Positions 1-64,000 of a stretch of 64,000 bases of DNA are shown here, one piece after another. Source of the stretch: Thermoplasmata archaeon (GTDB lineage: Archaea; Thermoplasmatota; Thermoplasmata; Methanomassiliicoccales; Methanomethylophilaceae); assembly GCA_015063245.1 (NCBI GenBank), contig SUSV01000002.1:62001-126000 (forward strand), read 5' to 3'. The translations under genes were made by a program, and so were the position numbers. Within the stretch, counting starts at the first letter, position 1, and the number at the start of each line of letters is the position of its first letter. The notes under the pieces were generated by a model that was given only the letters and a program-made list of their open reading frames with translations, was not told where the DNA came from and ran no database searches.

Positions 1-2
1 AG

Positions 3-464
3 GGGCTGTACGGCTCCAAGTCGTTCATGTCCAGGTCGGTAAGCCTCAGCAAGGAGAACAGCGAGAAACCTATCTTCCATGACATAGGCGCATGGATCGA
101 GCTGATCCCTGGCGTATTCATCACACCGTTCTACTACGACCCCAAAGGATACGGGGAAACGTTCATGGTCATAGTGGAAGGCAGCAGGGTCGCGCTCCTC
201 AGCGGACGCTGCTCATGCTATCCGGACAAGGTCATATCCGATGTCCAGGAGCATATCGGAAAGAAGGTTACGGCATTCATAGGCCCCGTTCTCCTTGAAA
301 AGAAGAAGAAACCGGTCGCGGCAGCTTATGCAGAAATGCTAGCATCCGTGCCCGATCTGTATCTCAACCATTGCGTCGGTCCCGATGGGATCGTCAATCT
401 GAGGGTGCACCTCGGATTGGACGGAGTCTCGGATTTCTATGTCGGAGACGTTTACAATCTGTGA
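3..464 (+). CDS. MBL-fold metallohydrolase, C-terminal part (5' end outside window)
   Basis: The reading frame is open to the left edge, so the ATG at 27 is probably internal and the gene is truncated by the window. The visible ~154 residues look like the C-terminal half of the MBL-fold group related to the methanopterin-pathway enzyme RFA-P synthase (COG1237-like). It has an 'IPGVFIT' segment, a strand ending in 'LLSGRCSC' and a late 'LNHCVGPDG' motif, where these proteins usually read HCTG. The N-terminal HxHxDH metal site would lie outside the window, so activity cannot be judged. It ends 50 bp before htpX in the same direction. The specific substrate is unknown. Confidence 0.5.
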   Translation, partial: GLYGSKSFMSRSVSLSKENSEKPIFHDIGAWIELIPGVFITPFYYDPKGYGETFMVIVEGSRVALLSGRCSCYPDKVISDVQEHIGKKVTAFIGPVLLEKKKKPVAAAYAEMLASVPDLYLNHCVGPDGIVNLRVHLGLDGVSDFYVGDVYNL

Positions 465-477
465 AACTCCAAATATG

Positions 478-486
478 TTTTTATAC
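478..486 (+). promoter_or_regulatory. TATA-like box of htpX
   Basis: TTTTTATAC lies about 30-37 bp before the ATG at 515, so a start site about 25 bp downstream would give an essentially leaderless mRNA. This favours the ATG at 515 over the longer ORF-track start at 371. Confidence 0.5.
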
Positions 487-514
487 GAGTACAAACAAAT
501 CCCAACTTGATAAT

Positions 515-1405
515 ATGGCGTACTGGCGCAGCAGAACTGCATTGATGTTCGTCGCGATGACAGGAATACTGGTCGCGTTGGGATCCGTTGTAGGATACGC
601 GTTCGACAACATGTGGACCGGATTCTACGTAATGCTCGCACTGTCTCTGGTGATAACCTTCGTGTCGTTCTTCTTCTCGAAGTCGATGGCACTGAAGGCC
701 AACAAGGTGCATCTCATCACTCGCGAGGAGGAGCCCAGGCTCTACGATACAGTGTACAAGCTGTCTCAGAAGGCGGGACTTCCCATGCCTGAGGTAGGCA
801 TCTCAGAGGTCCCTATGCCCAATGCATTCGCAACCGGACGCAACCCCAAGAACGCCGCGGTCGTGGCGACAAGGCCTCTGCTCAATCTCCTTTCGGATGA
901 CGAGCTCGAAGGGGTCATAGCTCACGAATTGTCACATGTGAAGAACAGGGATATCCTGGTCATGTCGTTCGCTTCCGCGATGGCATCCATCATCTCGTTC
1001 GTGACCAGGATGGCGGTCTGGAGCGCGGTGTTCGATGACAGGGACAACCCTTCGGGACTCATCATCGCTCTCATCGCAGACCTGACGCTGCCTTTCGCGG
1101 CGATGCTCATCCAGCTCGGGGTATCCAGGAACAGGGAGTTCCTTGCAGACGAATCCGGAGCGAGGCTCACGGGAAAGCCCATGGCGCTTGCGGACGCTCT
1201 TATGAGGCTTGAGACCGGATGCACAGCTAGGACCAACACCTACAACAATCCGTCAGCTGCCAACATGTGGATCTCCAACCCATTCGGTAAGAAGAAGACC
1301 GGAGTGTTCACCGGCCTTTTCAGCACACACCCGTCAACGGAAGACCGTATCCAGAGGCTGAAGATGCTCGATCAGGAGCTCAACGGAGTCCAGCACTTTT
1401 ACTGA
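515..1405 (+). CDS. htpX: HtpX-like membrane zinc metalloprotease (M48B)
   Basis: A 296-residue protein. Two N-terminal membrane helices (about residues 8-30 and 35-55) are followed by the M48 catalytic domain. The zinc-binding HELSH motif is near residue 137 and the downstream third ligand is in 'NREFLADES' near residue 207. Two further hydrophobic stretches lie between them. Known family role: membrane-protein quality control at the cytoplasmic face. The ORF-track start at 371 adds a hydrophilic stretch overlapping the upstream gene. The ATG at 515 begins right before the first helix, fits the family and sits at the right distance from a TATA-like box. The 3' end overlaps the convergent hps-rraA gene by 7 bp. 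Confidence 0.9.
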   Translation: MAYWRSRTALMFVAMTGILVALGSVVGYAFDNMWTGFYVMLALSLVITFVSFFFSKSMALKANKVHLITREEEPRLYDTVYKLSQKAGLPMPEVGISEVPMPNAFATGRNPKNAAVVATRPLLNLLSDDELEGVIAHELSHVKNRDILVMSFASAMASIISFVTRMAVWSAVFDDRDNPSGLIIALIADLTLPFAAMLIQLGVSRNREFLADESGARLTGKPMALADALMRLETGCTARTNTYNNPSAANMWISNPFGKKKTGVFTGLFSTHPSTEDRIQRLKMLDQELNGVQHFY

Positions 1406-2691
1406 ACCGGTTCCCATTTGGACAATTCATTTACCTTCGAGAGAGTGGATCCCCTCTTGATCTCCTCTCTCGTACGGTTCTCCCTCTCATGGACATCCAG
1501 TGAGCGGTTGGCCACCTCTACAGCGACCTCCTTGGGTACGACGATCACTCCGCTCTCGTCCCCGATGATCCAATCGCCGGTCCTTACCTTCTGACCGCCG
1601 ACAGTGACCTCGATACCTATTCCGCCGTATCCCTTGGGCTCTCCGGCGCAGGGGGCGACCGTTCTTGAGAATGCAGGGAACTTCAGATCCCTTATGTCAT
1701 CGATGTCCCTGATGGCACCGTCGATGACGATACCGTGGGCTCCCATGACCATCGCGGAGCATGTTGCGAGCTCTCCCCATACGGCGACGGGCGCTCCTCC
1801 TACATCAACGACGAGGATGTCGCCCTCCTTCACATGGTCTATGGCCTCGACGGGCTTCGCCCAGTCCCCGTTGGTAGTCTGGACGGTCAGCGCGCGTCCG
1901 ACCATCCTCTGCCTGTGCTGGAGTGATTGGGGGACGATCCCGATCATGACTCCCTGCTTGTGATATGCATCAGATATGTTGCAGGTGGATACCTTCGAGA
2001 AGGCCTCGAACAGCTGGTCCTCGGTGTACTTCTTCGAGATGCCCGTCTCGATCTTTGCACCGGCCATGGCCTTCTTGACGTTCTCCGCCGCCTGCTTTAT
2101 GTTGCCTGTCTTGATGATGGCTCCGCCGACGATGACGTCTGTGGCCCCTGCCTCGACATACTGTCCGGCGTTCTCTGCCGTGATGCCGCCTGCGACCGCG
2201 ACAGGTATCGAGATCGATTCGACAACCTTCTTCAATGTGTCGATGGGCGGTTCCTCCCCTTTCATCTGCGTGTCGATACCCATGTGGAGGCAGACGTACG
2301 CGACTCCCAGCTTCTCGACCTCTATGGAACGCTGGACCTTGTCGGGGACGTTGATCATGTCGACCATGACCTCTGCACCGTATTTCCTTCCGGCCATGAC
2401 GGCCTCCTCGATCGTGGAATCCTCTGACAGTCCGAGGACGGTGATGATGTTCGCACCGGCCTTGGCCATGATCTCGACCTCGACACCTCCGACATCCATG
2501 GTCTTGGTGTCCGCGATTATCTTCTTGCCCGGGAACTCCCTGCGCAGCGTACGAACAGCTTCGGCTCCTTCGCTCTTGATGAGAGGTGTTCCTACCTCCA
2601 CCCAATCCGCACCGCCGTCCACGGCTTCGTGGGCGATGACTACGGCTCTGTTCAACTGCATGAGGTCCAATGCTATCTGCAATACGGGCAT
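1399..2691 (-). CDS. Bifunctional 3-hexulose-6-phosphate synthase / RraA-like protein
   Basis: A 430-residue fusion. Residues 1 to about 210 are an OMP-decarboxylase-superfamily barrel with the 'ADTKTMD' (DxKxxD) active site of 3-hexulose-6-phosphate synthase. Residues from about 215 are an RraA/HMG-aldolase-like domain ('VIDGAIRDIDDI', 'GDWIIGDESGVIVVP'). In archaea lacking the oxidative pentose phosphate pathway, Hps run in reverse with Phi supplies ribulose 5-phosphate. The RraA-like half is usually annotated as a ribonuclease regulator in such archaeal fusions, but its true reaction is uncertain. No phi gene is visible nearby. The gene is monocistronic with its own TATA-like box and converges on htpX. 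Confidence 0.88.
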   Translation of the reverse strand: MPVLQIALDLMQLNRAVVIAHEAVDGGADWVEVGTPLIKSEGAEAVRTLRREFPGKKIIADTKTMDVGGVEVEIMAKAGANIITVLGLSEDSTIEEAVMAGRKYGAEVMVDMINVPDKVQRSIEVEKLGVAYVCLHMGIDTQMKGEEPPIDTLKKVVESISIPVAVAGGITAENAGQYVEAGATDVIVGGAIIKTGNIKQAAENVKKAMAGAKIETGISKKYTEDQLFEAFSKVSTCNISDAYHKQGVMIGIVPQSLQHRQRMVGRALTVQTTNGDWAKPVEAIDHVKEGDILVVDVGGAPVAVWGELATCSAMVMGAHGIVIDGAIRDIDDIRDLKFPAFSRTVAPCAGEPKGYGGIGIEVTVGGQKVRTGDWIIGDESGVIVVPKEVAVEVANRSLDVHERENRTREEIKRGSTLSKVNELSKWEPVQ

Positions 2692-2711
2692 GATTGCATC
2701 AAAATAATCGC

Positions 2712-2720
2712 GATATATAC
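2712..2720 (-). promoter_or_regulatory. TATA-like box of the hps-rraA gene
   Basis: GTATATATC read on the minus strand lies 21-29 bp before the ATG at 2691, so transcription would begin at or very near the start codon (leaderless). Confidence 0.5.
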
Positions 2721-3071
2721 GGATATGGATGGGTGTGCGCGACTATTGACGAACATGAAGAAGCCACTCAGCTCGCCCGTCTATCATCATGATCAGCTCG
2801 AAAAAACGATCATCATCGTGGCAGAGCTGTGTAGGATTTCATCCGATAAAATGGTTGACCGAGCGTCGTTGGAGCCAGGGGTTTTAAGCATATATCAAAG
2901 GCTTTTATCGGGTGGTTATACCCCCTCCATTTCCACTGGAATAGGATTATATATCCAATATGGGTTTCCTTTGGGAACCCTTTGGATTTCTTACTATTTT
3001 CTGACTACCCTTCCCCGGTTGGGGAAGGCTCAAAAGAAAAGCATCCGAATTGGGTTTTTTAGGTGTAGGTG

Positions 3072-3091
3072 CAGGGGGCACACACCCCCTG
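3072..3091 (-). terminator. Stem-loop downstream of the zinc-ribbon gene
   Basis: A perfect 7-bp stem with the hexaloop CACACA lies 24 bp past the stop of the 3115-3315 gene. The loop and the G/C stem resemble the hairpin at 45394-45409. It lacks a strong U tract on the minus strand, so a terminator role is only probable. Confidence 0.35.
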
Positions 3092-3114
3092 AATTTTGAC
3101 CGGCTAGGCTGTTT

Positions 3115-3315
3115 TCAGAATGCTGGCTCGAATCTCATCTCGAGAGGCTGTCCGCAGATCATGCATCTTGAGAATGGGTTCAACTCATCATTCATTGTTC
3201 CGCAATACTTGCATACGCATCCCATAGGAACAGCATGTTTCTTACCATATTTATGGAGGTCTAAAGGTCGGAACTTAACCTGTGAAAATTTGTCCGAGGA
3301 TGTTGTCTTAGTCAT
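3115..3315 (-). CDS. Small zinc-ribbon protein (66 aa), unknown function
   Basis: A 66-residue basic protein with two zinc knuckles in the C-terminal half, 'CVCKYCG' and 'CMICG', spaced as in a four-cysteine zinc ribbon. Its ATG overlaps the stop of the upstream 58-aa gene (ATGACTAAG), which implies translational coupling. The 109-aa version in the ORF track reads through that neighbour in another frame and is unlikely. The position just after a translation-factor group hints at a role in translation, but nothing in the sequence proves that. Confidence 0.6.
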   Translation of the reverse strand: MTKTTSSDKFSQVKFRPLDLHKYGKKHAVPMGCVCKYCGTMNDELNPFSRCMICGQPLEMRFEPAF

Positions 3316-3484
3316 CTTCCTCGTCGCCCTCTTCGTTGAAGCAGACCTGCTTGTCGCCGTCCTTCGAAGGGGGTACGTAATCGGGGTTCGCCTCGGGCCT
3401 TCCGGCGGGATATTCCACGGCGAATGTCGCCTTGTAGTCCTCATCGGATACGATCTTTCCTGAAGGGAACTTGTACAAGGTCAT
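3308..3484 (-). CDS. Small acidic protein (58 aa), missed by the ORF track
   Basis: The ORF encodes a 58-residue protein that starts 'MTLYKFPSGKIVSDEDYK', contains a proline-rich middle (residues 28-41) and ends in a strongly acidic tail, 'EEGDEEDD'. A single cysteine is present and there is no signal peptide or helix bundle. Its stop overlaps the start of the 66-aa zinc-ribbon gene by 8 nt, so both are probably made from one mRNA. The aEF-1beta gene lies 48 bp upstream, with a small GAGGG/CCCTC hairpin (3505-3519) between them. I do not recognise a family. Confidence 0.5.
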   Translation of the reverse strand: MTLYKFPSGKIVSDEDYKATFAVEYPAGRPEANPDYVPPSKDGDKQVCFNEEGDEEDD

Positions 3485-3532
3485 AGTATCGAAAAGAAAG
3501 AACAGAGGGGTTGACCCTCCGTGAGATGTTTC

Positions 3533-3802
3533 TCAGAGAACGGTGGATGCAACGCACTCGATCTCGGCGATTCCGGGGATTGCACGGAGTGCCTCTTCGA
3601 GCTTGCTTCCGATCTCTTGGTCGGCATCGTCGACGACGAAACCGGCTGTGATCTTCATGAGACCGAATGCAACAGGGTTGATGCTGGTCTCTGTGATCTG
3701 AATTCCTGCGGGAATGAGCGTGGGGAGCTTATCGATGATAGCCTGGAGATCCACTTCCGTTCCCTCGGGCATGAGGTCGTATCCTGCAACAATCTGTCCC
3801 AT
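3533..3802 (-). CDS. ef1b: Translation elongation factor aEF-1beta
   Basis: An 89-residue protein matching the archaeal EF-1beta size and layout: an alpha-beta sandwich with 'VDLQAIIDKLPTLIP' early, 'INPVAFGLMKITAGFVVDD' in the middle and 'GIAEIECVAS' at the end. It is the guanine-nucleotide exchange factor for aEF-1alpha. It follows the zinc-ribbon gene at 3812-3979 by 9 bp, a pairing widely conserved in archaea, so the two form an operon behind one promoter. Confidence 0.9.
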   Translation of the reverse strand: MGQIVAGYDLMPEGTEVDLQAIIDKLPTLIPAGIQITETSINPVAFGLMKITAGFVVDDADQEIGSKLEEALRAIPGIAEIECVASTVL

Positions 3803-3811
3803 TTCAACACC

Positions 3812-3979
3812 TCATGGTCCGATAAATCCGCATTTCTTGCACTCGTAGGGTACACTCTGGTCACGGCACTGGTCGCACCTTCCGATCTCGTACTCCCCGC
3901 ATTTGGGGCACTTGAAGAAAGTGTTGCCATGGCCGATGAGCCTCTTACCGCATGAAGAGCATATCTTGTCAGCTGCCAT
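3812..3979 (-). CDS. Zn-ribbon RNA-binding protein (HVO_2753/COG2888-like), 55 aa
   Basis: This ORF was below the track's size limit. The 55-residue translation carries four CxxC-type knuckles ('CSSCG', 'CPKCG', 'CDQC', 'CKKCG'), the layout of the archaeal two-zinc-finger micro-protein family predicted to act in translation. Its position directly before aEF-1beta agrees with that. A TATA-like box at 4000-4010 sits about 25 bp before the ATG, so the mRNA should be leaderless. Confidence 0.8.
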   Translation of the reverse strand: MAADKICSSCGKRLIGHGNTFFKCPKCGEYEIGRCDQCRDQSVPYECKKCGFIGP

Positions 3980-3999
3980 GTATTGTGCGATAATATAGG

Positions 4000-4010
4000 T
4001 TATATAAAAG
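4000..4010 (-). promoter_or_regulatory. TATA-like box of the zinc-ribbon/aEF-1beta operon
   Basis: CTTTTATATA on the minus strand lies 21-31 bp upstream of the ATG at 3979, the spacing expected for a leaderless archaeal transcript. Confidence 0.5.
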
Positions 4011-4056
4011 AGGATGGGTTTGCCCGTCCTGCGCCTTCAGAAGGGCGGAGAACAGG

Positions 4057-5484
4057 TCATTCTATCCTCGGAATCTCCTTTTTCCCTAACAGGATGTCCA
4101 AATCAAATAGGGCGATGTTGTTATCTGTGGCATACTCCCTGAGATCGTCGGTGAAGCCTGACAGGGAGAAGAGCGCAAACCTTGTGTTATAGGATCCCTT
4201 CAGTGAACGGACCCTTATCTGTAATGTGTTCAAGGCGGAGAAGTCCATCGGAGTTCTCGTGAACTTGCATTCTCCGAACAGGTTCATGCGGTCGTTGCCC
4301 TTCCTAACTGTAGCGACGATGTCTATGTCCACGCTCTCCGTGATGGTCTTCCCGTTCTCGTCCTTTACTTTCTTCCCGTTCTTTATAATCGGTGCTTTGC
4401 CCCACCAGGAGCCTACCTCGGAGCAGGGGTAGTTCCTTCTGACGAAGTCCCTGCAATAGTCCTCGAACCTGGGGCCCAGCCACGAGGAGATCACCTGCTT
4501 CAGATCATCATACGGGTCCTCGGAGCCCATCATCTCTTTGTTCCTGTCGATGACGCTGTAGTAGAACGAAGTCATCGGGTCGGATATGCGGTAGACTTTT
4601 GATTTCTTGGATGATATGAGGGAGTCCCTCTTCTCAATGAACCCTGATACAATCATCCTCTCCAGCTGTTGCTGAAGGGAGACATCCGGAAGTCCGGTCC
4701 GATTCTTCATCTCGTTGTAGGTGTTGTCTCCCAAGACTATGGATTTGAATATCGATACCGAATCCCTTCCGGCATTGCCCATCTCTCTGTTGATCCCGAA
4801 TTGGATATCGTTCTGTATGAATCCGAATCTGTTGAGGATGTAGCCGTTCATGATATCCTTGTAGCAGCGGTTCCCTGTCAGGCTGTGATATGCGGTAACG
4901 CCTCCCAACGTCAGATAGGTCCTGATAAAATCGTCATCGGATACATCTGGCTGGAATTCTCTCGCCTCTTCTGGTTCTATCGGGCCGAGATTGATCGTGA
5001 ACATGAAGCGCTTGTATAGCGGCTTTCCTGAGTTCATTACCTCCTCCAGCAGCAGGGAAACGGACGAACCGGAGATGATGATCATAGATTCCGTATTCCT
5101 GACCACCCAGTCGGTAAGATGCTGTATCTCCGACGCGCCTGCGCTGTAGTTCGATGTCAGATATGGAAGCTCATCGAATACGATTACCATCCTGTTCTTC
5201 TTGCAGAGTTCCTTGATGATTTCCATCGATTCGCGCATAGAATTCGTGCTAATTTGGGAACTTGTGAACTCGGAGATGGAGTTGTTTATGATGTCTAGAT
5301 TGATTTTGTACGTCGCATCGTCCAGTTCGATGTTGATGTGAGGTTTGTCCGAGATGAACCTCTCTATCAGGGTGGTCTTGCCGATACGGCGGCGACCGAA
5401 GATCATACAGGTCTTGTTGGACTCCTCCTCGTAGATTCTGGTCAGGAGTGCGAGTTCTTTGGAACGGCCGATGAATCTCTGCAT
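4057..5484 (-). CDS. Archaeal AAA+ ATPase with C-terminal DUF234-type nuclease-like domain
   Basis: A 475-residue protein. The N-terminal P-loop domain has Walker A 'GRRRIGKTTL' near residue 30, Walker B 'MVIVFDELPYL' near residue 100 and a sensor 'IIISGSS'. A winged-helix region follows near residues 240-300. The C-terminal part has the spaced acidic/lysine pattern 'DIDIVA' ... 'NLFGECKF', typical of the DUF234 PD-(D/E)xK fold. The family is widespread in archaeal genomes but has no established function. The gene stands alone, and its start region holds three copies of an ATTTTACA-type motif that could be an autoregulatory operator. Confidence 0.85.
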   Translation of the reverse strand: MQRFIGRSKELALLTRIYEEESNKTCMIFGRRRIGKTTLIERFISDKPHINIELDDATYKINLDIINNSISEFTSSQISTNSMRESMEIIKELCKKNRMVIVFDELPYLTSNYSAGASEIQHLTDWVVRNTESMIIISGSSVSLLLEEVMNSGKPLYKRFMFTINLGPIEPEEAREFQPDVSDDDFIRTYLTLGGVTAYHSLTGNRCYKDIMNGYILNRFGFIQNDIQFGINREMGNAGRDSVSIFKSIVLGDNTYNEMKNRTGLPDVSLQQQLERMIVSGFIEKRDSLISSKKSKVYRISDPMTSFYYSVIDRNKEMMGSEDPYDDLKQVISSWLGPRFEDYCRDFVRRNYPCSEVGSWWGKAPIIKNGKKVKDENGKTITESVDIDIVATVRKGNDRMNLFGECKFTRTPMDFSALNTLQIRVRSLKGSYNTRFALFSLSGFTDDLREYATDNNIALFDLDILLGKKEIPRIE

Positions 5485-5511
5485 GTTTGTTCCATGTTTT
5501 AGTGATATTTA

Positions 5512-5569
5512 ATTTTACATATATTTTGTATATGTAATAAATTTTACAAATAGAAATTATATGTAAAAT
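5512..5569. promoter_or_regulatory. Cluster of ATTTTACA inverted repeats between divergent genes
   Basis: ATTTTACA occurs at 5512-5519 and 5541-5548, and its complement TGTAAAAT at 5562-5569. A perfect TTACATATA-TTTTG-TATATGTAA inverted repeat spans 5515-5537. The tract is almost pure A/T and lies 28-85 bp before the ATPase start, where an operator overlapping its promoter would be expected. The divergent DUF89 gene starts 53 bp on the other side. Confidence 0.45.
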
Positions 5570-5621
5570 TTATAATAATCATGTGATAACCGCCAAATAT
5601 CCAAAAATCATCCTCCGTAGC

Positions 5622-6488
5622 ATGAGGATCCATACCGATTGCGTGCCCTGCCTGATGAAACGTGTCCTTTTCCAATCCAGACTCTCGGAGGGCATGGATG
5701 AGAAGGCATCGGTGGAGGCAGGCCTGAAGGTGTTCGCAGAGGGGTTCGACTACAGCAGGAAATCAGTCGATGTGGCGACCGAAGTGCACAGGGCATCATA
5801 TGCGGTATTGGGCGAGGATCCCTACCATGACCTCAAGGTCCGTGCGGATGAAGTTGCTGCAAAATACATGGATCTGGCACAGAAGTTCGTGGACTCATCG
5901 GACGATAAGCTCCGGGCGGCGCTGATGGTCGCGGTCATAGGCAACATCATGGATTTCGGATCCACGGGCGGCATCGATAACCCCGAGCTCTTCGAGAAGA
6001 TGTTCGACAAGCTCATCGATCAGGGGCTCGGCATCGATGATTCCGACAGGATAGAGGCTGTGCTCGATAAACCGGGTACCGTCGTCTACATGTTCGACAA
6101 TTGCGGCGAGACGCAGCTGGACAAGATCCTCATTAGATACCTCCGCTCCCGCGGCAAGAGGGTGGTCGGGATGGTGAGGGGCAGGCCGATCCTGAACGAC
6201 GTCACGAGGGAGGATGCTGTCCGTTCCCGGCTCGACAAGGAGCTGGACCTGATGCTGGATACCGGATGCTTCTATGTAGGCATAGATTGGAACGATGTCC
6301 CTGAGGACCTCATGAGGGAGATCGAGGGATGCGACATAATCATCGCGAAGGGAATGGGCAACTACGAATCTTTATCGGATGAGACCATTCCAGTGCCCGT
6401 GGCGCATGTGCTGCGCACCAAGTGCAAACCGGTCGCGGACTCCATCGGGGCTCCGTTGGACCAGAATGTCGTCTATGTCCGCGGGTGA
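5622..6488 (+). CDS. DUF89/ARMT1-family metal-dependent phosphatase
   Basis: A 288-residue protein starting at the ATG that yields 'MRIHTDCVPCL', the standard archaeal DUF89 N terminus with its CxxC. The GTG at 5583 adds 13 residues without family support. Conserved parts include 'DPYHDLK', 'GNIMDFG' near residue 110, 'FDNCGE' near residue 165 (metal-binding aspartate and asparagine) and 'IIAKGMGNYE' near residue 253. Family members are metal-dependent sugar-phosphate phosphatases thought to act in metabolite damage control. Its stop is 4 bp before an NDP-sugar pyrophosphorylase gene, so a link to sugar-phosphate metabolism is likely. Confidence 0.85.
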   Translation: MRIHTDCVPCLMKRVLFQSRLSEGMDEKASVEAGLKVFAEGFDYSRKSVDVATEVHRASYAVLGEDPYHDLKVRADEVAAKYMDLAQKFVDSSDDKLRAALMVAVIGNIMDFGSTGGIDNPELFEKMFDKLIDQGLGIDDSDRIEAVLDKPGTVVYMFDNCGETQLDKILIRYLRSRGKRVVGMVRGRPILNDVTREDAVRSRLDKELDLMLDTGCFYVGIDWNDVPEDLMREIEGCDIIIAKGMGNYESLSDETIPVPVAHVLRTKCKPVADSIGAPLDQNVVYVRG

Positions 6489-6492
6489 TATC

Positions 6493-7515
6493 ATGAAGGT
6501 AAGACAGGCAGTCGTTATGGTAGGCGGGATGGGAACGCGTCTCCGTCCCCTGACCGAGAACAAACCGAAACCGATGCTCTCGGTGGCTGATAAACCGTGC
6601 ATATGGTATCTCATGAGATCATTGGCCCGTGCAGGCATCGAGGAGGTGATTCTAGCATGCGGATACAAGCCCGGCATGATGGAGTCACTCGGGGACGGCA
6701 GCGATCTAGGGATAAGGGTCGTCTATTCCTATGAGGATGAGCCTCTTGGGACCGCAGGGGCGATCAAGAACGTAGAATCCAGATTGGACGAGGTGTTCGT
6801 AGCGGCGAACGGCGACGTGTTCGCTGATATCGATGTCAAGAAGGAGGTGGAGACTCACTTCGCCAACGACGCCACGGTCACGATAGCCCTCACACCCGTC
6901 GAGAACCCGTGCGAGTTCGGCATCGCACGCGTGGACGATACCGGGAGGATCCTGGAGTTCAAGGAGAAGCCCAAACCGGAAGAGGTGTTCTCCAATCTGA
7001 TCAATGCCGGAGTATACGTTGTGAACAGGTCCGTCCTCGAGAAGGTCCCCGCAGGAAAGTTCTACGATTTCTCCAAGGACCTGGTCAAGGTCCTGATGGA
7101 GGAAGGCAAGAGGATCCAGTCCTACAGCCTCACGGGAACATGGATGGATGTCGGAAGGCCGCACGACCTCCTGGAGGCGAATCTCGCCGTCGCGGAGAGG
7201 GAGTACAGGCTCAAGAGATTCGATTCAGCGGTAGAATGCTGCTCCAGGGACCAGTTCTACCTCGGACCCGGGGCATCCATCGAGAACTCATCCACTGTCA
7301 AGACGGTCATCTCGAAAGGATCCGCCGTAAGGGATTCGAATCTGAACCGCGTCCTCATCCTGGAGAACTGCAAGGTCGACGGTGCGAGGATTGAGAACTC
7401 TATCCTGGGCGACGGTTGTGTCGTGAGGAAGGGTGCCGAGATAACGAATGCGGTGCTCGCCGACAACACGGTCGTCGAAGAGGGTCAGAGGATAGAGGGC
7501 GACAGGATAGTCTGA
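6493..7515 (+). CDS. NDP-sugar pyrophosphorylase with left-handed beta-helix tail
   Basis: A 340-residue protein. The N-terminal nucleotidyltransferase domain has the signature 'GGMGTRLRPLTENKPKPM' at residues 11-28, 'NGDVFADID' as the metal site near residue 108 and 'EFKEKP' near residue 155. The C-terminal third (from about residue 250) has hexapeptide-like repeats such as 'IENSILGDGCVV' that form a beta-helix. The sugar could be glucose, mannose or, given the heptose genes about 9 kb away, D-glycero-D-manno-heptose 1-phosphate; sequence alone does not decide. It is coupled to the DUF89 gene, 4 bp upstream. Confidence 0.85.
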   Translation: MKVRQAVVMVGGMGTRLRPLTENKPKPMLSVADKPCIWYLMRSLARAGIEEVILACGYKPGMMESLGDGSDLGIRVVYSYEDEPLGTAGAIKNVESRLDEVFVAANGDVFADIDVKKEVETHFANDATVTIALTPVENPCEFGIARVDDTGRILEFKEKPKPEEVFSNLINAGVYVVNRSVLEKVPAGKFYDFSKDLVKVLMEEGKRIQSYSLTGTWMDVGRPHDLLEANLAVAEREYRLKRFDSAVECCSRDQFYLGPGASIENSSTVKTVISKGSAVRDSNLNRVLILENCKVDGARIENSILGDGCVVRKGAEITNAVLADNTVVEEGQRIEGDRIV

Positions 7516-7522
7516 ACGCATC

Positions 7523-7748
7523 TCACCGTTCTTCCAGGAATGGCATCATGTATTGGGGGATCGTGATGACCCCGTTGGATTCTCCGGTTCTGGAGCCTGT
7601 GAGCTTGATGCATCTCCTGACTCCGTACAGATCCTGATTGTCGAGGATGGTTCTGGCGCAGTCCTTTGATCAGCAAGGCCTGTTTTTTGTTCAGACCGGA
7701 ATCCTTCCATTTCTGCATCTGGTCGAGAATCTTTCTACGAAAGCCCAT
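7523..7748 (-). pseudogene. Remnant of a DUF4143-type ATPase gene (internal deletion)
   Basis: The minus strand begins 'MGFRRKILDQMQKWKDSG' and runs to 'ALLIKGLRQ', which matches the first ~30 residues of DUF4143 ATPases just before Walker A. After that the frame shifts, and a second frame ends 'GESNGVITIPQYMMPFLEER' and a stop, matching the extreme C terminus of the same family. About 350 residues, including the whole P-loop and DUF4143 core, are missing. The junction is near 'GGACTGCGCCAG'. The 87-aa ORF of the track is therefore not a functional gene. Direct repeats upstream (7775-7825) look like its surviving control region. Confidence 0.65.
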
Positions 7749-7774
7749 GATTGATGAATGGGAAGGAACGATGT

Positions 7775-7825
7775 AACATTTTTTACCACGAAAAAAATGT
7801 GTATTTCAACACTTTTTACCACGAA
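7775..7825 (-). repeat. Two 18-bp direct repeats, 33-bp period, upstream of the ATPase remnant
   Basis: AACATTTTTTACCACGAA (7775-7792) and AACACTTTTTACCACGAA (7808-7825) differ at one base and are spaced exactly 33 bp start to start, about three helical turns. They lie 27-77 bp before the start of the ATPase pseudogene, suggesting tandem operator sites on one DNA face. Confidence 0.6.
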
Positions 7826-7866
7826 CTTTTTGCGTAAAACTACACAAAAATGGAGGAACTTTCAAG

Positions 7867-9024
7867 TCACTTCTTCTTCGATTTGGTCCTTTCCTTCTTT
7901 TCCTCGACCACTTCTCTGTACAGCCTGTCGAGCGCTTCGGCGGTAGCCTGTATAGAGTACTCCTCGGCGGTCCTTCTCGCTCCGGCCTTGAGCTCATCGA
8001 TATGAGCCAGGCCTTCGTTTATGACCCTTGCGCAATCCTCCACGGTGGTCTCGAAGAGGTATCCGTTGACCCCGTCCTTGATGACATCAGTGAATGCGCG
8101 CCCGTTGGCGCACATGGCGGGGATCTTGCATGCCATGGCCTCGAGCGTTGTGAGTCCCTGCGTCTCGAACTTGGATGCTGTAATGAAGATGTCCGCGCAT
8201 GAGTAGTACGATATGAGCTCATCGTCGGGGACGAATCCGGCGAAGACGACCTTGTCCTGGACGCCGAGGTCGACCGCAAGCTGCCTCCATTCCTTGTCGC
8301 ATGGCCCCTTCCCGCAGATTAGGAGGACTACATCGTCGGGAACGACCTTCATGGTCTCGATCAGGAGGTCTACCTTCTTCTCGAACGACATGCGCCCTAC
8401 GGTGATCAGCACCCTCTTGCCTACGAGCCCGTGCCTCTCCCTGATCATGTCGCCCTTGTCATCCTTCCTGAACCTGTCGATGTCTACCCCTACCGGGATG
8501 ACCTCGAGCCTCTTCGGTTTGACGCCCATGGCCAGCAGCTCCCTCTCTATGGGAGGCGTAGGAACGACAAGCGCGTTCGGCCTCTTTAGCTCCTGGCGGA
8601 GGTAGATCTGGACCATCTTGTTCAGGACGTTCTTGGGGAGCCTGATCGGGGAGTACTGATATGCGACCTCGTTCACCATGGTGACGAACGTCTGGACGGT
8701 GGGGATGCCGGTCTTGTGCGATGTCACAAGCCCTTTCAGGGTCATGACGGTGCATCCGTGCATGTGGATGAGGTCGGGCTGTATCTCCTGGATCGCCTTC
8801 AGGTTGTTGTGCCTGAACTCCGGCAGGAAGTAACCCTCATAGGACTTGAAGGGCTTCGCTTTGACGTAGTAGATTCCCTCCTCCCTGTCCTTCTCTCCCG
8901 GGTCGGGAGCGACGATGAAGACTTCGTGACCCATCTTCTCGAGGCATTGCCTGGTGGTCAGAACCTGTGTGGCGACCCCGTCGCGCGTCGGGAAATAACT
9001 GTCGGTCACTATTGCGATCCTCAT
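7867..9024 (-). CDS. Glycosyltransferase family 4
   Basis: A 385-residue GT-B enzyme. The N-terminal Rossmann half starts 'MRIAIVTDSYFPTRDGVATQV'. The C-terminal half carries 'GRMSFEKKVDLLIE' near residue 215 and the nucleotide-sugar site near residues 290-300 ('KFETQGLTTLEAMACKIP', an ExxGLxxLEAMA motif). The tail is lysine-rich (KKERTKSKKK). It resembles GT4 enzymes that move mannose or glucose onto lipid or glycolipid acceptors on the cytoplasmic face. It is divergent from the isomerase/mutase operon at 9171, so it may use the sugar those genes supply, which is an inference. Confidence 0.85.
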   Translation of the reverse strand: MRIAIVTDSYFPTRDGVATQVLTTRQCLEKMGHEVFIVAPDPGEKDREEGIYYVKAKPFKSYEGYFLPEFRHNNLKAIQEIQPDLIHMHGCTVMTLKGLVTSHKTGIPTVQTFVTMVNEVAYQYSPIRLPKNVLNKMVQIYLRQELKRPNALVVPTPPIERELLAMGVKPKRLEVIPVGVDIDRFRKDDKGDMIRERHGLVGKRVLITVGRMSFEKKVDLLIETMKVVPDDVVLLICGKGPCDKEWRQLAVDLGVQDKVVFAGFVPDDELISYYSCADIFITASKFETQGLTTLEAMACKIPAMCANGRAFTDVIKDGVNGYLFETTVEDCARVINEGLAHIDELKAGARRTAEEYSIQATAEALDRLYREVVEEKKERTKSKKK

Positions 9025-9170
9025 GCTCCGTCCTCCATGATGGCTATACCGCCATGCCGATGCTATCGCGATGCGTAGCGCAGTTATGATGATTTTGGTC
9101 GCATCAAGCCCTCGTTCATTTATAATAAGACGAACACGATGCTCGTGGCATTCGAATTGGAGCTAACCAC

Positions 9171-10085
9171 ATGATGTCCGACGGACCTAGCAGACTTCTC
9201 CCCGAGCACATTCAGGAATCACTTGGATTCGACGTTCCCAAGCAGGAGAAGGCCTCGATGATATGCCTTTTCAACTTCGAGGCATCCAATATCGCCGCGG
9301 ATACGGTATCCTCGTACGTGTTCAGCCATTCCGAGGCGCAGGTCCACACGATTGTGGACAGGGTCGTGCCCGCATGGGTGAACGAGTCGTCGGATGTGGT
9401 CATCATGTCATATTCGGGAAACAGCCCCGAGATAGAATCCGTGTACAACACCGCAAGCATGAGGGGGGCGAGGATCCACTGCATCACATCCGGAGGGAAG
9501 CTGGCCGAACTGTGTTCGGGGAAGGGGCATCTCATGCTGATCCCGAAGGGACTCAACAACTTCGAGGCCACCGGATACGAGATGGGCGTGCTGGTCAATC
9601 TCTACGACGCCATGGGCATCGAGGGCATCAAGGATGCGATGAAAGCTGCGATCCCGGGCATAACGAAGTACCGCGACGAGGTATGGGGCTCCAAGAAGGC
9701 TTGGAGGCTCTCGCTGCAGATAACCGACAGGATCCCCGTGATCTACTGCGTAGGGGAGCTGAGGGCAGTCCACAAGAGATGGAAGATGCTCATAAACCAG
9801 GTCCTGGGAAAGCTCGCATTCTCCGGAGAGCTCCCGGAGTTCGACCATAACGAGATAGTGAGCTGGACCGAGGACAGGAACAACAGGGAGTTCATCGTGC
9901 TGATGTTCAGGATCAATACGGATTCGGAGCTGCTGAACCTCATCCAGAACACGGTCACCGAGCTTCTTCCGGAATACAGGCTCAACATCAAGGTCATAGA
10001 CCTGGAGGGCGGACTGATGGAGCGCGCCATCAAGGGCATCATCCTCGCGGACGCGGTCGTTGACTGCATGAAGGGGGGCGAGTGA
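9171..10085 (+). CDS. SIS-domain phosphosugar isomerase-like protein, subunit A of a tandem pair
   Basis: A 304-residue protein similar in layout to the archaeal bifunctional phosphoglucose/phosphomannose isomerase: two SIS halves, 'SYSGNSPEIES' as the phosphate loop and 'ELPEFDHNEIVSW' as the conserved HNE motif. It lacks the usual GMGGSA loop (here 'FNFEASNIAA'), the QPR arginine (here 'LNNFEATGY') and the C-terminal H/R segment. The next gene has the reverse pattern. A TATA-like TTTATAATAAG lies near 9118. The start is 9171 or 9174 (MM). Fold assignment is secure; independent enzyme activity is doubtful. Confidence 0.75.
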   Translation: MMSDGPSRLLPEHIQESLGFDVPKQEKASMICLFNFEASNIAADTVSSYVFSHSEAQVHTIVDRVVPAWVNESSDVVIMSYSGNSPEIESVYNTASMRGARIHCITSGGKLAELCSGKGHLMLIPKGLNNFEATGYEMGVLVNLYDAMGIEGIKDAMKAAIPGITKYRDEVWGSKKAWRLSLQITDRIPVIYCVGELRAVHKRWKMLINQVLGKLAFSGELPEFDHNEIVSWTEDRNNREFIVLMFRINTDSELLNLIQNTVTELLPEYRLNIKVIDLEGGLMERAIKGIILADAVVDCMKGGE

Positions 10086-10086
10086 G

Positions 10087-11079
10087 ATGGACCCGACGCA
10101 GGCAAGGGAGAGGCTCCACGAGTTCCTCGACGACATCAGGAAGACCATCGACACCGACATCGATCTGGGCAAGCCGGAGGTCAAGGCCATATTCTTCGGG
10201 GCGATGGGAGGCTCCGCCATATCGGCCAACATCGTCGCCAACTGCTGCTCCCATTACATGGATGTGCCGCTCACCACCAACAGGTCCCCCATCGTCCCTA
10301 ACTGGGTCGGGAAGGGAACGCTGGTCATCATATCCACATATTCCGGTAACACCGACGAGACCCTCGAGATGTACAATAAGGTCATCAAAACAGAGGCCAC
10401 GGTAGTGGTCATCACCGCGGGAGGGAAGATCAAGGACATCGCCGAGAAGGACGGCATACCCGTCCTGATGGTCCCCACGGGATTCCAGCCCAGATACTCG
10501 GCAGGGTTCATGATCGGATACATCGCGGCCATCATGGCATCCGTCGGATACACGGAGTTCAAGAACAGGCTCAAGGGATGCATAGGCTCCCTAGAGACAT
10601 ACAGGAACTACCTGGAGGCCCCTGGCTCCCTGGCATATCTCCTCGCAGACAAGTACAAGGGATGCATCCCGGTGGTCTGCACCGAGAACAAGTTCAAGGC
10701 CGTCTCGCTGAGATGGAAGGCGGCGTTCAACGAGAACGCCAAGACGATATGCTTCGATACCGCGCTGTCAGAGTTCAGCTATTTCGAAGCGAACCCCTGG
10801 TCGGAGTACAAGGGGAAGAAACTTAGATTGATCGTCCTCACAGGAGAGAACGACCTGGCGGACGGAGGTCCCGTGAAGACCGCCGTGAAGAACATCGAAT
10901 CCCTCGGATTCCCGTTCGACCTAGTCGCCATAGCCGGCACCACCCATGAGGAGAGACTGTTCCGTGCGCTGATCCTCGGTGATTACGTCACGGTGTACAT
11001 GGCGGAGGCGGCCAGGATAGATCCCGAGCTGACCCCTGTCATCACGGAGCTGAAGAAGCGTATCCGCGGGGAGAAGTGA
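10087..11079 (+). CDS. SIS-domain phosphoglucose/phosphomannose isomerase-like protein, subunit B
   Basis: A 330-residue protein starting 1 bp after the upstream stop (TGAgATG). It retains the canonical loop 'GAMGGSAIS' near residue 41, 'STYSGNTDETLE' near residue 80, the 'TGFQPRYSAG' arginine near residue 135 and the C-terminal 'HEERLFRALILGDYV'. The HNE motif is eroded to 'SYFEANPW'. PGI/PMI enzymes interconvert glucose-6-P or mannose-6-P with fructose-6-P. The two adjacent genes have lost complementary motifs, so they may form one heteromeric enzyme. It is co-transcribed with the phosphohexomutase that follows. Confidence 0.8.
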   Translation: MDPTQARERLHEFLDDIRKTIDTDIDLGKPEVKAIFFGAMGGSAISANIVANCCSHYMDVPLTTNRSPIVPNWVGKGTLVIISTYSGNTDETLEMYNKVIKTEATVVVITAGGKIKDIAEKDGIPVLMVPTGFQPRYSAGFMIGYIAAIMASVGYTEFKNRLKGCIGSLETYRNYLEAPGSLAYLLADKYKGCIPVVCTENKFKAVSLRWKAAFNENAKTICFDTALSEFSYFEANPWSEYKGKKLRLIVLTGENDLADGGPVKTAVKNIESLGFPFDLVAIAGTTHEERLFRALILGDYVTVYMAEAARIDPELTPVITELKKRIRGEK

Positions 11080-11083
11080 TATC

Positions 11084-12430
11084 GTGAAGATGTTCGGGAC
11101 CAACGGGATACGCGGTGTTGCCAATCAATACCTGGATTGTGAGCTCGCCTTGAAGGTTGGCAAGGCGATCGCGAAGGTGTTGGGCCCGGGTCCGATCGCG
11201 ATAGCGATGGATACGAGGGTATCGTCGGACATGATCCGTTCCGCCGTCTCGGCGGGACTCATGTCCATGGGAGTCGATGTCCACAATCTGGGGATGGTGC
11301 CCACTCCGGCGATCCAGTACTATGTGAAGACCCATGATGTGTCCGGCGGAGTCATGATCACCGCATCCCACAACCCCCCGGAGTTCAACGGCATCAAGTG
11401 CATCTCTGCGGACGGCACCGAATGCTCCCACGAGGAGGAATCGGCGATAGAGGATGCATACGAGGAGGAGCTCCAGACGGTGTCCTGGGAGAGGATCGGA
11501 AAGGAGACATCCATCGACGGGGCCGGCGAGGCATATGTCGATGCTATCGTATCCAAGGTTGACACGGATCTGATCAGGAGATCGAATATCAAGGTCGTTC
11601 TGGACTGCGCAAACGGCGCATCCGTGCATACATCCCCCCTTCTCCTTGAGAAGCTGGGGGTGCAGGCGGTCGTCCTCAACGGCGTCGCCGACGGCATGTT
11701 CCCAGGCCACTACAGCGAGCCGGTGGAGGAGAACCTCTCCGAGCTGAAGGAGGAGGTTGTAAAGGTCGGAGCGCAGCTCGGTTTCGCCCATGACGGCGAT
11801 GCGGACCGCTGCGTATTCGTATCCGAGACAGGGAGATACCTTCCGGGAGACGTAGGTCTGGCTCTTCTCTCGATCCTGTGCATGGAGACCGCTTCCGGAA
11901 AGAAGGAGGTGGTATCGACCGTGGCTCTCTCCAACATGGTGGAGGACGCCATTAACGATGCGGGAGGCACCCTCGCACGCACCGCTGTCGGCTCGCCGAT
12001 AGTCGCACGCAGGATGATGGAGGACGGAGCGCCCATAGGCGGGGAGGACAACGGAGGGATAATCTTCGCCGACCACCAGTACTGCCGCGACGGAGGCCTT
12101 GCTGCCGCAAGGATGATAGAGTTCGTCGCAAGGTATGGATCGGTCCAGGAACATGTTGACGCACTGCCGAAGTACACTACGATCAAATCCGCTGCATTCT
12201 GTCCCGATGATAAGAAATCGTATCTCGTCGAGACCATGGCCAGGAACCACTCGTCGGAGAGGATCGACAGGACCGACGGTCTCAAGATATCGTTCTCGGA
12301 CGGGTGGGTGCTGCTCCGTCCCTCGGGGACCGAGCCCAAGTTCAGGATCTATTCCGAATCCAAGGATCCAGAGGTGGCCAGGAGCAGGTCCGAGCAGTTC
12401 GTCAGGGAAGTCGCCGATATCTTAGGCTGA
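11084..12430 (+). CDS. Phosphohexomutase (phosphoglucosamine/phosphomannomutase family)
   Basis: A 448-residue alpha-D-phosphohexomutase. The GTG at 11084 gives 'MKMFGTNGIRG', the normal archaeal N terminus. The catalytic serine is in 'ITASHNPPEFNG' near residue 93, the Mg site is 'DGDADRC' near residue 237, the sugar loop is 'GGEDNGG' near residue 322 and the phosphate loop is 'RPSGTEPKFR' near residue 410. It converts the 6-phosphate of glucosamine, mannose or glucose to the 1-phosphate. As third gene of an operon with two SIS isomerase subunits it should feed the NDP-sugar pyrophosphorylase. Substrate specificity within the family is not decided. Its end overlaps the convergent gene by 9 bp. 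Confidence 0.9.
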   Translation: MKMFGTNGIRGVANQYLDCELALKVGKAIAKVLGPGPIAIAMDTRVSSDMIRSAVSAGLMSMGVDVHNLGMVPTPAIQYYVKTHDVSGGVMITASHNPPEFNGIKCISADGTECSHEEESAIEDAYEEELQTVSWERIGKETSIDGAGEAYVDAIVSKVDTDLIRRSNIKVVLDCANGASVHTSPLLLEKLGVQAVVLNGVADGMFPGHYSEPVEENLSELKEEVVKVGAQLGFAHDGDADRCVFVSETGRYLPGDVGLALLSILCMETASGKKEVVSTVALSNMVEDAINDAGGTLARTAVGSPIVARRMMEDGAPIGGEDNGGIIFADHQYCRDGGLAAARMIEFVARYGSVQEHVDALPKYTTIKSAAFCPDDKKSYLVETMARNHSSERIDRTDGLKISFSDGWVLLRPSGTEPKFRIYSESKDPEVARSRSEQFVREVADILG

Positions 12431-12907
12431 GACAATCTCGTCAGCGACTACAGAGAACGAATCGCTCACAGCAGTGATACGGAGTATCTCGCATTTCTCC
12501 ATTGTATAGAACTTGTAATCCACACCTTCGTATGTGAAGGTGTAGACGGACGTCTCCTTCCCGTCGATGGTAGCCGCCCCTTCGTATTCGAACATCTCCG
12601 CCATCCTGTCATCGCTGCCGAATATCACATGGACTTCAGCGCTTCCTTTGTGCTCCGAGGCGGTATCTTTGAAATCGAGGGTTATGCGATACACGCGGCC
12701 CCCTCCGCCCTCTTCCAGGAACTCGCATCTTCCGGTCCCTGTGCAGTCTGATCCGTCCAGGGTCCCTTCCACAGTGTATCTCCTGGTCTCTTCATAGGGG
12801 TCCGGATTGGCATCGCGGTAGGCCTCCATCATCATGAAAACGCATACGGATGATATCAGCAGAAGGCCTATCAGCGCGATCCCGGCGATCTTGGAACCGT
12901 TGTCCAT
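12422..12907 (-). CDS. Membrane-anchored hypothetical protein (161 aa)
   Basis: One N-terminal transmembrane helix (about residues 8-27, 'IAGIALIGLLLISSVCVF') is followed by a ~130-residue polar, probably extracytoplasmic domain. That domain has a pair of cysteines ('DCTGTGRC') and beta-rich pattern segments such as 'RVYRITLDFKD'. No lipobox is evident. I do not recognise a family. It converges on and overlaps the mutase gene by 9 bp, and the CbiX-like gene lies 52 bp upstream in the same direction. Confidence 0.65.
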   Translation of the reverse strand: MDNGSKIAGIALIGLLLISSVCVFMMMEAYRDANPDPYEETRRYTVEGTLDGSDCTGTGRCEFLEEGGGGRVYRITLDFKDTASEHKGSAEVHVIFGSDDRMAEMFEYEGAATIDGKETSVYTFTYEGVDYKFYTMEKCEILRITAVSDSFSVVADEIVSA

Positions 12908-12959
12908 GCTACATCATCATGGAACGTCGATAAAAGCAATTCATTGGATGGGTCAGGCC

Positions 12960-13697
12960 TTACCAGCCTTCCGGTATCTTGCCTTCAAGCTCGTCCAGCA
13001 GATACTGGCTGCGTCCGATGCACTCAGCATGCACGACCGGGATGCTTAGATTCATCTTGCAGACCTTTTCGGGTATGGCCTCCGTGATGCTTCTGCCGCC
13101 GAATATGAACACCGGGAGCAGCACGATCCTCTCCGCACCCCTGTCGATCAGAGTTTCGATCCCATCCTCAAGGCTCTGCCCTTCGTTCTCAAGGACACAG
13201 GCTGTTAACAGAGGGAACCCATGCTCGGAGAGGTACCTCATATGATGTTCCATGTCCTTTCCGCACATGGACATCTTCGAACCGTGGGATATGAGAAGGA
13301 TCCCGTCATTCCCTGTCGCTCCGGCCTCCTCAAGGCGCTGGAGAAGCGCCTTCGGCACCGCTTTGCAGCTTCCGAAAGCCGTCGAGAAGCGTATCGCGAT
13401 ATGCGTCCCTGTGAGATATGTATAGGAGCAGGAGTTGTCCGGCATCCCCATGCGCCTCGGCATCTCCCAGACTGTGAGATTGCCCTCCGACAGGATGAGA
13501 GGGAGGACGATGAACGTGTTGTTCATCCCGTGGACGTTCATCTCCTTCAGAACATCAGCGATATTGGGGTCGCCATCATGGAACGCGACATGCACGTCGG
13601 CATGGCCTCTGGCTCTTAGGCCTTCGGCATACCATTCCGCGATCGGGACGGAAGAACCATCGGCGCGGTGCGCGAGTACGATGACCCCTTTCTTCAT
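12960..13697 (-). CDS. cbiX: CbiX-type sirohydrochlorin chelatase-like protein (two-domain)
   Basis: A 245-residue protein with two repeated chelatase domains. The first starts 'VIVLAHRADGSSVP' with the metal-site histidine near residue 10. The second has 'ILLISHGSKMSM' near residue 137, followed by 'HHMRYL' and 'IVLLPVFIFGG'. Short archaeal CbiX (CfbA) proteins are ~130 residues and act as homodimers, so this is a fused dimer form. Known reactions are insertion of cobalt (B12) or nickel (F430) into sirohydrochlorin, both relevant to a methanogen; which one applies here is not decided. No other corrin genes are in the window. Confidence 0.75.
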   Translation of the reverse strand: MKKGVIVLAHRADGSSVPIAEWYAEGLRARGHADVHVAFHDGDPNIADVLKEMNVHGMNNTFIVLPLILSEGNLTVWEMPRRMGMPDNSCSYTYLTGTHIAIRFSTAFGSCKAVPKALLQRLEEAGATGNDGILLISHGSKMSMCGKDMEHHMRYLSEHGFPLLTACVLENEGQSLEDGIETLIDRGAERIVLLPVFIFGGRSITEAIPEKVCKMNLSIPVVHAECIGRSQYLLDELEGKIPEGW

Positions 13698-13796
13698 GTA
13701 TGAAGCATGGTCGTAGAGGTCAATAACCTATCGTCACTCTCGGTCATCCGTGTCCTCTGGCGGGCTGATGCGGAGTAAACCCCCATCCGAAGTTTG

Positions 13797-13805
13797 TTTA
13801 TAATC
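13797..13805 (+). promoter_or_regulatory. TATA-like box before the ACT-domain gene
   Basis: TTTATAATC ends 25 bp before the GTG at 13831, pointing to a leaderless start there rather than at the upstream GTG 13810. Confidence 0.5.
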
Positions 13806-13830
13806 GTGGGTGTGTTTGTGGGTTGATAAC

Positions 13831-14193
13831 GTGTTCGTCATATCACTGGTCGTGAAAGATGAGTTCGGCGTGACGCAGAGGATACTGGCGGAGTTCACCC
13901 GCAACAAGATCAACATCGATTCCATTGTCGGGGGGACCTGCGAGCAGCCTGGAAAATCGCGCATCGTCATCTCGATGATCGATGAGAATGACGCACTCAC
14001 AGCTGCCACCAGGCTTCAGACACTTCAGGATGTCTACGAGATGGAGATGATCCCTCCCGAGCGCCAGGCGGCCTATGCGCTGATGGCGATGTCCAGCGGG
14101 GGCGTCGGTGTCGTGGGCAGGTCCGCAGAGGTGAATGAGATCATCGAACGCAGCAAGCCTGAGAGGTACGTAAAGGCCCTCAACGCTCTATGA
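13831..14193 (+). CDS. ACT-domain regulatory protein, acetolactate synthase small-subunit-like
   Basis: A 120-residue protein from a GTG start chosen by TATA spacing and by alignment with ACT domains ('VISLVVKDEFGVTQRILAEF'). The first ~75 residues are an ACT domain with 'NKINIDSIVGGTCEQPGKSRIVI'. The rest is a short alpha/beta tail ending 'RYVKALNAL'. Family knowledge: IlvH/IlvN subunits bind valine and control acetolactate synthase. It lies 22 bp before ilvE, which supports a branched-chain amino acid role. No ilvB large subunit is in view, so it may instead regulate another enzyme of the pathway. Confidence 0.7.
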   Translation: MFVISLVVKDEFGVTQRILAEFTRNKINIDSIVGGTCEQPGKSRIVISMIDENDALTAATRLQTLQDVYEMEMIPPERQAAYALMAMSSGGVGVVGRSAEVNEIIERSKPERYVKALNAL

Positions 14194-14215
14194 TACAATT
14201 TCAAAGGTGTCAATA

Positions 14216-15154
14216 ATGCAGAAAGCAAAGAAGATTTGGCTGGATGGAAACATCATCAACTGGGAAGACGCAAAGGTGCATGTCCTTTGTCACGCCCTCA
14301 ACTATGGAACAGGTGTGTTCGAGGGAATCAGGGTGTACAACACCCCTAAGGGAGCCGCCGTCTTCAGGCTTCAGGACCACATCAAGAGACTTATGGACGG
14401 ATGCAAGATCATGGGAATCGAGCCCAAGATCAACGGCAAGATGATGACCAAGGAGGACATCATCGAGGCGCACAAGCAGATCATCAGGGAGAACGAGAAG
14501 CTCGGATTCACCACAGACTACATCAAGCCCACAGTGTTCCTGTCCGGAGAAGAGGTCGGACTCAACCCCACCAAGGTCCCCTCATCACTGTCGATCTGCT
14601 GTGTCTACATGGGATCATACCTCGGCGAGGACGCCAACGCAGGAGCAAAGCTCATCACGTCATCCTGGCACAGGCCTGACAACCTCTGCGCACCCGCAGG
14701 AGCCAAGGTCAACGGAACATACGTCACATCCACCCTCGCCAAGAGGGAGGCCATCCGCCAGGGCGCAGACGAGGCGGTCATGCTCAACTCTGACGGACAC
14801 GTCGCAGAGTGTACCGGTGAGAACATCTTCATCTACAGGAAGGGAGTCATCTACACCCCCGCAGTCTCCGAGTGCATCCTCGAGGGAATCACAAGGGATT
14901 CCATCATCAAGGTCGCAAGGGACCTCGGATACACAGTCGTCGAGAAGGACATCACAAGGTCGGAGCTCATCTCGGCAGATGAGGTCTGGATGACCGGAAC
15001 CGCAGCCGAGATCGGACCCGTCACGATGATCGACGGAAGGGTCATCGGAGACGGAAAGATCGGAAAGGTCGCAACCGAGATCCACCAGAAGTTCATCGAG
15101 ATCGCTACCGGAAAGGACCCCAAGTACGACGCTTGGCTCGACTACGTCAACTGA
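14216..15154 (+). CDS. ilvE: Branched-chain amino acid aminotransferase
   Basis: A 312-residue PLP fold-type IV transaminase. The start at 14216 is supported by an AAAGGTG ribosome site 7 bp upstream and by the usual opening 'KIWLDGNIINWEDAKVHVL'. 'NYGTGVFEGIRVY' near residue 33 is the family hallmark. The PLP lysine should be in 'GAKVNGTYVTSTLAKREA' near residue 163. 'GTAAEIGPVTMIDGR' near residue 262 binds the cofactor phosphate. It catalyses the last step of leucine, isoleucine and valine synthesis. It forms an operon with the ACT protein and is followed by a GCCCCC-GGAA-GGGGGC hairpin. Confidence 0.93.
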   Translation: MQKAKKIWLDGNIINWEDAKVHVLCHALNYGTGVFEGIRVYNTPKGAAVFRLQDHIKRLMDGCKIMGIEPKINGKMMTKEDIIEAHKQIIRENEKLGFTTDYIKPTVFLSGEEVGLNPTKVPSSLSICCVYMGSYLGEDANAGAKLITSSWHRPDNLCAPAGAKVNGTYVTSTLAKREAIRQGADEAVMLNSDGHVAECTGENIFIYRKGVIYTPAVSECILEGITRDSIIKVARDLGYTVVEKDITRSELISADEVWMTGTAAEIGPVTMIDGRVIGDGKIGKVATEIHQKFIEIATGKDPKYDAWLDYVN

Positions 15155-15163
15155 AACCTTTCA

Positions 15164-15179
15164 GCCCCCGGAAGGGGGC
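15164..15179 (+). terminator. Stem-loop after ilvE
   Basis: A perfect 6-bp G/C stem with a GGAA tetraloop lies 10 bp after the ilvE stop. There is no U tract behind it, so it may stabilise the 3' end rather than stop transcription. Confidence 0.4.
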
Positions 15180-15333
15180 CATCACCTATTCAGGATCATC
15201 GCGGCAATGCCGATTTCCGTTTATCTTAAGAATTGTACATGGTAAGAAAATGCACATTTTGCGCAATCATTTTTAATAAAAGTAAGAAGTGCATTGACTC
15301 AAATCTTTTAGATTCACTCGGATGGTGTTTTGG

Positions 15334-16353
15334 ATGGGAGAGAAACATTACAGAGCGAAGGCACCTCTTCGTATAGGCTTGGTAGGCGGAGGTACGGATG
15401 TCAATCCGTATGCCTCCCAGAAAGGCGGTATGGTCTTCAACACGACCATCAACAAATATGCATATTGTACGATCACGCCTACCGGCGACTCGTCCATGTC
15501 CATCCATTCAACGGATTATGGAAAATATGAGGCTCCCCTCGACGGAGGACCGCTTCCCCTCGACGGTAACATGGACCTCATCAAAGCCGTCACCAACCAC
15601 TTCAACATCACGGACGGATTCAAGATGTTCCTCCAGTCGGAGGCACCGCCCGGATCCGGTCTCGGAGGATCGTCCGCGGTCATCGTGTCCATCATCGCCG
15701 CTGTATGCGAGTGGAAGGGCATCAGGATGACCGGTGACGAGATGGCCAGTCTCGCATTCAAGCTGGAGAGGGAGGACATTGGCCTCAAGGGCGGGAAGCA
15801 GGACCAGTACACCGCTGTGTTCGGAGGTTTCAACGTCATGAGATTCTCCCAGGACTGGGTCGATGTCAACCGTGTCAGGGTCGACGAGGACACCGTCAAC
15901 GAGCTCCAGTACAGATCCGTGCTGTGCTACACAGGGACATCCCGCGAATCCGCGGATGTGATCGACAGTCAGGTCAAGAAGTTCGCCACAGGGCAGAACG
16001 AGGCCGCCCTCGATGCCGCAAAAGCCCTGGTCAGGCCGATGTCCGATGCCCTCAGCAAGGGAGACATCAACCTGGCAGGAAAGTACCTCGACGAGTCATG
16101 GCAGCTGAAGAAGCAGTTCTCGGACAAGATCACCAATCCAAAGATCGACCAGCTCTACAATGCCGCCAAGGAGGCAGGTGCCATCGGAGGAAAGGTCTCC
16201 GGAGCTGGAGGTGGAGGTTTCATGTACTTCATATGCAGATACGACACGAAGTACAGTGTCGAGAAGGCGCTCTACAAGCTCGGTGCCAAGGTCACCGATT
16301 TCGCCTTCGAACCGAACGGTGTAATTTCATGGAGTTATCCAAATGACGATTGA
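15334..16353 (+). CDS. hddA: GHMP kinase, D-glycero-D-manno-heptose 7-phosphate kinase-like
   Basis: A 339-residue GHMP kinase. A GGTG ribosome site 6 bp upstream favours the ATG at 15334 over 15322. The N-terminal 'APLRIGLVGGGTDV' is typical of heptose-7-phosphate kinase HddA. The ATP loop 'PPGSGLGGSSA' lies near residue 106 and the C-terminal 'GKVSGAGGGGFM' near residue 285. HddA phosphorylates the anomeric carbon of D-glycero-D-manno-heptose 7-phosphate on the way to GDP-heptose. The next gene overlaps it by 11 nt and encodes the flanking pathway steps, which strongly supports the substrate assignment. A TTTTTAATAAAAG box near 15270 is the probable promoter. Confidence 0.82.
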   Translation: MGEKHYRAKAPLRIGLVGGGTDVNPYASQKGGMVFNTTINKYAYCTITPTGDSSMSIHSTDYGKYEAPLDGGPLPLDGNMDLIKAVTNHFNITDGFKMFLQSEAPPGSGLGGSSAVIVSIIAAVCEWKGIRMTGDEMASLAFKLEREDIGLKGGKQDQYTAVFGGFNVMRFSQDWVDVNRVRVDEDTVNELQYRSVLCYTGTSRESADVIDSQVKKFATGQNEAALDAAKALVRPMSDALSKGDINLAGKYLDESWQLKKQFSDKITNPKIDQLYNAAKEAGAIGGKVSGAGGGGFMYFICRYDTKYSVEKALYKLGAKVTDFAFEPNGVISWSYPNDD

Positions 16354-17386
16354 ATCAATCCAAGAGGAATTCAAGAGAAGCGCAGAGACCATCGCCAACA
16401 TCGACCCCAATCAGGTCAGGAAGGCAGCGGACCTCGTTCTGGAATCGTTCCGCAACGGCGGTCAGGTCATCTTCATGGGTAACGGAGGCTCATCCGCCGA
16501 TGCCCAGCACATCGCAGCTGAGTTCTCGGGAAGGTACCTCCTCGAGCGTCCTGCTCTCCCCAGCATATGCCTCTCTAATATCGCACCCGTCACCGCCATC
16601 GGAAACGACTACTCCTATGACGTGGTCTTCAAGAGGCAGATCGAGGCGAACTGCAGGAAGGGCGATGTCGTCATCGGCCTTTCCACCTCGGGCAACTCCA
16701 AGAACGTCGTGCTGGCACTGGAGAAGGCGAAGGAGATCGGAGCCAAGACCATCTCGTTCACCGGAGACGGTGGGAAGCTCAGGGACATGGTCGACTGCGC
16801 CGTCATCATCCCCTCCAAGGAGACCCCGCGTATCCAGGAAGGCTACCTCTGTGCGTGCCACACCATGTGCGGCATCGTCGAGAGGGAGATGTTCGGGAAC
16901 CGAGCGGTGTTCATAGATCGCGACGATACGATCGCGAAGGATGTGCCGTACTGTCACGAGCCCGAGAAGTTCATCCTCTATCCCGGTGTGCCGGAGGCCG
17001 TCAAGCGCCTCAACGATGCAGGATTCCTTGTCATAGTGATTACCAACCAGTCCGGACTGGGCAGGGGCTATTTCGACGAGTCGCAGCTCAAAGCTGTACA
17101 CGATAAGATGTGCAGGGACATAGAGGCCGGAGGAGGGCACATCGACGACATATTCTTCTGCCCCCACACCCCCGACGACCACTGCTCCTGCAGGAAGCCT
17201 GAGATCGGGATGGGATTGCAGGCCATCGCGAAGCACGGCATCAATCCGAGGGCATCCTATATGATCGGGGATCACGACAAGGATGTTCAATTCGGGGAGA
17301 GGCTCGGCTGCAAGACCTACAAAGTGGATGAATCGTTCACATTCGTGGATGCAGTTGACGATATTATCACTAAGAACGCCCGCTGA
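16343..17386 (+). CDS. gmhAB: Sedoheptulose-7-phosphate isomerase / heptose bisphosphate phosphatase fusion (GmhA-GmhB)
   Basis: A 347-residue fusion. Residues 1 to about 185 are a GmhA-type SIS domain with 'MGNGGSSADAQHIAAEFSGRYLLERPALP' segments and 'GLSTSGNSKNV'. Residues from about 188 are a GmhB-type HAD phosphatase with 'FIDRDDTI', 'ITNQSGLGRGYF', the zinc-loop residues 'CPHTPDDHCSCRKP' and 'MIGDHDKDV'. Together they isomerise sedoheptulose 7-phosphate and dephosphorylate heptose 1,7-bisphosphate; HddA, encoded by the overlapping upstream gene, acts between them. In most organisms the two are separate proteins. The product would be heptose 1-phosphate, ready for nucleotidyl activation. 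Confidence 0.88.
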   Translation: MTIESIQEEFKRSAETIANIDPNQVRKAADLVLESFRNGGQVIFMGNGGSSADAQHIAAEFSGRYLLERPALPSICLSNIAPVTAIGNDYSYDVVFKRQIEANCRKGDVVIGLSTSGNSKNVVLALEKAKEIGAKTISFTGDGGKLRDMVDCAVIIPSKETPRIQEGYLCACHTMCGIVEREMFGNRAVFIDRDDTIAKDVPYCHEPEKFILYPGVPEAVKRLNDAGFLVIVITNQSGLGRGYFDESQLKAVHDKMCRDIEAGGGHIDDIFFCPHTPDDHCSCRKPEIGMGLQAIAKHGINPRASYMIGDHDKDVQFGERLGCKTYKVDESFTFVDAVDDIITKNAR

Positions 17387-17398
17387 TTCCCCCCATAC

Positions 17399-17408
17399 GT
17401 TATATATG
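17399..17408 (+). promoter_or_regulatory. TATA-like box of the GT2 gene
   Basis: GTTATATATG lies 30-39 bp before the ATG at 17438, giving a leader of only a few bases. Confidence 0.45.
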
Positions 17409-17437
17409 AACCTACCATTCATCGATTCGGTCATAAT

Positions 17438-18208
17438 ATGGCAGGTACCTGCACGATAGTCATCCCCACATACAACGAAGAGATCAACGCCCCAATGATG
17501 GCGAAGGCCATCAGGGAGATGTATCCTGATTTCAAGGTCATGTTCATGGATGACAACTCCACGGACCGCTCCAAGCAGTTCATCGACGAGCTCAACGACC
17601 CTCTCACGCAGATGGTCGTAAGGAAGCCCGAGGAGAGAGGTCTCGCGGCCAGTGTTTTCCAGGGTATCATGGAATGCGGTACCGATTACTTCATGACCGT
17701 CGATTGCGACTTCCAGCACCCTCTCAGCACCGTCAAGGGGATGTATGAGAAGCTGGAGGCCGGAGCGGACCTCGTCATCGGAACAAGGGATGACAGGACC
17801 GCCATGGGATTCAAGCGCTGGGCAGGATCCTGGTGCTTCACCATCTTCGCCAATATGTTCCTTCTTTGGCACAGGAAGCCCAGGTCCAAGGACAACATGA
17901 GCGGGCTCATCGCCGGAAGGACGGATGTATTCGTCCCCGTGATCAAGGACAACTGGGACAAGCTCGAGATGCAGGGATGGAAGGTCCTTCTCGACCTGCT
18001 CAGATGGGGACCCAAGGACATCAAGATCGATGAGGAGCACTACATCTTTGAGAAGAGGGAGGTAGGGGAATCCCACATCAGCCCCAAGGTCGTCATGATG
18101 ACGTTCCACCAGTGCGGATGCGTCGGAAGGGTTTTCGCAAGAATCTATGCCAAGATCAAGAGGATCGACTACTTCTACGATAACGACAAGAAGAAGAAAA
18201 AGCAGTGA
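17438..18208 (+). CDS. Glycosyltransferase family 2 (dolichyl-phosphate mannosyltransferase-like)
   Basis: A 256-residue GT-A enzyme without membrane helices. 'TIVIPTYNEEINAP' at residues 6-19 and 'MFMDDNSTDRS' near residue 36 bind the nucleotide. 'MTVDCDFQHPLS' near residue 88 carries the DxD-like metal site, and 'VIGTRDDR' follows. This matches polyprenyl-phosphate sugar transferases such as Dpm1, which load a sugar onto the lipid carrier at the cytoplasmic face. The tail is lysine-rich. Placed between heptose and phosphonate genes, it may charge the carrier for the polytopic GT-C enzymes nearby. Confidence 0.85.
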   Translation: MAGTCTIVIPTYNEEINAPMMAKAIREMYPDFKVMFMDDNSTDRSKQFIDELNDPLTQMVVRKPEERGLAASVFQGIMECGTDYFMTVDCDFQHPLSTVKGMYEKLEAGADLVIGTRDDRTAMGFKRWAGSWCFTIFANMFLLWHRKPRSKDNMSGLIAGRTDVFVPVIKDNWDKLEMQGWKVLLDLLRWGPKDIKIDEEHYIFEKREVGESHISPKVVMMTFHQCGCVGRVFARIYAKIKRIDYFYDNDKKKKKQ

Positions 18209-18232
18209 ATCCTTTCACTCTTTTCCGAGAAA

Positions 18233-18925
18233 TCAGCGTTCTTTACAGATTAGCAGAGCTTCCAGCAGCTTGAGATCCTCAGGATATGTGATCTTGATGT
18301 TGTCGGATTTGCTCTTGGAGAAGAATATAGTCTTTCCCTGAGCTACGTACAGTTCCGTTGTGGATGCGTATCCCGGGTCACCGTTCTTGAAAGCTTCCTC
18401 GTAGGCTTCGAGGGCCTCTGCGCGGTTGTACATCTGAGGCGTATGCGTCTTCCAGACGGAATCGCGGTCAAGGTATGTATTCGATGAGGCGCCGTCCGTG
18501 CTCTGATATGTGAGTTCCACGGCCTTGATGGCGGATACGGCGTTCCCGTGCTTCTTATACACCCTTCTGCAGTCGTTCAGGATATCATCGTCGATAAGCG
18601 GTCTGTTGGCATCATGGATGATGATGGCTTCGAATTCATCGGGAATGTTCTTGATCCCTATGAATGTGGATTCGAGACCTGTGTTTCCGCCCGGCACGAT
18701 GTCTATGCTCTTGGTGATTCCGTATTTCTCGATGAGGTCCCTCATCAACGACATGTATTCGTGGTTGCATGAGATGCAGATGTGCTCGATCATCGGCGAT
18801 GCTGCCAATTTCTCCAGCGTACGGATCATCAGAGGTTTGCCTAGGACATCGATGAATTGTTTCGGTACACGGGAATCGATCCTGCTTCCGGTCCCTCCGG
18901 CCAATAACACTGCCGCTACCTTCAT
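18233..18925 (-). CDS. IspD/TarI-family cytidylyltransferase
   Basis: A 230-residue nucleotidyltransferase with 'VLLAGGTGSRIDSRVPKQF' at residues 6-24, 'IIIHDANRPLID' near residue 100 and 'KITYPEDLKLLEA' near the end, all typical of IspD and of the ribitol-phosphate enzyme TarI. Archaea make isoprenoids by the mevalonate route, so an IspD role is unlikely. A CDP-linked polyol or sugar, or CMP activation of a phosphonate, fits the surroundings better. A GGTGAT ribosome site precedes the ATG by 6 bp. The phosphonate operon ends just upstream at a strong terminator, so this gene may be transcribed separately. Confidence 0.8.
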   Translation of the reverse strand: MKVAAVLLAGGTGSRIDSRVPKQFIDVLGKPLMIRTLEKLAASPMIEHICISCNHEYMSLMRDLIEKYGITKSIDIVPGGNTGLESTFIGIKNIPDEFEAIIIHDANRPLIDDDILNDCRRVYKKHGNAVSAIKAVELTYQSTDGASSNTYLDRDSVWKTHTPQMYNRAEALEAYEEAFKNGDPGYASTTELYVAQGKTIFFSKSKSDNIKITYPEDLKLLEALLICKER

Positions 18926-18980
18926 GATATATCACCATGGGTGTTCGGTAACACAGGGAAGCGGTATCCGAACATCAGAT

Positions 18981-19007
18981 AAAAAAGATGTATGTTACAT
19001 CTTTTTT
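18981..19007 (-). terminator. Terminator of the phosphonate operon
   Basis: AAAAAAGATGT-ATGTT-ACATCTTTTTT is a perfect 11-bp inverted repeat. Read on the minus strand it ends in a run of six T, the form of an intrinsic terminator, and it lies 36 bp after the stop of the transaminase fusion gene. Confidence 0.65.
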
Positions 19008-19042
19008 CATTTTCTGCTATCACCATCTGCTATTCAGGACGT

Positions 19043-21992
<2,950 letters not shown>

Positions 21993-21997
21993 ATGAA

Positions 21998-23302
21998 TCA
22001 CTTGAATTCGGGTATGAGTGTGAGTATCTGCTTGATGGGCATGCACATGTCGTCCGCCTCGAGCGACCTTTCGTTCTCGAGGATGCACTCGGCAACCTTC
22101 ACCATTGCGGGGTAGGATGCCCTCAGCATGTGGTTGGCGTAGATGATGATGTTGGCGCCCCATTCCTGGAACTCCTTCTCCTTGAACTGGTTGTAAGTGG
22201 TGGGGACCAGCACGATGGGTGTGGATTTGTTGGTCTCCCTGAACCTTGTGCAGAACTCCTTGATGTCCATTCCGGACTTGTCCTTGCTGTGAATCATGAT
22301 TCCGTCAGCTCCTGCCCCGACGTAAGCGTGAGCACGTTCGAGCGCCTCATCGACGGAATGCCCTGCGATGATGCTCTCGAGGCGAGCGATGATCATGAAG
22401 TCCTTGGTGAGCTGTGCGTTCTTTCCCGCATGGATCTTGTCGCAGAACTCGTCGATCGGTGCGAGGTTCTGCTCAACTGATGTCCCGAAGAGCGAGTTCC
22501 GCTTCAATCCGACCTTATCCTCGATGATGACAGCGGAGATTCCGTTGCGCTCGAGTGTGCGCACTGTGAAGACGAAGTGCTCCATCTTCCCGCCGGTGTC
22601 CCCGTCGTAGATGAGGGGTTTGGTCGTGCATTCAAGGATGCTGGTGAGGTTCTGCATACGCGTTGTGAGGTCGACAGCCTCGATGTCGGGCTTTCCCTTG
22701 CTTGTGGAGTCGGTGAGGCTCGATGACCACATCCCGTCGAAGTAGTGGAGGCCGTCATCCTTCTCTATCTCGGTGTGCTCCACGATGAGTCCCGAGATTC
22801 CTGAATGGACCTCCATGATCCTTATCAGGGGTTTGGCTTCAAGCAGCCTCCTGAGGCTGGAGAGCCTCCTCTCCGGCGTTATTCCGAATTCACGGCGTGC
22901 GGTGTTGATGACCGATCCTGTGATTCCCCTGGTGTAGGGTATGTCCACGACCTCTCCTCCCCATTCCGAGACGATCTTGATCGTCTCTTCCCTGATGGTG
23001 CTCATCGAATTGCTGACCCAATCGTCTCCGTGGACGACGTATCTGGGCTTGTACTTGCGGAGATTGTCCTCTCCGCACCAGTCCTCCTGGGGGACGACCA
23101 TTTCCACATTCTTGATGTTCTTGATGATGATCTCCCTTTTATCGTAATCGAGGAAGGGAGGGTGCTGACGTGACAGGATAGCCTTGTCAGTGAGAAGCCC
23201 AACGATGACCTTTCCTCTTTTGGAAGCCTCGTTTATGATGTTGAGGTTCCCAGGGTGGATAACATCTCCAACCAGTGTTACATACGAAAATGTGTCTCCC
23301 AT
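21998..23302 (-). CDS. pepM: Phosphoenolpyruvate mutase with N-terminal cytidylyltransferase-like domain
   Basis: A 434-residue protein. Residues 1 to about 140 are a TagD/Fom1-type cytidylyltransferase-like domain whose HxGH motif reads 'HPGNLNII', so the second histidine is asparagine. Residues from about 155 are PEP mutase of the isocitrate-lyase superfamily with 'YDGDTGGKMEHF' and the diagnostic EDKxxxKxxS loop 'IEDKVGLKRNSLFG'. It converts PEP to phosphonopyruvate, the entry to nearly all natural phosphonates. The start at 23302 is favoured over 23371 because a TATA-like box sits at 23337-23346. It is first gene of a three-gene operon. Confidence 0.92.
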   Translation of the reverse strand: MGDTFSYVTLVGDVIHPGNLNIINEASKRGKVIVGLLTDKAILSRQHPPFLDYDKREIIIKNIKNVEMVVPQEDWCGEDNLRKYKPRYVVHGDDWVSNSMSTIREETIKIVSEWGGEVVDIPYTRGITGSVINTARREFGITPERRLSSLRRLLEAKPLIRIMEVHSGISGLIVEHTEIEKDDGLHYFDGMWSSSLTDSTSKGKPDIEAVDLTTRMQNLTSILECTTKPLIYDGDTGGKMEHFVFTVRTLERNGISAVIIEDKVGLKRNSLFGTSVEQNLAPIDEFCDKIHAGKNAQLTKDFMIIARLESIIAGHSVDEALERAHAYVGAGADGIMIHSKDKSGMDIKEFCTRFRETNKSTPIVLVPTTYNQFKEKEFQEWGANIIIYANHMLRASYPAMVKVAECILENERSLEADDMCMPIKQILTLIPEFK

Positions 23303-23336
23303 AATATTACCGGCTATGTCAGCTATGGGCGACGCG

Positions 23337-23346
23337 GATATATTGT
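23337..23346 (-). promoter_or_regulatory. TATA-like box of the phosphonate operon
   Basis: CAATATATCC on the minus strand lies 35-44 bp before the ATG at 23302, giving a short leader. It sits inside the longer track ORF, which argues against that upstream start. Confidence 0.45.
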
Positions 23347-23434
23347 TTACGTTTCTTATAGTCGCGCGCACGCATATCGGGACTCAGAAAAAGAGCTGAG
23401 GCTGTTAGAATCCGGCGCAGCATTGTTCCAGCAA

Positions 23435-23444
23435 TTTTAAAATA
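23435..23444 (+). promoter_or_regulatory. TATA-like box of the flippase gene
   Basis: TTTTAAAATA lies 24-33 bp before the TTG start at 23468, consistent with a leaderless transcript diverging from the phosphonate operon. Confidence 0.45.
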
Positions 23445-23467
23445 AGGTACGGGCATGAAACATCGGA

Positions 23468-24946
23468 TTGGTAGGTCAATTGCTAGTTCGTAACTTCACC
23501 TTCAAAGTCGTGTCCCAGTTAATGGCGGCAATCATGGCATTCGTGTCGTTGTTGGTGATGACCAGATGCGTCCCTAACGAGTACGGGGTGATGATGTGGG
23601 CGCTGGCCCTGGTCAGCCTGGTCAATACGGTTGCCGATTTGGGATTCAACTCAGCCAATCTGAAGTTCATCGCCAAGGAAGGATACGATCAATCCGCATG
23701 CTTCACATCATACATGGTTATCAAGATCGTTCTGACCGTGCTCTTGTCCATCATCACCGTTGCCACGGTCTTCATCATGGCGGAGCTCGACATGAAGGAT
23801 ACAGAGGCGCTCCATGTCTGCCTTGTCCTTCTGATCTATCAGATCATCTCGAACGTCCAGTTCGCGATATACTATACGCTGGACGGACTGATGCTCAGCG
23901 GCAAGAGCGCGATCCTTACCATAGTCGAATGTTTCCTGAGGAACCTGATCCTGATCATCTTCGCACTGATGGAATCGGATGCGATGACCCTGGCAAGCGC
24001 TTATGTCTACGCTACGATCGTATCAGTCATAATCAGTGTGATAATGGTCCATTCGGCCGGAATAAGATTGGTCAGGCCGAAATACCTTCGCGAGTACATC
24101 GTGTTCGCAGCTCCCTTGGCAGCCGCGCTCATCCTTACCTCCATCCTGACCTATCTGGCGCAGGTTCTCATAGGTCTGTATTACCCGCATCAGGACATCG
24201 AGGTCACGTACTATACGACCGCAGTGGGTGCAATCACCACATTGACCGCGGTCGGAGTATCATTGAACAATGTGCTCCTGCCCCATCTGTCGAAGAACAT
24301 CGCCAACAGGGGGAAGACGGAGTACACGCTCTGGTATCTCGAGAAGATCCTGTGCGTCGTCCTGTTCCCGTTCGTAACATTCCTGATAATACTCGGGCCT
24401 GAGGTGGCGGTTGTTCTGTTCGGGGACCGTCTCGGGCCGTCCGGGGAAATGATCTCGATCCTCGCCATCCATATTATCCCGTTCGTCATCGCAGGGGTGA
24501 TGACCCAGGTGCTTTACGCCATCAACAAGGGTAAGGCATATCTCAGGGCGTCGGTCTTAATGTGCATAATAGCGGTGGCGGGATTCTTCATACTGATACC
24601 CGATGAGACGTTCATGCCGTTCTGTTTCGGACTCAAGGGGGTAGGAGCCGCGATATCGGTCACGGTCTCCTACATGGTGTTCGTCGTGATCCTGATCCTG
24701 ATGGTCAAGAAGATGATCAACCACAAGCTCTATCCCAATATCTGGAAGCTTTTCGTCGCATTCATCATCTCATCTGTTGCGATTTATGCGATAGATCAGC
24801 TCATCAGCATACACGGATTCATACAGCTGGCACTGGCGGGAATATTCATCGAGATTATGTTCCTGGGCACTCTCTACCTCATGAAGGAATTCAGTATGGG
24901 CGAGGTCAGGACGATCTGGAGAAAGTTCAGGAACGACGAGGATTGA
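23468..24946 (+). CDS. Wzx-like oligosaccharide flippase (MOP superfamily)
   Basis: A 492-residue protein with about 14 hydrophobic segments. The TTG start is used because no in-frame ATG precedes the first helix ('FTFKVVSQLMAAIMAFVSLLV'), and a TATA-like box fits it. Conserved features include 'NEYGVMMWALALVSLVNTVADLGFNSA' and a paired arrangement of two six-helix bundles. Such proteins move lipid-linked glycans across the membrane. It is divergent from the phosphonate operon and converges on licD with adjacent stop codons, so it is a good candidate exporter of the phosphonate-modified glycan. Confidence 0.85.
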   Translation: MVGQLLVRNFTFKVVSQLMAAIMAFVSLLVMTRCVPNEYGVMMWALALVSLVNTVADLGFNSANLKFIAKEGYDQSACFTSYMVIKIVLTVLLSIITVATVFIMAELDMKDTEALHVCLVLLIYQIISNVQFAIYYTLDGLMLSGKSAILTIVECFLRNLILIIFALMESDAMTLASAYVYATIVSVIISVIMVHSAGIRLVRPKYLREYIVFAAPLAAALILTSILTYLAQVLIGLYYPHQDIEVTYYTTAVGAITTLTAVGVSLNNVLLPHLSKNIANRGKTEYTLWYLEKILCVVLFPFVTFLIILGPEVAVVLFGDRLGPSGEMISILAIHIIPFVIAGVMTQVLYAINKGKAYLRASVLMCIIAVAGFFILIPDETFMPFCFGLKGVGAAISVTVSYMVFVVILILMVKKMINHKLYPNIWKLFVAFIISSVAIYAIDQLISIHGFIQLALAGIFIEIMFLGTLYLMKEFSMGEVRTIWRKFRNDED

Positions 24947-25735
24947 TCATTTAGGAAGGTCCTTGCTGGACAGTCTGCGGTGCTTCTTCCTCTCACCCTG
25001 ATCCTCAAGATAATCGTTGAGGAGGCTGTACGGGTATCCTGCAGCTCCGGTTCTCTGGTCCTCCGGGGGAGGCGTCATGTAGTCCCCGTAGAAGTTCGTC
25101 AGCATCTCATGGTATTTCTCGGGGAGCGGGATGGTGGTGTCCTCGAAATCCACCACGACCGGTGTGCCGTAATCCGATTTCTTCCAAACGTGCTTCCTCA
25201 CCTGGACCGCCCTCAGCGATACCAGATCCGTCTTAGAAGTGGAGAAGAACCTGATCATCTTCCTGGAGATGAGCTCAATGGGGTAGAAGATGGCCTTCAC
25301 GATACCGCTGTCATGGTCCCCCAGGATCTTGTGGGAAAGCAGCTCGAATCCGCAGAACGGATACATCAGGCCCTGGCGGATGATCGATTTGGGGAAGTCC
25401 ATGAGGACGAACAGGTCGATGAAGGATGCCTTCTGGTTCTTTATGTCCTCGATGAAGTTCTCGGTCCTGATGATGACATGAGGGTGCGAGTCCGCGCTGG
25501 GGTTGTGATAATAGTACTTGTCCTTGTCCAGCTCCGCCTCGAGGACCTCATTGATACGGTCCAGATCCTTAGCGAATATGACAAGGTCGAGGTCGTCATC
25601 CCACGGGATGAATCCTTTGTGCCTGACGGCACCGATGGCCGTACCGTATGCTCCGTAGTAAGGGAGGTCATACTTATCGAGAATCGTGGCTATGTCCTTG
25701 TAGGCTGCCAGCAGTTGACTGTGGTTATCGGTCAT
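24947..25735 (-). CDS. licD: LicD-family phosphotransferase
   Basis: A 262-residue protein with the LicD signature 'GAYGTAIGAVRHKGFIPWDDDLDLVI' near residues 28-53, a nucleotidyltransferase-fold active site with two metal-binding aspartates. LicD proteins transfer phosphocholine or phosphoethanolamine from CDP-linked donors to glycans, and in phosphonate gene clusters they are the expected transferases for CMP-AEP. Here it lies between the flippase and a polytopic glycosyltransferase and near the CMP-AEP genes, so AEP transfer is the best guess. A minus-strand TATA-like box near 25760 predicts a leaderless mRNA from 25735. Confidence 0.85.
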   Translation of the reverse strand: MTDNHSQLLAAYKDIATILDKYDLPYYGAYGTAIGAVRHKGFIPWDDDLDLVIFAKDLDRINEVLEAELDKDKYYYHNPSADSHPHVIIRTENFIEDIKNQKASFIDLFVLMDFPKSIIRQGLMYPFCGFELLSHKILGDHDSGIVKAIFYPIELISRKMIRFFSTSKTDLVSLRAVQVRKHVWKKSDYGTPVVVDFEDTTIPLPEKYHEMLTNFYGDYMTPPPEDQRTGAAGYPYSLLNDYLEDQGERKKHRRLSSKDLPK

Positions 25736-25768
25736 CAGTCCTTTTTATCAGAAATCCTGTATATTAAC

Positions 25769-27076
25769 TCAATCCTGCGCAGGTTTCAGGGACCTGATGA
25801 GCGTTTTCAGCAGGTGGCACGTCAGGATTATGGCGATAGCGCCCTTCAGCGTATCTGCTAGGATGTACTGGACGGTGATCCTCTTTGACTCCCCTTCCAC
25901 GACATCGCCCATGAAGAGGACCGTCAGGAGAGATGCAGCGCACAGCAGTATCAGGTAGATGCGGAGCCTCTTCGGATCGGCTCCGAGCGATTTGAACGAA
26001 TAGACAAGGAACGGGTACATCATCACGATCCACATGACATACTGGGCGCAGAATACCTTGTTGAAGGTCATGAAGATCATGAGCACTATCCCGCAGGCGA
26101 GCAGCATAAGCGGCATGGATCTTTCGGAATCATCTTCGTTCTTGTACATCTTGTAGAGGAAATAGACGATAAAGGCCCCTATGATCAGGAACGTTATCGG
26201 CATGATATAGGGCTCGACCGAATCCGCCAGTGTACCGAACAGGTCCCATGACTCGTTCTCATCCATCCCCACATAGACGAGCGAATCGTCGATGAGGCTG
26301 ACGATCATGAGCGGGATCGCGACCACGCTCTCGATCTCCACACCTCTTCCGGAATGCTGTGTGAGATAGCTGAATGCCGTCGAGGGGTCGTTGATGAGGA
26401 CCGGGAGCTCGATCACGAAGCATACCAGGGCGGTCAGGGCACCGTACTTGAAGAAAGACTTCAGGTCCTTCCTCGCCAGGAACGGGATCAGCAATATGGG
26501 CAGCAGGAAGATGGGGTAGATCTTCGTCATTATCCCCAATGCGAGCAGGACGAAGGCCGGAACATACTTCCTGTCCAGGTAGAAGAGGATCGAGAGGACG
26601 ACGAAGACAGTGGTGATGGTGTCGTTCCTCGCTATGAAGAAGTTGTTGACCCCGATAATCAGGAGCGCGAAGGTGAAATAGACATAGGAATGGCTGATGC
26701 CGCGTGAATCACAGAACTTCAGCAGACCGTGTATCGCCAGCAGCGAGAACAGATACGTCATGATGGCGAAGCTGTAGTTGTATCCGGGCTCCGTCGGCGT
26801 GATGATGTAGGGTATCAGGTCGAGGAAGAAGGCCAGCGGGGGGTATGCGGACGGATCGTCCTCATACGGCATCATCCCGTTGAACATGTTCTCCGCATGC
26901 AGCCAGTACTGATGGACATCGTTCCAGCCGTAGTTGTTGCCGACTATGTCGTTGACGATATCTGTGAGCAGTATGATGAACAGATAAAGGACCGTGTAGA
27001 GGATGTAGAACTGGTAATCCCTGTTCTCCCTAATCCTATCTATGATGCTCGGGGTCTTATCGCTCATCTTACCCAT
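25769..27076 (-). CDS. Polytopic GT-C (GT87/DUF2029-like) glycosyltransferase
   Basis: A 435-residue membrane protein with about 11-12 helices. The first external loop contains 'NDVHQYWLHAENMFNGMMPYEDD' followed by 'YPPLAFFLDL', the acidic-loop-plus-YPP pattern seen in polyprenyl-phosphate-dependent mannosyltransferases. 'LALGIMTKIYPIFLLPILLI' is also typical. It would use a lipid-phosphate sugar outside the membrane, probably one charged by the GT2 enzyme. The start is 27076 or 27067; a TATA-like CCTTTTATATCACC at about 27090 fits either. Confidence 0.75.
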   Translation of the reverse strand: MGKMSDKTPSIIDRIRENRDYQFYILYTVLYLFIILLTDIVNDIVGNNYGWNDVHQYWLHAENMFNGMMPYEDDPSAYPPLAFFLDLIPYIITPTEPGYNYSFAIMTYLFSLLAIHGLLKFCDSRGISHSYVYFTFALLIIGVNNFFIARNDTITTVFVVLSILFYLDRKYVPAFVLLALGIMTKIYPIFLLPILLIPFLARKDLKSFFKYGALTALVCFVIELPVLINDPSTAFSYLTQHSGRGVEIESVVAIPLMIVSLIDDSLVYVGMDENESWDLFGTLADSVEPYIMPITFLIIGAFIVYFLYKMYKNEDDSERSMPLMLLACGIVLMIFMTFNKVFCAQYVMWIVMMYPFLVYSFKSLGADPKRLRIYLILLCAASLLTVLFMGDVVEGESKRITVQYILADTLKGAIAIILTCHLLKTLIRSLKPAQD

Positions 27077-27109
27077 CCGTAGAGGGTCGGTGATATAAAA
27101 GGAAGGGAT

Positions 27110-27949
27110 TCAGGCGTCTTCCGGCGAATAATGGTTGGAGAACACATGGATCCCGTATCCGATGATCAGACCGATGACGATCGCTACGATGCATTGGACC
27201 AGATACTCATCGGAGTCCATGTCCATCAGGCCCTGTACGACGACGGTCACAACCGATCCCAGGGTCAGTCCGAAGATGGCGCAGTATGTGGACCTTCTGC
27301 AGTTGTTGACGAAGTAATCCATCGCCTTCGCGAAGCATATGATCCCGAACAGCGCGCCTAAGATGAGCGGAAGGATATCCATAAGTTCGAACTCGGTAAG
27401 GGAGTCGAGAACGGGGGTGAGAAGACCGAGTGCCAGCAGCATAGTAGAACCGCTGATCCCGGGGGAGAGCGCGCACAGCGCGTAGAGTATTCCGGCCACG
27501 AACATCCCGACCATCCCATAATCCGCATCTTCCGGCTGCGACATGCCGAGGATGAGCACCGCCATCATCACGAGGAATCCGCAGACGAGTGCGAGGATGT
27601 TGTATTTGGTGAGCTTCTTGTCCCCATCCCTAATGTTGACTGCGATGTCGGGCAACTGGACCGAGATGAGGGCACCGAAGAAGAACATGATCGGGATCTC
27701 GTACGATTCGATGAGGAAATCCAGTCCTTTGGCGCAGATGAGAAGCCCGATGACCCCTCCTATTCCCAAGGTCGCGATGAAACCTATGTCCTTGATGAGG
27801 TAGGTCCTGATCTTCGATATGTCGCGGATGAGCCTCTCGTAGACTCTGAAAACGACAGCCATGGTGGCTCCGCTGGCGCCGGGGAGCATCATGAAAATGC
27901 CCATGAGCGTTCCTACGAATACGTTCTTCAGCGCTTCTGCGGTTTTCAT
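27110..27949 (-). CDS. DUF368 polyprenyl-phosphate translocase-like membrane protein
   Basis: A 279-residue protein with about 8-9 helices and the duplicated DUF368 motif: 'MMLPGASGATMAVVFRVYERLI' near residue 21 and 'ALSPGISGSTMLLALGL' near residue 165. Bacterial DUF368 proteins (PopT) flip undecaprenyl phosphate back to the cytoplasmic face. An archaeal member next to a flippase and GT-C enzymes may do the same with dolichyl phosphate. The ATG at 27949 is preferred over the adjacent TTG, and GATTTATATT at 27971-27980 is a good TATA-like box. Confidence 0.82.
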   Translation of the reverse strand: MKTAEALKNVFVGTLMGIFMMLPGASGATMAVVFRVYERLIRDISKIRTYLIKDIGFIATLGIGGVIGLLICAKGLDFLIESYEIPIMFFFGALISVQLPDIAVNIRDGDKKLTKYNILALVCGFLVMMAVLILGMSQPEDADYGMVGMFVAGILYALCALSPGISGSTMLLALGLLTPVLDSLTEFELMDILPLILGALFGIICFAKAMDYFVNNCRRSTYCAIFGLTLGSVVTVVVQGLMDMDSDEYLVQCIVAIVIGLIIGYGIHVFSNHYSPEDA

Positions 27950-27970
27950 CAAGCCTCAATATATGAACTC

Positions 27971-27980
27971 AATATAAATC
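27971..27980 (-). promoter_or_regulatory. TATA-like box of the DUF368 gene
   Basis: GATTTATATT on the minus strand lies 22-31 bp upstream of the ATG at 27949, implying a leaderless transcript. Confidence 0.45.
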
Positions 27981-29268
27981 AGAGTGGTCCGAAGACCCTG
28001 TTCCCTAATCGGAATCGGTCATTTTCAGTCTGGTTTTCTTCCTGCCCGATGACGCCCTTCTCCTTCAGTTTCGATTCTATCCTGTCGGCCAGCGAGTTGA
28101 TCCTGTTATCCAAGGGTTTGAACACAAGCCATATTCTGAGCTTATCGATGATTATGCATACAGCGAACACCAGCAGCGTGCATGCCACGGCATATAGCGG
28201 AAACATCTCATCCGCGAACATCTCGTCCATGTGCAGCCATGGTTTCCATATCAGATGCTTCAGTAAGATTGATTCGTGAATCAGATACACGGCCAGCGTA
28301 GATGCGGCCACCCAGTTGATCGCCTTGGAGTGTCTGGGCCTCATGTTGAGGAATGTCAGGAACATACCTAATGCGAAGAACAGTTCAGTGATGCTCATCC
28401 TTTCACGGAAGTATTCAACTCCGACTCCGAACCCGTAAAGCGACAGCGACCAGAACGCATGCACATACAGCATGACGACAATCCCGGCAGCCAGGACGAT
28501 CTTCCTCCTGGTTGTGAGATAGAGTATCGTGAACAGCAGGAGCAGTCCTACGAACACGACGAAGTACAGGTAACTGTACTCCAGCGGGCCGTCGTAACAG
28601 TAGAATGCCAAAGAATATGCCAGTACTATGTCGGCAGCCAATGAGAATACGGTCAGCGCGACCCCGTTGCCGAAGCTCGAGGTCAGAGGTTTCGGATGGA
28701 GCCTGATATATCCTGCGATCAGGTACATCGTGACCGCCGTTCCGAACGCGGTGACGAACCTTCCGGTACCTATCGTCGAATACTGGATGTATGTGAGGAA
28801 GAACATGACCCCGCACAGCAGGAGATGCTGTCTCTCGTTGATCCTATGCAGGACCATGTTGATGAACGGGGATACAATCATCAGCCCCAGATACGCATCC
28901 ATGAACCACCACTGGGACGTGACGATCGGGAACAGGCTCTTGATCATGCGTTCCGGAGGGACCGATACTCCGCAGGCGATACATATGGCCAATATCACGA
29001 ATGAGTAGAACCATATCTCCAGAACCAATCTCAGGAGCTTCTTCACAGTGATCTTCTGATTGACCATGAAGTATCCGCTTATCAGGAAGAATATCAGAAC
29101 TCCGAACTGTCCGCAGAATTTCTGCATCGCATAGACTACCACATTGAGATCAGGTTCGTCAGGTAGGTCTATTCCACCGAACATGGAGATGTGGTGGAAC
29201 ACAATCATAAGCATGCAGATAATACGGAGCAGTTCCAGGTTGGAGTTTCTGGCTGAGGAAGAGCTCAT
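27979..29268 (-). CDS. Acyltransferase family 3 membrane protein (OafA-like)
   Basis: A 429-residue protein from the ATG at 29268, chosen because 'SNLELLRIICMLMIVFHHISMFGG' is the standard N terminus and a TATA-like box lies at 29297-29306. It has about ten helices. The conserved histidine pair is in 'IVFHHIS' and 'VLIFFLISGYFM' follows. Family members put acetyl or other acyl groups on surface polysaccharides. At the edge of the glycan locus it probably modifies the same polymer. The C-terminal ~40 residues are a soluble charged tail. Confidence 0.85.
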   Translation of the reverse strand: MSSSSARNSNLELLRIICMLMIVFHHISMFGGIDLPDEPDLNVVVYAMQKFCGQFGVLIFFLISGYFMVNQKITVKKLLRLVLEIWFYSFVILAICIACGVSVPPERMIKSLFPIVTSQWWFMDAYLGLMIVSPFINMVLHRINERQHLLLCGVMFFLTYIQYSTIGTGRFVTAFGTAVTMYLIAGYIRLHPKPLTSSFGNGVALTVFSLAADIVLAYSLAFYCYDGPLEYSYLYFVVFVGLLLLFTILYLTTRRKIVLAAGIVVMLYVHAFWSLSLYGFGVGVEYFRERMSITELFFALGMFLTFLNMRPRHSKAINWVAASTLAVYLIHESILLKHLIWKPWLHMDEMFADEMFPLYAVACTLLVFAVCIIIDKLRIWLVFKPLDNRINSLADRIESKLKEKGVIGQEENQTENDRFRLGNRVFGPL

Positions 29269-29296
29269 TATGAACGGAATGGTTTCCAGTCGTATG

Positions 29297-29306
29297 CTAT
29301 AAAAGA
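29297..29306 (-). promoter_or_regulatory. TATA-like box of the acyltransferase gene
   Basis: The minus strand has TTCTTTTATAG 29-38 bp before the ATG at 29268, giving a leader of a few bases at most. Confidence 0.45.
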
Positions 29307-29412
29307 ATTTATTACCAGTATTATCCAATTAACGGTTGTTAAAGCCGACAGGTCTTCAGTGACCGGGAATGCTTTAGGATGTTTCCATTCATCTTTTTCA
29401 GCAGGTTATTAC

Positions 29413-29421
29413 TTTTTATAT
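29413..29421 (+). promoter_or_regulatory. TATA-like box of the L7Ae operon
   Basis: TTTTTATATA predicts a start near 29440-29445 and so an unusually long leader of about 60 nt before the L7Ae start codon, unlike the leaderless genes around it. Confidence 0.5.
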
Positions 29422-29444
29422 AGGTAGAAGATAACCGAATCCTG

Positions 29445-29499
29445 CTCTTACAGAGCCGATGAATGATGAAGGCGTCTTTGTACGCCCGAAAGAGGTAAT
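29445..29499 (+). promoter_or_regulatory. Structured leader of the L7Ae mRNA
   Basis: Within the leader, CTCTT (29445-29449) can pair with AAGAG (29490-29494), which overlaps the ribosome site GAGGTAATTGA. Inside this lies TGATGA (29464-29469), a GGCG/CGCC stem (29471-29474 with 29483-29486) and CGA, an arrangement resembling a C/D-type kink-turn, the RNA motif bound by L7Ae. Pairings are seen by eye; the kink-turn is inferred. Confidence 0.35.
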
Positions 29500-29503
29500 T
29501 GAA

Positions 29504-29869
29504 ATGTCTGTATTTGTTAAATTCGAGACACCCAAGGAGCTCTCTGACAAGGCTTACGCACTGGCAGAGGCTGCAAGGGACGGCGGAAAGATCAAGAAGG
29601 GAACCAACGAGGTCACAAAGGCTGTCGAGCGCGGAGCCGCAGCAATGGTCATCATGGCCGTTGATGTCGAGCCCCCAGAGATCCTCGCACACATGCCTGC
29701 TCTCTGTGACGAGAGGAACGTTCCCTACGTGTACGTTCCCAGCAAGGTCGAGCTTGGAGCCGCAATCGGACTCAACAAGCCCGCAGCATCCGTCGCCATC
29801 ATGGATGTCGGAAAGGGAAAAGCACTTTGTGATGAGATCGCACAGGCTACAGCAGCACTCAAGAACTGA
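29504..29869 (+). CDS. rpl7ae: Ribosomal protein L7Ae / kink-turn RNA-binding protein
   Basis: A 121-residue protein with '[39 protein letters not shown]', the L7Ae RNA-binding core, and '[13 protein letters not shown]'. It binds kink-turns in 23S rRNA, C/D and H/ACA guide RNAs and RNase P. The ATG at 29504 is preceded by a strong GAGGTAATTGA ribosome site. It is first gene of the classical archaeal cluster L7Ae-S28e-L24e-Ndk-aIF5B. The structured leader suggests it may bind its own mRNA. Confidence 0.95.
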
Positions 29870-29879
29870 GGTGAGCTGA

Positions 29880-30092
29880 ATGGTCGACACTGACAGCATC
29901 CCTTCTGAAGTCGTTGAGATCATCGGAAGGACCGGAATGACCGGCGAGGCAACTCAGGTCAAGGTCCGTGTTCTCGATGGACGCGACAAGGGAAGGATCA
30001 TTACAAGGAACATCATGGGTCCTGTCAGAATGGGTGACATCCTCATGCTGAGGGAGACATCCAGAGAAGCCAGGAAACTGGGCATGAGGTGA
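29880..30092 (+). CDS. rps28e: Ribosomal protein S28e
   Basis: A 70-residue OB-fold protein with '[28 protein letters not shown]' and the invariant C-terminal '[11 protein letters not shown]'. It sits in the small-subunit head near the mRNA exit channel. It lies 10 bp after L7Ae with a GAGGTGAGC ribosome site overlapping the L7Ae stop region, as in other archaea. Confidence 0.95.
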
Positions 30093-30097
30093 TTTCG

Positions 30098-30319
30098 ATG
30101 GTAGACACATCCAAGAGATGCTCTTTCTGCGGAGCACCTATCGAGCCCGGAACCGGTAAGATGTACGTCAAGAAGGACGGAACCATCCTCCTCTTCGACA
30201 CCAACAAGTGCTACAAGAACATGATCCAGCTCAAGAGGGTCGCTCGTACAACCGAGTGGACCGAGAAGGCAGCCATCGAGAAGGCAGCCAGGCTCAAGGC
30301 AGCTGAGAAGAAGGAGTGA
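30098..30319 (+). CDS. rpl24e: Ribosomal protein L24e
   Basis: A 73-residue protein with the four-cysteine zinc ribbon of L24e, though only '[13 protein letters not shown]' and one later cysteine ('NKCYKN') are evident. '[17 protein letters not shown]' is highly typical. The ATG at 30098 follows a perfect GAGGTGAT ribosome site at 30086-30093, better than the track's 30089. It binds 23S rRNA near the subunit interface. Confidence 0.95.
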
Positions 30320-30324
30320 GTTCC

Positions 30325-30780
30325 ATGGCTATGGAGCAGACCTACCTTATGGTCAAACCCGACGGAGTCCAGCGCGGACTCTGCGGAGAGATCCTCTCAC
30401 GCTTCGAGAAGAAAGGGCTCAAGATCGTCGGACTCAAGTTCATGGTCATCTCCAAGGAGGTTGCCGAGAACCACTACGGCGAGCACAAGGGAAAGCCCTT
30501 CTTCCCCTCACTGATCAGCTACATCACCTCCGGACCCGTCATGGCGATGGTCCTCGAGGGAGAGGATGCAGTTCAGATCTGCAGGAACATGATGGGAAAG
30601 ACCAAACCTATCGAGTCCGCCCCCGGAACCATCCGCGGCGACTACGCTATGGTCACTGGTTGCAACATCATCCACGGATCCGATTCAGTCGAGTCTGCAA
30701 AGAGGGAGATCTCCATCTTCTTCAAGCCCGAGGAACTTGTCACATACGACAGGACCGCGGACAAGTGGATCTACGAGTGA
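30325..30780 (+). CDS. ndk: Nucleoside diphosphate kinase
   Basis: A 151-residue protein of normal Ndk length. '[18 protein letters not shown]' opens the ferredoxin-like fold, and '[16 protein letters not shown]' near residue 117 contains the phosphorylated histidine. It transfers phosphate between nucleoside di- and triphosphates. GGAGTGA five bases before 30325 decides that start over 30316. It is in the L7Ae operon, followed by a CCCCTC-TGGAAG-GAGGGG hairpin. Confidence 0.95.
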
Positions 30781-30802
30781 AGCACTCAGGATAAAACTCA
30801 TT

Positions 30803-30820
30803 CCCCTCTGGAAGGAGGGG
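30803..30820 (+). terminator. Stem-loop after ndk
   Basis: CCCCTC and GAGGGG form a 6-bp stem 22 bp after the ndk stop. A mild T-rich stretch follows further downstream. It probably ends or processes the ribosomal-protein transcript before infB. Confidence 0.4.
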
Positions 30821-30902
30821 TTCAACTTTCATCAGAAACCATTCTGGATGAACATCCTTTTATTGGGATGAGTCGATTAATAACCCATGGATTGTGGTGG
30901 CT

Positions 30903-32651
30903 ATGGCAATAAGACAACCAGTTGTGAGCGTTCTTGGTCACGTGGATCACGGTAAGACCAAACTTTTGGACAGGATTAGGGGAACATCGGTTCAGGCCCG
31001 CGAGGCAGGAGCCATCACGCAGCACATAGGTGCTACGGAAGTCCCCATAGAGCACATCTACAAGGTATGCCACCAGCTGATCGGGGCGAAGAAGTTCAAC
31101 GTCCCCGGTCTTCTTTTCATAGACACCCCGGGACACCATTCCTTCATCACGCTCCGTGCAAGGGGAGGTTCCCTCGCGGACATCGCCGTCCTTGTCATAG
31201 ACATTAGGGAAGGGCTGATGCCCCAGACCATCGAATCCATACGCATCCTGAGGCAGTACAAGACCCCGTTCGTCATCGCTCTGAACAAGGTCGATACCAT
31301 CGAGGGATGGATCTCCGAGGAGGGAAGGCCCTTCATCATCTCGGAGAAGCAGCAGCAGGCCCACACCATCGAGGTCTTCAACGAGAAGCTCTACACGATA
31401 ATAGCACAGCTCTCCGAGCAGGGCATCTATGCCGACAGGTATGACAGGATCGACGATTTCACGAAGAACGTCGCGCTCGTCCCCATCTCAGCAAAGGAGG
31501 GCGAGGGAGTGCCTGATTTGTTATTAGTCCTCATCGGTCTGGCACAGCGTTTCCTCGAGTCGCAGCTCGAGAAAGGAGAGGGTCCTGGAAAGGGTACGAT
31601 CCTGGAGATCAAGGAGGAGAGGGGACTCGGAAAGACCCTCGACATGATCCTCTATTCGGGTACGATCAAGAAGGGTGACACGGTCGCTCTCGGAACGAGA
31701 GGGGCTCCCGTGGTCACTAAGGTAAAAGCAATCCTCAAACCCAAGCCGCTCGACGAGATACGCGATCCCAGGGACAGGTTCGATTCCGTCCCCGTCCTCC
31801 ATGCGGCGGCAGGAGTCAAGATCTCATGCCAGAACGTCGAGGGAGTGATCGCAGGAGCACCCATGCTCGTCGTCAAGAACGAGAAGGACCCGGCAATCAA
31901 GACCCTCCAGGAGGAGTCCACAGTCAAGATCGAGACGTCCGAGAACGGAATCTCGATCAAAGCCGACGCCGTCGGTTCGCTCGAGGCATTGGCATTCGAG
32001 GCCAAGGCAAACGAGATCTCTATCAGGAAATACGGTGTCGGGGAGATCACCCGCAGGGACATCGTCGAGGCGGCATACGGAGACAAGAAGAACTGCGTGC
32101 TGCTGGGATTCAATTCGGAGCTCTCGAAGGATGCCGAGGCCGAGCTGGCCAACCACCCGGAGCTCAAGGTCATCACAAACCAGATCGTCTACAAGCTCAT
32201 CGAGGATTACCTCGAATGGGTGGACGAGACCAAGAGGCAGGCAGAGGGAGACAAGAGGGCGGAATTCTCATTCCCCGCCAAGTTCAAGATCCTGCCCAAC
32301 TGCATATTCCGTGCGAGCAAACCCGCCATCGTCGGAGTCAGGGTCCTTGCAGGAAGGATAAGGCCCGGAGAGAACCTCATCGGTCCCGACGGAAGGGACT
32401 GCGGAAGGATCAAATCCATCCACACGGGCGAGGACACCCTGAAAGAGGCCAAGCAGGGGGAGGAAGTAGCTGTCGGAATCGACGGCGTGACCGCCGGCAG
32501 GCAGATCAACGAGGAGGACATCATCTACGTGGACCTCATCGGTTCCTCGATCAAGCCCCTGAAGGAGTTGGACCTCAACGACGATGAGAAAATGGCCATG
32601 GAAGAGGTCATCGCCATCAAGCGTAAGGACGAGCCCTTCTGGGGTATGTGA
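30903..32651 (+). CDS. infB: Translation initiation factor aIF5B
   Basis: A 582-residue GTPase. The G domain starts '[22 protein letters not shown]' (P loop), then 'IDTPGHHSF' (G3) and 'ALNKVD' (G4). Domain II follows near residue 230 ('GTILEIKEERGLGKTLDMILYSG'), then domain III and a C-terminal beta-barrel and helix. It promotes subunit joining and initiator tRNA positioning. The ATG at 30903 gives the family N terminus; GTG codons at 30894 and 30897 would add two or three residues and act poorly as starts. The next gene overlaps its stop by one base. Confidence 0.95.
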   Translation: MAIRQPVVSVLGHVDHGKTKLLDRIRGTSVQAREAGAITQHIGATEVPIEHIYKVCHQLIGAKKFNVPGLLFIDTPGHHSFITLRARGGSLADIAVLVIDIREGLMPQTIESIRILRQYKTPFVIALNKVDTIEGWISEEGRPFIISEKQQQAHTIEVFNEKLYTIIAQLSEQGIYADRYDRIDDFTKNVALVPISAKEGEGVPDLLLVLIGLAQRFLESQLEKGEGPGKGTILEIKEERGLGKTLDMILYSGTIKKGDTVALGTRGAPVVTKVKAILKPKPLDEIRDPRDRFDSVPVLHAAAGVKISCQNVEGVIAGAPMLVVKNEKDPAIKTLQEESTVKIETSENGISIKADAVGSLEALAFEAKANEISIRKYGVGEITRRDIVEAAYGDKKNCVLLGFNSELSKDAEAELANHPELKVITNQIVYKLIEDYLEWVDETKRQAEGDKRAEFSFPAKFKILPNCIFRASKPAIVGVRVLAGRIRPGENLIGPDGRDCGRIKSIHTGEDTLKEAKQGEEVAVGIDGVTAGRQINEEDIIYVDLIGSSIKPLKELDLNDDEKMAMEEVIAIKRKDEPFWGM

Positions 32652-33028
32652 TGAAGGTCTACTACGCCAGAGCGGTGGACAGCCGCGATTGGGACGAGGT
32701 CCAATCCTGCAGGGATAAGGTCATTGATCTCTTCTCGGAGCACGGCCACGAGGTCATCAACGATTTCTCCGACGGTTACGTTTCGGACAAGGAGCTGGTG
32801 GAATCTCAGCTCGCCAACATCAGGAGATGCGACATCCTTGTCGCGGATCTCTCCATAGTGAATCATCCGTATGTCGGGTGCATCGGCGAGATCATCTATG
32901 CGCACCAGATGGGCAAGAAGGTGTACGTGGTATACGGCGAACATACGCATCTGCTGAAGAGGCCATGGCTCACCTATCATGTAGACGGGTTCTATAAGAC
33001 CTATTCCGAATTGATCAGATCAATCTGA
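32651..33028 (+). CDS. Nucleoside 2-deoxyribosyltransferase-like protein
   Basis: A 125-residue protein, start fused to the infB stop as TGATG, so translationally coupled. It has 'MKVYYARAVDSRDWDEVQ', then 'DFSDGYVSDKELVESQLANIRRCDILVADLSIVNHPYVGCIGEIIYAHQMGKKVYVV', the pattern of the NDT/DUF4406-like fold with 'ADLS' and a glutamate in 'GCIGEIIYA'. Relatives cleave N-glycosidic bonds of nucleosides, but many archaeal members are uncharacterised. Its end overlaps the convergent GT-C gene by 9 bp. Confidence 0.7.
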   Translation: MKVYYARAVDSRDWDEVQSCRDKVIDLFSEHGHEVINDFSDGYVSDKELVESQLANIRRCDILVADLSIVNHPYVGCIGEIIYAHQMGKKVYVVYGEHTHLLKRPWLTYHVDGFYKTYSELIRSI

Positions 33029-34372
33029 ATCCGTCAGGGCAGAATTATCCTTATCCCTATGTTCGGAAACAAGCCTCTTGAGATATCCGTAGTTGATTCC
33101 GAAGTGGTCCAATACGATCACAGCCGCTATCAGCACAGCGAGCTCCTCCAGCCCGTTACCTATCACCATCAGCAGGTTGTATACGAAATTGCCGTTACCG
33201 TAGAAGGCGTCATAGAGAGATACGAACGAGTCGAATGATATCAGATGGTCATACATGGTGACCGAGACCATCTCCGATCCCAAATGGAGGATCTGTGCTA
33301 TCGTGCACCCGATCATCAGGATGGCCAGGGGGATGTACATCCTCCTGTCAAACATGAGTGCACCGATTATCAGGAACGGCATCAGCAGGATCAGATACTG
33401 CGGCGCACCAGTGTTCTGGAAGATGATGATCACGGCGATAACCATGAACCAGAGGAACTGGCGATCCAGATTCTCCGCATCCGTCTTCTGTCTCATGAAT
33501 ACGACGGCCGCCACGATGCTCAGGATGAAGATGAACGAGTAGACCAGGACGTCATGGTACTTCGAGATGAATCCTGTCGATTCATCAGAACCCCCGGCAC
33601 GGTCGGTGAGGAAGCTGATGCTGTCCAGCAGAGTTCCGTTCAGGATCACCGGCAGCATTATGACGGCAGTGGCGATCCCGGCGCCCAGCACAGCTTTGAG
33701 CAGTCTCGGTTTCCAATTATCCTTATCCTTGAGGATATAGCACACCAGGAGGAATATCAGGAATACGGGGAACAGCTTGAGAAGCACTGCCATCGCGAAC
33801 ATCACTCCCGCCAGGAAATCATACTTCTTGATGAGCATGCAGAAGCAGAGCAGCGTCATCAAGGCCGAGAACGAATCGAACATCGCGCCCATGGATGAGA
33901 CTGCGATGACGTTGATTCCCAGGAAGAACAAGGCAAAACCCATCTTGGCCTTTACCTTATCATCTGTGAAATAATCGACGATCCAGTAGATCATCAGAGA
34001 TGCCAGCAGATCCAATATCGTCAGGAAGATGGTGAACACCAGGTTGAATGTGGGCGTGGTGATGCTGCCCTCTTCCTCCATCTCCTCCATGAACAGCAGC
34101 TCTGTGAAGAAGTCCCCGAGGGAATCGACACCGAGGTGCTCGATAATCTCAGCGAATACAGCGAGATAATACCCCCAGACCGGAGGATAGTAGTATCCCG
34201 CCACACCGTACAGTCCGTTCCCTCCGTCGATGTTGGTGATGGTGAAGACCCATGCCGTGATGTCGTTGACGAATGTGACATAATAGCCGAGGACCAGTCT
34301 GATTATGATTCCTGCTATTATCACGATGAATAGGCCTTTGCAGAGGAATCTCTCGTCATCGAAGAATCTCAT
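33020..34372 (-). CDS. GT-C-like polytopic membrane protein, copy C of a triplicated pair
   Basis: A 450-residue protein with about 11 helices. The first loop has '[33 protein letters not shown]', the acidic-loop plus YYPP pattern of lipid-phosphate-dependent mannosyltransferases. Other shared blocks are 'AMFDSFSALMTLLCF', 'LLKLFPVFLIFLL' and 'GAPQYLILLMPFLII'. Its start overlaps the stop of the upstream exoprotein gene by 4 nt (ATGA). Paralogues at 36384-37715 and 38796-40127 have the same blocks and same partner, so the pair is a functional unit. A sugar-transfer role is inferred from the fold pattern. Confidence 0.72.
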   Translation of the reverse strand: MRFFDDERFLCKGLFIVIIAGIIIRLVLGYYVTFVNDITAWVFTITNIDGGNGLYGVAGYYYPPVWGYYLAVFAEIIEHLGVDSLGDFFTELLFMEEMEEEGSITTPTFNLVFTIFLTILDLLASLMIYWIVDYFTDDKVKAKMGFALFFLGINVIAVSSMGAMFDSFSALMTLLCFCMLIKKYDFLAGVMFAMAVLLKLFPVFLIFLLVCYILKDKDNWKPRLLKAVLGAGIATAVIMLPVILNGTLLDSISFLTDRAGGSDESTGFISKYHDVLVYSFIFILSIVAAVVFMRQKTDAENLDRQFLWFMVIAVIIIFQNTGAPQYLILLMPFLIIGALMFDRRMYIPLAILMIGCTIAQILHLGSEMVSVTMYDHLISFDSFVSLYDAFYGNGNFVYNLLMVIGNGLEELAVLIAAVIVLDHFGINYGYLKRLVSEHRDKDNSALTDSD

Positions 34373-35409
34373 CCGGCCACCTCATGATATTGGCAGAATA
34401 CCGTGTTGTCCCTGCCCAGTATGACGAACACCGAATCTCCTTTCATGACCGTTCCTTCGGCCGTGCCGTTCACCGAACCCGATGCGTGATCCACCAGTAC
34501 CGACTCCGGTCCGATCCCTGAGGATATTATCTGAGCGAGGTCAAGACGCTGGCGTATGGAGTAATCCCCGCCCATTATACAGATCATCCCGTCACCGCAG
34601 GCAACTAGAGTTGATGTGCAGCGAGTCCCATCCGTACGGCCGATGCAGAGATGTACCGAATCAGACGGCAGGAGGGATTCTATGACGCCGAAGGACAATC
34701 CGTGATTCATGAGGCAGAGCTCATCGCAGAGGTCCTTCTCTTCGATCATGCGCAGGACCTTGGGGTCGTCTTCGGCGATCTTCCCGTCATCGACGCATTC
34801 GGAGCCCAGGAAGAGCGTTGTCCCGTTGGGTACAGAGACCAGGTCATTCGGAGTGGATATGTAATTTCCGATCATGCCCCCGACCCAGTACAGCCTGCCT
34901 CCGGTCTTGATCCAATTCAGTATCTTTGGATTACTCTCATCATCATATACCGTATCCGGAATGGCGCCCGAGAGCATGATCAGGGCGTAGCCTTTGCCGG
35001 GGTTATCGTCAGCCATTATCCTTTCAAGATCGTGGGCATCAACAACTTCGACGTTCTCGAGGTCCCTGACCATCAAAGTACCGAAGAGCTGCTGTACGTA
35101 GTACTTCTCGTTCAGATCCCTTGCTCCTTTGGAAGCAAGACCGTTCTTGGCCGCCGACTGATAATCCTCATCGAAGTAGATGTACACCTTTTCCGGCGTA
35201 TCGAACGTGTTGTTGAAGGAAAGCACATCATAGGTGTGGGCACCGGGGCTTTCCAGTTCGAAATGGACAGCATCACCATCGACAGAGATCGATGATGAAT
35301 AGTCGTCATGTGAACTTGTGATGACGATGATCTCGCCGACAAGCATCACGGCTATCAGAATGACGGTCAATGCCAGCGGGAAATGCTTCTTGAAATCCAC
35401 ATCGCTCAA
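34369..35409 (-). CDS. Membrane-anchored exoprotein, copy C of a triplicated pair
   Basis: A 346-residue protein with one N-terminal helix (about residues 12-31) followed by 'SSHDDYSSSISVDGD' at the outer face. The middle has a Rossmann-like segment 'KGYALIMLSGAIPDTVY ... ILNWIKTGGRLYWVGG' that resembles GATase1-like/DUF4350 periplasmic domains. Near residue 285 is 'GDGMICIMGGDYSIRQRLDLAQIISSGI'. The C terminus is beta-rich ('GDSVFVILGRDNTVF'). No catalytic triad is obvious. Paralogues are at 37712-38746 and 40124-41146, each followed by a GT-C-like gene with a 4-nt overlap. Confidence 0.65.
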   Translation of the reverse strand: MSDVDFKKHFPLALTVILIAVMLVGEIIVITSSHDDYSSSISVDGDAVHFELESPGAHTYDVLSFNNTFDTPEKVYIYFDEDYQSAAKNGLASKGARDLNEKYYVQQLFGTLMVRDLENVEVVDAHDLERIMADDNPGKGYALIMLSGAIPDTVYDDESNPKILNWIKTGGRLYWVGGMIGNYISTPNDLVSVPNGTTLFLGSECVDDGKIAEDDPKVLRMIEEKDLCDELCLMNHGLSFGVIESLLPSDSVHLCIGRTDGTRCTSTLVACGDGMICIMGGDYSIRQRLDLAQIISSGIGPESVLVDHASGSVNGTAEGTVMKGDSVFVILGRDNTVFCQYHEVAG

Positions 35410-35497
35410 GTTCAGATTATCCTGTTGATTGATGAAACGGATTCATAAAATAATTTGTCATCCCGAAGGGATGCAGGGGTTCGATTCAAAAAGGATG

Positions 35498-35515
35498 GTG
35501 GGGACATGGCCCCAC
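35498..35515 (-). terminator. Stem-loop after the ADTH synthase gene
   Basis: GTGGGG-ACATGG-CCCCAC forms a 6-bp stem 6 bp past the stop of the 35521-36312 gene. No clear U tract follows. Confidence 0.35.
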
Positions 35516-35520
35516 ATCAA

Positions 35521-36312
35521 TCAGCGAAGATGTTTAGCGGCTTCCTCGACTGTGGCACCGTGGAGGACGATATCCGATACCGCGCTCATCATGCCACGGA
35601 CGTTCTTGTGCTGGAAGATGTTCCTTCCCATGGACACTCCGTGTCCTCCGGCTTCCAGCGAGTCGTGGACCATGTTGAGCACGTCCATATCGGATTCCAT
35701 CTTGGGTCCTCCCGCGATGACGACTGGGACGACGGCTCCTTTGACTACGTCCCTGAACGTGTCTATGTCCCCGGTGTAGCTGCATTTGACGATGTCCGCA
35801 CCGAGCTCCGTCGCGACCCTTGCCGCATGCGCTATGGCCTGGGGGTCGAAGGAGTCCTTGATCTTGGGTCCGCGGGGGTATGCCATGACGACCAGGGGCA
35901 TTCCCCACTGGTGGCATTTCATAGATACCATTCCGAGGTCCGACAGCATCTGAGGCTCGCACTCGGCTCCGACGTTGATGTGCATGGACACGGCATCGGC
36001 TCCCATCGTCAGCGCCTCCTCGACGGTCGAGACGAGCACCTTGTTGTTGGAGTTGACTCCGATATCGGTGGACGCGGAAAGGTGGAGGATCAGACCGACA
36101 TCGTGACCTGATGTCCTATGGCCCAGAGGGACGATTCCCTTATGCATCAGAACGGCTGTCGCGCCGCCCTCTACAACATCCTCCACTGTGCTCTTCATAT
36201 CAGTGAGGCCTGCAATCGGGCCTACGCTTATCCCATGGTCCATAGGCACTATGACGGCATTGCCGCTCGCTCTGTCCATGATCCTTTCGATTCTGATGTT
36301 CTTTCCGTACAT
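35521..36312 (-). CDS. ADTH synthase / class I aldolase family (aromatic amino acid pathway)
   Basis: A 263-residue barrel similar to 2-amino-3,7-dideoxy-D-threo-hept-6-ulosonate synthase (MJ0400 type). The start at 36312 gives '[27 protein letters not shown]', the family opening. '[12 protein letters not shown]' near residue 147, '[10 protein letters not shown]' near residue 176 with the Schiff-base lysine, and '[11 protein letters not shown]' are conserved. It makes the precursor of dehydroquinate in archaea lacking DAHP synthase. An upstream TATA box predicts transcription starting at a perfect inverted repeat (36322-36340). It lies between two copies of the exoprotein/GT-C unit with no clear metabolic link to them. 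Confidence 0.85.
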
Positions 36313-36321
36313 TTCAGTCAA

Positions 36322-36340
36322 CGTGCTACGTGTTAGCACG
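36322..36340 (-). promoter_or_regulatory. Inverted repeat at the ADTH synthase start site
   Basis: CGTGCTA-CGTGT-TAGCACG is a perfect 7-bp inverted repeat 10 bp before the ATG. With a TATA-like TATCTTAAATATC at 36359-36371, transcription should begin inside it. It could be a repressor operator or a leader hairpin. Confidence 0.45.
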
Positions 36341-36383
36341 CATCACTATAGACAACTGATATTTAAGATATTCTCCGAATCTC

Positions 36384-37715
36384 TCAGTTCTCTCCCTCGT
36401 TCGAGGGTTTCCTGAGATTCTTGACCTTGGAGATGAGGTCTATCCCGAAATAATCAAGGATATAGACTCCGGCGATGAACGGCGCAATGCCCATGACGAG
36501 ATTGCCGACGGCCTCCCAGATCAGATAGACGATCCTTCCGTTGCTGTTGTAGAAATCATAGAATGACAGCCACGTATCGAATGACATGATGTCCCCGTAC
36601 AGCACGATGGCCACGAACTCGGAGCTCAGATGGATGGTCTGTGCGATGCTCGATCCCACCATGAGAACGATCAGCGGTATCATCATCCGCTTGTCATACA
36701 TCACTGCGGCTATGATCAGGAACGGCGTCAGCAGGATGATGTACTGCGGTGCCCCTGGATAGAGGAATATTATGGTCACGGCTATGATCAGGAACCAGAG
36801 GAAGGTGCGGTCCACATCGTCCGTCCTCTTCCTGATGAAGAGGTAGGACAGTGCGATCTCCAGCAATATCAGGATCGGATATACGATCAATGTGCTGTAT
36901 TTCATCAGCAGTCCGCCCGAATCCTCGGAGCCGCTCGCACGCGCTGTGATGAATGTGAAGCTGTCCATTATGTTCCCGTCCAGGATCTGCGGGAGCATTA
37001 TCACTACGGTGATCGCCAAAGCCCCTGCGGCGGCCTTTAGGACCCTCGGAAGCCAGTTATCCCTGTCTTTCTTGATCAGATATGCGACCAGGATGAAGAT
37101 CAGGAATGCGGGGAACAGCTTCAGCAGTGCCGCCAGAGCGAACATGACCCCTGCGAGGAAATCATTCCTCTTCAGGAGGAAGCAGAAGCAGATCAGGACC
37201 ATGAGCGGGGAGAACGTATCGAACATCGCACCCATGGCCGAGACGACTATGACGTTCAGTCCTAGGAAATATAATGCGAACCCGATCTTCGATTTGACCT
37301 TGTCGTGCGTGAAGTAATCGATGATCCAATAGATGGTGAGCGATACAAGGAAGTCCCCTATCGCCAGATACATGGTGTAGACGAGATTGAACACCGGCGT
37401 CGATACGTTGGCCTCCTCCTCGATCTCCTCCATGAACAGTATCTCGGTGAAGTATCCTCCCAAGGAATCCACGCCCAGATGCTCTATGACCTCGGCGAAT
37501 GTCGCCAGCATGTATCCCCATACCGGCGGATAGTAGTAGCCGGCAACGGAATAGAGTCCGATCCCCGCATCGATATTGGAGATTGTCATGGTGAATGCGG
37601 TGACATCGTTGTTGTATTCGAGGTAGTATCCCAGGATGACCCTGATCAGAATGCCGGCGGCGATGACTATCAGCAATCCTTTGCAAAGGAATTTCTTGTC
37701 ATCGAAGAACATCAT
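36384..37715 (-). CDS. GT-C-like polytopic membrane protein, copy B of a triplicated pair
   Basis: A 443-residue paralogue of the proteins at 33020-34372 and 38796-40127, with about 11 helices. It has '[36 protein letters not shown]' in the first loop, '[27 protein letters not shown]', '[17 protein letters not shown]' and '[15 protein letters not shown]'. It overlaps the upstream exoprotein gene by 4 nt. All helices and loops look intact, so the copies seem functional rather than decaying. A role in adding sugars outside the membrane is the most likely reading. Confidence 0.72.
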
Positions 37716-38746
37716 TCCACCTCATGGTTGCGGCAGTATACCGTGTATGCTCCGCCGAGCTGTATGAATACGGAGTCCACGTGCTCCGTCCCCGTCAATT
37801 CGATGGTTCCGCGCTCCGTGCCGTAGACCGAACCGCTGACATGCCTGACGACCACGGAGTCCGGGCCGACACCCGAGGCGATCAGCTGTGCGAGGTCGTT
37901 ACGCTGACGGATGCTGTACTCCCCTGCGACGACGCAGACCATTCCTTCTCCGTGGGATACCATGGTTATGCTGGCGCGCTCGCCGTCATAGTATCCCATG
38001 CATTGGTAGTCGACATCCTCCGGTATCTTGGATTCTATCACACCGTATGTGGTCCAATTGCCCTGGAAGAAGAGATCGTGGCGGAAGGGATTGCCCTCAT
38101 AGTCCCTGTGAGCTGTGTGGAAGTACTCATCGACACAGTCCGAGGCTCCGAGGAAAAGGTCTGTTCTATTCACTTCCTCGATCGAATCCTGATGGGATAC
38201 GTATTTCCCTACGATGTTCCCAACCCAGTAGAGCCTTCCGCCGCTGTTCATCCAATCGAATACGGGATCGTTAGCGTCTCCACTGTAGACGGTATCCGGC
38301 AGAGAGCCAGACAATGTGACTACAACTATGCCTTTCCCGCTTTGGGACATTATCTCTCCCAGCTTTTCGGCATCGGCTGTCTTGACGTTGGTGACATCCC
38401 TGACCTTCAGCGTAGGGAACATCTCCTCGACGTAGTATTCTTCGTCTAGCGCTCTCGCACCCATGGACGCCTTGCCGTTCTTCGCAGCTGACTCGTAGTC
38501 CGGATCGTAGTAGATGTAGACCATCTCAGCATTCCCGAACGTGTTGTCGATCGCCACCACGTCATACGTGTGGGCGTTGTCCGATTCGATCTCGAAATCT
38601 ATCCGGTTCCCGTCGACCTCGATCGATGTGGTGTAATCATCATGGGAGTTTGTGGCGACGATGACCTCTCCGAACAGGATGATGGCCAGCAGGAATGCCG
38701 CCACAATGTACGGGTAGAGGTTCTTCAAATCCATGTCGTTCACCAT
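37712..38746 (-). CDS. Membrane-anchored exoprotein, copy B of a triplicated pair
   Basis: A 344-residue paralogue of 34369-35409: N-terminal helix (about residues 11-30), then 'TNSHDDYTTSIEVDGN', the Rossmann-like 'KGIVVVTLSGSLPDTVY ... WMNSGGRLYWVGN' and 'GEGMVCVVAGEYSIRQRNDLAQLIASGVG'. Two potential starts exist (38746 and the ATG of MDLKN at 38734). It is coupled by ATGA overlap to its GT-C partner. The exoprotein differs between copies more in the loop near residues 195-250 than in the core, which may reflect different substrates or partners. Confidence 0.65.
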   Translation of the reverse strand: MVNDMDLKNLYPYIVAAFLLAIILFGEVIVATNSHDDYTTSIEVDGNRIDFEIESDNAHTYDVVAIDNTFGNAEMVYIYYDPDYESAAKNGKASMGARALDEEYYVEEMFPTLKVRDVTNVKTADAEKLGEIMSQSGKGIVVVTLSGSLPDTVYSGDANDPVFDWMNSGGRLYWVGNIVGKYVSHQDSIEEVNRTDLFLGASDCVDEYFHTAHRDYEGNPFRHDLFFQGNWTTYGVIESKIPEDVDYQCMGYYDGERASITMVSHGEGMVCVVAGEYSIRQRNDLAQLIASGVGPDSVVVRHVSGSVYGTERGTIELTGTEHVDSVFIQLGGAYTVYCRNHEVE

Positions 38747-38795
38747 CGGACGATGCTGTTCTACTGATGATTAGCTCGGATAATAATTGAACGGT

Positions 38796-40127
38796 TCATC
38801 CTTCCGTTTCTTCTATGCCGCTGTCGACCGCCGCTTCCTTCCTCTTCCTGAGACGCTGGATGAAGAGCGCCCCAGCCCATACCGTGGCCAGATACTGCAG
38901 TATCCCCCCGGCTAGGTTCCACGCATCGTAGAGGATACCGTCCCTCCAGTGGTGCATGACATTGTAGAATGACTCCCAGGCTTCATACGACAGCCATTCC
39001 TGATACAGTACGATGGAAATGAGGTCCGAACTGATGTTGGCAAGCGCGAATACCGAGGAACCGATCACAAGCAGGATCATCGGCTTGAAGAGCTGCTCGT
39101 CATGCAGCAGCGCGCAGATTATCAGGAACGGCATCAGCAGAATCAGATACTGGGGGGTTCCGGGGTAGAGGAAGACCAGGACCATGGAGAACATGGCGAA
39201 GTACATGAAGCATCTGTCCACATCCTCGGTCCTGATCCTTACGAATGTGATCGAGGTCAGTATCAGCAGGACAACGATGATCGGGTAGATGATAACGGAA
39301 CTGTACTTCATAAGAATGGATCCGATGTCTTCTGAATTTGCACCTGTCGCGCGGGATGTGACGAAGGACAGGCTGTCCATGACAGTACCGTCCACTATCT
39401 GCGGTATCATTATGACGAGGGTGGTCAGCCCTGCCCCCAGGATCGCGAAGCACAGTCTCCGCCTGAAGTTCTCCCTGTCCTTCTTGAACAGATAGGCTAC
39501 GAGCAGGAAGATCAGGAAAGCAGGGAACAGCTTCAGCAGTGCCGCCAGCGAGAAGAGGACTCCCGCCATGAAGTCGTTGCCTCTGATGAGGAAGCAGATG
39601 CATAGGAGAGTGAGGAGAGCGGAGAACGTATCGAACATACCTCCGACGGCGGAGATTATGACGACGTTCGCACCCAGGAAGTAGAGGGTGAATCCGATCT
39701 TCCCCTTAACCGCATCTCCGGTGAAATGGTGGATGAGCCAGTAAATCACGAACGACACGAGGATGTCCGCCACTGCCAGGAACATCGAGAATGCGAGATT
39801 GAACGCAGGGGTGGAGGTGATGGCCTCCTCCTTGATCTCGTCCATGAAGATGATGTCCGTGAAGTAATCCCCGAGACTGCCGATACCGATCAGATGGATT
39901 ATCTCGTTGAAGGATGCCAGCATATAGCCCCATACGGGCGGATAGTAGTATCCGGCCACACCGTATAGCCCGTTCCCTCCGTCGATGTTGGCGATGGTCA
40001 TGGTCCAAGCGGTCACGTCGTTGTTGTATTCCAGGAAGTAGCCCAGGATGATCCTTACGATGATCCCGATGGCGATGATGGCCAGAAGACCTCTGCAGAA
40101 CAGTTTGCGGTCATCGAAGAACATCAT
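38796..40127 (-). CDS. GT-C-like polytopic membrane protein, copy A of a triplicated pair
   Basis: A 443-residue protein with about 11 helices. The first loop reads '[36 protein letters not shown]'; 'GMFDTFSALLTLLCICFLIRGNDFMAG', '[17 protein letters not shown]' and 'GTPQYLILLMPFLII' are the shared blocks. Its C terminus is a charged tail ('RKRKEAAVDSGIEETEG') not found in the other copies. It overlaps its exoprotein partner by 4 nt. There is no terminator-like feature between this unit and copy B, only a 49-bp AT-rich gap, so the units may share transcripts. Confidence 0.72.
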   Translation of the reverse strand: MMFFDDRKLFCRGLLAIIAIGIIVRIILGYFLEYNNDVTAWTMTIANIDGGNGLYGVAGYYYPPVWGYMLASFNEIIHLIGIGSLGDYFTDIIFMDEIKEEAITSTPAFNLAFSMFLAVADILVSFVIYWLIHHFTGDAVKGKIGFTLYFLGANVVIISAVGGMFDTFSALLTLLCICFLIRGNDFMAGVLFSLAALLKLFPAFLIFLLVAYLFKKDRENFRRRLCFAILGAGLTTLVIMIPQIVDGTVMDSLSFVTSRATGANSEDIGSILMKYSSVIIYPIIVVLLILTSITFVRIRTEDVDRCFMYFAMFSMVLVFLYPGTPQYLILLMPFLIICALLHDEQLFKPMILLVIGSSVFALANISSDLISIVLYQEWLSYEAWESFYNVMHHWRDGILYDAWNLAGGILQYLATVWAGALFIQRLRKRKEAAVDSGIEETEG

Positions 40128-41146
40128 TCCACCTCATAGTTCTGGCCGTAGACCAGCAGGTCGCCGCCTATCATGATGTAAACGGAGTCGGCCTTCATGA
40201 CCGTGCCTTCGACAACTCCTCTGAACTTGCCCGTCTTGAAGTCCTTGATCGTCGTATCCAATCCGATGCCTGATGCGACCGTCTGGGTCAGATCGTCGCT
40301 CTGTTCGATCGAATACTTCCCTCCGAAGACATAGATGGTGCCTTCGCCGTATCCGACCATGGTGATCGTGGCGTGCGTGCCGTCCGTCCGGCCCATGCAT
40401 TGGGATCTCTTGTCAGAAGGCAGTTCAGCCGTATCCACGGAGAACTGAGCCTCATGGTTGATAAGATGGAGGTGTCTCTTGAACTCCTTGTGCTCCTCCT
40501 CTATGTCCGTATCGGCGGTGTATTCCTCCTTGTCGATGCATTCCGAACCGAGGAACAGCGTTGTTCCGCCATCTACCGGATCCACCCTGTCTGGATATGA
40601 GATGTATTTGCCCAGGATGTCCCCGGCCCAATAGAGCCTCCCGCCGCTGTTCAGCCATCCGAATATCGGGTCGCTTTCGTCTCCTGTGTACACATTGTTT
40701 GGGAGGGATCCGGATATGACAATCAGCGCCTGTCCGCTGCCGGGCTGAGAAAGGTAATCCTCCAGGCCCTGCGCGTTGAGGACCTTCAGATTCTCGACAC
40801 CCCTTACCATGAACTTGCCCTTTATCTGCTTCAGATAGTAGTCCTCGGTGAAGGGCATCCCCCCGGTGTGGGACCGTCCCTCTTCCGCAGCCGATTTGTA
40901 TGCTGGATCATGATATATTGCGATGGATTCAGGCATCTTCATCGAATCTTCCAGCGAGAGCACTTCATAGGTATAGGCACCTCTTTTCTTGAGCTCGAAG
41001 TCGACGGTATCCTCATTGACGGTGATCGACGACGAGAAATCATCATGGGAGCTGGTCATGGTGACGACCTCACCCGTCAGGATGAGAATCAGCACTATGG
41101 AGGTGGCTATTATGATGATGCGGTCGTTCTTATTCACCGGATTCAC
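40124..41146 (-). CDS. Membrane-anchored exoprotein, copy A of a triplicated pair
   Basis: A 340-residue paralogue of the other two exoproteins. One helix (about residues 9-29, 'IIIIATSIVLILILTGEVV') is followed by 'TSSHDDFSSSITVNED', 'QALIVISGSLPNNVY ... WLNSGGRLYWAGD' and 'GEGTIYVFGGKYSIEQSDDLTQTVASGIG'. There is no lipobox or protease motif. It is the first gene of the array and lies divergently from the S6e operon. Function is unknown; the constant pairing with a GT-C protein suggests it is a subunit or acceptor of that enzyme. Confidence 0.65.
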   Translation of the reverse strand: MNPVNKNDRIIIIATSIVLILILTGEVVTMTSSHDDFSSSITVNEDTVDFELKKRGAYTYEVLSLEDSMKMPESIAIYHDPAYKSAAEEGRSHTGGMPFTEDYYLKQIKGKFMVRGVENLKVLNAQGLEDYLSQPGSGQALIVISGSLPNNVYTGDESDPIFGWLNSGGRLYWAGDILGKYISYPDRVDPVDGGTTLFLGSECIDKEEYTADTDIEEEHKEFKRHLHLINHEAQFSVDTAELPSDKRSQCMGRTDGTHATITMVGYGEGTIYVFGGKYSIEQSDDLTQTVASGIGLDTTIKDFKTGKFRGVVEGTVMKADSVYIMIGGDLLVYGQNYEVE

Positions 41147-41269
41147 GCTCTCGAATGATAATCACAAGATGAATTAGCATGGCTGCCGTGCCTGGATTAT
41201 AAAATCCGCTAGCAGTTGCCATAAATAATAGTTATGGGACGGATTGTTTGGATTTCCCTATCGCATAAC

Positions 41270-41280
41270 TTTATAAATAA
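41270..41280 (+). promoter_or_regulatory. TATA-like box of the S6e/aIF2-gamma operon
   Basis: CTTTATAAATA ends 31 bp before the ATG at 41312, giving a very short leader in which the AGGTG ribosome site lies at or near the 5' end. Confidence 0.5.
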
Positions 41281-41311
41281 TACTATATTACACGCAGGTA
41301 CAGGTGTTCAA

Positions 41312-41710
41312 ATGGCAGAATTCAAAGCTGTTGTTAATGACAAGAAAACCGGAAAGTCCTACAATGTAGCTGTTTCCGGTCACCACGCGAACTCTCTGAT
41401 TGGTATCAAGATCGGAGAGATAGTTGACGGAGTCTTCTTTGGTCTCCCCGAGTACAAGATTAAGATCACAGGCGGATCCGACAGAGACGGAACCCCCATG
41501 AGGAAGGACCTTCCCGGAAACAAGAGGCTCAGACTCCTGCTCTCCGATGGAAAGGGATTCCATGAGGTCTACCACGGAGAGAGGAAGAGAACCGCAATCC
41601 GTGGAAACATGATCTCCGACGCTATCGTCCAGATCAACGCCGTCATCGAAGAGTACGGACCCAAGTCCATCGAGGAGTGTCTCAACCCCGAGGCACCCGC
41701 GGAGAACTGA
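41312..41710 (+). CDS. rps6e: Ribosomal protein S6e
   Basis: A 132-residue protein with the archaeal S6e core '[37 protein letters not shown]', '[32 protein letters not shown]' and '[22 protein letters not shown]'. The ATG at 41312 has an AGGTG site 5 bp before it; the track start at 41234 extends beyond the promoter. The archaeal S6e-aIF2-gamma-PIN gene order is conserved, and its stop overlaps the next start (TGATG). Confidence 0.95.
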
Positions 41711-42948
41711 TGAAAGTCCCAAAGCAGCCCGAGATCAACATCGGGATGATCGGTCACGTCGACCACGGTAAGACAACCCTTACCAAGGCGCTCTCTGGAG
41801 AGTGGACCGACCGTCACTCCGAGGAACTGAAGAGAGGAATCTCAATCCGTCTCGGGTACGCAGACGTAGCATTCTACAAATGTCCTGAGTGTCAGGGTGC
41901 AGCAGCATACGGTACCGCGAAGAAGTGTAAGAACTGCGGTGCCGATGCGGAGTACCTCAGGGCCGTATCGTTCGTCGATGCGCCCGGACACGAGACCCTG
42001 ATGGCCACGATGCTGTCGGGTGCAGCTCTCATGGACGGAGCACTCCTGCTGGTAGCAGCCAACGAGAAGTGCCCCCAGCCCCAGACGAAAGAGCATCTCA
42101 TGGCCCTTTCGATCATCGGGATCGATAAGATCATCATCGTTCAGAACAAGATCGATATCGTAACCAGGGAGCAGGCGATCGAGAACTACAAGCAGATCAA
42201 AGAGTTCGTCAAGGGAACCATCGCAGAGAACGCGCCCATCATTCCCATCTCCGCCAACCGCGGTGTCAACATCGATATGCTCATTGAGGCAATCGAGGAG
42301 CACATCGTCGCGAAGATCAAGAGGAATCCGAAGGCGTCGCCTCTGATGCACGTCGCTCGTTCATTCGACATCAACTCCCCCGGAACCAAGCCGGAGGATC
42401 TCAAGGGAGGAGTCCTGGGAGGAACGCTCATCCAGGGAACCCTGAGGGTCGGTGACGATATCGAGATCTCACCCGGAAGGAAGACAGAGGTCGCCGGAAA
42501 GGTGGTGTATGAGAGGATCACTGCGAAGGTGACGTCATTGGAGGCCGGAGGACGTTCCGTCAAATCGGTCGTTCCCGGAGGACTCATTGCGATCGGAACA
42601 GGATTGGACGCATCGATCACGAAATCAGACGGATTGACTGGAAGGGTCATCGGTATCCCCGGTGAGCTGCCGGCCGTCGTCCACGATTTCAAGATGAAGA
42701 CAACACTCCTGGACCGTGTCGTGGGATCATCAGCAGAGCTCTCGGTCGAGGACATCAAGAGCAACGAGCCTCTCATGCTCAGCGTCGGTACCGCTACGAC
42801 AGTAGGTATCGTCAAGAGTGCCAGGAACGGTTCGGCCGAGGTCGTTCTAAAGATCCCGGTATGCATCCTGCCCGGACAGAGGGTCGCGATCTCCAGAAGG
42901 ATCTCCAACAAGTGGAGACTCATCGGATACGGTATCGTAGATCAGTGA
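41710..42948 (+). CDS. eif2g: Translation initiation factor aIF2 subunit gamma
   Basis: A 412-residue GTPase. '[22 protein letters not shown]' is the P loop, '[12 protein letters not shown]' is switch 1, and 'CPECQ ... CKNCG' near residues 58-77 is the zinc knuckle specific to aIF2-gamma. '[25 protein letters not shown]' and 'VQNKID' complete the G motifs. Two beta-barrels follow, ending '[12 protein letters not shown]'. It carries initiator Met-tRNA to the ribosome. Translationally coupled to S6e. Confidence 0.96.
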
Positions 42949-42952
42949 GATC

Positions 42953-43321
42953 ATGCAGATCGTCGTGCTCGACACAAACGCCTTACTCATGCCTTTTGAG
43001 ATGAAGATGAACCTCGACCTCGCCCTCAGGGATCTCCTGGGCGAGGTCAGGATCATCGTTCCCGGACCTCTGGTCGGGGAGCTTAAGCATATGAATCACA
43101 GGTACGCCAAGGCAGCCATAGCGCTGGCCAGGAAGTATGAGATCATCCCGACAGAATACACGGGGGACAATGCTGTCATCGAGATGGCCGCCAGGACCGG
43201 CGGTTATGTTCTTACAAATGATAAGGAGCTGAGGAGGAGGCTCAGGAAGGAGGGCGTCCCGATAATCATGCTCCGTTCCGGAAGCCACCTCGTCATAGAT
43301 TCATACCTCGGAGAGGAGTGA
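42953..43321 (+). CDS. PIN-domain protein (Fcf1/Utp24-like)
   Basis: A 122-residue PIN domain. 'VVLDTNALLMPFE' carries the first aspartate, 'VPGPLVGELKHM' the glutamate, and 'YVLTNDKELRRRLRKEG' the later aspartates; 'IIMLRSGSHLVID' closes the fold. Archaeal members sit next to aIF2-gamma and relate to eukaryotic rRNA-processing nuclease Fcf1, so a role in rRNA maturation is likely. It follows aIF2-gamma by 4 bp with a GTGAGATC ribosome site. Confidence 0.85.
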   Translation: MQIVVLDTNALLMPFEMKMNLDLALRDLLGEVRIIVPGPLVGELKHMNHRYAKAAIALARKYEIIPTEYTGDNAVIEMAARTGGYVLTNDKELRRRLRKEGVPIIMLRSGSHLVIDSYLGEE

Positions 43322-43322
43322 A

Positions 43323-44153
43323 TCAGATAAGCGGATAGGGGGGCTGCTCGGGTGTCGAGGGGTCGAACGGTTCCTTTCCAAGCTCCTTCAGCTTGTCTGT
43401 TATGAGCTCCTTTCCGAAATCGGTTATCCCGTACACCGGGACCTTGTTGCCTGCGGCCAGATACTTCTCGGGATTCCTGTGGTAGACCTCCCTGACGTAT
43501 TTGGATGCGCAGGCGGTGATGATATCGAAGAGCTCGAAGGCATCCTCGGCGTCCTTCTCCGACATGCCCGAAGTGTGAACCCCTATGATGGTCAGGTCCG
43601 TGCCGAACATGTCGCGCATCATCCAGGCATCCTGAACGGATGTGGTGGTGACGGCTATCTTGTGAAGTCCCTTGTCGTATGCTTTGCAGACGCCCTCGAT
43701 CATATCGATCTTCGCGGTATCCGGGTCCACGACGTTCTCGGGGCCGATGGCTTCGATGACCTTGGGGATGGGCTCGGTCTCGCATATACCCGAGATCCTT
43801 CCGCCCATTCCCTGCACGATGGATGGTTTCCTTATGACCGCGGTACCGCAACCATCGGCTGCGATGACAGCGGCCTCGATCTTCTGATTCTTCAGCGCGA
43901 GACAGAGCAGTTCTGAGATTCCGAAGGAGAGGAAATTGTCCATCTCGGTCTGCCTGTTCTCACAGCACATACCGAATTTGTTCATACGGAATTCCATGTT
44001 CTCCTTGACGAACTCCTTGTTCAGTTCTTTCACACCGTGAGTCTTCTCGAACAGCGGGCAGTACTTCACCTTGGGTTCGGTGACCTCCACAACCTTGCCG
44101 TCCTCTATGGTCACACGGCTGAGGCCCAGACACTCCATCACGTGCTTGGACAT
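43323..44153 (-). CDS. DUF2099 family, methanogenesis marker protein 8-like
   Basis: A 276-residue protein matching the DUF2099 family that annotators call putative methanogenesis marker 8: 'HVMECLGLSRVTIEDGKVVEVTEPKVKYCPLF', 'GMCCENRQTEMDNFLSFGISELLC', 'ADGCGTAV' and 'GVHTSGMSEKDAEDAFELFDIITACASKY'. It contains several conserved cysteines that could bind metal. Family presence follows methanogens, which supports the organism assignment; the reaction is unknown. The start at 44153 has a GAGTGAT site just upstream. It lies 5 bp after the cyclophilin gene. Confidence 0.8.
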   Translation of the reverse strand: MSKHVMECLGLSRVTIEDGKVVEVTEPKVKYCPLFEKTHGVKELNKEFVKENMEFRMNKFGMCCENRQTEMDNFLSFGISELLCLALKNQKIEAAVIAADGCGTAVIRKPSIVQGMGGRISGICETEPIPKVIEAIGPENVVDPDTAKIDMIEGVCKAYDKGLHKIAVTTTSVQDAWMMRDMFGTDLTIIGVHTSGMSEKDAEDAFELFDIITACASKYVREVYHRNPEKYLAAGNKVPVYGITDFGKELITDKLKELGKEPFDPSTPEQPPYPLI

Positions 44154-44158
44154 CTTTA

Positions 44159-44638
44159 TCACTCGATGACTTCGACCGAGACCAGCTTCACGTCCTCGAG
44201 GGGCCTGTCGCTCCTGTCGGTCCTGACCTTGCTGATCTTGTCTGCGACGTCCATTCCCTCGAGGACGGTTCCGAACACCGGGTGTGCGTAGGGTGTTCTG
44301 GGATCCTCCTTGTCGAGATATGTGTTGTCGACCACATTGATGAAGAACTGGCTGCCTCCAGAGTGAGGCCTTCCGGTGTTCGCCATTGAGATTGTTCCCC
44401 TGATGTTGGAGTGGCCCTTTCCGAACTCGTCCTCGATGGTGTATCCGGGTCCGCCCATTCCGGTCCCCTGGGGGTCTCCTCCCTGGATCATGAAGTCCTC
44501 GATGACCCTGTGGAAGATGGTCCCGTTGTAGAATCCTTCCTTTGCCAGCTTGATGAAGTTGCCTGTTGTGATAGGCATGTCATCGTGCATCTTGATCTTG
44601 ATGTCGCCCATTGAAGTGTGCATAATCACGTCTGTCAT
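44159..44638 (-). CDS. Cyclophilin-type peptidyl-prolyl cis-trans isomerase
   Basis: A 159-residue cyclophilin from the ATG at 44638; the longer track ORF reads into the promoter. 'TGNFIKLAKEGFYNGTIFHRVIEDFMIQGGDPQGTGMGGPGY' and 'SMANTGRPHSGGSQFFINVVDNTYLD' contain the active-site arginine, phenylalanine and glutamine residues, and 'HPVFGTVLEGMDVADKI' the histidine. It is cytoplasmic, assisting protein folding. It forms an operon with the DUF2099 gene. Confidence 0.93.
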   Translation of the reverse strand: MTDVIMHTSMGDIKIKMHDDMPITTGNFIKLAKEGFYNGTIFHRVIEDFMIQGGDPQGTGMGGPGYTIEDEFGKGHSNIRGTISMANTGRPHSGGSQFFINVVDNTYLDKEDPRTPYAHPVFGTVLEGMDVADKISKVRTDRSDRPLEDVKLVSVEVIE

Positions 44639-44754
44639 GTTCGGTGCATTGTATCCGGTAGAAATAAGATTGGCGCTAAGTTTCGGAGGATTGCTGAAGC
44701 CTCTGCAGATCTGTGTACCCAAAGATTATGTGACGGCTAGCAGTTCATGGTATC

Positions 44755-45384
44755 ATGAAGGTAATGCTCATCAACGGAAGCCCCCATGAGAAGGGGTGCA
44801 CGTATACAGCACTGAAGGAGGTCGCGGACACTCTCGAGGAGAACGGTGTCTCGGCTGAGATCCATTGGATCGGAAAAGGGGACATAGTCGGATGCAAGGC
44901 ATGCGGATACTGTGCCAAGAACGGATGCTGCGTCACGAACGACGATGTCAACGTGGTTTCCAAAAGGGTCGATGAGTTCGACGGGTTCATCTTCGGAGCA
45001 CCGGTCTATTACTCCGGCCCGGCAGGGCAGATGAACGCATGGATGGACCGTTTCTTCTACGTGAACGCAAAGAGGCTCAAGGGGAAGACGGCATCATCGG
45101 TAGTCAATGCCCGCAGGGGAGGGAACTCGGCATCCTTCGAGAGGCTCAATCAGTATTACCTGATCTGCGGAATGGTCGTTCCCGGTTCACAGTACTGGAA
45201 CATGACCCACGGATCCAATCCTGACGATGTCAGGAAGGACAAGGAGGGGCTCCAGACCATGAGGACTCTCGGCAGGAACACAGCATGGATCCTCAAGTGC
45301 ATCGAGGCAGGAAGGAAGGCTGGGGTCGAGTTCCCCGTTCCCGAGCAGACGGTGCGCACCAACTTCATCATGCCCAAGGAATAA
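44755..45384 (+). CDS. Flavodoxin-like NADPH-dependent FMN reductase (iron-sulfur flavoprotein-like)
   Basis: A 209-residue flavoprotein. 'MKVMLINGSPHEKGCTYTALKE' binds the FMN phosphate. 'GCKACGYCAKNGCCVTNDD' near residues 46-64 has closely spaced cysteines as in archaeal iron-sulfur flavoproteins, though the exact spacing differs. 'FGAPVYYSGPAGQMNAWMDRFFY' is the ring-binding loop. It probably moves electrons to oxygen-defence or other acceptors. It converges with the 45420-45965 gene across a G6-CACA-C6 hairpin. Confidence 0.85.
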   Translation: MKVMLINGSPHEKGCTYTALKEVADTLEENGVSAEIHWIGKGDIVGCKACGYCAKNGCCVTNDDVNVVSKRVDEFDGFIFGAPVYYSGPAGQMNAWMDRFFYVNAKRLKGKTASSVVNARRGGNSASFERLNQYYLICGMVVPGSQYWNMTHGSNPDDVRKDKEGLQTMRTLGRNTAWILKCIEAGRKAGVEFPVPEQTVRTNFIMPKE

Positions 45385-45393
45385 ACATCAGAC

Positions 45394-45409
45394 GGGGGGC
45401 ACACCCCCC
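45394..45409. terminator. Bidirectional stem-loop between convergent genes
   Basis: GGGGGG-CACA-CCCCCC is a perfect 6-bp stem between two convergent stop codons, placed to end transcripts from both sides. The loop matches that of the hairpin at 3072-3091. Confidence 0.45.
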
Positions 45410-45419
45410 ATCATTGTCG

Positions 45420-45965
45420 TCAGGATGCCGCAGACGGTTCCTCTGAGCTATCGCCCTCATCGCTGTACAGATCAGTACCGATGAACGGGCCTATGAAATC
45501 ATAGTCATGACTCTTGATCGAACCTTTCCTTTTCTCCTTCGAGAACCAATCCAGATGATCGTTCTTCCTGTAGAATCCGATGTTGATGTGCAGGATCAGG
45601 CCTATCTCCACCATGGTGTGCACGACATCCTTGACCGCGGAGTTTGGGAGGTTGTTCCCTATCTGGGGGATGTACACACTGCTGAACCAGGATATATGGT
45701 ACAGTCTTCCGGACTCCATGTTGGATGCGAGCAGCATCATCATCGAATTCCTGATGGAGTCCGAGTCGGTCACAGAGACGGGAATCATGTACACGTCCGT
45801 GAATATCTTGACAACCGATCCCCTGTCACGAAGTTTCGCCAGCGAAGATACTATCGTACTTCTGTTAGTGATCCTGTATCCGTCATTGCCCATGAGCTCC
45901 AGTATCTCGTCAAGAAGGTATAGTCTGCCTGGCCTCATGACCTTCAATACAGCGTTCATCGACAT
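45420..45965 (-). CDS. Hypothetical winged-helix-like protein (181 aa)
   Basis: A soluble protein whose first half, 'LYLLDEILELMGNDGYRITNRSTIVSSLAKLRDRGSVVKIFTDVYMI', looks like a winged helix. A second helix-rich region ('AVKDVVHTMVEIGLILHINIGFYRK') could be another wing. The tail is acidic and serine-rich. No known family was recognised; a transcriptional or replication-linked DNA-binding role is possible. The start is taken at 45965, one of three close in-frame methionines. Confidence 0.5.
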   Translation of the reverse strand: MSMNAVLKVMRPGRLYLLDEILELMGNDGYRITNRSTIVSSLAKLRDRGSVVKIFTDVYMIPVSVTDSDSIRNSMMMLLASNMESGRLYHISWFSSVYIPQIGNNLPNSAVKDVVHTMVEIGLILHINIGFYRKNDHLDWFSKEKRKGSIKSHDYDFIGPFIGTDLYSDEGDSSEEPSAAS

Positions 45966-46271
45966 TTCTACCACACTCTTAATTCATATGTTTTAGAGGG
46001 TAATAAGAACCTATCTGAAAAAACGGCCGATATTAGTTTTGAATATTTGACAGTTCAATATCTAACACTATTTTATTTAGGCCAGAACCGTCTTGTTCAA
46101 GGGGCGATGTGCCTGTTTTATAATCTCTCGTGAAGATATTTACTGTTATCATTGAAAAATGGTAAGAAAAACGAGGTACCGACTCGATTTTTAGGATAAT
46201 AGTATGTATCGCCATAATGGATTTCAAAGAATCCGTTTTTCAGATAAAGACGGAGGGTCGCCCCTCCTGTT
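45966..46271. other. AT-rich intergenic region, no gene seen
   Basis: About 300 bp without a plausible CDS or tRNA. It contains the likely promoter of the 45420 gene and, at 46167-46190, an AAAAACGAG ... CTCG-ATTTTT hairpin with T run, positioned like a terminator for neither strand exclusively. Nothing else stands out. Confidence 0.4.
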
Positions 46272-46661
46272 TCACATTCCGAAGAAACTCTTGACCTTGG
46301 GCCTGAAGAGGTACCAAAGGACGATACAAGCCATGATGGTGGGCAAGATTCCGCCGAATCCGGTCTGGAATATGGATACGATACCAAATATCGCTCCCAA
46401 TGCTGAGAATATCACTCCGAGGATCCACATGATCTTCCAACCATTCCAGAATCCTCCTGCTATGACCACCATTATGAGTCCATAGATGAGGGCGACAGCC
46501 CCTCCGATCGTTCCGAGGTCTGAGGCGCCATCCTCAAGGTCTTCGGCCGTTACTGCCCCGGTTATGAGAGCGGCTCCTCCGATGATGCACAGTACTCCCA
46601 CGAGGAAGTACAGCAGGGCAAGGAGCGTGATCAGAATCGGGCGCGATTTGCCTGATGCCAT
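46272..46661 (-). CDS. Small four-helix membrane protein (129 aa)
   Basis: A hydrophobic protein with about four helices: 'ILITLLALLYFLVGVLCIIGGAALI', 'GGAVALIYGLIMVVIAGGFWNGW', 'IMWILGVIFSALGAIFGIVSIF' and 'ILPTIMACIVLWYLF'. The pattern resembles generic DUF2127-type archaeal/bacterial small membrane proteins. Function is unknown. It is a single-gene unit. Confidence 0.6.
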   Translation of the reverse strand: MASGKSRPILITLLALLYFLVGVLCIIGGAALITGAVTAEDLEDGASDLGTIGGAVALIYGLIMVVIAGGFWNGWKIMWILGVIFSALGAIFGIVSIFQTGFGGILPTIMACIVLWYLFRPKVKSFFGM

Positions 46662-46767
46662 GATTCTCTGATGTATGTCACTGATAAAAACAGTTTCTCG
46701 GGCCAGATGTGAAAGGAGGGGTGGGTTAGGGGGATGCAGGATAATCGGTATGGTACAATCGTTCCAA

Positions 46768-46808
46768 TTAATAGTAATACAAATTACGGTAATTTTAATT
46801 ACTATTAT
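46768..46808. promoter_or_regulatory. 41-bp palindrome before an ATPase gene
   Basis: A dyad centred on 46788 pairs ATAATAGTAAT with ATTACTATTAT on the outside and AAATTAC with GTAATTT inside; only two of the 20 base-pair positions fail. It ends 15 bp before the ATG at 46824, where a bound protein would block transcription or initiation. Likely a dimer or tetramer operator. Confidence 0.6.
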
Positions 46809-46823
46809 GTTCTTCAGATCATC

Positions 46824-48131
46824 ATGAGATTCTACGGTCGCGAGGAGGAACTCCGTGTTTTGGAGAATATAAGAGAGATATCAGAGAATTCCAGCAGATT
46901 CACCGTCATCCTTGGAAGGCGCCGTATCGGAAAGACTGCGTTGGCATTGAGGTCCGTCGAGGGCCATCCTTTCGTCTATCTTTTCGTGACGCGTGTGAAC
47001 GAGTCTGTCCTCTGCCACAATATGCAAAATACGTTGCAGGAATCAGGGATAGACCTCACAGGAGAGATCTCAAGGTTCCGTGATATCCTCAAGGCAGTGA
47101 TGATTCACTCAAGGGAGCATCCGATCACGATGATCATTGATGAGTTCCAGGACTTTTCTTATGTCAATCCATCGATCTATTCGGATATCCAGGAGATTTG
47201 GGACCTATACAAGGACACGTCCAGATTGAATCTCATAGTCAGCGGATCGGTGCATACCATGATGACGCGTCTGTTCGAAGATGAGAAGCAGCCGTTATTC
47301 AACCGTCCGACATCCAAGATATCTCTTCAGCCGTTTCCGATAAGTCTTATGAAGGACATTCTGAAGGACCACAATCCCGATTATACGAACAAGGACCTCC
47401 TCACTATGTATATGCTCACAGGCGGGACGCCTTTGTACATCGAGGTGCTGATGGATGGCGGTGCCCTTGATTCCGATGGCATGATCGACAAGGTCGCATC
47501 ATTCGATTCGATCTTCCTGAGGGATGGAAAGGATCTATTGGTAACAGAGTTCGGCAAAGACTACAGGACATATTTCTCCATACTGCAGCTGATATCCTCC
47601 GGGAAGGAACGCCGTTCGGAGATCGAGGACGTTCTTCGGATGGAATCTGGACCGTATCTGGACCGTTTGAAGAGAGAGTATAGGTTCGTCGATACTGTGG
47701 CTCCGATATTCTCGGACCATGACACCAAGAACACGCGTTGGAGGATCACTGATATGTATCTTCGTTTCTATTTCAGGATGATCCTCCCCGTATCCGACTA
47801 TCTGGAATCTGGGAGGTATGACCTGTTGCGCAGATCCATACTCAGCGCGATACCTAATTACGAGGGCAAGGTTCTGGAAGAGTATTTCACGAGGCGGATA
47901 AAGGAGGAGGACACCTACACCAGGATAGGCGGGTTCTGGAACCGCAAGGGGGACATCGAGATAGACATAGTTGTCGTAGACGACATCGAGAAGACGGCCA
48001 GGGTCATTGAGGTCAAGAGGAATCCCGATAAGCTGGATGAAGGTATACTGAGGATGAAGGCAGAGTATCTGAAAGACGGCCTGAAAGGATACCAAGTGGT
48101 CTATCAGGGGCTCTCTGTCAACGACATGTGA
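46824..48131 (+). CDS. Archaeal AAA+ ATPase with C-terminal nuclease-like domain
   Basis: A 435-residue relative of the protein at 4057-5484. 'MRFYGREEELRVLENI' opens it, Walker A is 'GRRRIGKTAL' near residue 34 and Walker B 'MIIDEFQDF' near residue 105. A winged-helix segment lies near residues 245-285. The end has 'RIGGFWNRKGDIEIDIVVVDDIEKTARVIEVKRNPDK', a PD-(D/E)xK pattern (D ... ExK). The ATG at 46824 was chosen because the track's earlier start runs through a large palindrome. Function unknown; toxin-like or mobile-element control roles have been suggested only by genomic context. Confidence 0.8.
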   Translation: MRFYGREEELRVLENIREISENSSRFTVILGRRRIGKTALALRSVEGHPFVYLFVTRVNESVLCHNMQNTLQESGIDLTGEISRFRDILKAVMIHSREHPITMIIDEFQDFSYVNPSIYSDIQEIWDLYKDTSRLNLIVSGSVHTMMTRLFEDEKQPLFNRPTSKISLQPFPISLMKDILKDHNPDYTNKDLLTMYMLTGGTPLYIEVLMDGGALDSDGMIDKVASFDSIFLRDGKDLLVTEFGKDYRTYFSILQLISSGKERRSEIEDVLRMESGPYLDRLKREYRFVDTVAPIFSDHDTKNTRWRITDMYLRFYFRMILPVSDYLESGRYDLLRRSILSAIPNYEGKVLEEYFTRRIKEEDTYTRIGGFWNRKGDIEIDIVVVDDIEKTARVIEVKRNPDKLDEGILRMKAEYLKDGLKGYQVVYQGLSVNDM

Positions 48132-48670
48132 TCCTTATTCGAAAACAGGCGGTTATCGGAGCCGTCGAGAGCATGCTAGCTGAGCATTCGAGAACCGTAT
48201 ATCAGCAAATCAGTCCATGATCTACAGTTGCGAATGATGTTAGCATAGGTTATGTCGATAGGTTGTATTTTTGTCATATTAAGGGTTAGAAATAGTTGTA
48301 TTTTTGACAGTATCCACATATCCAGATTATTAGATGATATGCGTACCGTAAGATGAGAGATAGGATCAAAAATTCTATGCTGAGGATGATAGGAGGGCCT
48401 TGATCATAGACTGTGTTCGTCATTGCGGCAGATTCATCCATCAAGGACTCAAAATGAGAAGTGGTGGGCCCTACCGAAACCAAATCCCACTGAGCCAGAT
48501 CACAGAAAAATATTCTATAAAGGGTCGAATTTCTGGCGATAAAAATGCCGTGGGGAACACAGAGGGAAGAATTCCTCGTAGCGTGGGTCCGATTTTAAGC
48601 GCTCGATCTGAGAACAACGACGGCCGTACAGCCGTTCCCTCAACATTGCACTCAGAGCGAGGTAATCAAT
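48132..48670. other. Non-coding stretch before the replication element
   Basis: No convincing CDS or tRNA in about 540 bp. It holds a 15-bp direct repeat pair with a 33-bp period (48262-48309), a small ACGGC/GCCGT hairpin near 48620-48636 and the leader of the downstream element with a strong GAGGTAATCA ribosome site. It may be the left end of an integrated element. Confidence 0.45.
48262..48309. repeat. Pair of 15-bp direct repeats with 33-bp period
   Basis: GTTGTATTTTTGTCA (48262-48276) and GTTGTATTTTTGACA (48295-48309) differ at one base. The 33-bp spacing equals that of the repeat pair before the ATPase pseudogene at 7775-7825, though the sequences differ. No gene starts close by, so they may be an orphan control region. 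Confidence 0.5.
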
Positions 48671-49015
48671 ATGAAAGCGAAAGCTAGGAATGGGCCCTAC
48701 AAGGCCGGGAGCAGCAGGAAGAACAAGAGGACCAAGGTCAGGAATCTTGTGTCCTTCGAGAAGGGGAACATCAGGATATTCCTCAGACAGATAACGCCAT
48801 TCGACGAGGTTTCTGAGGAGTACGTCCAGCCCTTCCTAAGGTTGGTCTCTTTGGTTGACGGCAAGTATGCGAGGATTCCGTTGGACAAGGAGATTCTGAT
48901 CGAGTTGGGAGGATTCCTTCAATCAATCGGTTCCGGACTGTCGATGAAGGAGGATTCAGGATTGGAGTACTCAGCCCCTTTGAAACCGGAAGCTATCCAG
49001 GAGGCGAGTGAATGA
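48671..49015 (+). CDS. Small protein of the HUH-Rep element (114 aa)
   Basis: A protein with a basic N terminus ('KAGSSRKNKRTKVRN') and a beta-rich core: 'GNIRIFLRQITPFD', 'YVQPFLRLVSLVDGKYARIPLDKEILIELGGFLQSIG'. The next gene encodes a clear paralogue of this core, and the two overlap by 4 nt. A near-perfect GAGGTAATCA ribosome site precedes the ATG. It may bind DNA or form part of the element's replication or copy-control machinery; no named family is recognised. Confidence 0.6.
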   Translation: MKAKARNGPYKAGSSRKNKRTKVRNLVSFEKGNIRIFLRQITPFDEVSEEYVQPFLRLVSLVDGKYARIPLDKEILIELGGFLQSIGSGLSMKEDSGLEYSAPLKPEAIQEASE

Positions 49016-49386
49016 GCTCAGAAGAGGAATTCATCCAGGAAGCTCAGGAGAAGCTTGGGGTCCCACAGCCGGTATCGAAACCTCCCATGAGGCTGCCGTT
49101 GAACAAGTTTCATTACGGCCGTCTCTTCGCCAATTTCACATTGGTGGCAGACTATGACATCAAGAATCAGGAGTACAACCCTCCGGAGCCCAGACTGAAC
49201 ATATCTATGGGGGAGAAGCGCATTTGGCTTCCCACAGATCCGGAGGTCATCAGGCTTTTGGGCGAGTACTTCATCACAGTCGGAAAGACGATGGAGGATC
49301 TCAAGTTCCCTACCAAGGAAGTCGATATCGAGGAGATCAGGAGGATCCTGATGTCATGCGGGTGTGTGGTGAAGGATGGGAATTAA
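49012..49386 (+). CDS. Paralogous small protein of the HUH-Rep element (124 aa)
   Basis: It shares with the preceding protein the pattern 'F.L ... YNPPEPRLNISMGEKRIWLPTDPEVIRLLGEYFITVGKTM', that is a beta-hairpin followed by a helix. The N terminus is acidic and there is a cysteine pair ('SCGC') near the end. Its start overlaps the upstream stop by ATGA and its stop overlaps the next gene by 11 nt, so all four genes 48671-51127 form one tightly packed operon. Duplication of a single ancestral gene is likely. Confidence 0.6.
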   Translation: MSSEEEFIQEAQEKLGVPQPVSKPPMRLPLNKFHYGRLFANFTLVADYDIKNQEYNPPEPRLNISMGEKRIWLPTDPEVIRLLGEYFITVGKTMEDLKFPTKEVDIEEIRRILMSCGCVVKDGN

Positions 49387-49735
49387 GAGATGCTGCCTGA
49401 CCTGCGCATACTTCCCAGGATTCAACGAGGAGCATGAGCTGGATGCTGCTTGTAAGGATTACAGGCCCCTCGATATCGACAAGATCGATGAGATGACCAG
49501 GGACGAGATCCTTACCAAGCTGTATGGGGTCGAATATCTTCGTAACTATTACGAGGAGGATGAGTTCGATGAACTCTATGGTTGGAAGGTCGAAATGGAG
49601 GAATCTTCATCCAGGACTGGATCCAGATGCCCTGAGGAATACGGACCTCAGACCGTCAATGAAACGCCTTACGTTGACAAGAACGGACTTCGCGTATGCG
49701 AGTTCCTCTTGGACGGTCAGAGCGGGGAGCTCTGA
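49376..49735 (+). CDS. Small cysteine-containing acidic protein of the HUH-Rep element (119 aa)
   Basis: An acidic protein that begins 'MGIKRCCLTCAYFPGFNEE' and has further cysteines at 'AACKDY', 'SRCPEEY' and 'RVCEFLL', perhaps one metal site. The centre is helix-rich ('DIDKIDEMTRDEILTKLYGVEYLRN'). No family recognised. Positioned 3 bp before the Rep gene, it may help the initiator. Confidence 0.55.
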   Translation: MGIKRCCLTCAYFPGFNEEHELDAACKDYRPLDIDKIDEMTRDEILTKLYGVEYLRNYYEEDEFDELYGWKVEMEESSSRTGSRCPEEYGPQTVNETPYVDKNGLRVCEFLLDGQSGEL

Positions 49736-49738
49736 ATA

Positions 49739-51127
49739 ATGGACATCCAGGATCTGTTGGATCAAGGATACACTGGGAACATGGATGTGGGGGAGCTGGA
49801 ATCGAGGATCAAAGAGACCTTCGAACATCCAGTCATCCCTTACATCAAGAAACTCCCTTTCGAGGATACTTTCTACAATCCTGACGACACGCCTTTATCG
49901 GAATTCAACGAGCTCCTGTCATGGGTGCCTCCGGGCCATGATCTGGAGCGTCCGATAAGGAATCATTGCGGACCTCTGAGGGTGAAGGGCTCCACAGGTA
50001 ACAACGGCCGTGTGTTCACTGCATGTTCCAATGACGCGGACCATTACATCAGGGGAAAGTGCAACCATTGCTGGTCATGCAAATGCCCGGTGTGTCTGAA
50101 CGATACATGCATGAGACAGGGGACAAAGGCGGAGATGAGATTCGTTGCTTACCGCCTACTATGTGAGAAGCAGGGGATCGATCCGGGACCGCTAGGTCAT
50201 TGGGTGTTGTCCCCTGACCAGGATCTGATCAAGAGGAAGATGCAGTCCCATGAGGACTTCACCAAGTTCCGCAGGAAGATGCAGAAGGATCTCGTCAAGG
50301 TCGGAGCGAAGGGCGGTATCCTGATATTCCATCCTTGGAGGATGAAGGATGATCTTTGGGAGGTCGGACCGCACTTCCATGGTTTTATCCACGGATTCCT
50401 CGATACGGAGAGGTTCCTGGATTCTCATGAAGGCTATGTCATCAAGAAGGTCCACTCGAAGGTCAAGATAGAGTCCATCCGTTTGTCGATGGCCTATCTT
50501 TACACCCATGAGGGGATCGGCCTTTACGAGAGGCAGCCTACAACGGATGATTACATCAGGAAGATCGTGAACTACTACCTTCCCGGATTGCAGACTCCGG
50601 AGCGTCAGGACGATGGTTCGATGGTTATCAGGAACAGATACACTGATGAGGATTATGCCGATCAAGTACTCGGGAAAGGGAGGATGGTCGGAGAGGGAAT
50701 CATCGACTGGTTCGGTATGATCAAGGACTCTCATTTCTCCCAGGTACGTAACAACTATTTTGGCGATATGGCCAACAACATCCTCAAGAAGGTCTGTGTC
50801 GAGAACTATCGTGAGACCAGGACCTGTACCCATTGCGGGGCCGAGCTGAGGACGTATGCAGGCCTGTGCGATCAATGTGGAGAGCAATCTTCACACATTT
50901 TCGAGAACAATGTGAGGGTGTTCGCGAAGGATGCGGATTATGTGAAGGAGCTCGTTCCAGAGATCAAGTCAGGTCTGTCGGATTCGGGTATGAGATGGGG
51001 CGATCTCACACCGAAAGTTGCCATGATCGTTTCCGATAAGGAGGTCATGGACAACATAGCCGCTTCCAGACCTGAGAATGCTCTTAAGGCCTATTCTTCA
51101 GGCCCCATAGTTCGTCATCTCTGTTGA
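49739..51127 (+). CDS. HUH-type rolling-circle replication initiator (Rep)
   Basis: A 462-residue protein. A zinc cluster 'CNHCWSCKCPVC' lies near residues 112-124. The three RCR motifs follow in order: motif 1 'LGHWVLSPDQD' near residue 159, motif 2 'GPHFHGFIHGF' near residue 211 (the HUH histidines), and motif 3 'MAYLYTHEGIG' near residue 250 with the candidate nicking tyrosine. A C-terminal zinc ribbon 'CTHCGAELRTYAGLCDQCG' is near residue 361. The layout resembles Reps of archaeal plasmids and viruses. The protein seems intact, so the surrounding element may be an integrated or recently integrated RCR replicon. Confidence 0.72.
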   Translation: MDIQDLLDQGYTGNMDVGELESRIKETFEHPVIPYIKKLPFEDTFYNPDDTPLSEFNELLSWVPPGHDLERPIRNHCGPLRVKGSTGNNGRVFTACSNDADHYIRGKCNHCWSCKCPVCLNDTCMRQGTKAEMRFVAYRLLCEKQGIDPGPLGHWVLSPDQDLIKRKMQSHEDFTKFRRKMQKDLVKVGAKGGILIFHPWRMKDDLWEVGPHFHGFIHGFLDTERFLDSHEGYVIKKVHSKVKIESIRLSMAYLYTHEGIGLYERQPTTDDYIRKIVNYYLPGLQTPERQDDGSMVIRNRYTDEDYADQVLGKGRMVGEGIIDWFGMIKDSHFSQVRNNYFGDMANNILKKVCVENYRETRTCTHCGAELRTYAGLCDQCGEQSSHIFENNVRVFAKDADYVKELVPEIKSGLSDSGMRWGDLTPKVAMIVSDKEVMDNIAASRPENALKAYSSGPIVRHLC

Positions 51128-51440
51128 TAGGAACCTGGTAGGGATATCCTAACAGGTGTCGCCCGACGGACGCGCGAGCGGATGTCGCGCATCCGAGCAA
51201 ACCTTAGTGCAGCGAGGATGCGGGCGACCTATGGGCCAGGCGGCCATGCGCGTCGGACCACGGTCCAGCGCTGGCCGCCGGGCACATTGACATCATTCCA
51301 ACCCGTTGTGCGTTTCCTGCCATATATGTACCGTGCTGAACGGTACAGACATGGATGATTAAATCATGGACTGATCATGCACCTCGTTTACATCAAACAT
51401 CAAGAAAAGGTTATACGGGCTATCCAGGATAACCAACTCG
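51128..51440. other. GC-rich structured non-coding region after Rep
   Basis: About 150 bp directly after rep are unusually GC-rich and foldable. GGCGGCCA (51239-51246) pairs with TGGCCGCC (51272-51279), with GCGC/GCGC and GGACC/GGTCC stacked inside. Upstream TCGCCCG can pair with CGGGCGA around a CGGATG-TCGCG-CATCCG hairpin. This could be a small RNA or a replication origin. The right part holds the helicase promoter. No ORF is credible. Confidence 0.55.
51409..51417 (+). promoter_or_regulatory. TATA-like box of the helicase gene
   Basis: GGTTATACG lies 24-32 bp before the ATG at 51441, predicting a leaderless transcript. Confidence 0.4.
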
Positions 51441-53876
51441 ATGAAGGACAAAGATATCAAGCTCAATCAAAAGCTGACAGATGCTTGCTCGAGTCTTTCA
51501 TTCTATACCGACAATCCCTATTTTGTCGAACCCATGGATTTCAACACTATCCTGAAGGATTACAAGCAGCTCAAGAATGATGCCGATCGGCGCTCATCAA
51601 AGATTACTTATTCGTTGGGGCTTGTGAATAAGACCCTGAAGGCGAACATTATCAGATTCCAGGAGATGTATGACGCCTTCCCTCAGACCATGGCTTCTCA
51701 TAACGATGTAATCGCTCAGAGGTTGGCGGTCGAGATAGGCAATCGCATCAATCCTGTTGAAGGTCGTGATCTCGATGATCAGCAATTGAAGGCAATTGCA
51801 TATGATGTTAGGACTAGGCTAATCATCGCAGGAGCCGGAACAGGGAAGACAACCACCATCATCGGTCTTGTCAAAGAGCTTCTTTCATCGGGGAAGGCCA
51901 ATCCGGAAGAGATACTTCTTCTTTCATTCACCAATGCATCCGTCAGTGAACTCAAGGGCAGGATCCAAAAGGAAACCAACCAAAGGGTGGAGACCACAAC
52001 ATTCCACCGTCTTGGTCTGAAGATAATAGCCGGGGCTCAGGGAAAGGTCCCTGCGATCTCAAAGATAGACATAGGCAAGTTCGTCATCGACGAGATTCTC
52101 CGCAGGAAATCAGATCCGGCCTTCATGAGGAAACTCAATGAGTACATCGCATACGATTACGAATCTCTCAGGGATGAGGACCAATTCGAAAGCGGTTCGG
52201 AGATGGTCGCATATCTTCAAGAGAATCCTTTGTACACTCTGAACGGTGAGAGGGTTAAGAGTTTCGGGGAATCTGATATCGCCAACTACCTCGCCTTGAA
52301 TGGAATTCCGTACATCTATGAGGATTCATACGAGGTTGATACTGCCGATTCCAAATATGGTCAGTACCATCCGGACTTCCATATCAAGGGCACCAACATC
52401 TACATCGAGTATTTCGGGATAGACCGCAACGGCAATGTTGCGAAGTTCATGACCGACAAGGATCCTCAGGCTGCAGAAGAGTACAGGAAAGGCATGGAGT
52501 GGAAGAGGGAGATCCACAGGGCCAACGGCACCAAGCTGATCGAATTGTACGCGTATGACCGTTCCGAGGGGAATCTCATCGATGAGCTGGAGAGGAAGCT
52601 CAAGGCCAGTCATGTCAAAATGGATCCCCGTCCTCCGGAGGAGATATTTGAAAAGACATTCGGAGGGGATAAACGCAAGTTGAACACCCTTGCCTCCAAT
52701 TTCACCACGGCCATTCTTCTCATCAAAGGTTTCGGGAGGCCTTGGGAGGAAGTATATCCCAAAGCGGACAATCGTCAGGACAAGCGCGAGCTGAAGAGGA
52801 TGGAAGGTGTACTCAGACCGATATATGATGCGTATCAGAATGAGCTGTCGATGAAAGGCGAGATAGATTTCGAGGATATGCTGAACACGGCCTCAGACTG
52901 TGTTTGGAAAGGTCTGTACGTCCATCCGTACAAGTATGTGATCGTCGACGAATATCAGGATCTCTCCAGATCGAGATACAATCTGCTGAAGGCTCTCCGC
53001 AGGTCCAAGGATTACAGGCTGTTCTGCGTAGGCGATGATTGGCAGAGCATCTATCGTTTCAACGGATGCGATGTATCCTACATACTTGATTTCGAGAAGT
53101 ATTGGGGGCCCTCAGCGATATGCAAGATCGAGAGAACATACCGCTTCTCGGGAGAGCTTCTGACCAAGAGTTCTGAATTCATCAGCAGGAATGGGAAGCA
53201 ATACAGGAAGCATCTGATAGGTTCGTCTTCCAAGGATAGCAAGGTCTATCCTCTGTTCGCTCCGACGGATGCGGAGATCCGTAGGAGGATCGCCGACGTC
53301 ATCTTGAGGGCCCCGGAGGGGAAGAGTGTCCTGTTCCTCGGAAGGTACAATCATGATGTCAGGCTTCTCTCGGAGGATGGATTCAGCTGGAGGCCGAGCA
53401 TCTCCGACAGTTCGACCATCATAGGTTATTCAGAACGTCAGGGCCTCGATATGAGATTCATGACCATCCATTCTTCGAAAGGGCTTCAGGCTGATGTTGT
53501 GATTTCCCTCAATAACAAGACCGGAAGGTACGGTTTCCCAAGCAAGAGGGATGAACCTCTGCTGATCCCTCTCCTTCTGGGGAAGGATAACAATCAGTAC
53601 GATGAGGAACGCAGGCTGTTCTATGTCGCAATGACCCGTGCTAAAGATGCAGCCTACATCGTTTCCTATACGAATCGCCAGTCCGATTTCTTCAAGGAGC
53701 TGTTCTCTTACAACGGTAGGGATGCGAACAGAGTCCAGATGATCTGTCCGGTATGTGGCGGTGCTCTATTGATCAAGAACGGAAAATACGGTATGTTCTA
53801 CGGGTGCTCGAACTTCGCATCCAGGGGATGCAGGTTCACCCGTAAGGTGGATAACGGGCCCCGGTATCAGAAATGA
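51441..53876 (+). CDS. UvrD/HelD-type SF1 DNA helicase with nuclease-like insert and zinc finger
   Basis: An 811-residue helicase. The Q motif region 'LDDQQLKAIAYD' and Walker A 'IIAGAGTGKTTTI' lie near residues 114-135, motif Ia 'LLLSFTNASVSELKGRI' follows, Walker B is 'VIVDEYQDLS' near residue 507, motif III 'VGDDWQSIYRFNGC', motif V 'MTIHSSKGLQADVV' and motif VI 'RLFYVAMTRAKD'. Between motifs Ia and II is a ~60-residue insert with 'YHPDFHIKGTNIYIEYFG', the PD-(D/E)xK-like domain of helicase IV relatives. A topoisomerase-type zinc finger ends the protein ('CPVCGGALLIKNGKYGMFYGCSNF'). It may act in repair or defence, or serve the adjacent Rep element. Confidence 0.85.
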   Translation: MKDKDIKLNQKLTDACSSLSFYTDNPYFVEPMDFNTILKDYKQLKNDADRRSSKITYSLGLVNKTLKANIIRFQEMYDAFPQTMASHNDVIAQRLAVEIGNRINPVEGRDLDDQQLKAIAYDVRTRLIIAGAGTGKTTTIIGLVKELLSSGKANPEEILLLSFTNASVSELKGRIQKETNQRVETTTFHRLGLKIIAGAQGKVPAISKIDIGKFVIDEILRRKSDPAFMRKLNEYIAYDYESLRDEDQFESGSEMVAYLQENPLYTLNGERVKSFGESDIANYLALNGIPYIYEDSYEVDTADSKYGQYHPDFHIKGTNIYIEYFGIDRNGNVAKFMTDKDPQAAEEYRKGMEWKREIHRANGTKLIELYAYDRSEGNLIDELERKLKASHVKMDPRPPEEIFEKTFGGDKRKLNTLASNFTTAILLIKGFGRPWEEVYPKADNRQDKRELKRMEGVLRPIYDAYQNELSMKGEIDFEDMLNTASDCVWKGLYVHPYKYVIVDEYQDLSRSRYNLLKALRRSKDYRLFCVGDDWQSIYRFNGCDVSYILDFEKYWGPSAICKIERTYRFSGELLTKSSEFISRNGKQYRKHLIGSSSKDSKVYPLFAPTDAEIRRRIADVILRAPEGKSVLFLGRYNHDVRLLSEDGFSWRPSISDSSTIIGYSERQGLDMRFMTIHSSKGLQADVVISLNNKTGRYGFPSKRDEPLLIPLLLGKDNNQYDEERRLFYVAMTRAKDAAYIVSYTNRQSDFFKELFSYNGRDANRVQMICPVCGGALLIKNGKYGMFYGCSNFASRGCRFTRKVDNGPRYQK

Positions 53877-53928
53877 TTACGATCCCGGGTCGGTTTCGAA
53901 GAGGTTTAGGGCCTTCGGCCCTTGGTTG

Positions 53929-54603
53929 TCAGAGCGAGAATCTGTGGTCCTCCAGCCACTCGTTGATGGCATCGAATCCAGGATAGTTCCTGACGACCCT
54001 GGCGACCTCATCCTTCCTGTCTATTTGCGTCATGTTGAAATCGCTGTTCACATAGACGATCTGATTGAAGATCACGTAGTCCAGGACCTCATCGGGGACA
54101 TCTTCCAGATCCAAGGCCTTGTTGATGGTCACGACCTTCATGAGCATCGATGACCATGCACTCTTATCGTCACTCGTTCCGGCGGACCAGAAGAATCTCA
54201 TGTGTCCGAGGTCTTCGGGGATCAGCTTCATGTCCTTGAGTCTTGCCAGGGATTCCTGGATGTCCTTGTACTGGCCCTCTTCGGATCCGATCCTTCTGTC
54301 CCTCTTGATGTAGGAGGGCTGCATCTTCATTGTGAATTCCTCGGATGTTAGCCAATCGGACACAACTTCGGGGTATTCGCATTCCTTTCCTTTGATCCTG
54401 TTGAAGATCGTCCTCGCGATCCCTTCAACGACGTTTAGCGGAGCTTCCTTCAGGTAGTCCGATACCGTGAATTCGGCCCATTGGTAGGTCCTCATCCATC
54501 TGACTTTGAGTTCGTGATATGCCGCGAACTCCGCTTTGGTCTGTATTCCGAAATCGTTTCCGACCTTCTGGAAGGTCATGTCCAGTTCTTCCGATGTTAC
54601 CAT
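53929..54603 (-). CDS. Metallopeptidase-like protein lacking the HExxH site
   Basis: A 224-residue protein from the ATG at 54603, which has an AAGGAGTTG ribosome site. The C-terminal half reads 'MKVVTINKALDLEDVPDEVLDYVIFNQIVYVNSDFN', closely like archaeal SprT/YgjP-type metallopeptidases, in which this position reads 'YVIYHELLH'. Here it is 'YVIFNQIVYV', so the zinc ligands are gone. It may be a regulatory or inactivated paralogue. The N-terminal half is helical and unassigned. A long structured leader precedes the gene. Confidence 0.6.
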   Translation of the reverse strand: MVTSEELDMTFQKVGNDFGIQTKAEFAAYHELKVRWMRTYQWAEFTVSDYLKEAPLNVVEGIARTIFNRIKGKECEYPEVVSDWLTSEEFTMKMQPSYIKRDRRIGSEEGQYKDIQESLARLKDMKLIPEDLGHMRFFWSAGTSDDKSAWSSMLMKVVTINKALDLEDVPDEVLDYVIFNQIVYVNSDFNMTQIDRKDEVARVVRNYPGFDAINEWLEDHRFSL

Positions 54604-54623
54604 CTTCTTCAACTCCTTTTTCT

Positions 54624-54741
54624 TAGGGGCAACTTGAACCCCGGAACGGAGCTGGAGCGAGGGGATTATGCGGACTGCGGCGAGCAAGAAGGAATAGTTC
54701 AAGCAGGAAAAGGTGAGCCGCTGGACACAATATTGCCCCTA
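54624..54741 (-). promoter_or_regulatory. Stem-closed structured leader, riboswitch-like
   Basis: On the minus strand TAGGGGCAA and TTGCCCCTA form a perfect 9-bp closing stem over 118 nt. Just inside the 3' arm GTTCAAG pairs with CTTGAAC 64 nt away. The stem ends 12-20 bp before the ribosome site and ATG of the 53929-54603 gene. It is too long for a tRNA and lacks a T arm. The family is unknown. Confidence 0.4.
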
Positions 54742-54783
54742 GCGATGAGTGAAGGGTGAAAGTGCCCGAAAAAGGAGTTATTA

Positions 54784-54792
54784 TGTTATGAT
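54784..54792. repeat. Target site duplication of the IS1-like element (left copy)
   Basis: TGTTATGAT occurs at 54784-54792 and again at 55964-55972 directly outside both element ends. Nine identical bases are expected for IS1-family insertion and show that the event is recent. Confidence 0.85.
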
Positions 54793-54845
54793 GGTAATGT
54801 GATACTTTTTAGTTGATATTTTATATTTATACTCCCATATCGTTT

Positions 54846-55283
54846 ATGATGATCAAGATGGGAGAAAGAGGGCCTAAACAGAAGTTCTTGGAGATCTCGT
54901 GCCCGAATGAGGAATGCAGGAATTTCGGCAGACTCGGGGAGCAGAACATCATAGCGAACGGGACCTATCAGACGAAGTCAGGGACCGTGCGCAAATACAA
55001 ATGTAAGACCTGCGGACGCGTGTTCAACGACCGTACTGGCACAGCTTATGAGCATACCCACCTGACCAAGGAGGAGCACAATCTGATCATGGCCTGTCAG
55101 GCCAACGGGGTCGGCGTCCGGAGGACGGCCGACATCGTCGGCTGCACGGTCAGGACCGTGCAGAAGCGTACGAAACGCGGCGGGAAGCATGTTGCTAAGG
55201 TCTCGGCCAGTCTGGAATCGAAGGGTGTGGCCCCCGAGAGCCTCCAATTCGATGAGCTTTTATATACTCTAAAAAAAACATGA
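54846..55283 (+). CDS. IS1-like orfA (InsA-type zinc finger and HTH)
   Basis: A ~145-residue frame (start 54846, 54849 or 54858 possible). 'ISCPNEECRNFGRLGEQNIIANGTYQTKSGTVRKYKCKTCGRVF' is an InsA-like zinc finger. 'GVGVRRTADIVGCTVRTVQKRTKRGG' is a helix-turn-helix for end binding. The last residues, 'FDELLYTLKK', carry the first catalytic aspartate of the DDE triad. The frame ends at a TGA just after an A8 tract, so the full transposase needs a frame change there to join orfB. Confidence 0.8.
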   Translation: MMIKMGERGPKQKFLEISCPNEECRNFGRLGEQNIIANGTYQTKSGTVRKYKCKTCGRVFNDRTGTAYEHTHLTKEEHNLIMACQANGVGVRRTADIVGCTVRTVQKRTKRGGKHVAKVSASLESKGVAPESLQFDELLYTLKKT

Positions 55284-55947
55284 TTTTCGTGGGGACCATT
55301 TCAAAGAGGACGGGGACTGGATATGGACCTCCTTCTGTGCCACCGAAAAGTATCTGCTGGGTATTGTCGCCGACGGCAAAGGAAAGGCCGTCTGCGAACG
55401 CATCGTCAACACCGAATTAGACAAGCTTAGGCGCAACCACATGCCGTATTTCGTCACCGACGGCTACAGACCTTATCTGACCACTCTTTTCAAGAGGTAC
55501 AGCTATCGCGTGTACAACAACGGACGCGGACGCCCGGGAAGCCATTTGGAGCCCAATTCTGACTTCAACTACGGTGTGGTGGAGAAGACCCGCCTGGGCA
55601 AGAAATTGGAGAAGGTGAGGCGGTATGTCGCCTTCGGCGACGTACCGGAACACCTTCTCAACACGTCGGCAATCGAGAGGCAGAACCTGACGATCAGGCT
55701 GTTCAATGCGAGGATCAGGCGCAGAACGGTGACCTTTGGTAAATCCAGGGAGGCCGTGCAGGCAGGTCTGGATTTGTTCAAAGGCTACTACAACCTCTGT
55801 ATTCCGCACTCTTCGATTTCGATCCGGAAGAAGGAGAACGGTGGCAAACGTGTGGATGTCACGCCTGCGATGAAATTGGGTCTGACCGACCATGTTTGGG
55901 AGATGACGGAGCTGATGTCTTTTCTTTATAGACAAAACATCAACTAA
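55273..55947 (+). CDS. IS1-like orfB (DDE catalytic part)
   Basis: The frame opens after a stop at 55270 and shares the A8 tract with orfA. It encodes 'GDHFKEDGDWIWTSFCATEKYLLGIVADGKGK', the second aspartate in 'YFVTDGYRPYLTTLF' and the glutamate in 'NTSAIERQNLTIRLFNARIRR', the IS1-type DDE core. The joined protein would be about 360 residues. From orfA to orfB the ribosome or polymerase must make a net +1 (or -2) shift, not the -1 shift known for IS1. The 3' end overlaps the altered end of the DUF2971 gene. Confidence 0.75.
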   Translation, partial: KKHDFRGDHFKEDGDWIWTSFCATEKYLLGIVADGKGKAVCERIVNTELDKLRRNHMPYFVTDGYRPYLTTLFKRYSYRVYNNGRGRPGSHLEPNSDFNYGVVEKTRLGKKLEKVRRYVAFGDVPEHLLNTSAIERQNLTIRLFNARIRRRTVTFGKSREAVQAGLDLFKGYYNLCIPHSSISIRKKENGGKRVDVTPAMKLGLTDHVWEMTELMSFLYRQNIN

Positions 55948-56755
55948 AAAGTATCACATTACCTGTTATGATTTCTTCTTCAAATTCAAATTTGCTACTA
56001 CATGTTTTGAGTCTGATAACTTCAATTCCATTACTCTTGCATGTTTGAATTATTTGCTTGTTGTACCTAGTACATTTAGCGCCGATATATACACGACTAA
56101 TAGAGTCTTTGATGTCTATTTCATCTTCGAAGCTACCGTTGAAATAGCGCCATTCTTTTTCGTAACAATAATCTTTGTTTTTTGTCAGAATACTTCCAAT
56201 CAATGAGTCCATTATGAATTCAAAATCATTTTTAGTCCTTTTAGGAAAAGATGAAAAAGATTTCTTGGAGTATTTGACTTGGAACGGTGCAGCACAGTTT
56301 TTCAATTTCGAACCATCATATTCGATACAAACTCCAGTATATTGGCGAGCATAGTGATCCCACATAGGGAATGACCGATAATCCTCAGCGAAACAGCAGA
56401 TTGTTAGAAGATCTTTCGGGGTATCAAGTATTTCTTTCATCATTTGTTCAGCGTCACTAGTGTCCTCACACAATTCTTTGTAGAGATTTGTTTTCTTAAT
56501 TATGTCAACAATCGGGATTAAGCTGTCATACGGATCCGACATTTCAGAAACAGAGGCTAAGAGTATGTAATGATTCTCAATTTCATCCATAGCGCGCTTG
56601 GCTGGTCTATATCTGTATAGAGATCTTGGACAGTTTGTATTGAAACCCGTGGATGATAGATAATCTGTGATGTTCGACAAAGATGTCAATAGCTCATCTT
56701 TGTTGGTTATTCCAAATAATTCAAGAAACGGTATGCTTTCTGTATTATTGCTCAT
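55940..56755 (-). CDS. DUF2971 family protein, 3' end altered by IS insertion
   Basis: A 271-residue protein starting 'MSNNTESIPFLELFGITNKDELL'. 'LYRYRPAKRAMDEIENHYILLASVSEMSDPYDS', 'CCFAEDYRSFPMWDHYARQYTGVCIEYD' and 'YEKEWRYF' are typical DUF2971 motifs. Family members occur in defence and accessory regions with no known activity. The last seven residues (GNVILFS) and stop are supplied by the IS end. Removing the IS joins 'EEEIIT' directly to TAATAA, so the original protein ended there. The gene is AT-rich, like the restriction genes beside it. Confidence 0.75.
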   Translation of the reverse strand: MSNNTESIPFLELFGITNKDELLTSLSNITDYLSSTGFNTNCPRSLYRYRPAKRAMDEIENHYILLASVSEMSDPYDSLIPIVDIIKKTNLYKELCEDTSDAEQMMKEILDTPKDLLTICCFAEDYRSFPMWDHYARQYTGVCIEYDGSKLKNCAAPFQVKYSKKSFSSFPKRTKNDFEFIMDSLIGSILTKNKDYCYEKEWRYFNGSFEDEIDIKDSISRVYIGAKCTRYNKQIIQTCKSNGIEVIRLKTCSSKFEFEEEIITGNVILFS

Positions 56756-56847
56756 AGGATAGTAGTCTTTACACTGCCTTACGTATTATTCTTTCTGGTG
56801 ACGAATACGCTTAACTATAAGGCACCCCATTTTGTGTTTGATTTTAT

Positions 56848-59346
56848 ATGGCACGTACTAAGGCAGATTCCACGGTCGAGAAAGAGATCAAGCCCTATAC
56901 TCATGACGATAAGACTCGTCTGAACAACCCGCCAGTCGGTTATGCTCAGTATGATACGGCCCAAGAGACCAAGAAGAAGTACTCCTATGATCCGAATCTA
57001 GATCCTACCCTTACTTGGGCAGGAAAGGCTGAGAGAACATCCTTTGAGGTTCCCACAGTCTCTTTGCATGTGCATGAAACAATAGATCCATACAGAATCA
57101 TACGCGAGGCTAGGCATAGGGAGCATCGTGGAGTCTATCAGACAACGTTATTCGATACAGATTCTTTGATAAAGAGAAGAGAATCAATGGAATTTTATCA
57201 ACATCCCCGGGGTTGGGCTAACAGATTGATTGCAGGAGATAGTCTTCTTATAATGAATTCTTTACTAGAGAAAGAATCTATGGCTGGGAAGGTCCAGATG
57301 GTATACATGGATCCACCTTACGGGATCAAATACGGATCCAATTTTCAACCATTCGTAGATAAGAGAAATGTTTCAGATAAGGATGAGGATTTATCTACTG
57401 AACCTGAGATGATCAAGGCTTTTAGAGATACTTGGGAGTTGGGGATTCATTCATATTTATCTTATTTGAGGGATCGTTTACTGTTAGTGAGGGATCTATT
57501 ATCAGAATCTGGTAGTGTTTTTATACAGATTGGGGATGAGAATGTTCACAGAGTTAGGCAAATCTGTGATGAAGTATTTGGTCCTGAAAATTTCATGAGT
57601 CAAATATCTTTTAAGACATCTCCCGGGGATACGACCAATTACCTTCCCCCCTGTTTAGATTACATTGTGTGGTATGTCAAGGATAAACAGAAGACGAAAT
57701 TCAGAAAATTATACTTGCCGAAGCAGAAAGGCGATGTGAATGCTTCCAGTTTTGATTGGATAGAATTACAGGATGGTACTAGTCGTAGTCTAACGATTGA
57801 AGAAAAGAAAGATCCAAAAAGTATTCCTTCGGGAAAGCTGTTCAGATGGGCAGATCCTTGCAGGAAAGGAACTTCTGAATCTGCCAGATTCGAATTTGAA
57901 TTCAACGGCGAGGTGTTTAAACCCGCACCTGGAATGACATGGAAAACCACTCATGAGGGGTTATCTAGACTTGAACAAGCTGGTCGTTTAGGCAAAAAAG
58001 GATCACAGTTGAATTATAAACGTTACATTGATGATTTTCCAGCCACAGAGCTTCTTAATGTCTGGACAGATACAATGAACTCTTTTATGCAAAGACATTA
58101 TGTTGTCGAGACCAATCCTCTGCCCGTTCAGCGCTGTATATTAATGACTACTGATCCTGGCGATTTAGTCATGGACATAACATGTGGAAGCGGTGTTACT
58201 GCATTTGTATCTGAGAAATATGGCAGGAGGTGGATCACATGTGATACGTCTCGTATTGCAACTATATTAACACGTCAGAGGCTTTTAACAGCTACTTTTC
58301 CATACTACCAATTAAAAGACGTAAGTAACGGCGTATCAAGCGGGTTTGAATATAAGGTGATACCACACATCACTCTAGAAACACTGGCGAATGGAGAAAA
58401 TCCGATTTTAGAGACTATGTATGATGAGCCTTTGATTGATAAGACAAAAATTAGAGTGTCAGGCCCTTTTACGATGGAAGCAATCCCGTCGCCTACAGTT
58501 AAACCCGTCGATTCTTTATATGACGATCTCGCCACTTCGGACACATCTTCCAAACAATCAGAATGGCGTGATCAGTTAAAATCAACAGGCATTATTGCAA
58601 GAGGTGGGGAAATTATCAAATTTTCGAGAGTAGATCCACTTGTAGGGACTAAGTTTTTACAAGCGGAAGCTGAGACTAAAGACGAAGTTCCTCGCAAGGC
58701 CGTTATTTGTTTTGCTAATGAATCTGCACCTCTTGATTCAAAAACAGTCGCTTCTGCTTTAGATGAAGCCGAACTTATACGTCCACTTCCTAAGTTAATA
58801 ATATTTTGTGCATTCCAGTTTGATCCAGAAGCCGCCAAATTCATTGATGAAACCAAGTGGCCCAATGTACAATTGCTTAAAGTACAAATGAATACGGATT
58901 TGTTAATAGAAGATTTGATGAAGAGAGATCCTTCAAGTCAGAGTTTTTGGATGATTGGGCAACCAGACATTATTTGCGAGAAAATAACTGTCGGGGATTT
59001 TGCTGGGAAATATCAAGTTTCTGTTAGGGGATTTGATTACTATGATACAAAAACGGGAACAATTCAATCAGGGGATAGTTCGAAGATTGCTATGTGGTTA
59101 CTTGATACAGATTATGATGGGATGTCATTGAACCCTTCTCAAATCTTTTTCCCGATGTCAGGGTCTAAGGAGGGGTGGGCCAAATTAGCTAAGACATTAA
59201 GAGTAGAATTAGATCCAGATCTAATTAAGATGTATCATGGGGTAAAATCAATACCCTTTAGTTCGAAGGCTAATACAAAGGTTGCAGTGAAGATTATTGA
59301 CAATCGTGGAATTGAAAGTCTTAAGGTCCTTATGATTGGTGAATGA
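56848..59346 (+). CDS. Type III-like DNA methyltransferase (Mod)
   Basis: An 832-residue N6-adenine-type methyltransferase. The catalytic motif 'VYMDPPYGIKYGSNFQ' (motif IV) is near residue 153 and comes before the SAM-binding motif 'VMDITCGSGVTAFVSEKY' near residue 442, the beta-class order. 'WANRLIAGDSLLIMNSLL' is another family block. The long C-terminal third probably holds target recognition. Its stop precedes the res-like gene by 1 bp, so the two form one operon. Base composition is clearly more AT-rich than the genes before 54 kb, in line with horizontal gain. Confidence 0.85.
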   Translation: MARTKADSTVEKEIKPYTHDDKTRLNNPPVGYAQYDTAQETKKKYSYDPNLDPTLTWAGKAERTSFEVPTVSLHVHETIDPYRIIREARHREHRGVYQTTLFDTDSLIKRRESMEFYQHPRGWANRLIAGDSLLIMNSLLEKESMAGKVQMVYMDPPYGIKYGSNFQPFVDKRNVSDKDEDLSTEPEMIKAFRDTWELGIHSYLSYLRDRLLLVRDLLSESGSVFIQIGDENVHRVRQICDEVFGPENFMSQISFKTSPGDTTNYLPPCLDYIVWYVKDKQKTKFRKLYLPKQKGDVNASSFDWIELQDGTSRSLTIEEKKDPKSIPSGKLFRWADPCRKGTSESARFEFEFNGEVFKPAPGMTWKTTHEGLSRLEQAGRLGKKGSQLNYKRYIDDFPATELLNVWTDTMNSFMQRHYVVETNPLPVQRCILMTTDPGDLVMDITCGSGVTAFVSEKYGRRWITCDTSRIATILTRQRLLTATFPYYQLKDVSNGVSSGFEYKVIPHITLETLANGENPILETMYDEPLIDKTKIRVSGPFTMEAIPSPTVKPVDSLYDDLATSDTSSKQSEWRDQLKSTGIIARGGEIIKFSRVDPLVGTKFLQAEAETKDEVPRKAVICFANESAPLDSKTVASALDEAELIRPLPKLIIFCAFQFDPEAAKFIDETKWPNVQLLKVQMNTDLLIEDLMKRDPSSQSFWMIGQPDIICEKITVGDFAGKYQVSVRGFDYYDTKTGTIQSGDSSKIAMWLLDTDYDGMSLNPSQIFFPMSGSKEGWAKLAKTLRVELDPDLIKMYHGVKSIPFSSKANTKVAVKIIDNRGIESLKVLMIGE

Positions 59347-59347
59347 A

Positions 59348-62300
59348 ATGGTTGCTCTAATCGAAAAATTGATTGTCAACTCGGCTTTTAAGGAGCCTGA
59401 GCATCATTGGTTATTCTCTCTTGAGGAAGACAGATTTGTTCTCAAAGAAGGTCGCAGGCCTGCAGGTTATTTCATCGCTGAACAGGGTAGTAATCAATAC
59501 AACGATGTTGGACGTTTTGTTGAGTTACCAGCTGTCAACGAGATACGTAAGAGGGTCGCCAATTGGAGAAATAATGGGTACCCTGGTTGTACAGGGGTTA
59601 CAAGGAAGCTTCTTGCTCATTGGCACGATGAGGAACAACGCACACATCCGTTCTTTTTTTGTCAGCTTGATGCTATTGAAACTCTTATCTGGCTGACTGA
59701 GGCGCCTGATTCAGAGAAAGTTGGGATCAATATAGATCAGGACAACAACGAATTTACAAGATTATGTTCCAAGATGGCAACCGGGACGGGGAAGACTGTC
59801 GTTATGAGCATGCTAATCGCCTGGCAGGTAATCAACAAAGTCGTTTACCCTCAGGACAAGAGGTTCTCGAAGTACGTTCTTATAATTACTCCCGGAATCA
59901 CAGTCAAGAACAGATTGTCAGTTTTGAAGCCAGAGGATTCTGAGAACTACTATGATCAGTTTGGTATTATCCCTGTGACATTGAGGGACAGATTCAACCA
60001 AGGAATGATCAAGGTGACAAATTGGCACACTCTTGCATGGGATGATGAGGCTGTCATTAAGAAGAAGCATTCTGTGGATAAGAGGGGGCCCCTTAGCGAT
60101 GAGGCATATGCCAAAAAAGTGTTAGGACAGATGTCCAGATACTCCAATATCCTTGTCATTAACGATGAAGCTCACCATGCTTGGAAGAAGAATCCTGAGA
60201 TCAAGGTGAAGTATGACAAAGACGACAAGGAATTCATCAAGGAACTTGAGGAATCTTCTACGGTTTGGGTTGGAGGTCTGGAGAAGATCAATCGTGCTTG
60301 TCATATTCAGACGTGTTATGATTTTTCCGCCACACCGTTTGCCCCAAGTGGTAAGAAGAACGATGAGGCTGCTCTTTTCTCTTGGATAGTAAGCGATTTC
60401 GGCCTCAATGATGCTATCGAGTCCGGTCTGGTCAAGACACCTCGCATGGTCGTCAGGGACGATGGCATTCCGGATGCAAAGACTTACAGGTCGAAGCTAT
60501 ATCATATCTATGGTGATGAAACCGTTCGTGCGGACTTATCGAGACCGGCGGAACCTCAGGAATCATTGCCCACTTTGGTAAATGATGCATATAGGTTGCT
60601 TGCCAAGGATTGGTTAGAGACCTATAATGATTGGAGAACAGCAGGTATGTCTACTCCTCCAGTTATGATCACTGTTGCCAACCGTACTGAGACAGCATCT
60701 AGGATCAACTACTCATTTCAGAAGGGTTTACTAGGTGTCGAAGAGCTATGCGAATCAGATTACATACTGCAAATCGATTCGAAGATCTTGAAAAAATCAG
60801 AATCAGTGGATTATGGCGAGGAAGATTTCTCTGGAAAGGATTATGATGATCTTAGCGAAGGAGATCGTGCAGCATATCTCAGACAGAAGGTGAATACTGT
60901 TGGTCGTATCGGTGAACTTGGAGAGCAGGTCCGTAATATAATCTCCGTTTCTATGCTATCCGAAGGTTGGGATACAAAGACAGTAACACACATCATGGGG
61001 CTGAGGGCATTTTCTAGCCAACTGCTATGTGAGCAGACTATCGGAAGAGGATTGAGGCGTACATCTTATGATGTTGATGATGAAACAGGATTATTCACAC
61101 CGGAGTATGTGAACGTATTCGGAGTTCCTTTCTCATTCCTACCTCAAGAGGCGGCACCGGGAACCACCAAACCAACCAAACCCAAGACTCAGATCTATGT
61201 GCGCGACGACATGGCAAAATTCGAGATACAATGGCCTAATATTATTCGTATTGACCATCATTTGAAGGATGTTCTGACATTGGACCTTGAGAACATTCCT
61301 GTTCTGGATATCAACGCATCTGAACTCATCTCTGCAGCAGATCTGGCGCCATTCATTGGTGACAAGGAATACAGCAACGAGCTAGCAGAAATCACGTTAG
61401 AAGATGTCTCGGATGACCAGTTCCGTCTTCAGACAACTGTGTTCCATGCTGCTTCGACACTTTATGATATGGACTGGAGTACTAAAGGGACCAAGATCGC
61501 ACTCCTCGGTCAACTTATAAGAGTAGTCGAAGAATTTCTGAATTCGGAAAAGATCAACATCATGCCACCTTCTTATGGTGACAAGAGTAATCCGAAGCGT
61601 CGTATCATTTTATCTCGTAATATTGGTCGTGTGATCACACACATTCGTGAACATATCATGTCCGAGAATGTCGAATCGACCGAAGTCGTTCTTGATCAGA
61701 ACCGCCCTATGCTATCGACGGCGGATATGCCTACTTGGTATACGTCCAAAAATTGTGCAATGGCAGTCAAATCGCATATTAGTCACTGTGTTGTCGATAG
61801 TGCGTTGGAGGCCTCCCATGCTAACAAACTCATCAAGAATCGTTCAGTGGAAGCTTGGGTGAAGAACGATCATATCGGTTTTGAGATCCAATACATGTTT
61901 AACGGTGGTTTTGCTAATTATCGTCCAGACTTTATAATCAGGTTATCCAATGGACATTACCTTGTTCTAGAAACCAAAGGTCAGGATTCTGAGAGGGTCA
62001 GGGCTAAGCGTAAAGCGTTGAAAGAATGGGTGGACGCTGTTAACTCCTTAGGTAAATATGGAGTATGGCATGAGGACATGTGTTTTCAAGAGGATGATCT
62101 CAATGCCATTGTTGCTAAATATGTCCAATACGAGCGCGACGGTTCTAGTGTATTCTATGATGAGGATCCTGATGTGAAGCTTTCCGACGTACTCGGAACA
62201 AGCGTTACAGGCCGCGTACATGCTTACCCGCAGACAGAGGAAGGTCTGATAAATCCAGCCATGATGGAGCGTACCAAATTCGATGATGGCAAGAGATTGG

Positions 62301-62947
62301 GTCCGGAGAACATTCATCCGTCAACAGTTGGTCTTGCTGTAGATTATCTTACCAGATTCATGCTGGGTGATGATCCGAAAGATGCATTTAGGATTCCATT
62401 GATGGGAGCAGACATCGCAGGAAAATTCGATGAAGTTTTAAATTTATTGTACAATGTTACTGATTTGAGCAATGAATCCATCATCAATATGTGCCGTGCG
62501 GTTCCGTTCGATGTCTATTACAGAGCGGGGGTCGCACCATCATTCGATCCATTCAGTCTTGATGTAGATCAATCTACGATTGACAACATTCGCATCATGG
62601 TGGAACGTACTCTCAAGTTCTTTGATGATAACGGTCCCATAACTGTTTTCGGACCGACTTTCCCAGGATCCTATACGGATAAGGTTCTCACGGGAGACGG
62701 TGATTTAGTTACAACCGATGCCATATGGGATCTAAAAGTATCTAAAAATCAACCTACAAAAGAGAATACCTTGCAGCTTATGATATACTATTTGATGTGC
62801 AAGCATTCTGTGGATAGGAAGCTCAAGAAGATAACATACATGGGGATATTTAATCCAAGATTGAATATTGCATATACACTCAATCCTGCTATTTTGGATA
62901 AAGGCATCATAGAAAAAGTTGAAAAAGAGGTGATCGGTTATGAATGA
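59348..62947 (+). CDS. Type III-like restriction helicase-nuclease (Res)
   Basis: A 1199-residue protein starting at an ATG with a GGTGA site. SF2 helicase motifs: 'MATGTGKTVVMSMLIAWQV' near residue 143, DEAH box 'LVINDEAHHAW' near residue 271, 'DFSATPFAPSG' near residue 325 and 'CEQTIGRGLRR' near residue 562. The nuclease motif 'NYRPDFIIRLSNGHYLVLETKGQD' near residue 860 has the D ... ExK of a PD-(D/E)xK enzyme. It would cut unmodified DNA after translocation together with Mod. The reading frame is intact, so the system may be active. Confidence 0.85.
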   Translation: MVALIEKLIVNSAFKEPEHHWLFSLEEDRFVLKEGRRPAGYFIAEQGSNQYNDVGRFVELPAVNEIRKRVANWRNNGYPGCTGVTRKLLAHWHDEEQRTHPFFFCQLDAIETLIWLTEAPDSEKVGINIDQDNNEFTRLCSKMATGTGKTVVMSMLIAWQVINKVVYPQDKRFSKYVLIITPGITVKNRLSVLKPEDSENYYDQFGIIPVTLRDRFNQGMIKVTNWHTLAWDDEAVIKKKHSVDKRGPLSDEAYAKKVLGQMSRYSNILVINDEAHHAWKKNPEIKVKYDKDDKEFIKELEESSTVWVGGLEKINRACHIQTCYDFSATPFAPSGKKNDEAALFSWIVSDFGLNDAIESGLVKTPRMVVRDDGIPDAKTYRSKLYHIYGDETVRADLSRPAEPQESLPTLVNDAYRLLAKDWLETYNDWRTAGMSTPPVMITVANRTETASRINYSFQKGLLGVEELCESDYILQIDSKILKKSESVDYGEEDFSGKDYDDLSEGDRAAYLRQKVNTVGRIGELGEQVRNIISVSMLSEGWDTKTVTHIMGLRAFSSQLLCEQTIGRGLRRTSYDVDDETGLFTPEYVNVFGVPFSFLPQEAAPGTTKPTKPKTQIYVRDDMAKFEIQWPNIIRIDHHLKDVLTLDLENIPVLDINASELISAADLAPFIGDKEYSNELAEITLEDVSDDQFRLQTTVFHAASTLYDMDWSTKGTKIALLGQLIRVVEEFLNSEKINIMPPSYGDKSNPKRRIILSRNIGRVITHIREHIMSENVESTEVVLDQNRPMLSTADMPTWYTSKNCAMAVKSHISHCVVDSALEASHANKLIKNRSVEAWVKNDHIGFEIQYMFNGGFANYRPDFIIRLSNGHYLVLETKGQDSERVRAKRKALKEWVDAVNSLGKYGVWHEDMCFQEDDLNAIVAKYVQYERDGSSVFYDEDPDVKLSDVLGTSVTGRVHAYPQTEEGLINPAMMERTKFDDGKRLGPENIHPSTVGLAVDYLTRFMLGDDPKDAFRIPLMGADIAGKFDEVLNLLYNVTDLSNESIINMCRAVPFDVYYRAGVAPSFDPFSLDVDQSTIDNIRIMVERTLKFFDDNGPITVFGPTFPGSYTDKVLTGDGDLVTTDAIWDLKVSKNQPTKENTLQLMIYYLMCKHSVDRKLKKITYMGIFNPRLNIAYTLNPAILDKGIIEKVEKEVIGYE

Positions 62948-64000
62948 TGGCAAATACCGTTTCTTCTCTGCGCTCTGTTATGAGGAGGGATGTCGAGATG
63001 GCTGATGACTTGAAAGCGCTTTGCGAAGTCGCTTCGACTTCTGATGTCCTCAAAGATACTTCTCAGATTATTGTAAAGACCAGAGATTATACCTATCAGT
63101 CCGTCAACAAGGCCTTAATACTTCGTAACTGGTTACTTGGAAGGAGGATCTCCCAGGAAGTCCTGAGAGATGGAAGTTTTGAGGAGACATATGGAAAGAA
63201 GCTCATTGCAGATCTTTCCAAAGAGCTCACTTCTAACTTTGGAAAGGGCTTCAGCCCCAGTAATCTTTACAAGTATGTCAGGTTCTACAAGGCCTTTCCA
63301 GAGATATTGTCCACACTGTGGACACAATCTTTTTCGACCCTTTCTTGGAGTCATTATCGCATTCTTATACAGGTAGAGGATGACGATGCCAGATATTGGT
63401 ATGAGAAGGAAGCTTCTGATCAGACTTGGGCTGTCAGGACTCTTCAACGCAATATCGATTCTCAATACTACTACAGAATGCTGAAGACTCCCGATCCGCA
63501 GGCCGTAGAATCCGAGATGAGGGCACTCACAGTGGATTACGAGACTGAGAAACTATCGTTCATTAAGGATCCGGTTGTTGTAGAATTCCTTGGCTTATCT
63601 CCTGATGACAAGTACACGGAATCAGACCTGGAAACTAGGATAATAGATAATCTGCAGAAGTTCTTGTTGGAGCTTGGTAAAGGCTATGCGTTCATGGCCC
63701 GTCAGCAGCATATCCATACTGAAGCTAAAGACTACTATCGACCTGGTTTTCTACAACGTCTATCTGAAGTGTTACGTTCTCATCGATCTGAAGACCACAA
63801 GGGTGAATCATCAGGACGTAGGTCAAATGGACATGTACGTCAGGATGTATGATGAGCTCAAACGCGTAGAGGGCGACAATCCGACGTTAGGGATCATTCT
63901 ATGCTCTAATACCGATGAGGATGTGGCCCGTTATTCCATCCTTCACGATAACGATCGCCTCTTTGCTACGAAATATAAGTTGTATCTACCATCAGACGAG
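62944..64000 (+). pseudogene. YhcG/DUF1016-family nuclease gene with frameshift (runs off window)
   Basis: The first ~265 residues are intact: a DUF1016 N-terminal region ('YQSVNKALILRNWLLGRRI', 'GKGFSPSNLYKYVRFYKAFPEI', 'TLSWSHYRILIQV') and the linker 'FLLELGKGYAFMARQQHIHTEAKDYY'. At 63739 the frame breaks: the next frame continues 'DLVFYNVYLKCYVLIDLKTTRVNHQDVGQMDMYVRMYDELK', the expected catalytic core, to the window end. One base too many or two too few (likely loss of AT from a TATATC stretch) explains it. As written, the protein stops at 63852 without the nuclease site. Sequencing error is possible. Confidence 0.7.

Follow-up and report, generated by a model that had tools for sequence, protein, structure and literature searches.

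SNJ2, a Betapleolipovirus of Natrinema, is an integrated virus whose rep operon is restored on circularization (PMC13107129, PMC8371274). Its int-containing operon forms only on circularization, and a conserved hairpin downstream of rep is needed for replication (PMC13107129). A second group of archaeal integrated plasmids and elements, including pT26-2 and those of Methanococcales and Thaumarchaeota, combines a tyrosine recombinase acting at a tRNA end with cargo between modules and with tandem insertion (PMC8371274). In the Methanomassiliicoccales themselves, pleolipovirus-like proviruses have been reported (PMC10919331, citing Medvedeva et al. 2023). SNJ1 (Simuloviridae) is an icosahedral virus kept as a circular plasmid.

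The locus described here comes from a member of the Methanomassiliicoccales, methyl-using methanogens of animal guts. Most of it lies in the window (the whole stretch of 64,000 nucleotides that was analysed, from genome G000), and its right end, at a tRNA-Met gene, falls 1.9 kb past the window. We conclude that the four genes A-B-C-rep at its left end are probably the replication module of a ~17.5-kb integrative rolling-circle replicon, plasmid-like and without virion genes, which is close to the integrated rolling-circle plasmid that the earlier note had offered as one reading. Positions beyond 64000 are given as window equivalents in the following list of features.

48456 to 64000, plus strand: integrated element, continuing to window-equivalent 65955 (17.48 kb in total)
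48456 to 48476, strand not applicable: attL, GAGAAGTGGTGGGCCCTACCG, an exact 21-bp direct repeat; the elements of relatives start with the same motif
48671 to 49015, plus strand: gene A, 114 aa, basic (pI 9.4), paralogue of B
49012 to 49386, plus strand: gene B, 124 aa, paralogue of A
49376 to 49735, plus strand: gene C, 119 aa, acidic, with a cysteine motif near the N-terminus
49739 to 51127, plus strand: rep, 462 aa, likely HUH-type rolling-circle initiator related to SNJ1 RepA
51157 to 51287, plus strand: STR, a conserved GC-rich block of two hairpins just after rep, proposed replication origin
51312 to 51347, plus strand: GTATCCTGCCATATATGTACC-type (GTATCC-type) motif with a hairpin, marking the end of the replication module and the cargo slot
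51441 to 53876, plus strand: UvrD-family helicase with a C-terminal zinc ribbon (Pfam UvrD-helicase, 3.9e-44)
53929 to 54702, minus strand: 257-aa protein; members of its family often follow these Reps
54793 to 55963, plus strand: IS1-like insertion that has two reading frames and ends in 30-bp terminal inverted repeats
55940 to 56755, minus strand: DUF2971 protein (PADLOC PDC-S31)
56848 to 63852, plus strand: type III-like methyltransferase (832 aa), ResIII protein (1203 aa) and DUF1016/YhcG nuclease (302 aa), by Pfam and PADLOC
64100 to 64516, minus strand, past the window end: winged-helix-like regulator
Past the window, between regulator and integrase: 85-aa open reading frame
64861 to 65820, past the window: tyrosine integrase (Pfam Phage_integrase, 1.8e-12; PHROG integrase, 1.7e-23)
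65935 to 65955, past the window: attR, the identical 21-bp GAGAAGTGGTGGGCCCTACCG, at the 3' end of an intact tRNA-Met(CAT) gene

Like SNJ2, this element has a tyrosine integrase at one end, a rep operon at the other, a short att site formed by a tRNA end and hairpin DNA just downstream of rep, and in the inferred circle int would stand upstream of the rep operon. Unlike SNJ2, whose Rep belongs to Rep-Arvir/DUF7845 (Rep_trans-like), a family to which the Rep in the window has no Pfam match, the element contains no spike or other virion gene that we could find. It also differs from SNJ1 in being integrated and lacking capsid genes, and from the proviruses reported in the order in lacking spike-like, membrane-protein and ATPase genes. 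The likeness to pT26-2 and to the elements of Methanococcales and Thaumarchaeota covers integration and layout, not replication-gene sequences. The general kind, an integrated replicon, is known, and the family itself appears to be unnamed in the sources searched, which did not include the 2023 survey of methanogen viruses; in the same sources we found no described plasmid with this Rep.

All four open reading frames named in the earlier note are present on the plus strand and are tightly packed, with overlaps of 4 bp (A/B) and 11 bp (B/C) and a gap of 3 bp between C and rep. They do not make up an element of their own as the note had supposed, its boundaries being att sites 17.5 kb apart. A and B are paralogous, as had been claimed: their direct identity is low (~16–23%), 21 open reading frames from relatives are each matched by both queries (phmmer, E ≤ 1e-3), and the two can be aligned as one family, which also occurs at the left end of virus-like elements. 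Gene C is indeed acidic and rich in cysteine (pI 4.3, 24% D+E, 6 Cys in 119 aa) and is kept in the type-1 relatives L002, L054, L055 and L056. Comparison of A, B, C and Rep with Pfam, PHROGs and NCBIfam yielded nothing useful, and Pfam has no family for Rep or for A/B. B gave neither a fold nor a family match in databases. The AlphaFold model of B (pLDDT 61) predicts, at low confidence, a beta-beta-beta-beta-alpha order, from which one might guess that A and B are PC4- or SSB-like proteins.

Rep is likely a rolling-circle initiator, judging by its motifs. Motif 1 (GHWVLSPDQ at 153), the HUH motif (GPHFHG at 210) and the motif of the catalytic tyrosine (SMAYLYTHEG at 250) stand in the expected order and are conserved across 21 aligned homologues, in which H212, H214 and Y253 are invariant; the earlier description of a Rep with three rolling-circle motifs is thus upheld. 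Two clusters of cysteines lie at 108–119 and 363–381. Profile comparison points to remote homology with SNJ1 RepA, itself an established rolling-circle initiator (hhalign, 88.7%, E 2.5e-6), collinear over the N-terminal zinc finger, motif 1, HUH and tyrosine motifs and only 23% identical in the aligned region, whereas HRPV-1 ORF1, HHPV-1 ORF1, SNJ1 PB1 and the UvrD of the window, used as negative comparisons, gave 0.1–1.4%. Because the AlphaFold model of Rep is unusable (pLDDT 36), the HUH fold rests on the motifs and this one profile match. Membership in Rep-Arvir (DUF7845) was considered and rejected, since PF25227 matches none of the 21 Rep members and the tyrosine motif is AYLxTH as against the KHYYM type of Rep-Arvir. 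Homologues of Rep occur in 31 of the 147 genomes of the order, with up to 10 matches per genome, so the family is not a product of chance.

The hairpin block STR is a probable candidate for the replication origin. Its predicted DNA fold beats that of all 200 shuffled sequences (z −3.45), two-sided changes occur in 7 of 28 pairs, and matches to its covariance model are confined to genomes carrying these elements. The block is conserved between elements whose Reps share only ~36% identity. It follows rep in type-1 elements and precedes it in virus-like ones, and its covariance model recognizes no block in elements of another branch. The GTATCCTGCCATATATGTACC-type motif was found in 6 of the 31 genomes of the genus, each of which carries type-1 elements or remnants.

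The element is almost certainly integrated at tRNA-Met and has its own integrase, a classical tyrosine enzyme. The left-end motif AGTGGTGGGCCCTACCG occurs in the genome of the window at 48464 and at window-equivalent 65943, the latter copy belonging to tRNA-Met(CAT) as called by ARAGORN. The same program finds a tRNA at attR and at the computed empty site (attB, with the flanks joined), and none at attL or at the inferred attP, whose junction would read CTGGGTAGAGAAGTGGTGGGCCCTACCGAAACCAAATCCC. Most type-1 copies and nearest relatives begin at their left ends with AGTGGTGGGCCCTACCG or a variant, and in G087 and G085 an intact tRNA-Met(CAT) gene has this sequence at its 3' end. The earlier note saw no integrase, which holds inside the window; the element does encode a tyrosine integrase, missed because the gene begins 0.86 kb beyond position 64000, and it lies ~120 bp from the attR core. 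In the circle computed by joining the ends, int and A would share a strand, with int 330 bp upstream. All of 17 Rep-Int pairs have Int on the strand of Rep and downstream of it, which is a pattern and not a statistic: the pairs were chosen by hand for an Int that follows Rep on its contig, and in one contig at least (G092:C72) Int stands upstream and points the opposite way.

An occupied and an empty site can be compared directly in G078 and G077. The flanks of a 43-kb insertion in G078 (98.6% identical over 4.1 kb on the left, 99.4% over 4.6 kb on the right) are contiguous in G077, where they meet exactly at the 14-bp core GGTGGGCCCTACCG. The earlier note had named as refutation a position conserved in all relatives together with the lack of an episomal form. 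The position is not so conserved, the tRNA-Met site being empty in some relatives and one relative (G079) having its left end in a sequence of the tRNA-Pro(TGG) type; an episomal form was not found in any of the collections searched. For G000, relatives keep the right flank at tRNA-Met, and no contiguous match to the left flank was found in them. Elements of 10.1 and 9.0 kb occupy the same tRNA in G083 and G092, with repeats of 16 and 18 bp, and 58% identical integrases adjoin it in the same layout in G078 and G083. G078 and G092 each have an older remnant in tandem on the left, and elements therefore pile up at this tRNA site.

At one tRNA-Met, L054 (G078) and L178 (G077) show an old remnant in which A/B are truncated or fused and a fragment of an integrase survives; only in G078 does the second, 43-kb element follow it. 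The left ends of the subfamily L003, L055 and L056 start with GGAGTGGGGACC and not with the tRNA-Met core.

Near-identical sequences in other genomes show that the family is mobile. A segment of 973 bp (48459–49431) is 98.4% identical in G078, as compared with ~77% for the chromosomal gene beside the tRNA, and G082 and G115, two genomes of different genera, have copies that share 97.6% identity over 2.9 kb. In G078 and G079, near-identical cores (L002 6474–9585, 96%) run from the left motif to the last position of STR, and the DNA outside these limits differs. A scan of GTDB contigs recovered two Rep relatives, L002 (Thermoplasmata archaeon SIG8) and L003 (Methanomassiliicoccaceae archaeon Tb.RUG.29). 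The search for circular contigs suggested earlier gave no episomal form in plasmid, phage and viral-contig collections: queries with Rep, a distant Rep, the virus-like ATPase and att/STR patterns found no relatives in the plasmid, phage and IMG/VR sets, and the missing attL/attP-type pattern in IMG/VR contigs is weak evidence on the excised circle.

On the preferred reading, the integrase would excise the element by recombining attL with attR. Circularization would restore attP and join int to the A-B-C-rep operon, 330 bp away on the same strand, and the replication genes would be well expressed only in the circle, so that excision may be coupled to replication. Rep would then nick one strand at STR through Y253 and a metal site formed by H212 and H214, starting rolling-circle replication. 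The likeliest task of A and B would be to act on single-stranded DNA or to control the operon, and C would serve as an accessory zinc protein. The circle would spread with exchangeable cargo, here a restriction-like set, possibly mobilized by a virus.

Homologous replication genes are also found in virus-like modules of ~13 kb, which consist of an A/B homologue, several large surface (spike)-type proteins with Listeria-Bacteroides repeats, small membrane proteins, a 272-aa membrane protein, a P-loop ATPase and a Rep ~36–40% identical to that of the window. Gene order and one weak profile match, between the 272-aa membrane protein and HRPV-1 ORF7 (P 0.0009, probability 23%), suggest that these modules are pleolipovirus-like; their ATPase gave no match to HRPV-1 VP8. 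The proviruses already reported from the order are probably the same virus-like relatives (L074, L075 and others). An alternative assignment to inoviruses with a Zot ATPase was rejected, there being no Zot Pfam match and the gene order being pleolipovirus-like instead. The earlier statement that no capsid gene is present extends to the full element at 48456–65955, in which no virion gene (VP4-like spike, VP3-like membrane protein, ATPase) was recognized.

The satellite RS1 uses the machinery of CTX phage for packaging and spread. The element could likewise be a satellite of the virus-like elements, sharing their Rep and structured origin and being packaged and spread by a helper virus. This would fit its want of virion genes, the homology of its Rep and A/B to those of the ~13-kb modules, and the STR common to both kinds of element (80–87% identity over ~72 nt). 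However, the virus-like ATPase, present in 23 of the 147 genomes, is absent from G000, G078, G079, G085 and G087, all of which have type-1 copies, so these five have no resident helper, and its co-occurrence with type-1 elements is not enriched. The element, cargo included, reaches the size of a virus, it has no proven packaging signal in common with one, and nothing points to helper dependence. We regard a satellite as unlikely and favor a plasmid-like replicon.

In the Rep tree, for which the presence of the ATPase was checked for every row, the Rep of the window falls in an eight-member clade without virion genes (support 100/100), and two Reps of elements without virus genes (L040, L038) fall inside the virus clade. 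Descent from a virus-like provirus, stripped not long ago of its morphogenesis genes and left as a fossil genomic island, would account for the latter two and for the frequency of remnants, truncated copies standing at the tRNA in G077, G078 and G087. This is nevertheless very unlikely for the element in the window, which belongs to the separate virion-less clade and retains its four genes, its integrase and both att sites intact; recent movement is also indicated by the almost identical stretches present in another species.

An HUH transposon of the IS91 or Helitron type, in which the four genes and the hairpins would be self-mobile and the tRNA island a mere landing place, draws on the G078/G079 cores that stop at the left motif and the STR end but is hardly credible, since the left boundary is a tRNA 3' end serving as a tyrosine-integrase att site, the break on the right is consistent with tandem elements having exchanged modules, there is no match to an IS91 or Y1/Y2 transposase family, and a core like 48463–51287 was nowhere seen alone at a site without an att sequence. 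The left motif GGTGGGCCCTACC had likewise been considered as a transposon end or nick site and was discarded as the 3' end of tRNA-Met.

Separately from these observations, the Rep of L040/L083 (G074:C5) is chimeric: its left 0.9 kb is 97% identical to the virion-less L059 and the rest 88% identical to the virus-like L066, which is direct evidence of recombination at the start of rep.

Returning to the plasmid-like replicon, a wider proposal can be put forward with considerable doubt. The element may represent a long-lived lineage of virion-less replicons in gut and rumen Methanomassiliicoccales, standing apart from virus-like elements with homologous Rep, A/B and hairpin, exchanging parts with them and using viruses for transfer. 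Only the fusion of int with the rep operon on excision would turn replication on, an arrangement that would have arisen independently of SNJ2 and with an unrelated Rep. The parallel with SNJ2 across different classes of Rep would allow the gating of a replication operon by excision to be tested as a design general to archaea. Should the replicon function as proposed, its 2.8-kb left module with the hairpin origin is a candidate shuttle vector for the order, and the tRNA att site with the integrase would be a candidate integration vector for Methanomassiliicoccales.

Between the replication module and the integrase, such elements carry cargo, here of restriction type. The methyltransferase, ResIII and nuclease genes at 56848–63852 form an operon-like row with a GC content of 0.43, as compared with 0.53 in the left flank, and the ResIII protein ends in the PADLOC candidate domain PDC-S61. 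The terminal inverted repeats of the IS1-like insertion are identical at 29 of 30 positions. The genes for UvrD, the IS1-like insertion and restriction may be later arrivals, gained once the element had integrated, and the true mobile unit could therefore be smaller than 17.5 kb. UvrD and the 257-aa protein had been considered as core genes, which is unsupported because both vary between copies. The family of the 257-aa protein occurs, in several copies, in 96 of 102 genomes of the taxonomic family, and some members keep an HExxH-like stretch that the one in the window lacks. A two-gene cargo of a 65-aa protein and a protein judged by eye to be retropepsin-like recurs beside type-1 elements, at these positions:

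L002, 9611 to 10309: 65-aa and retropepsin-like cargo
L054, reverse complement, 720 to 1417: the same cargo
L139, 6209 to 6932: the same cargo

Other copies have toxin-antitoxin-like gene pairs in the same slot.
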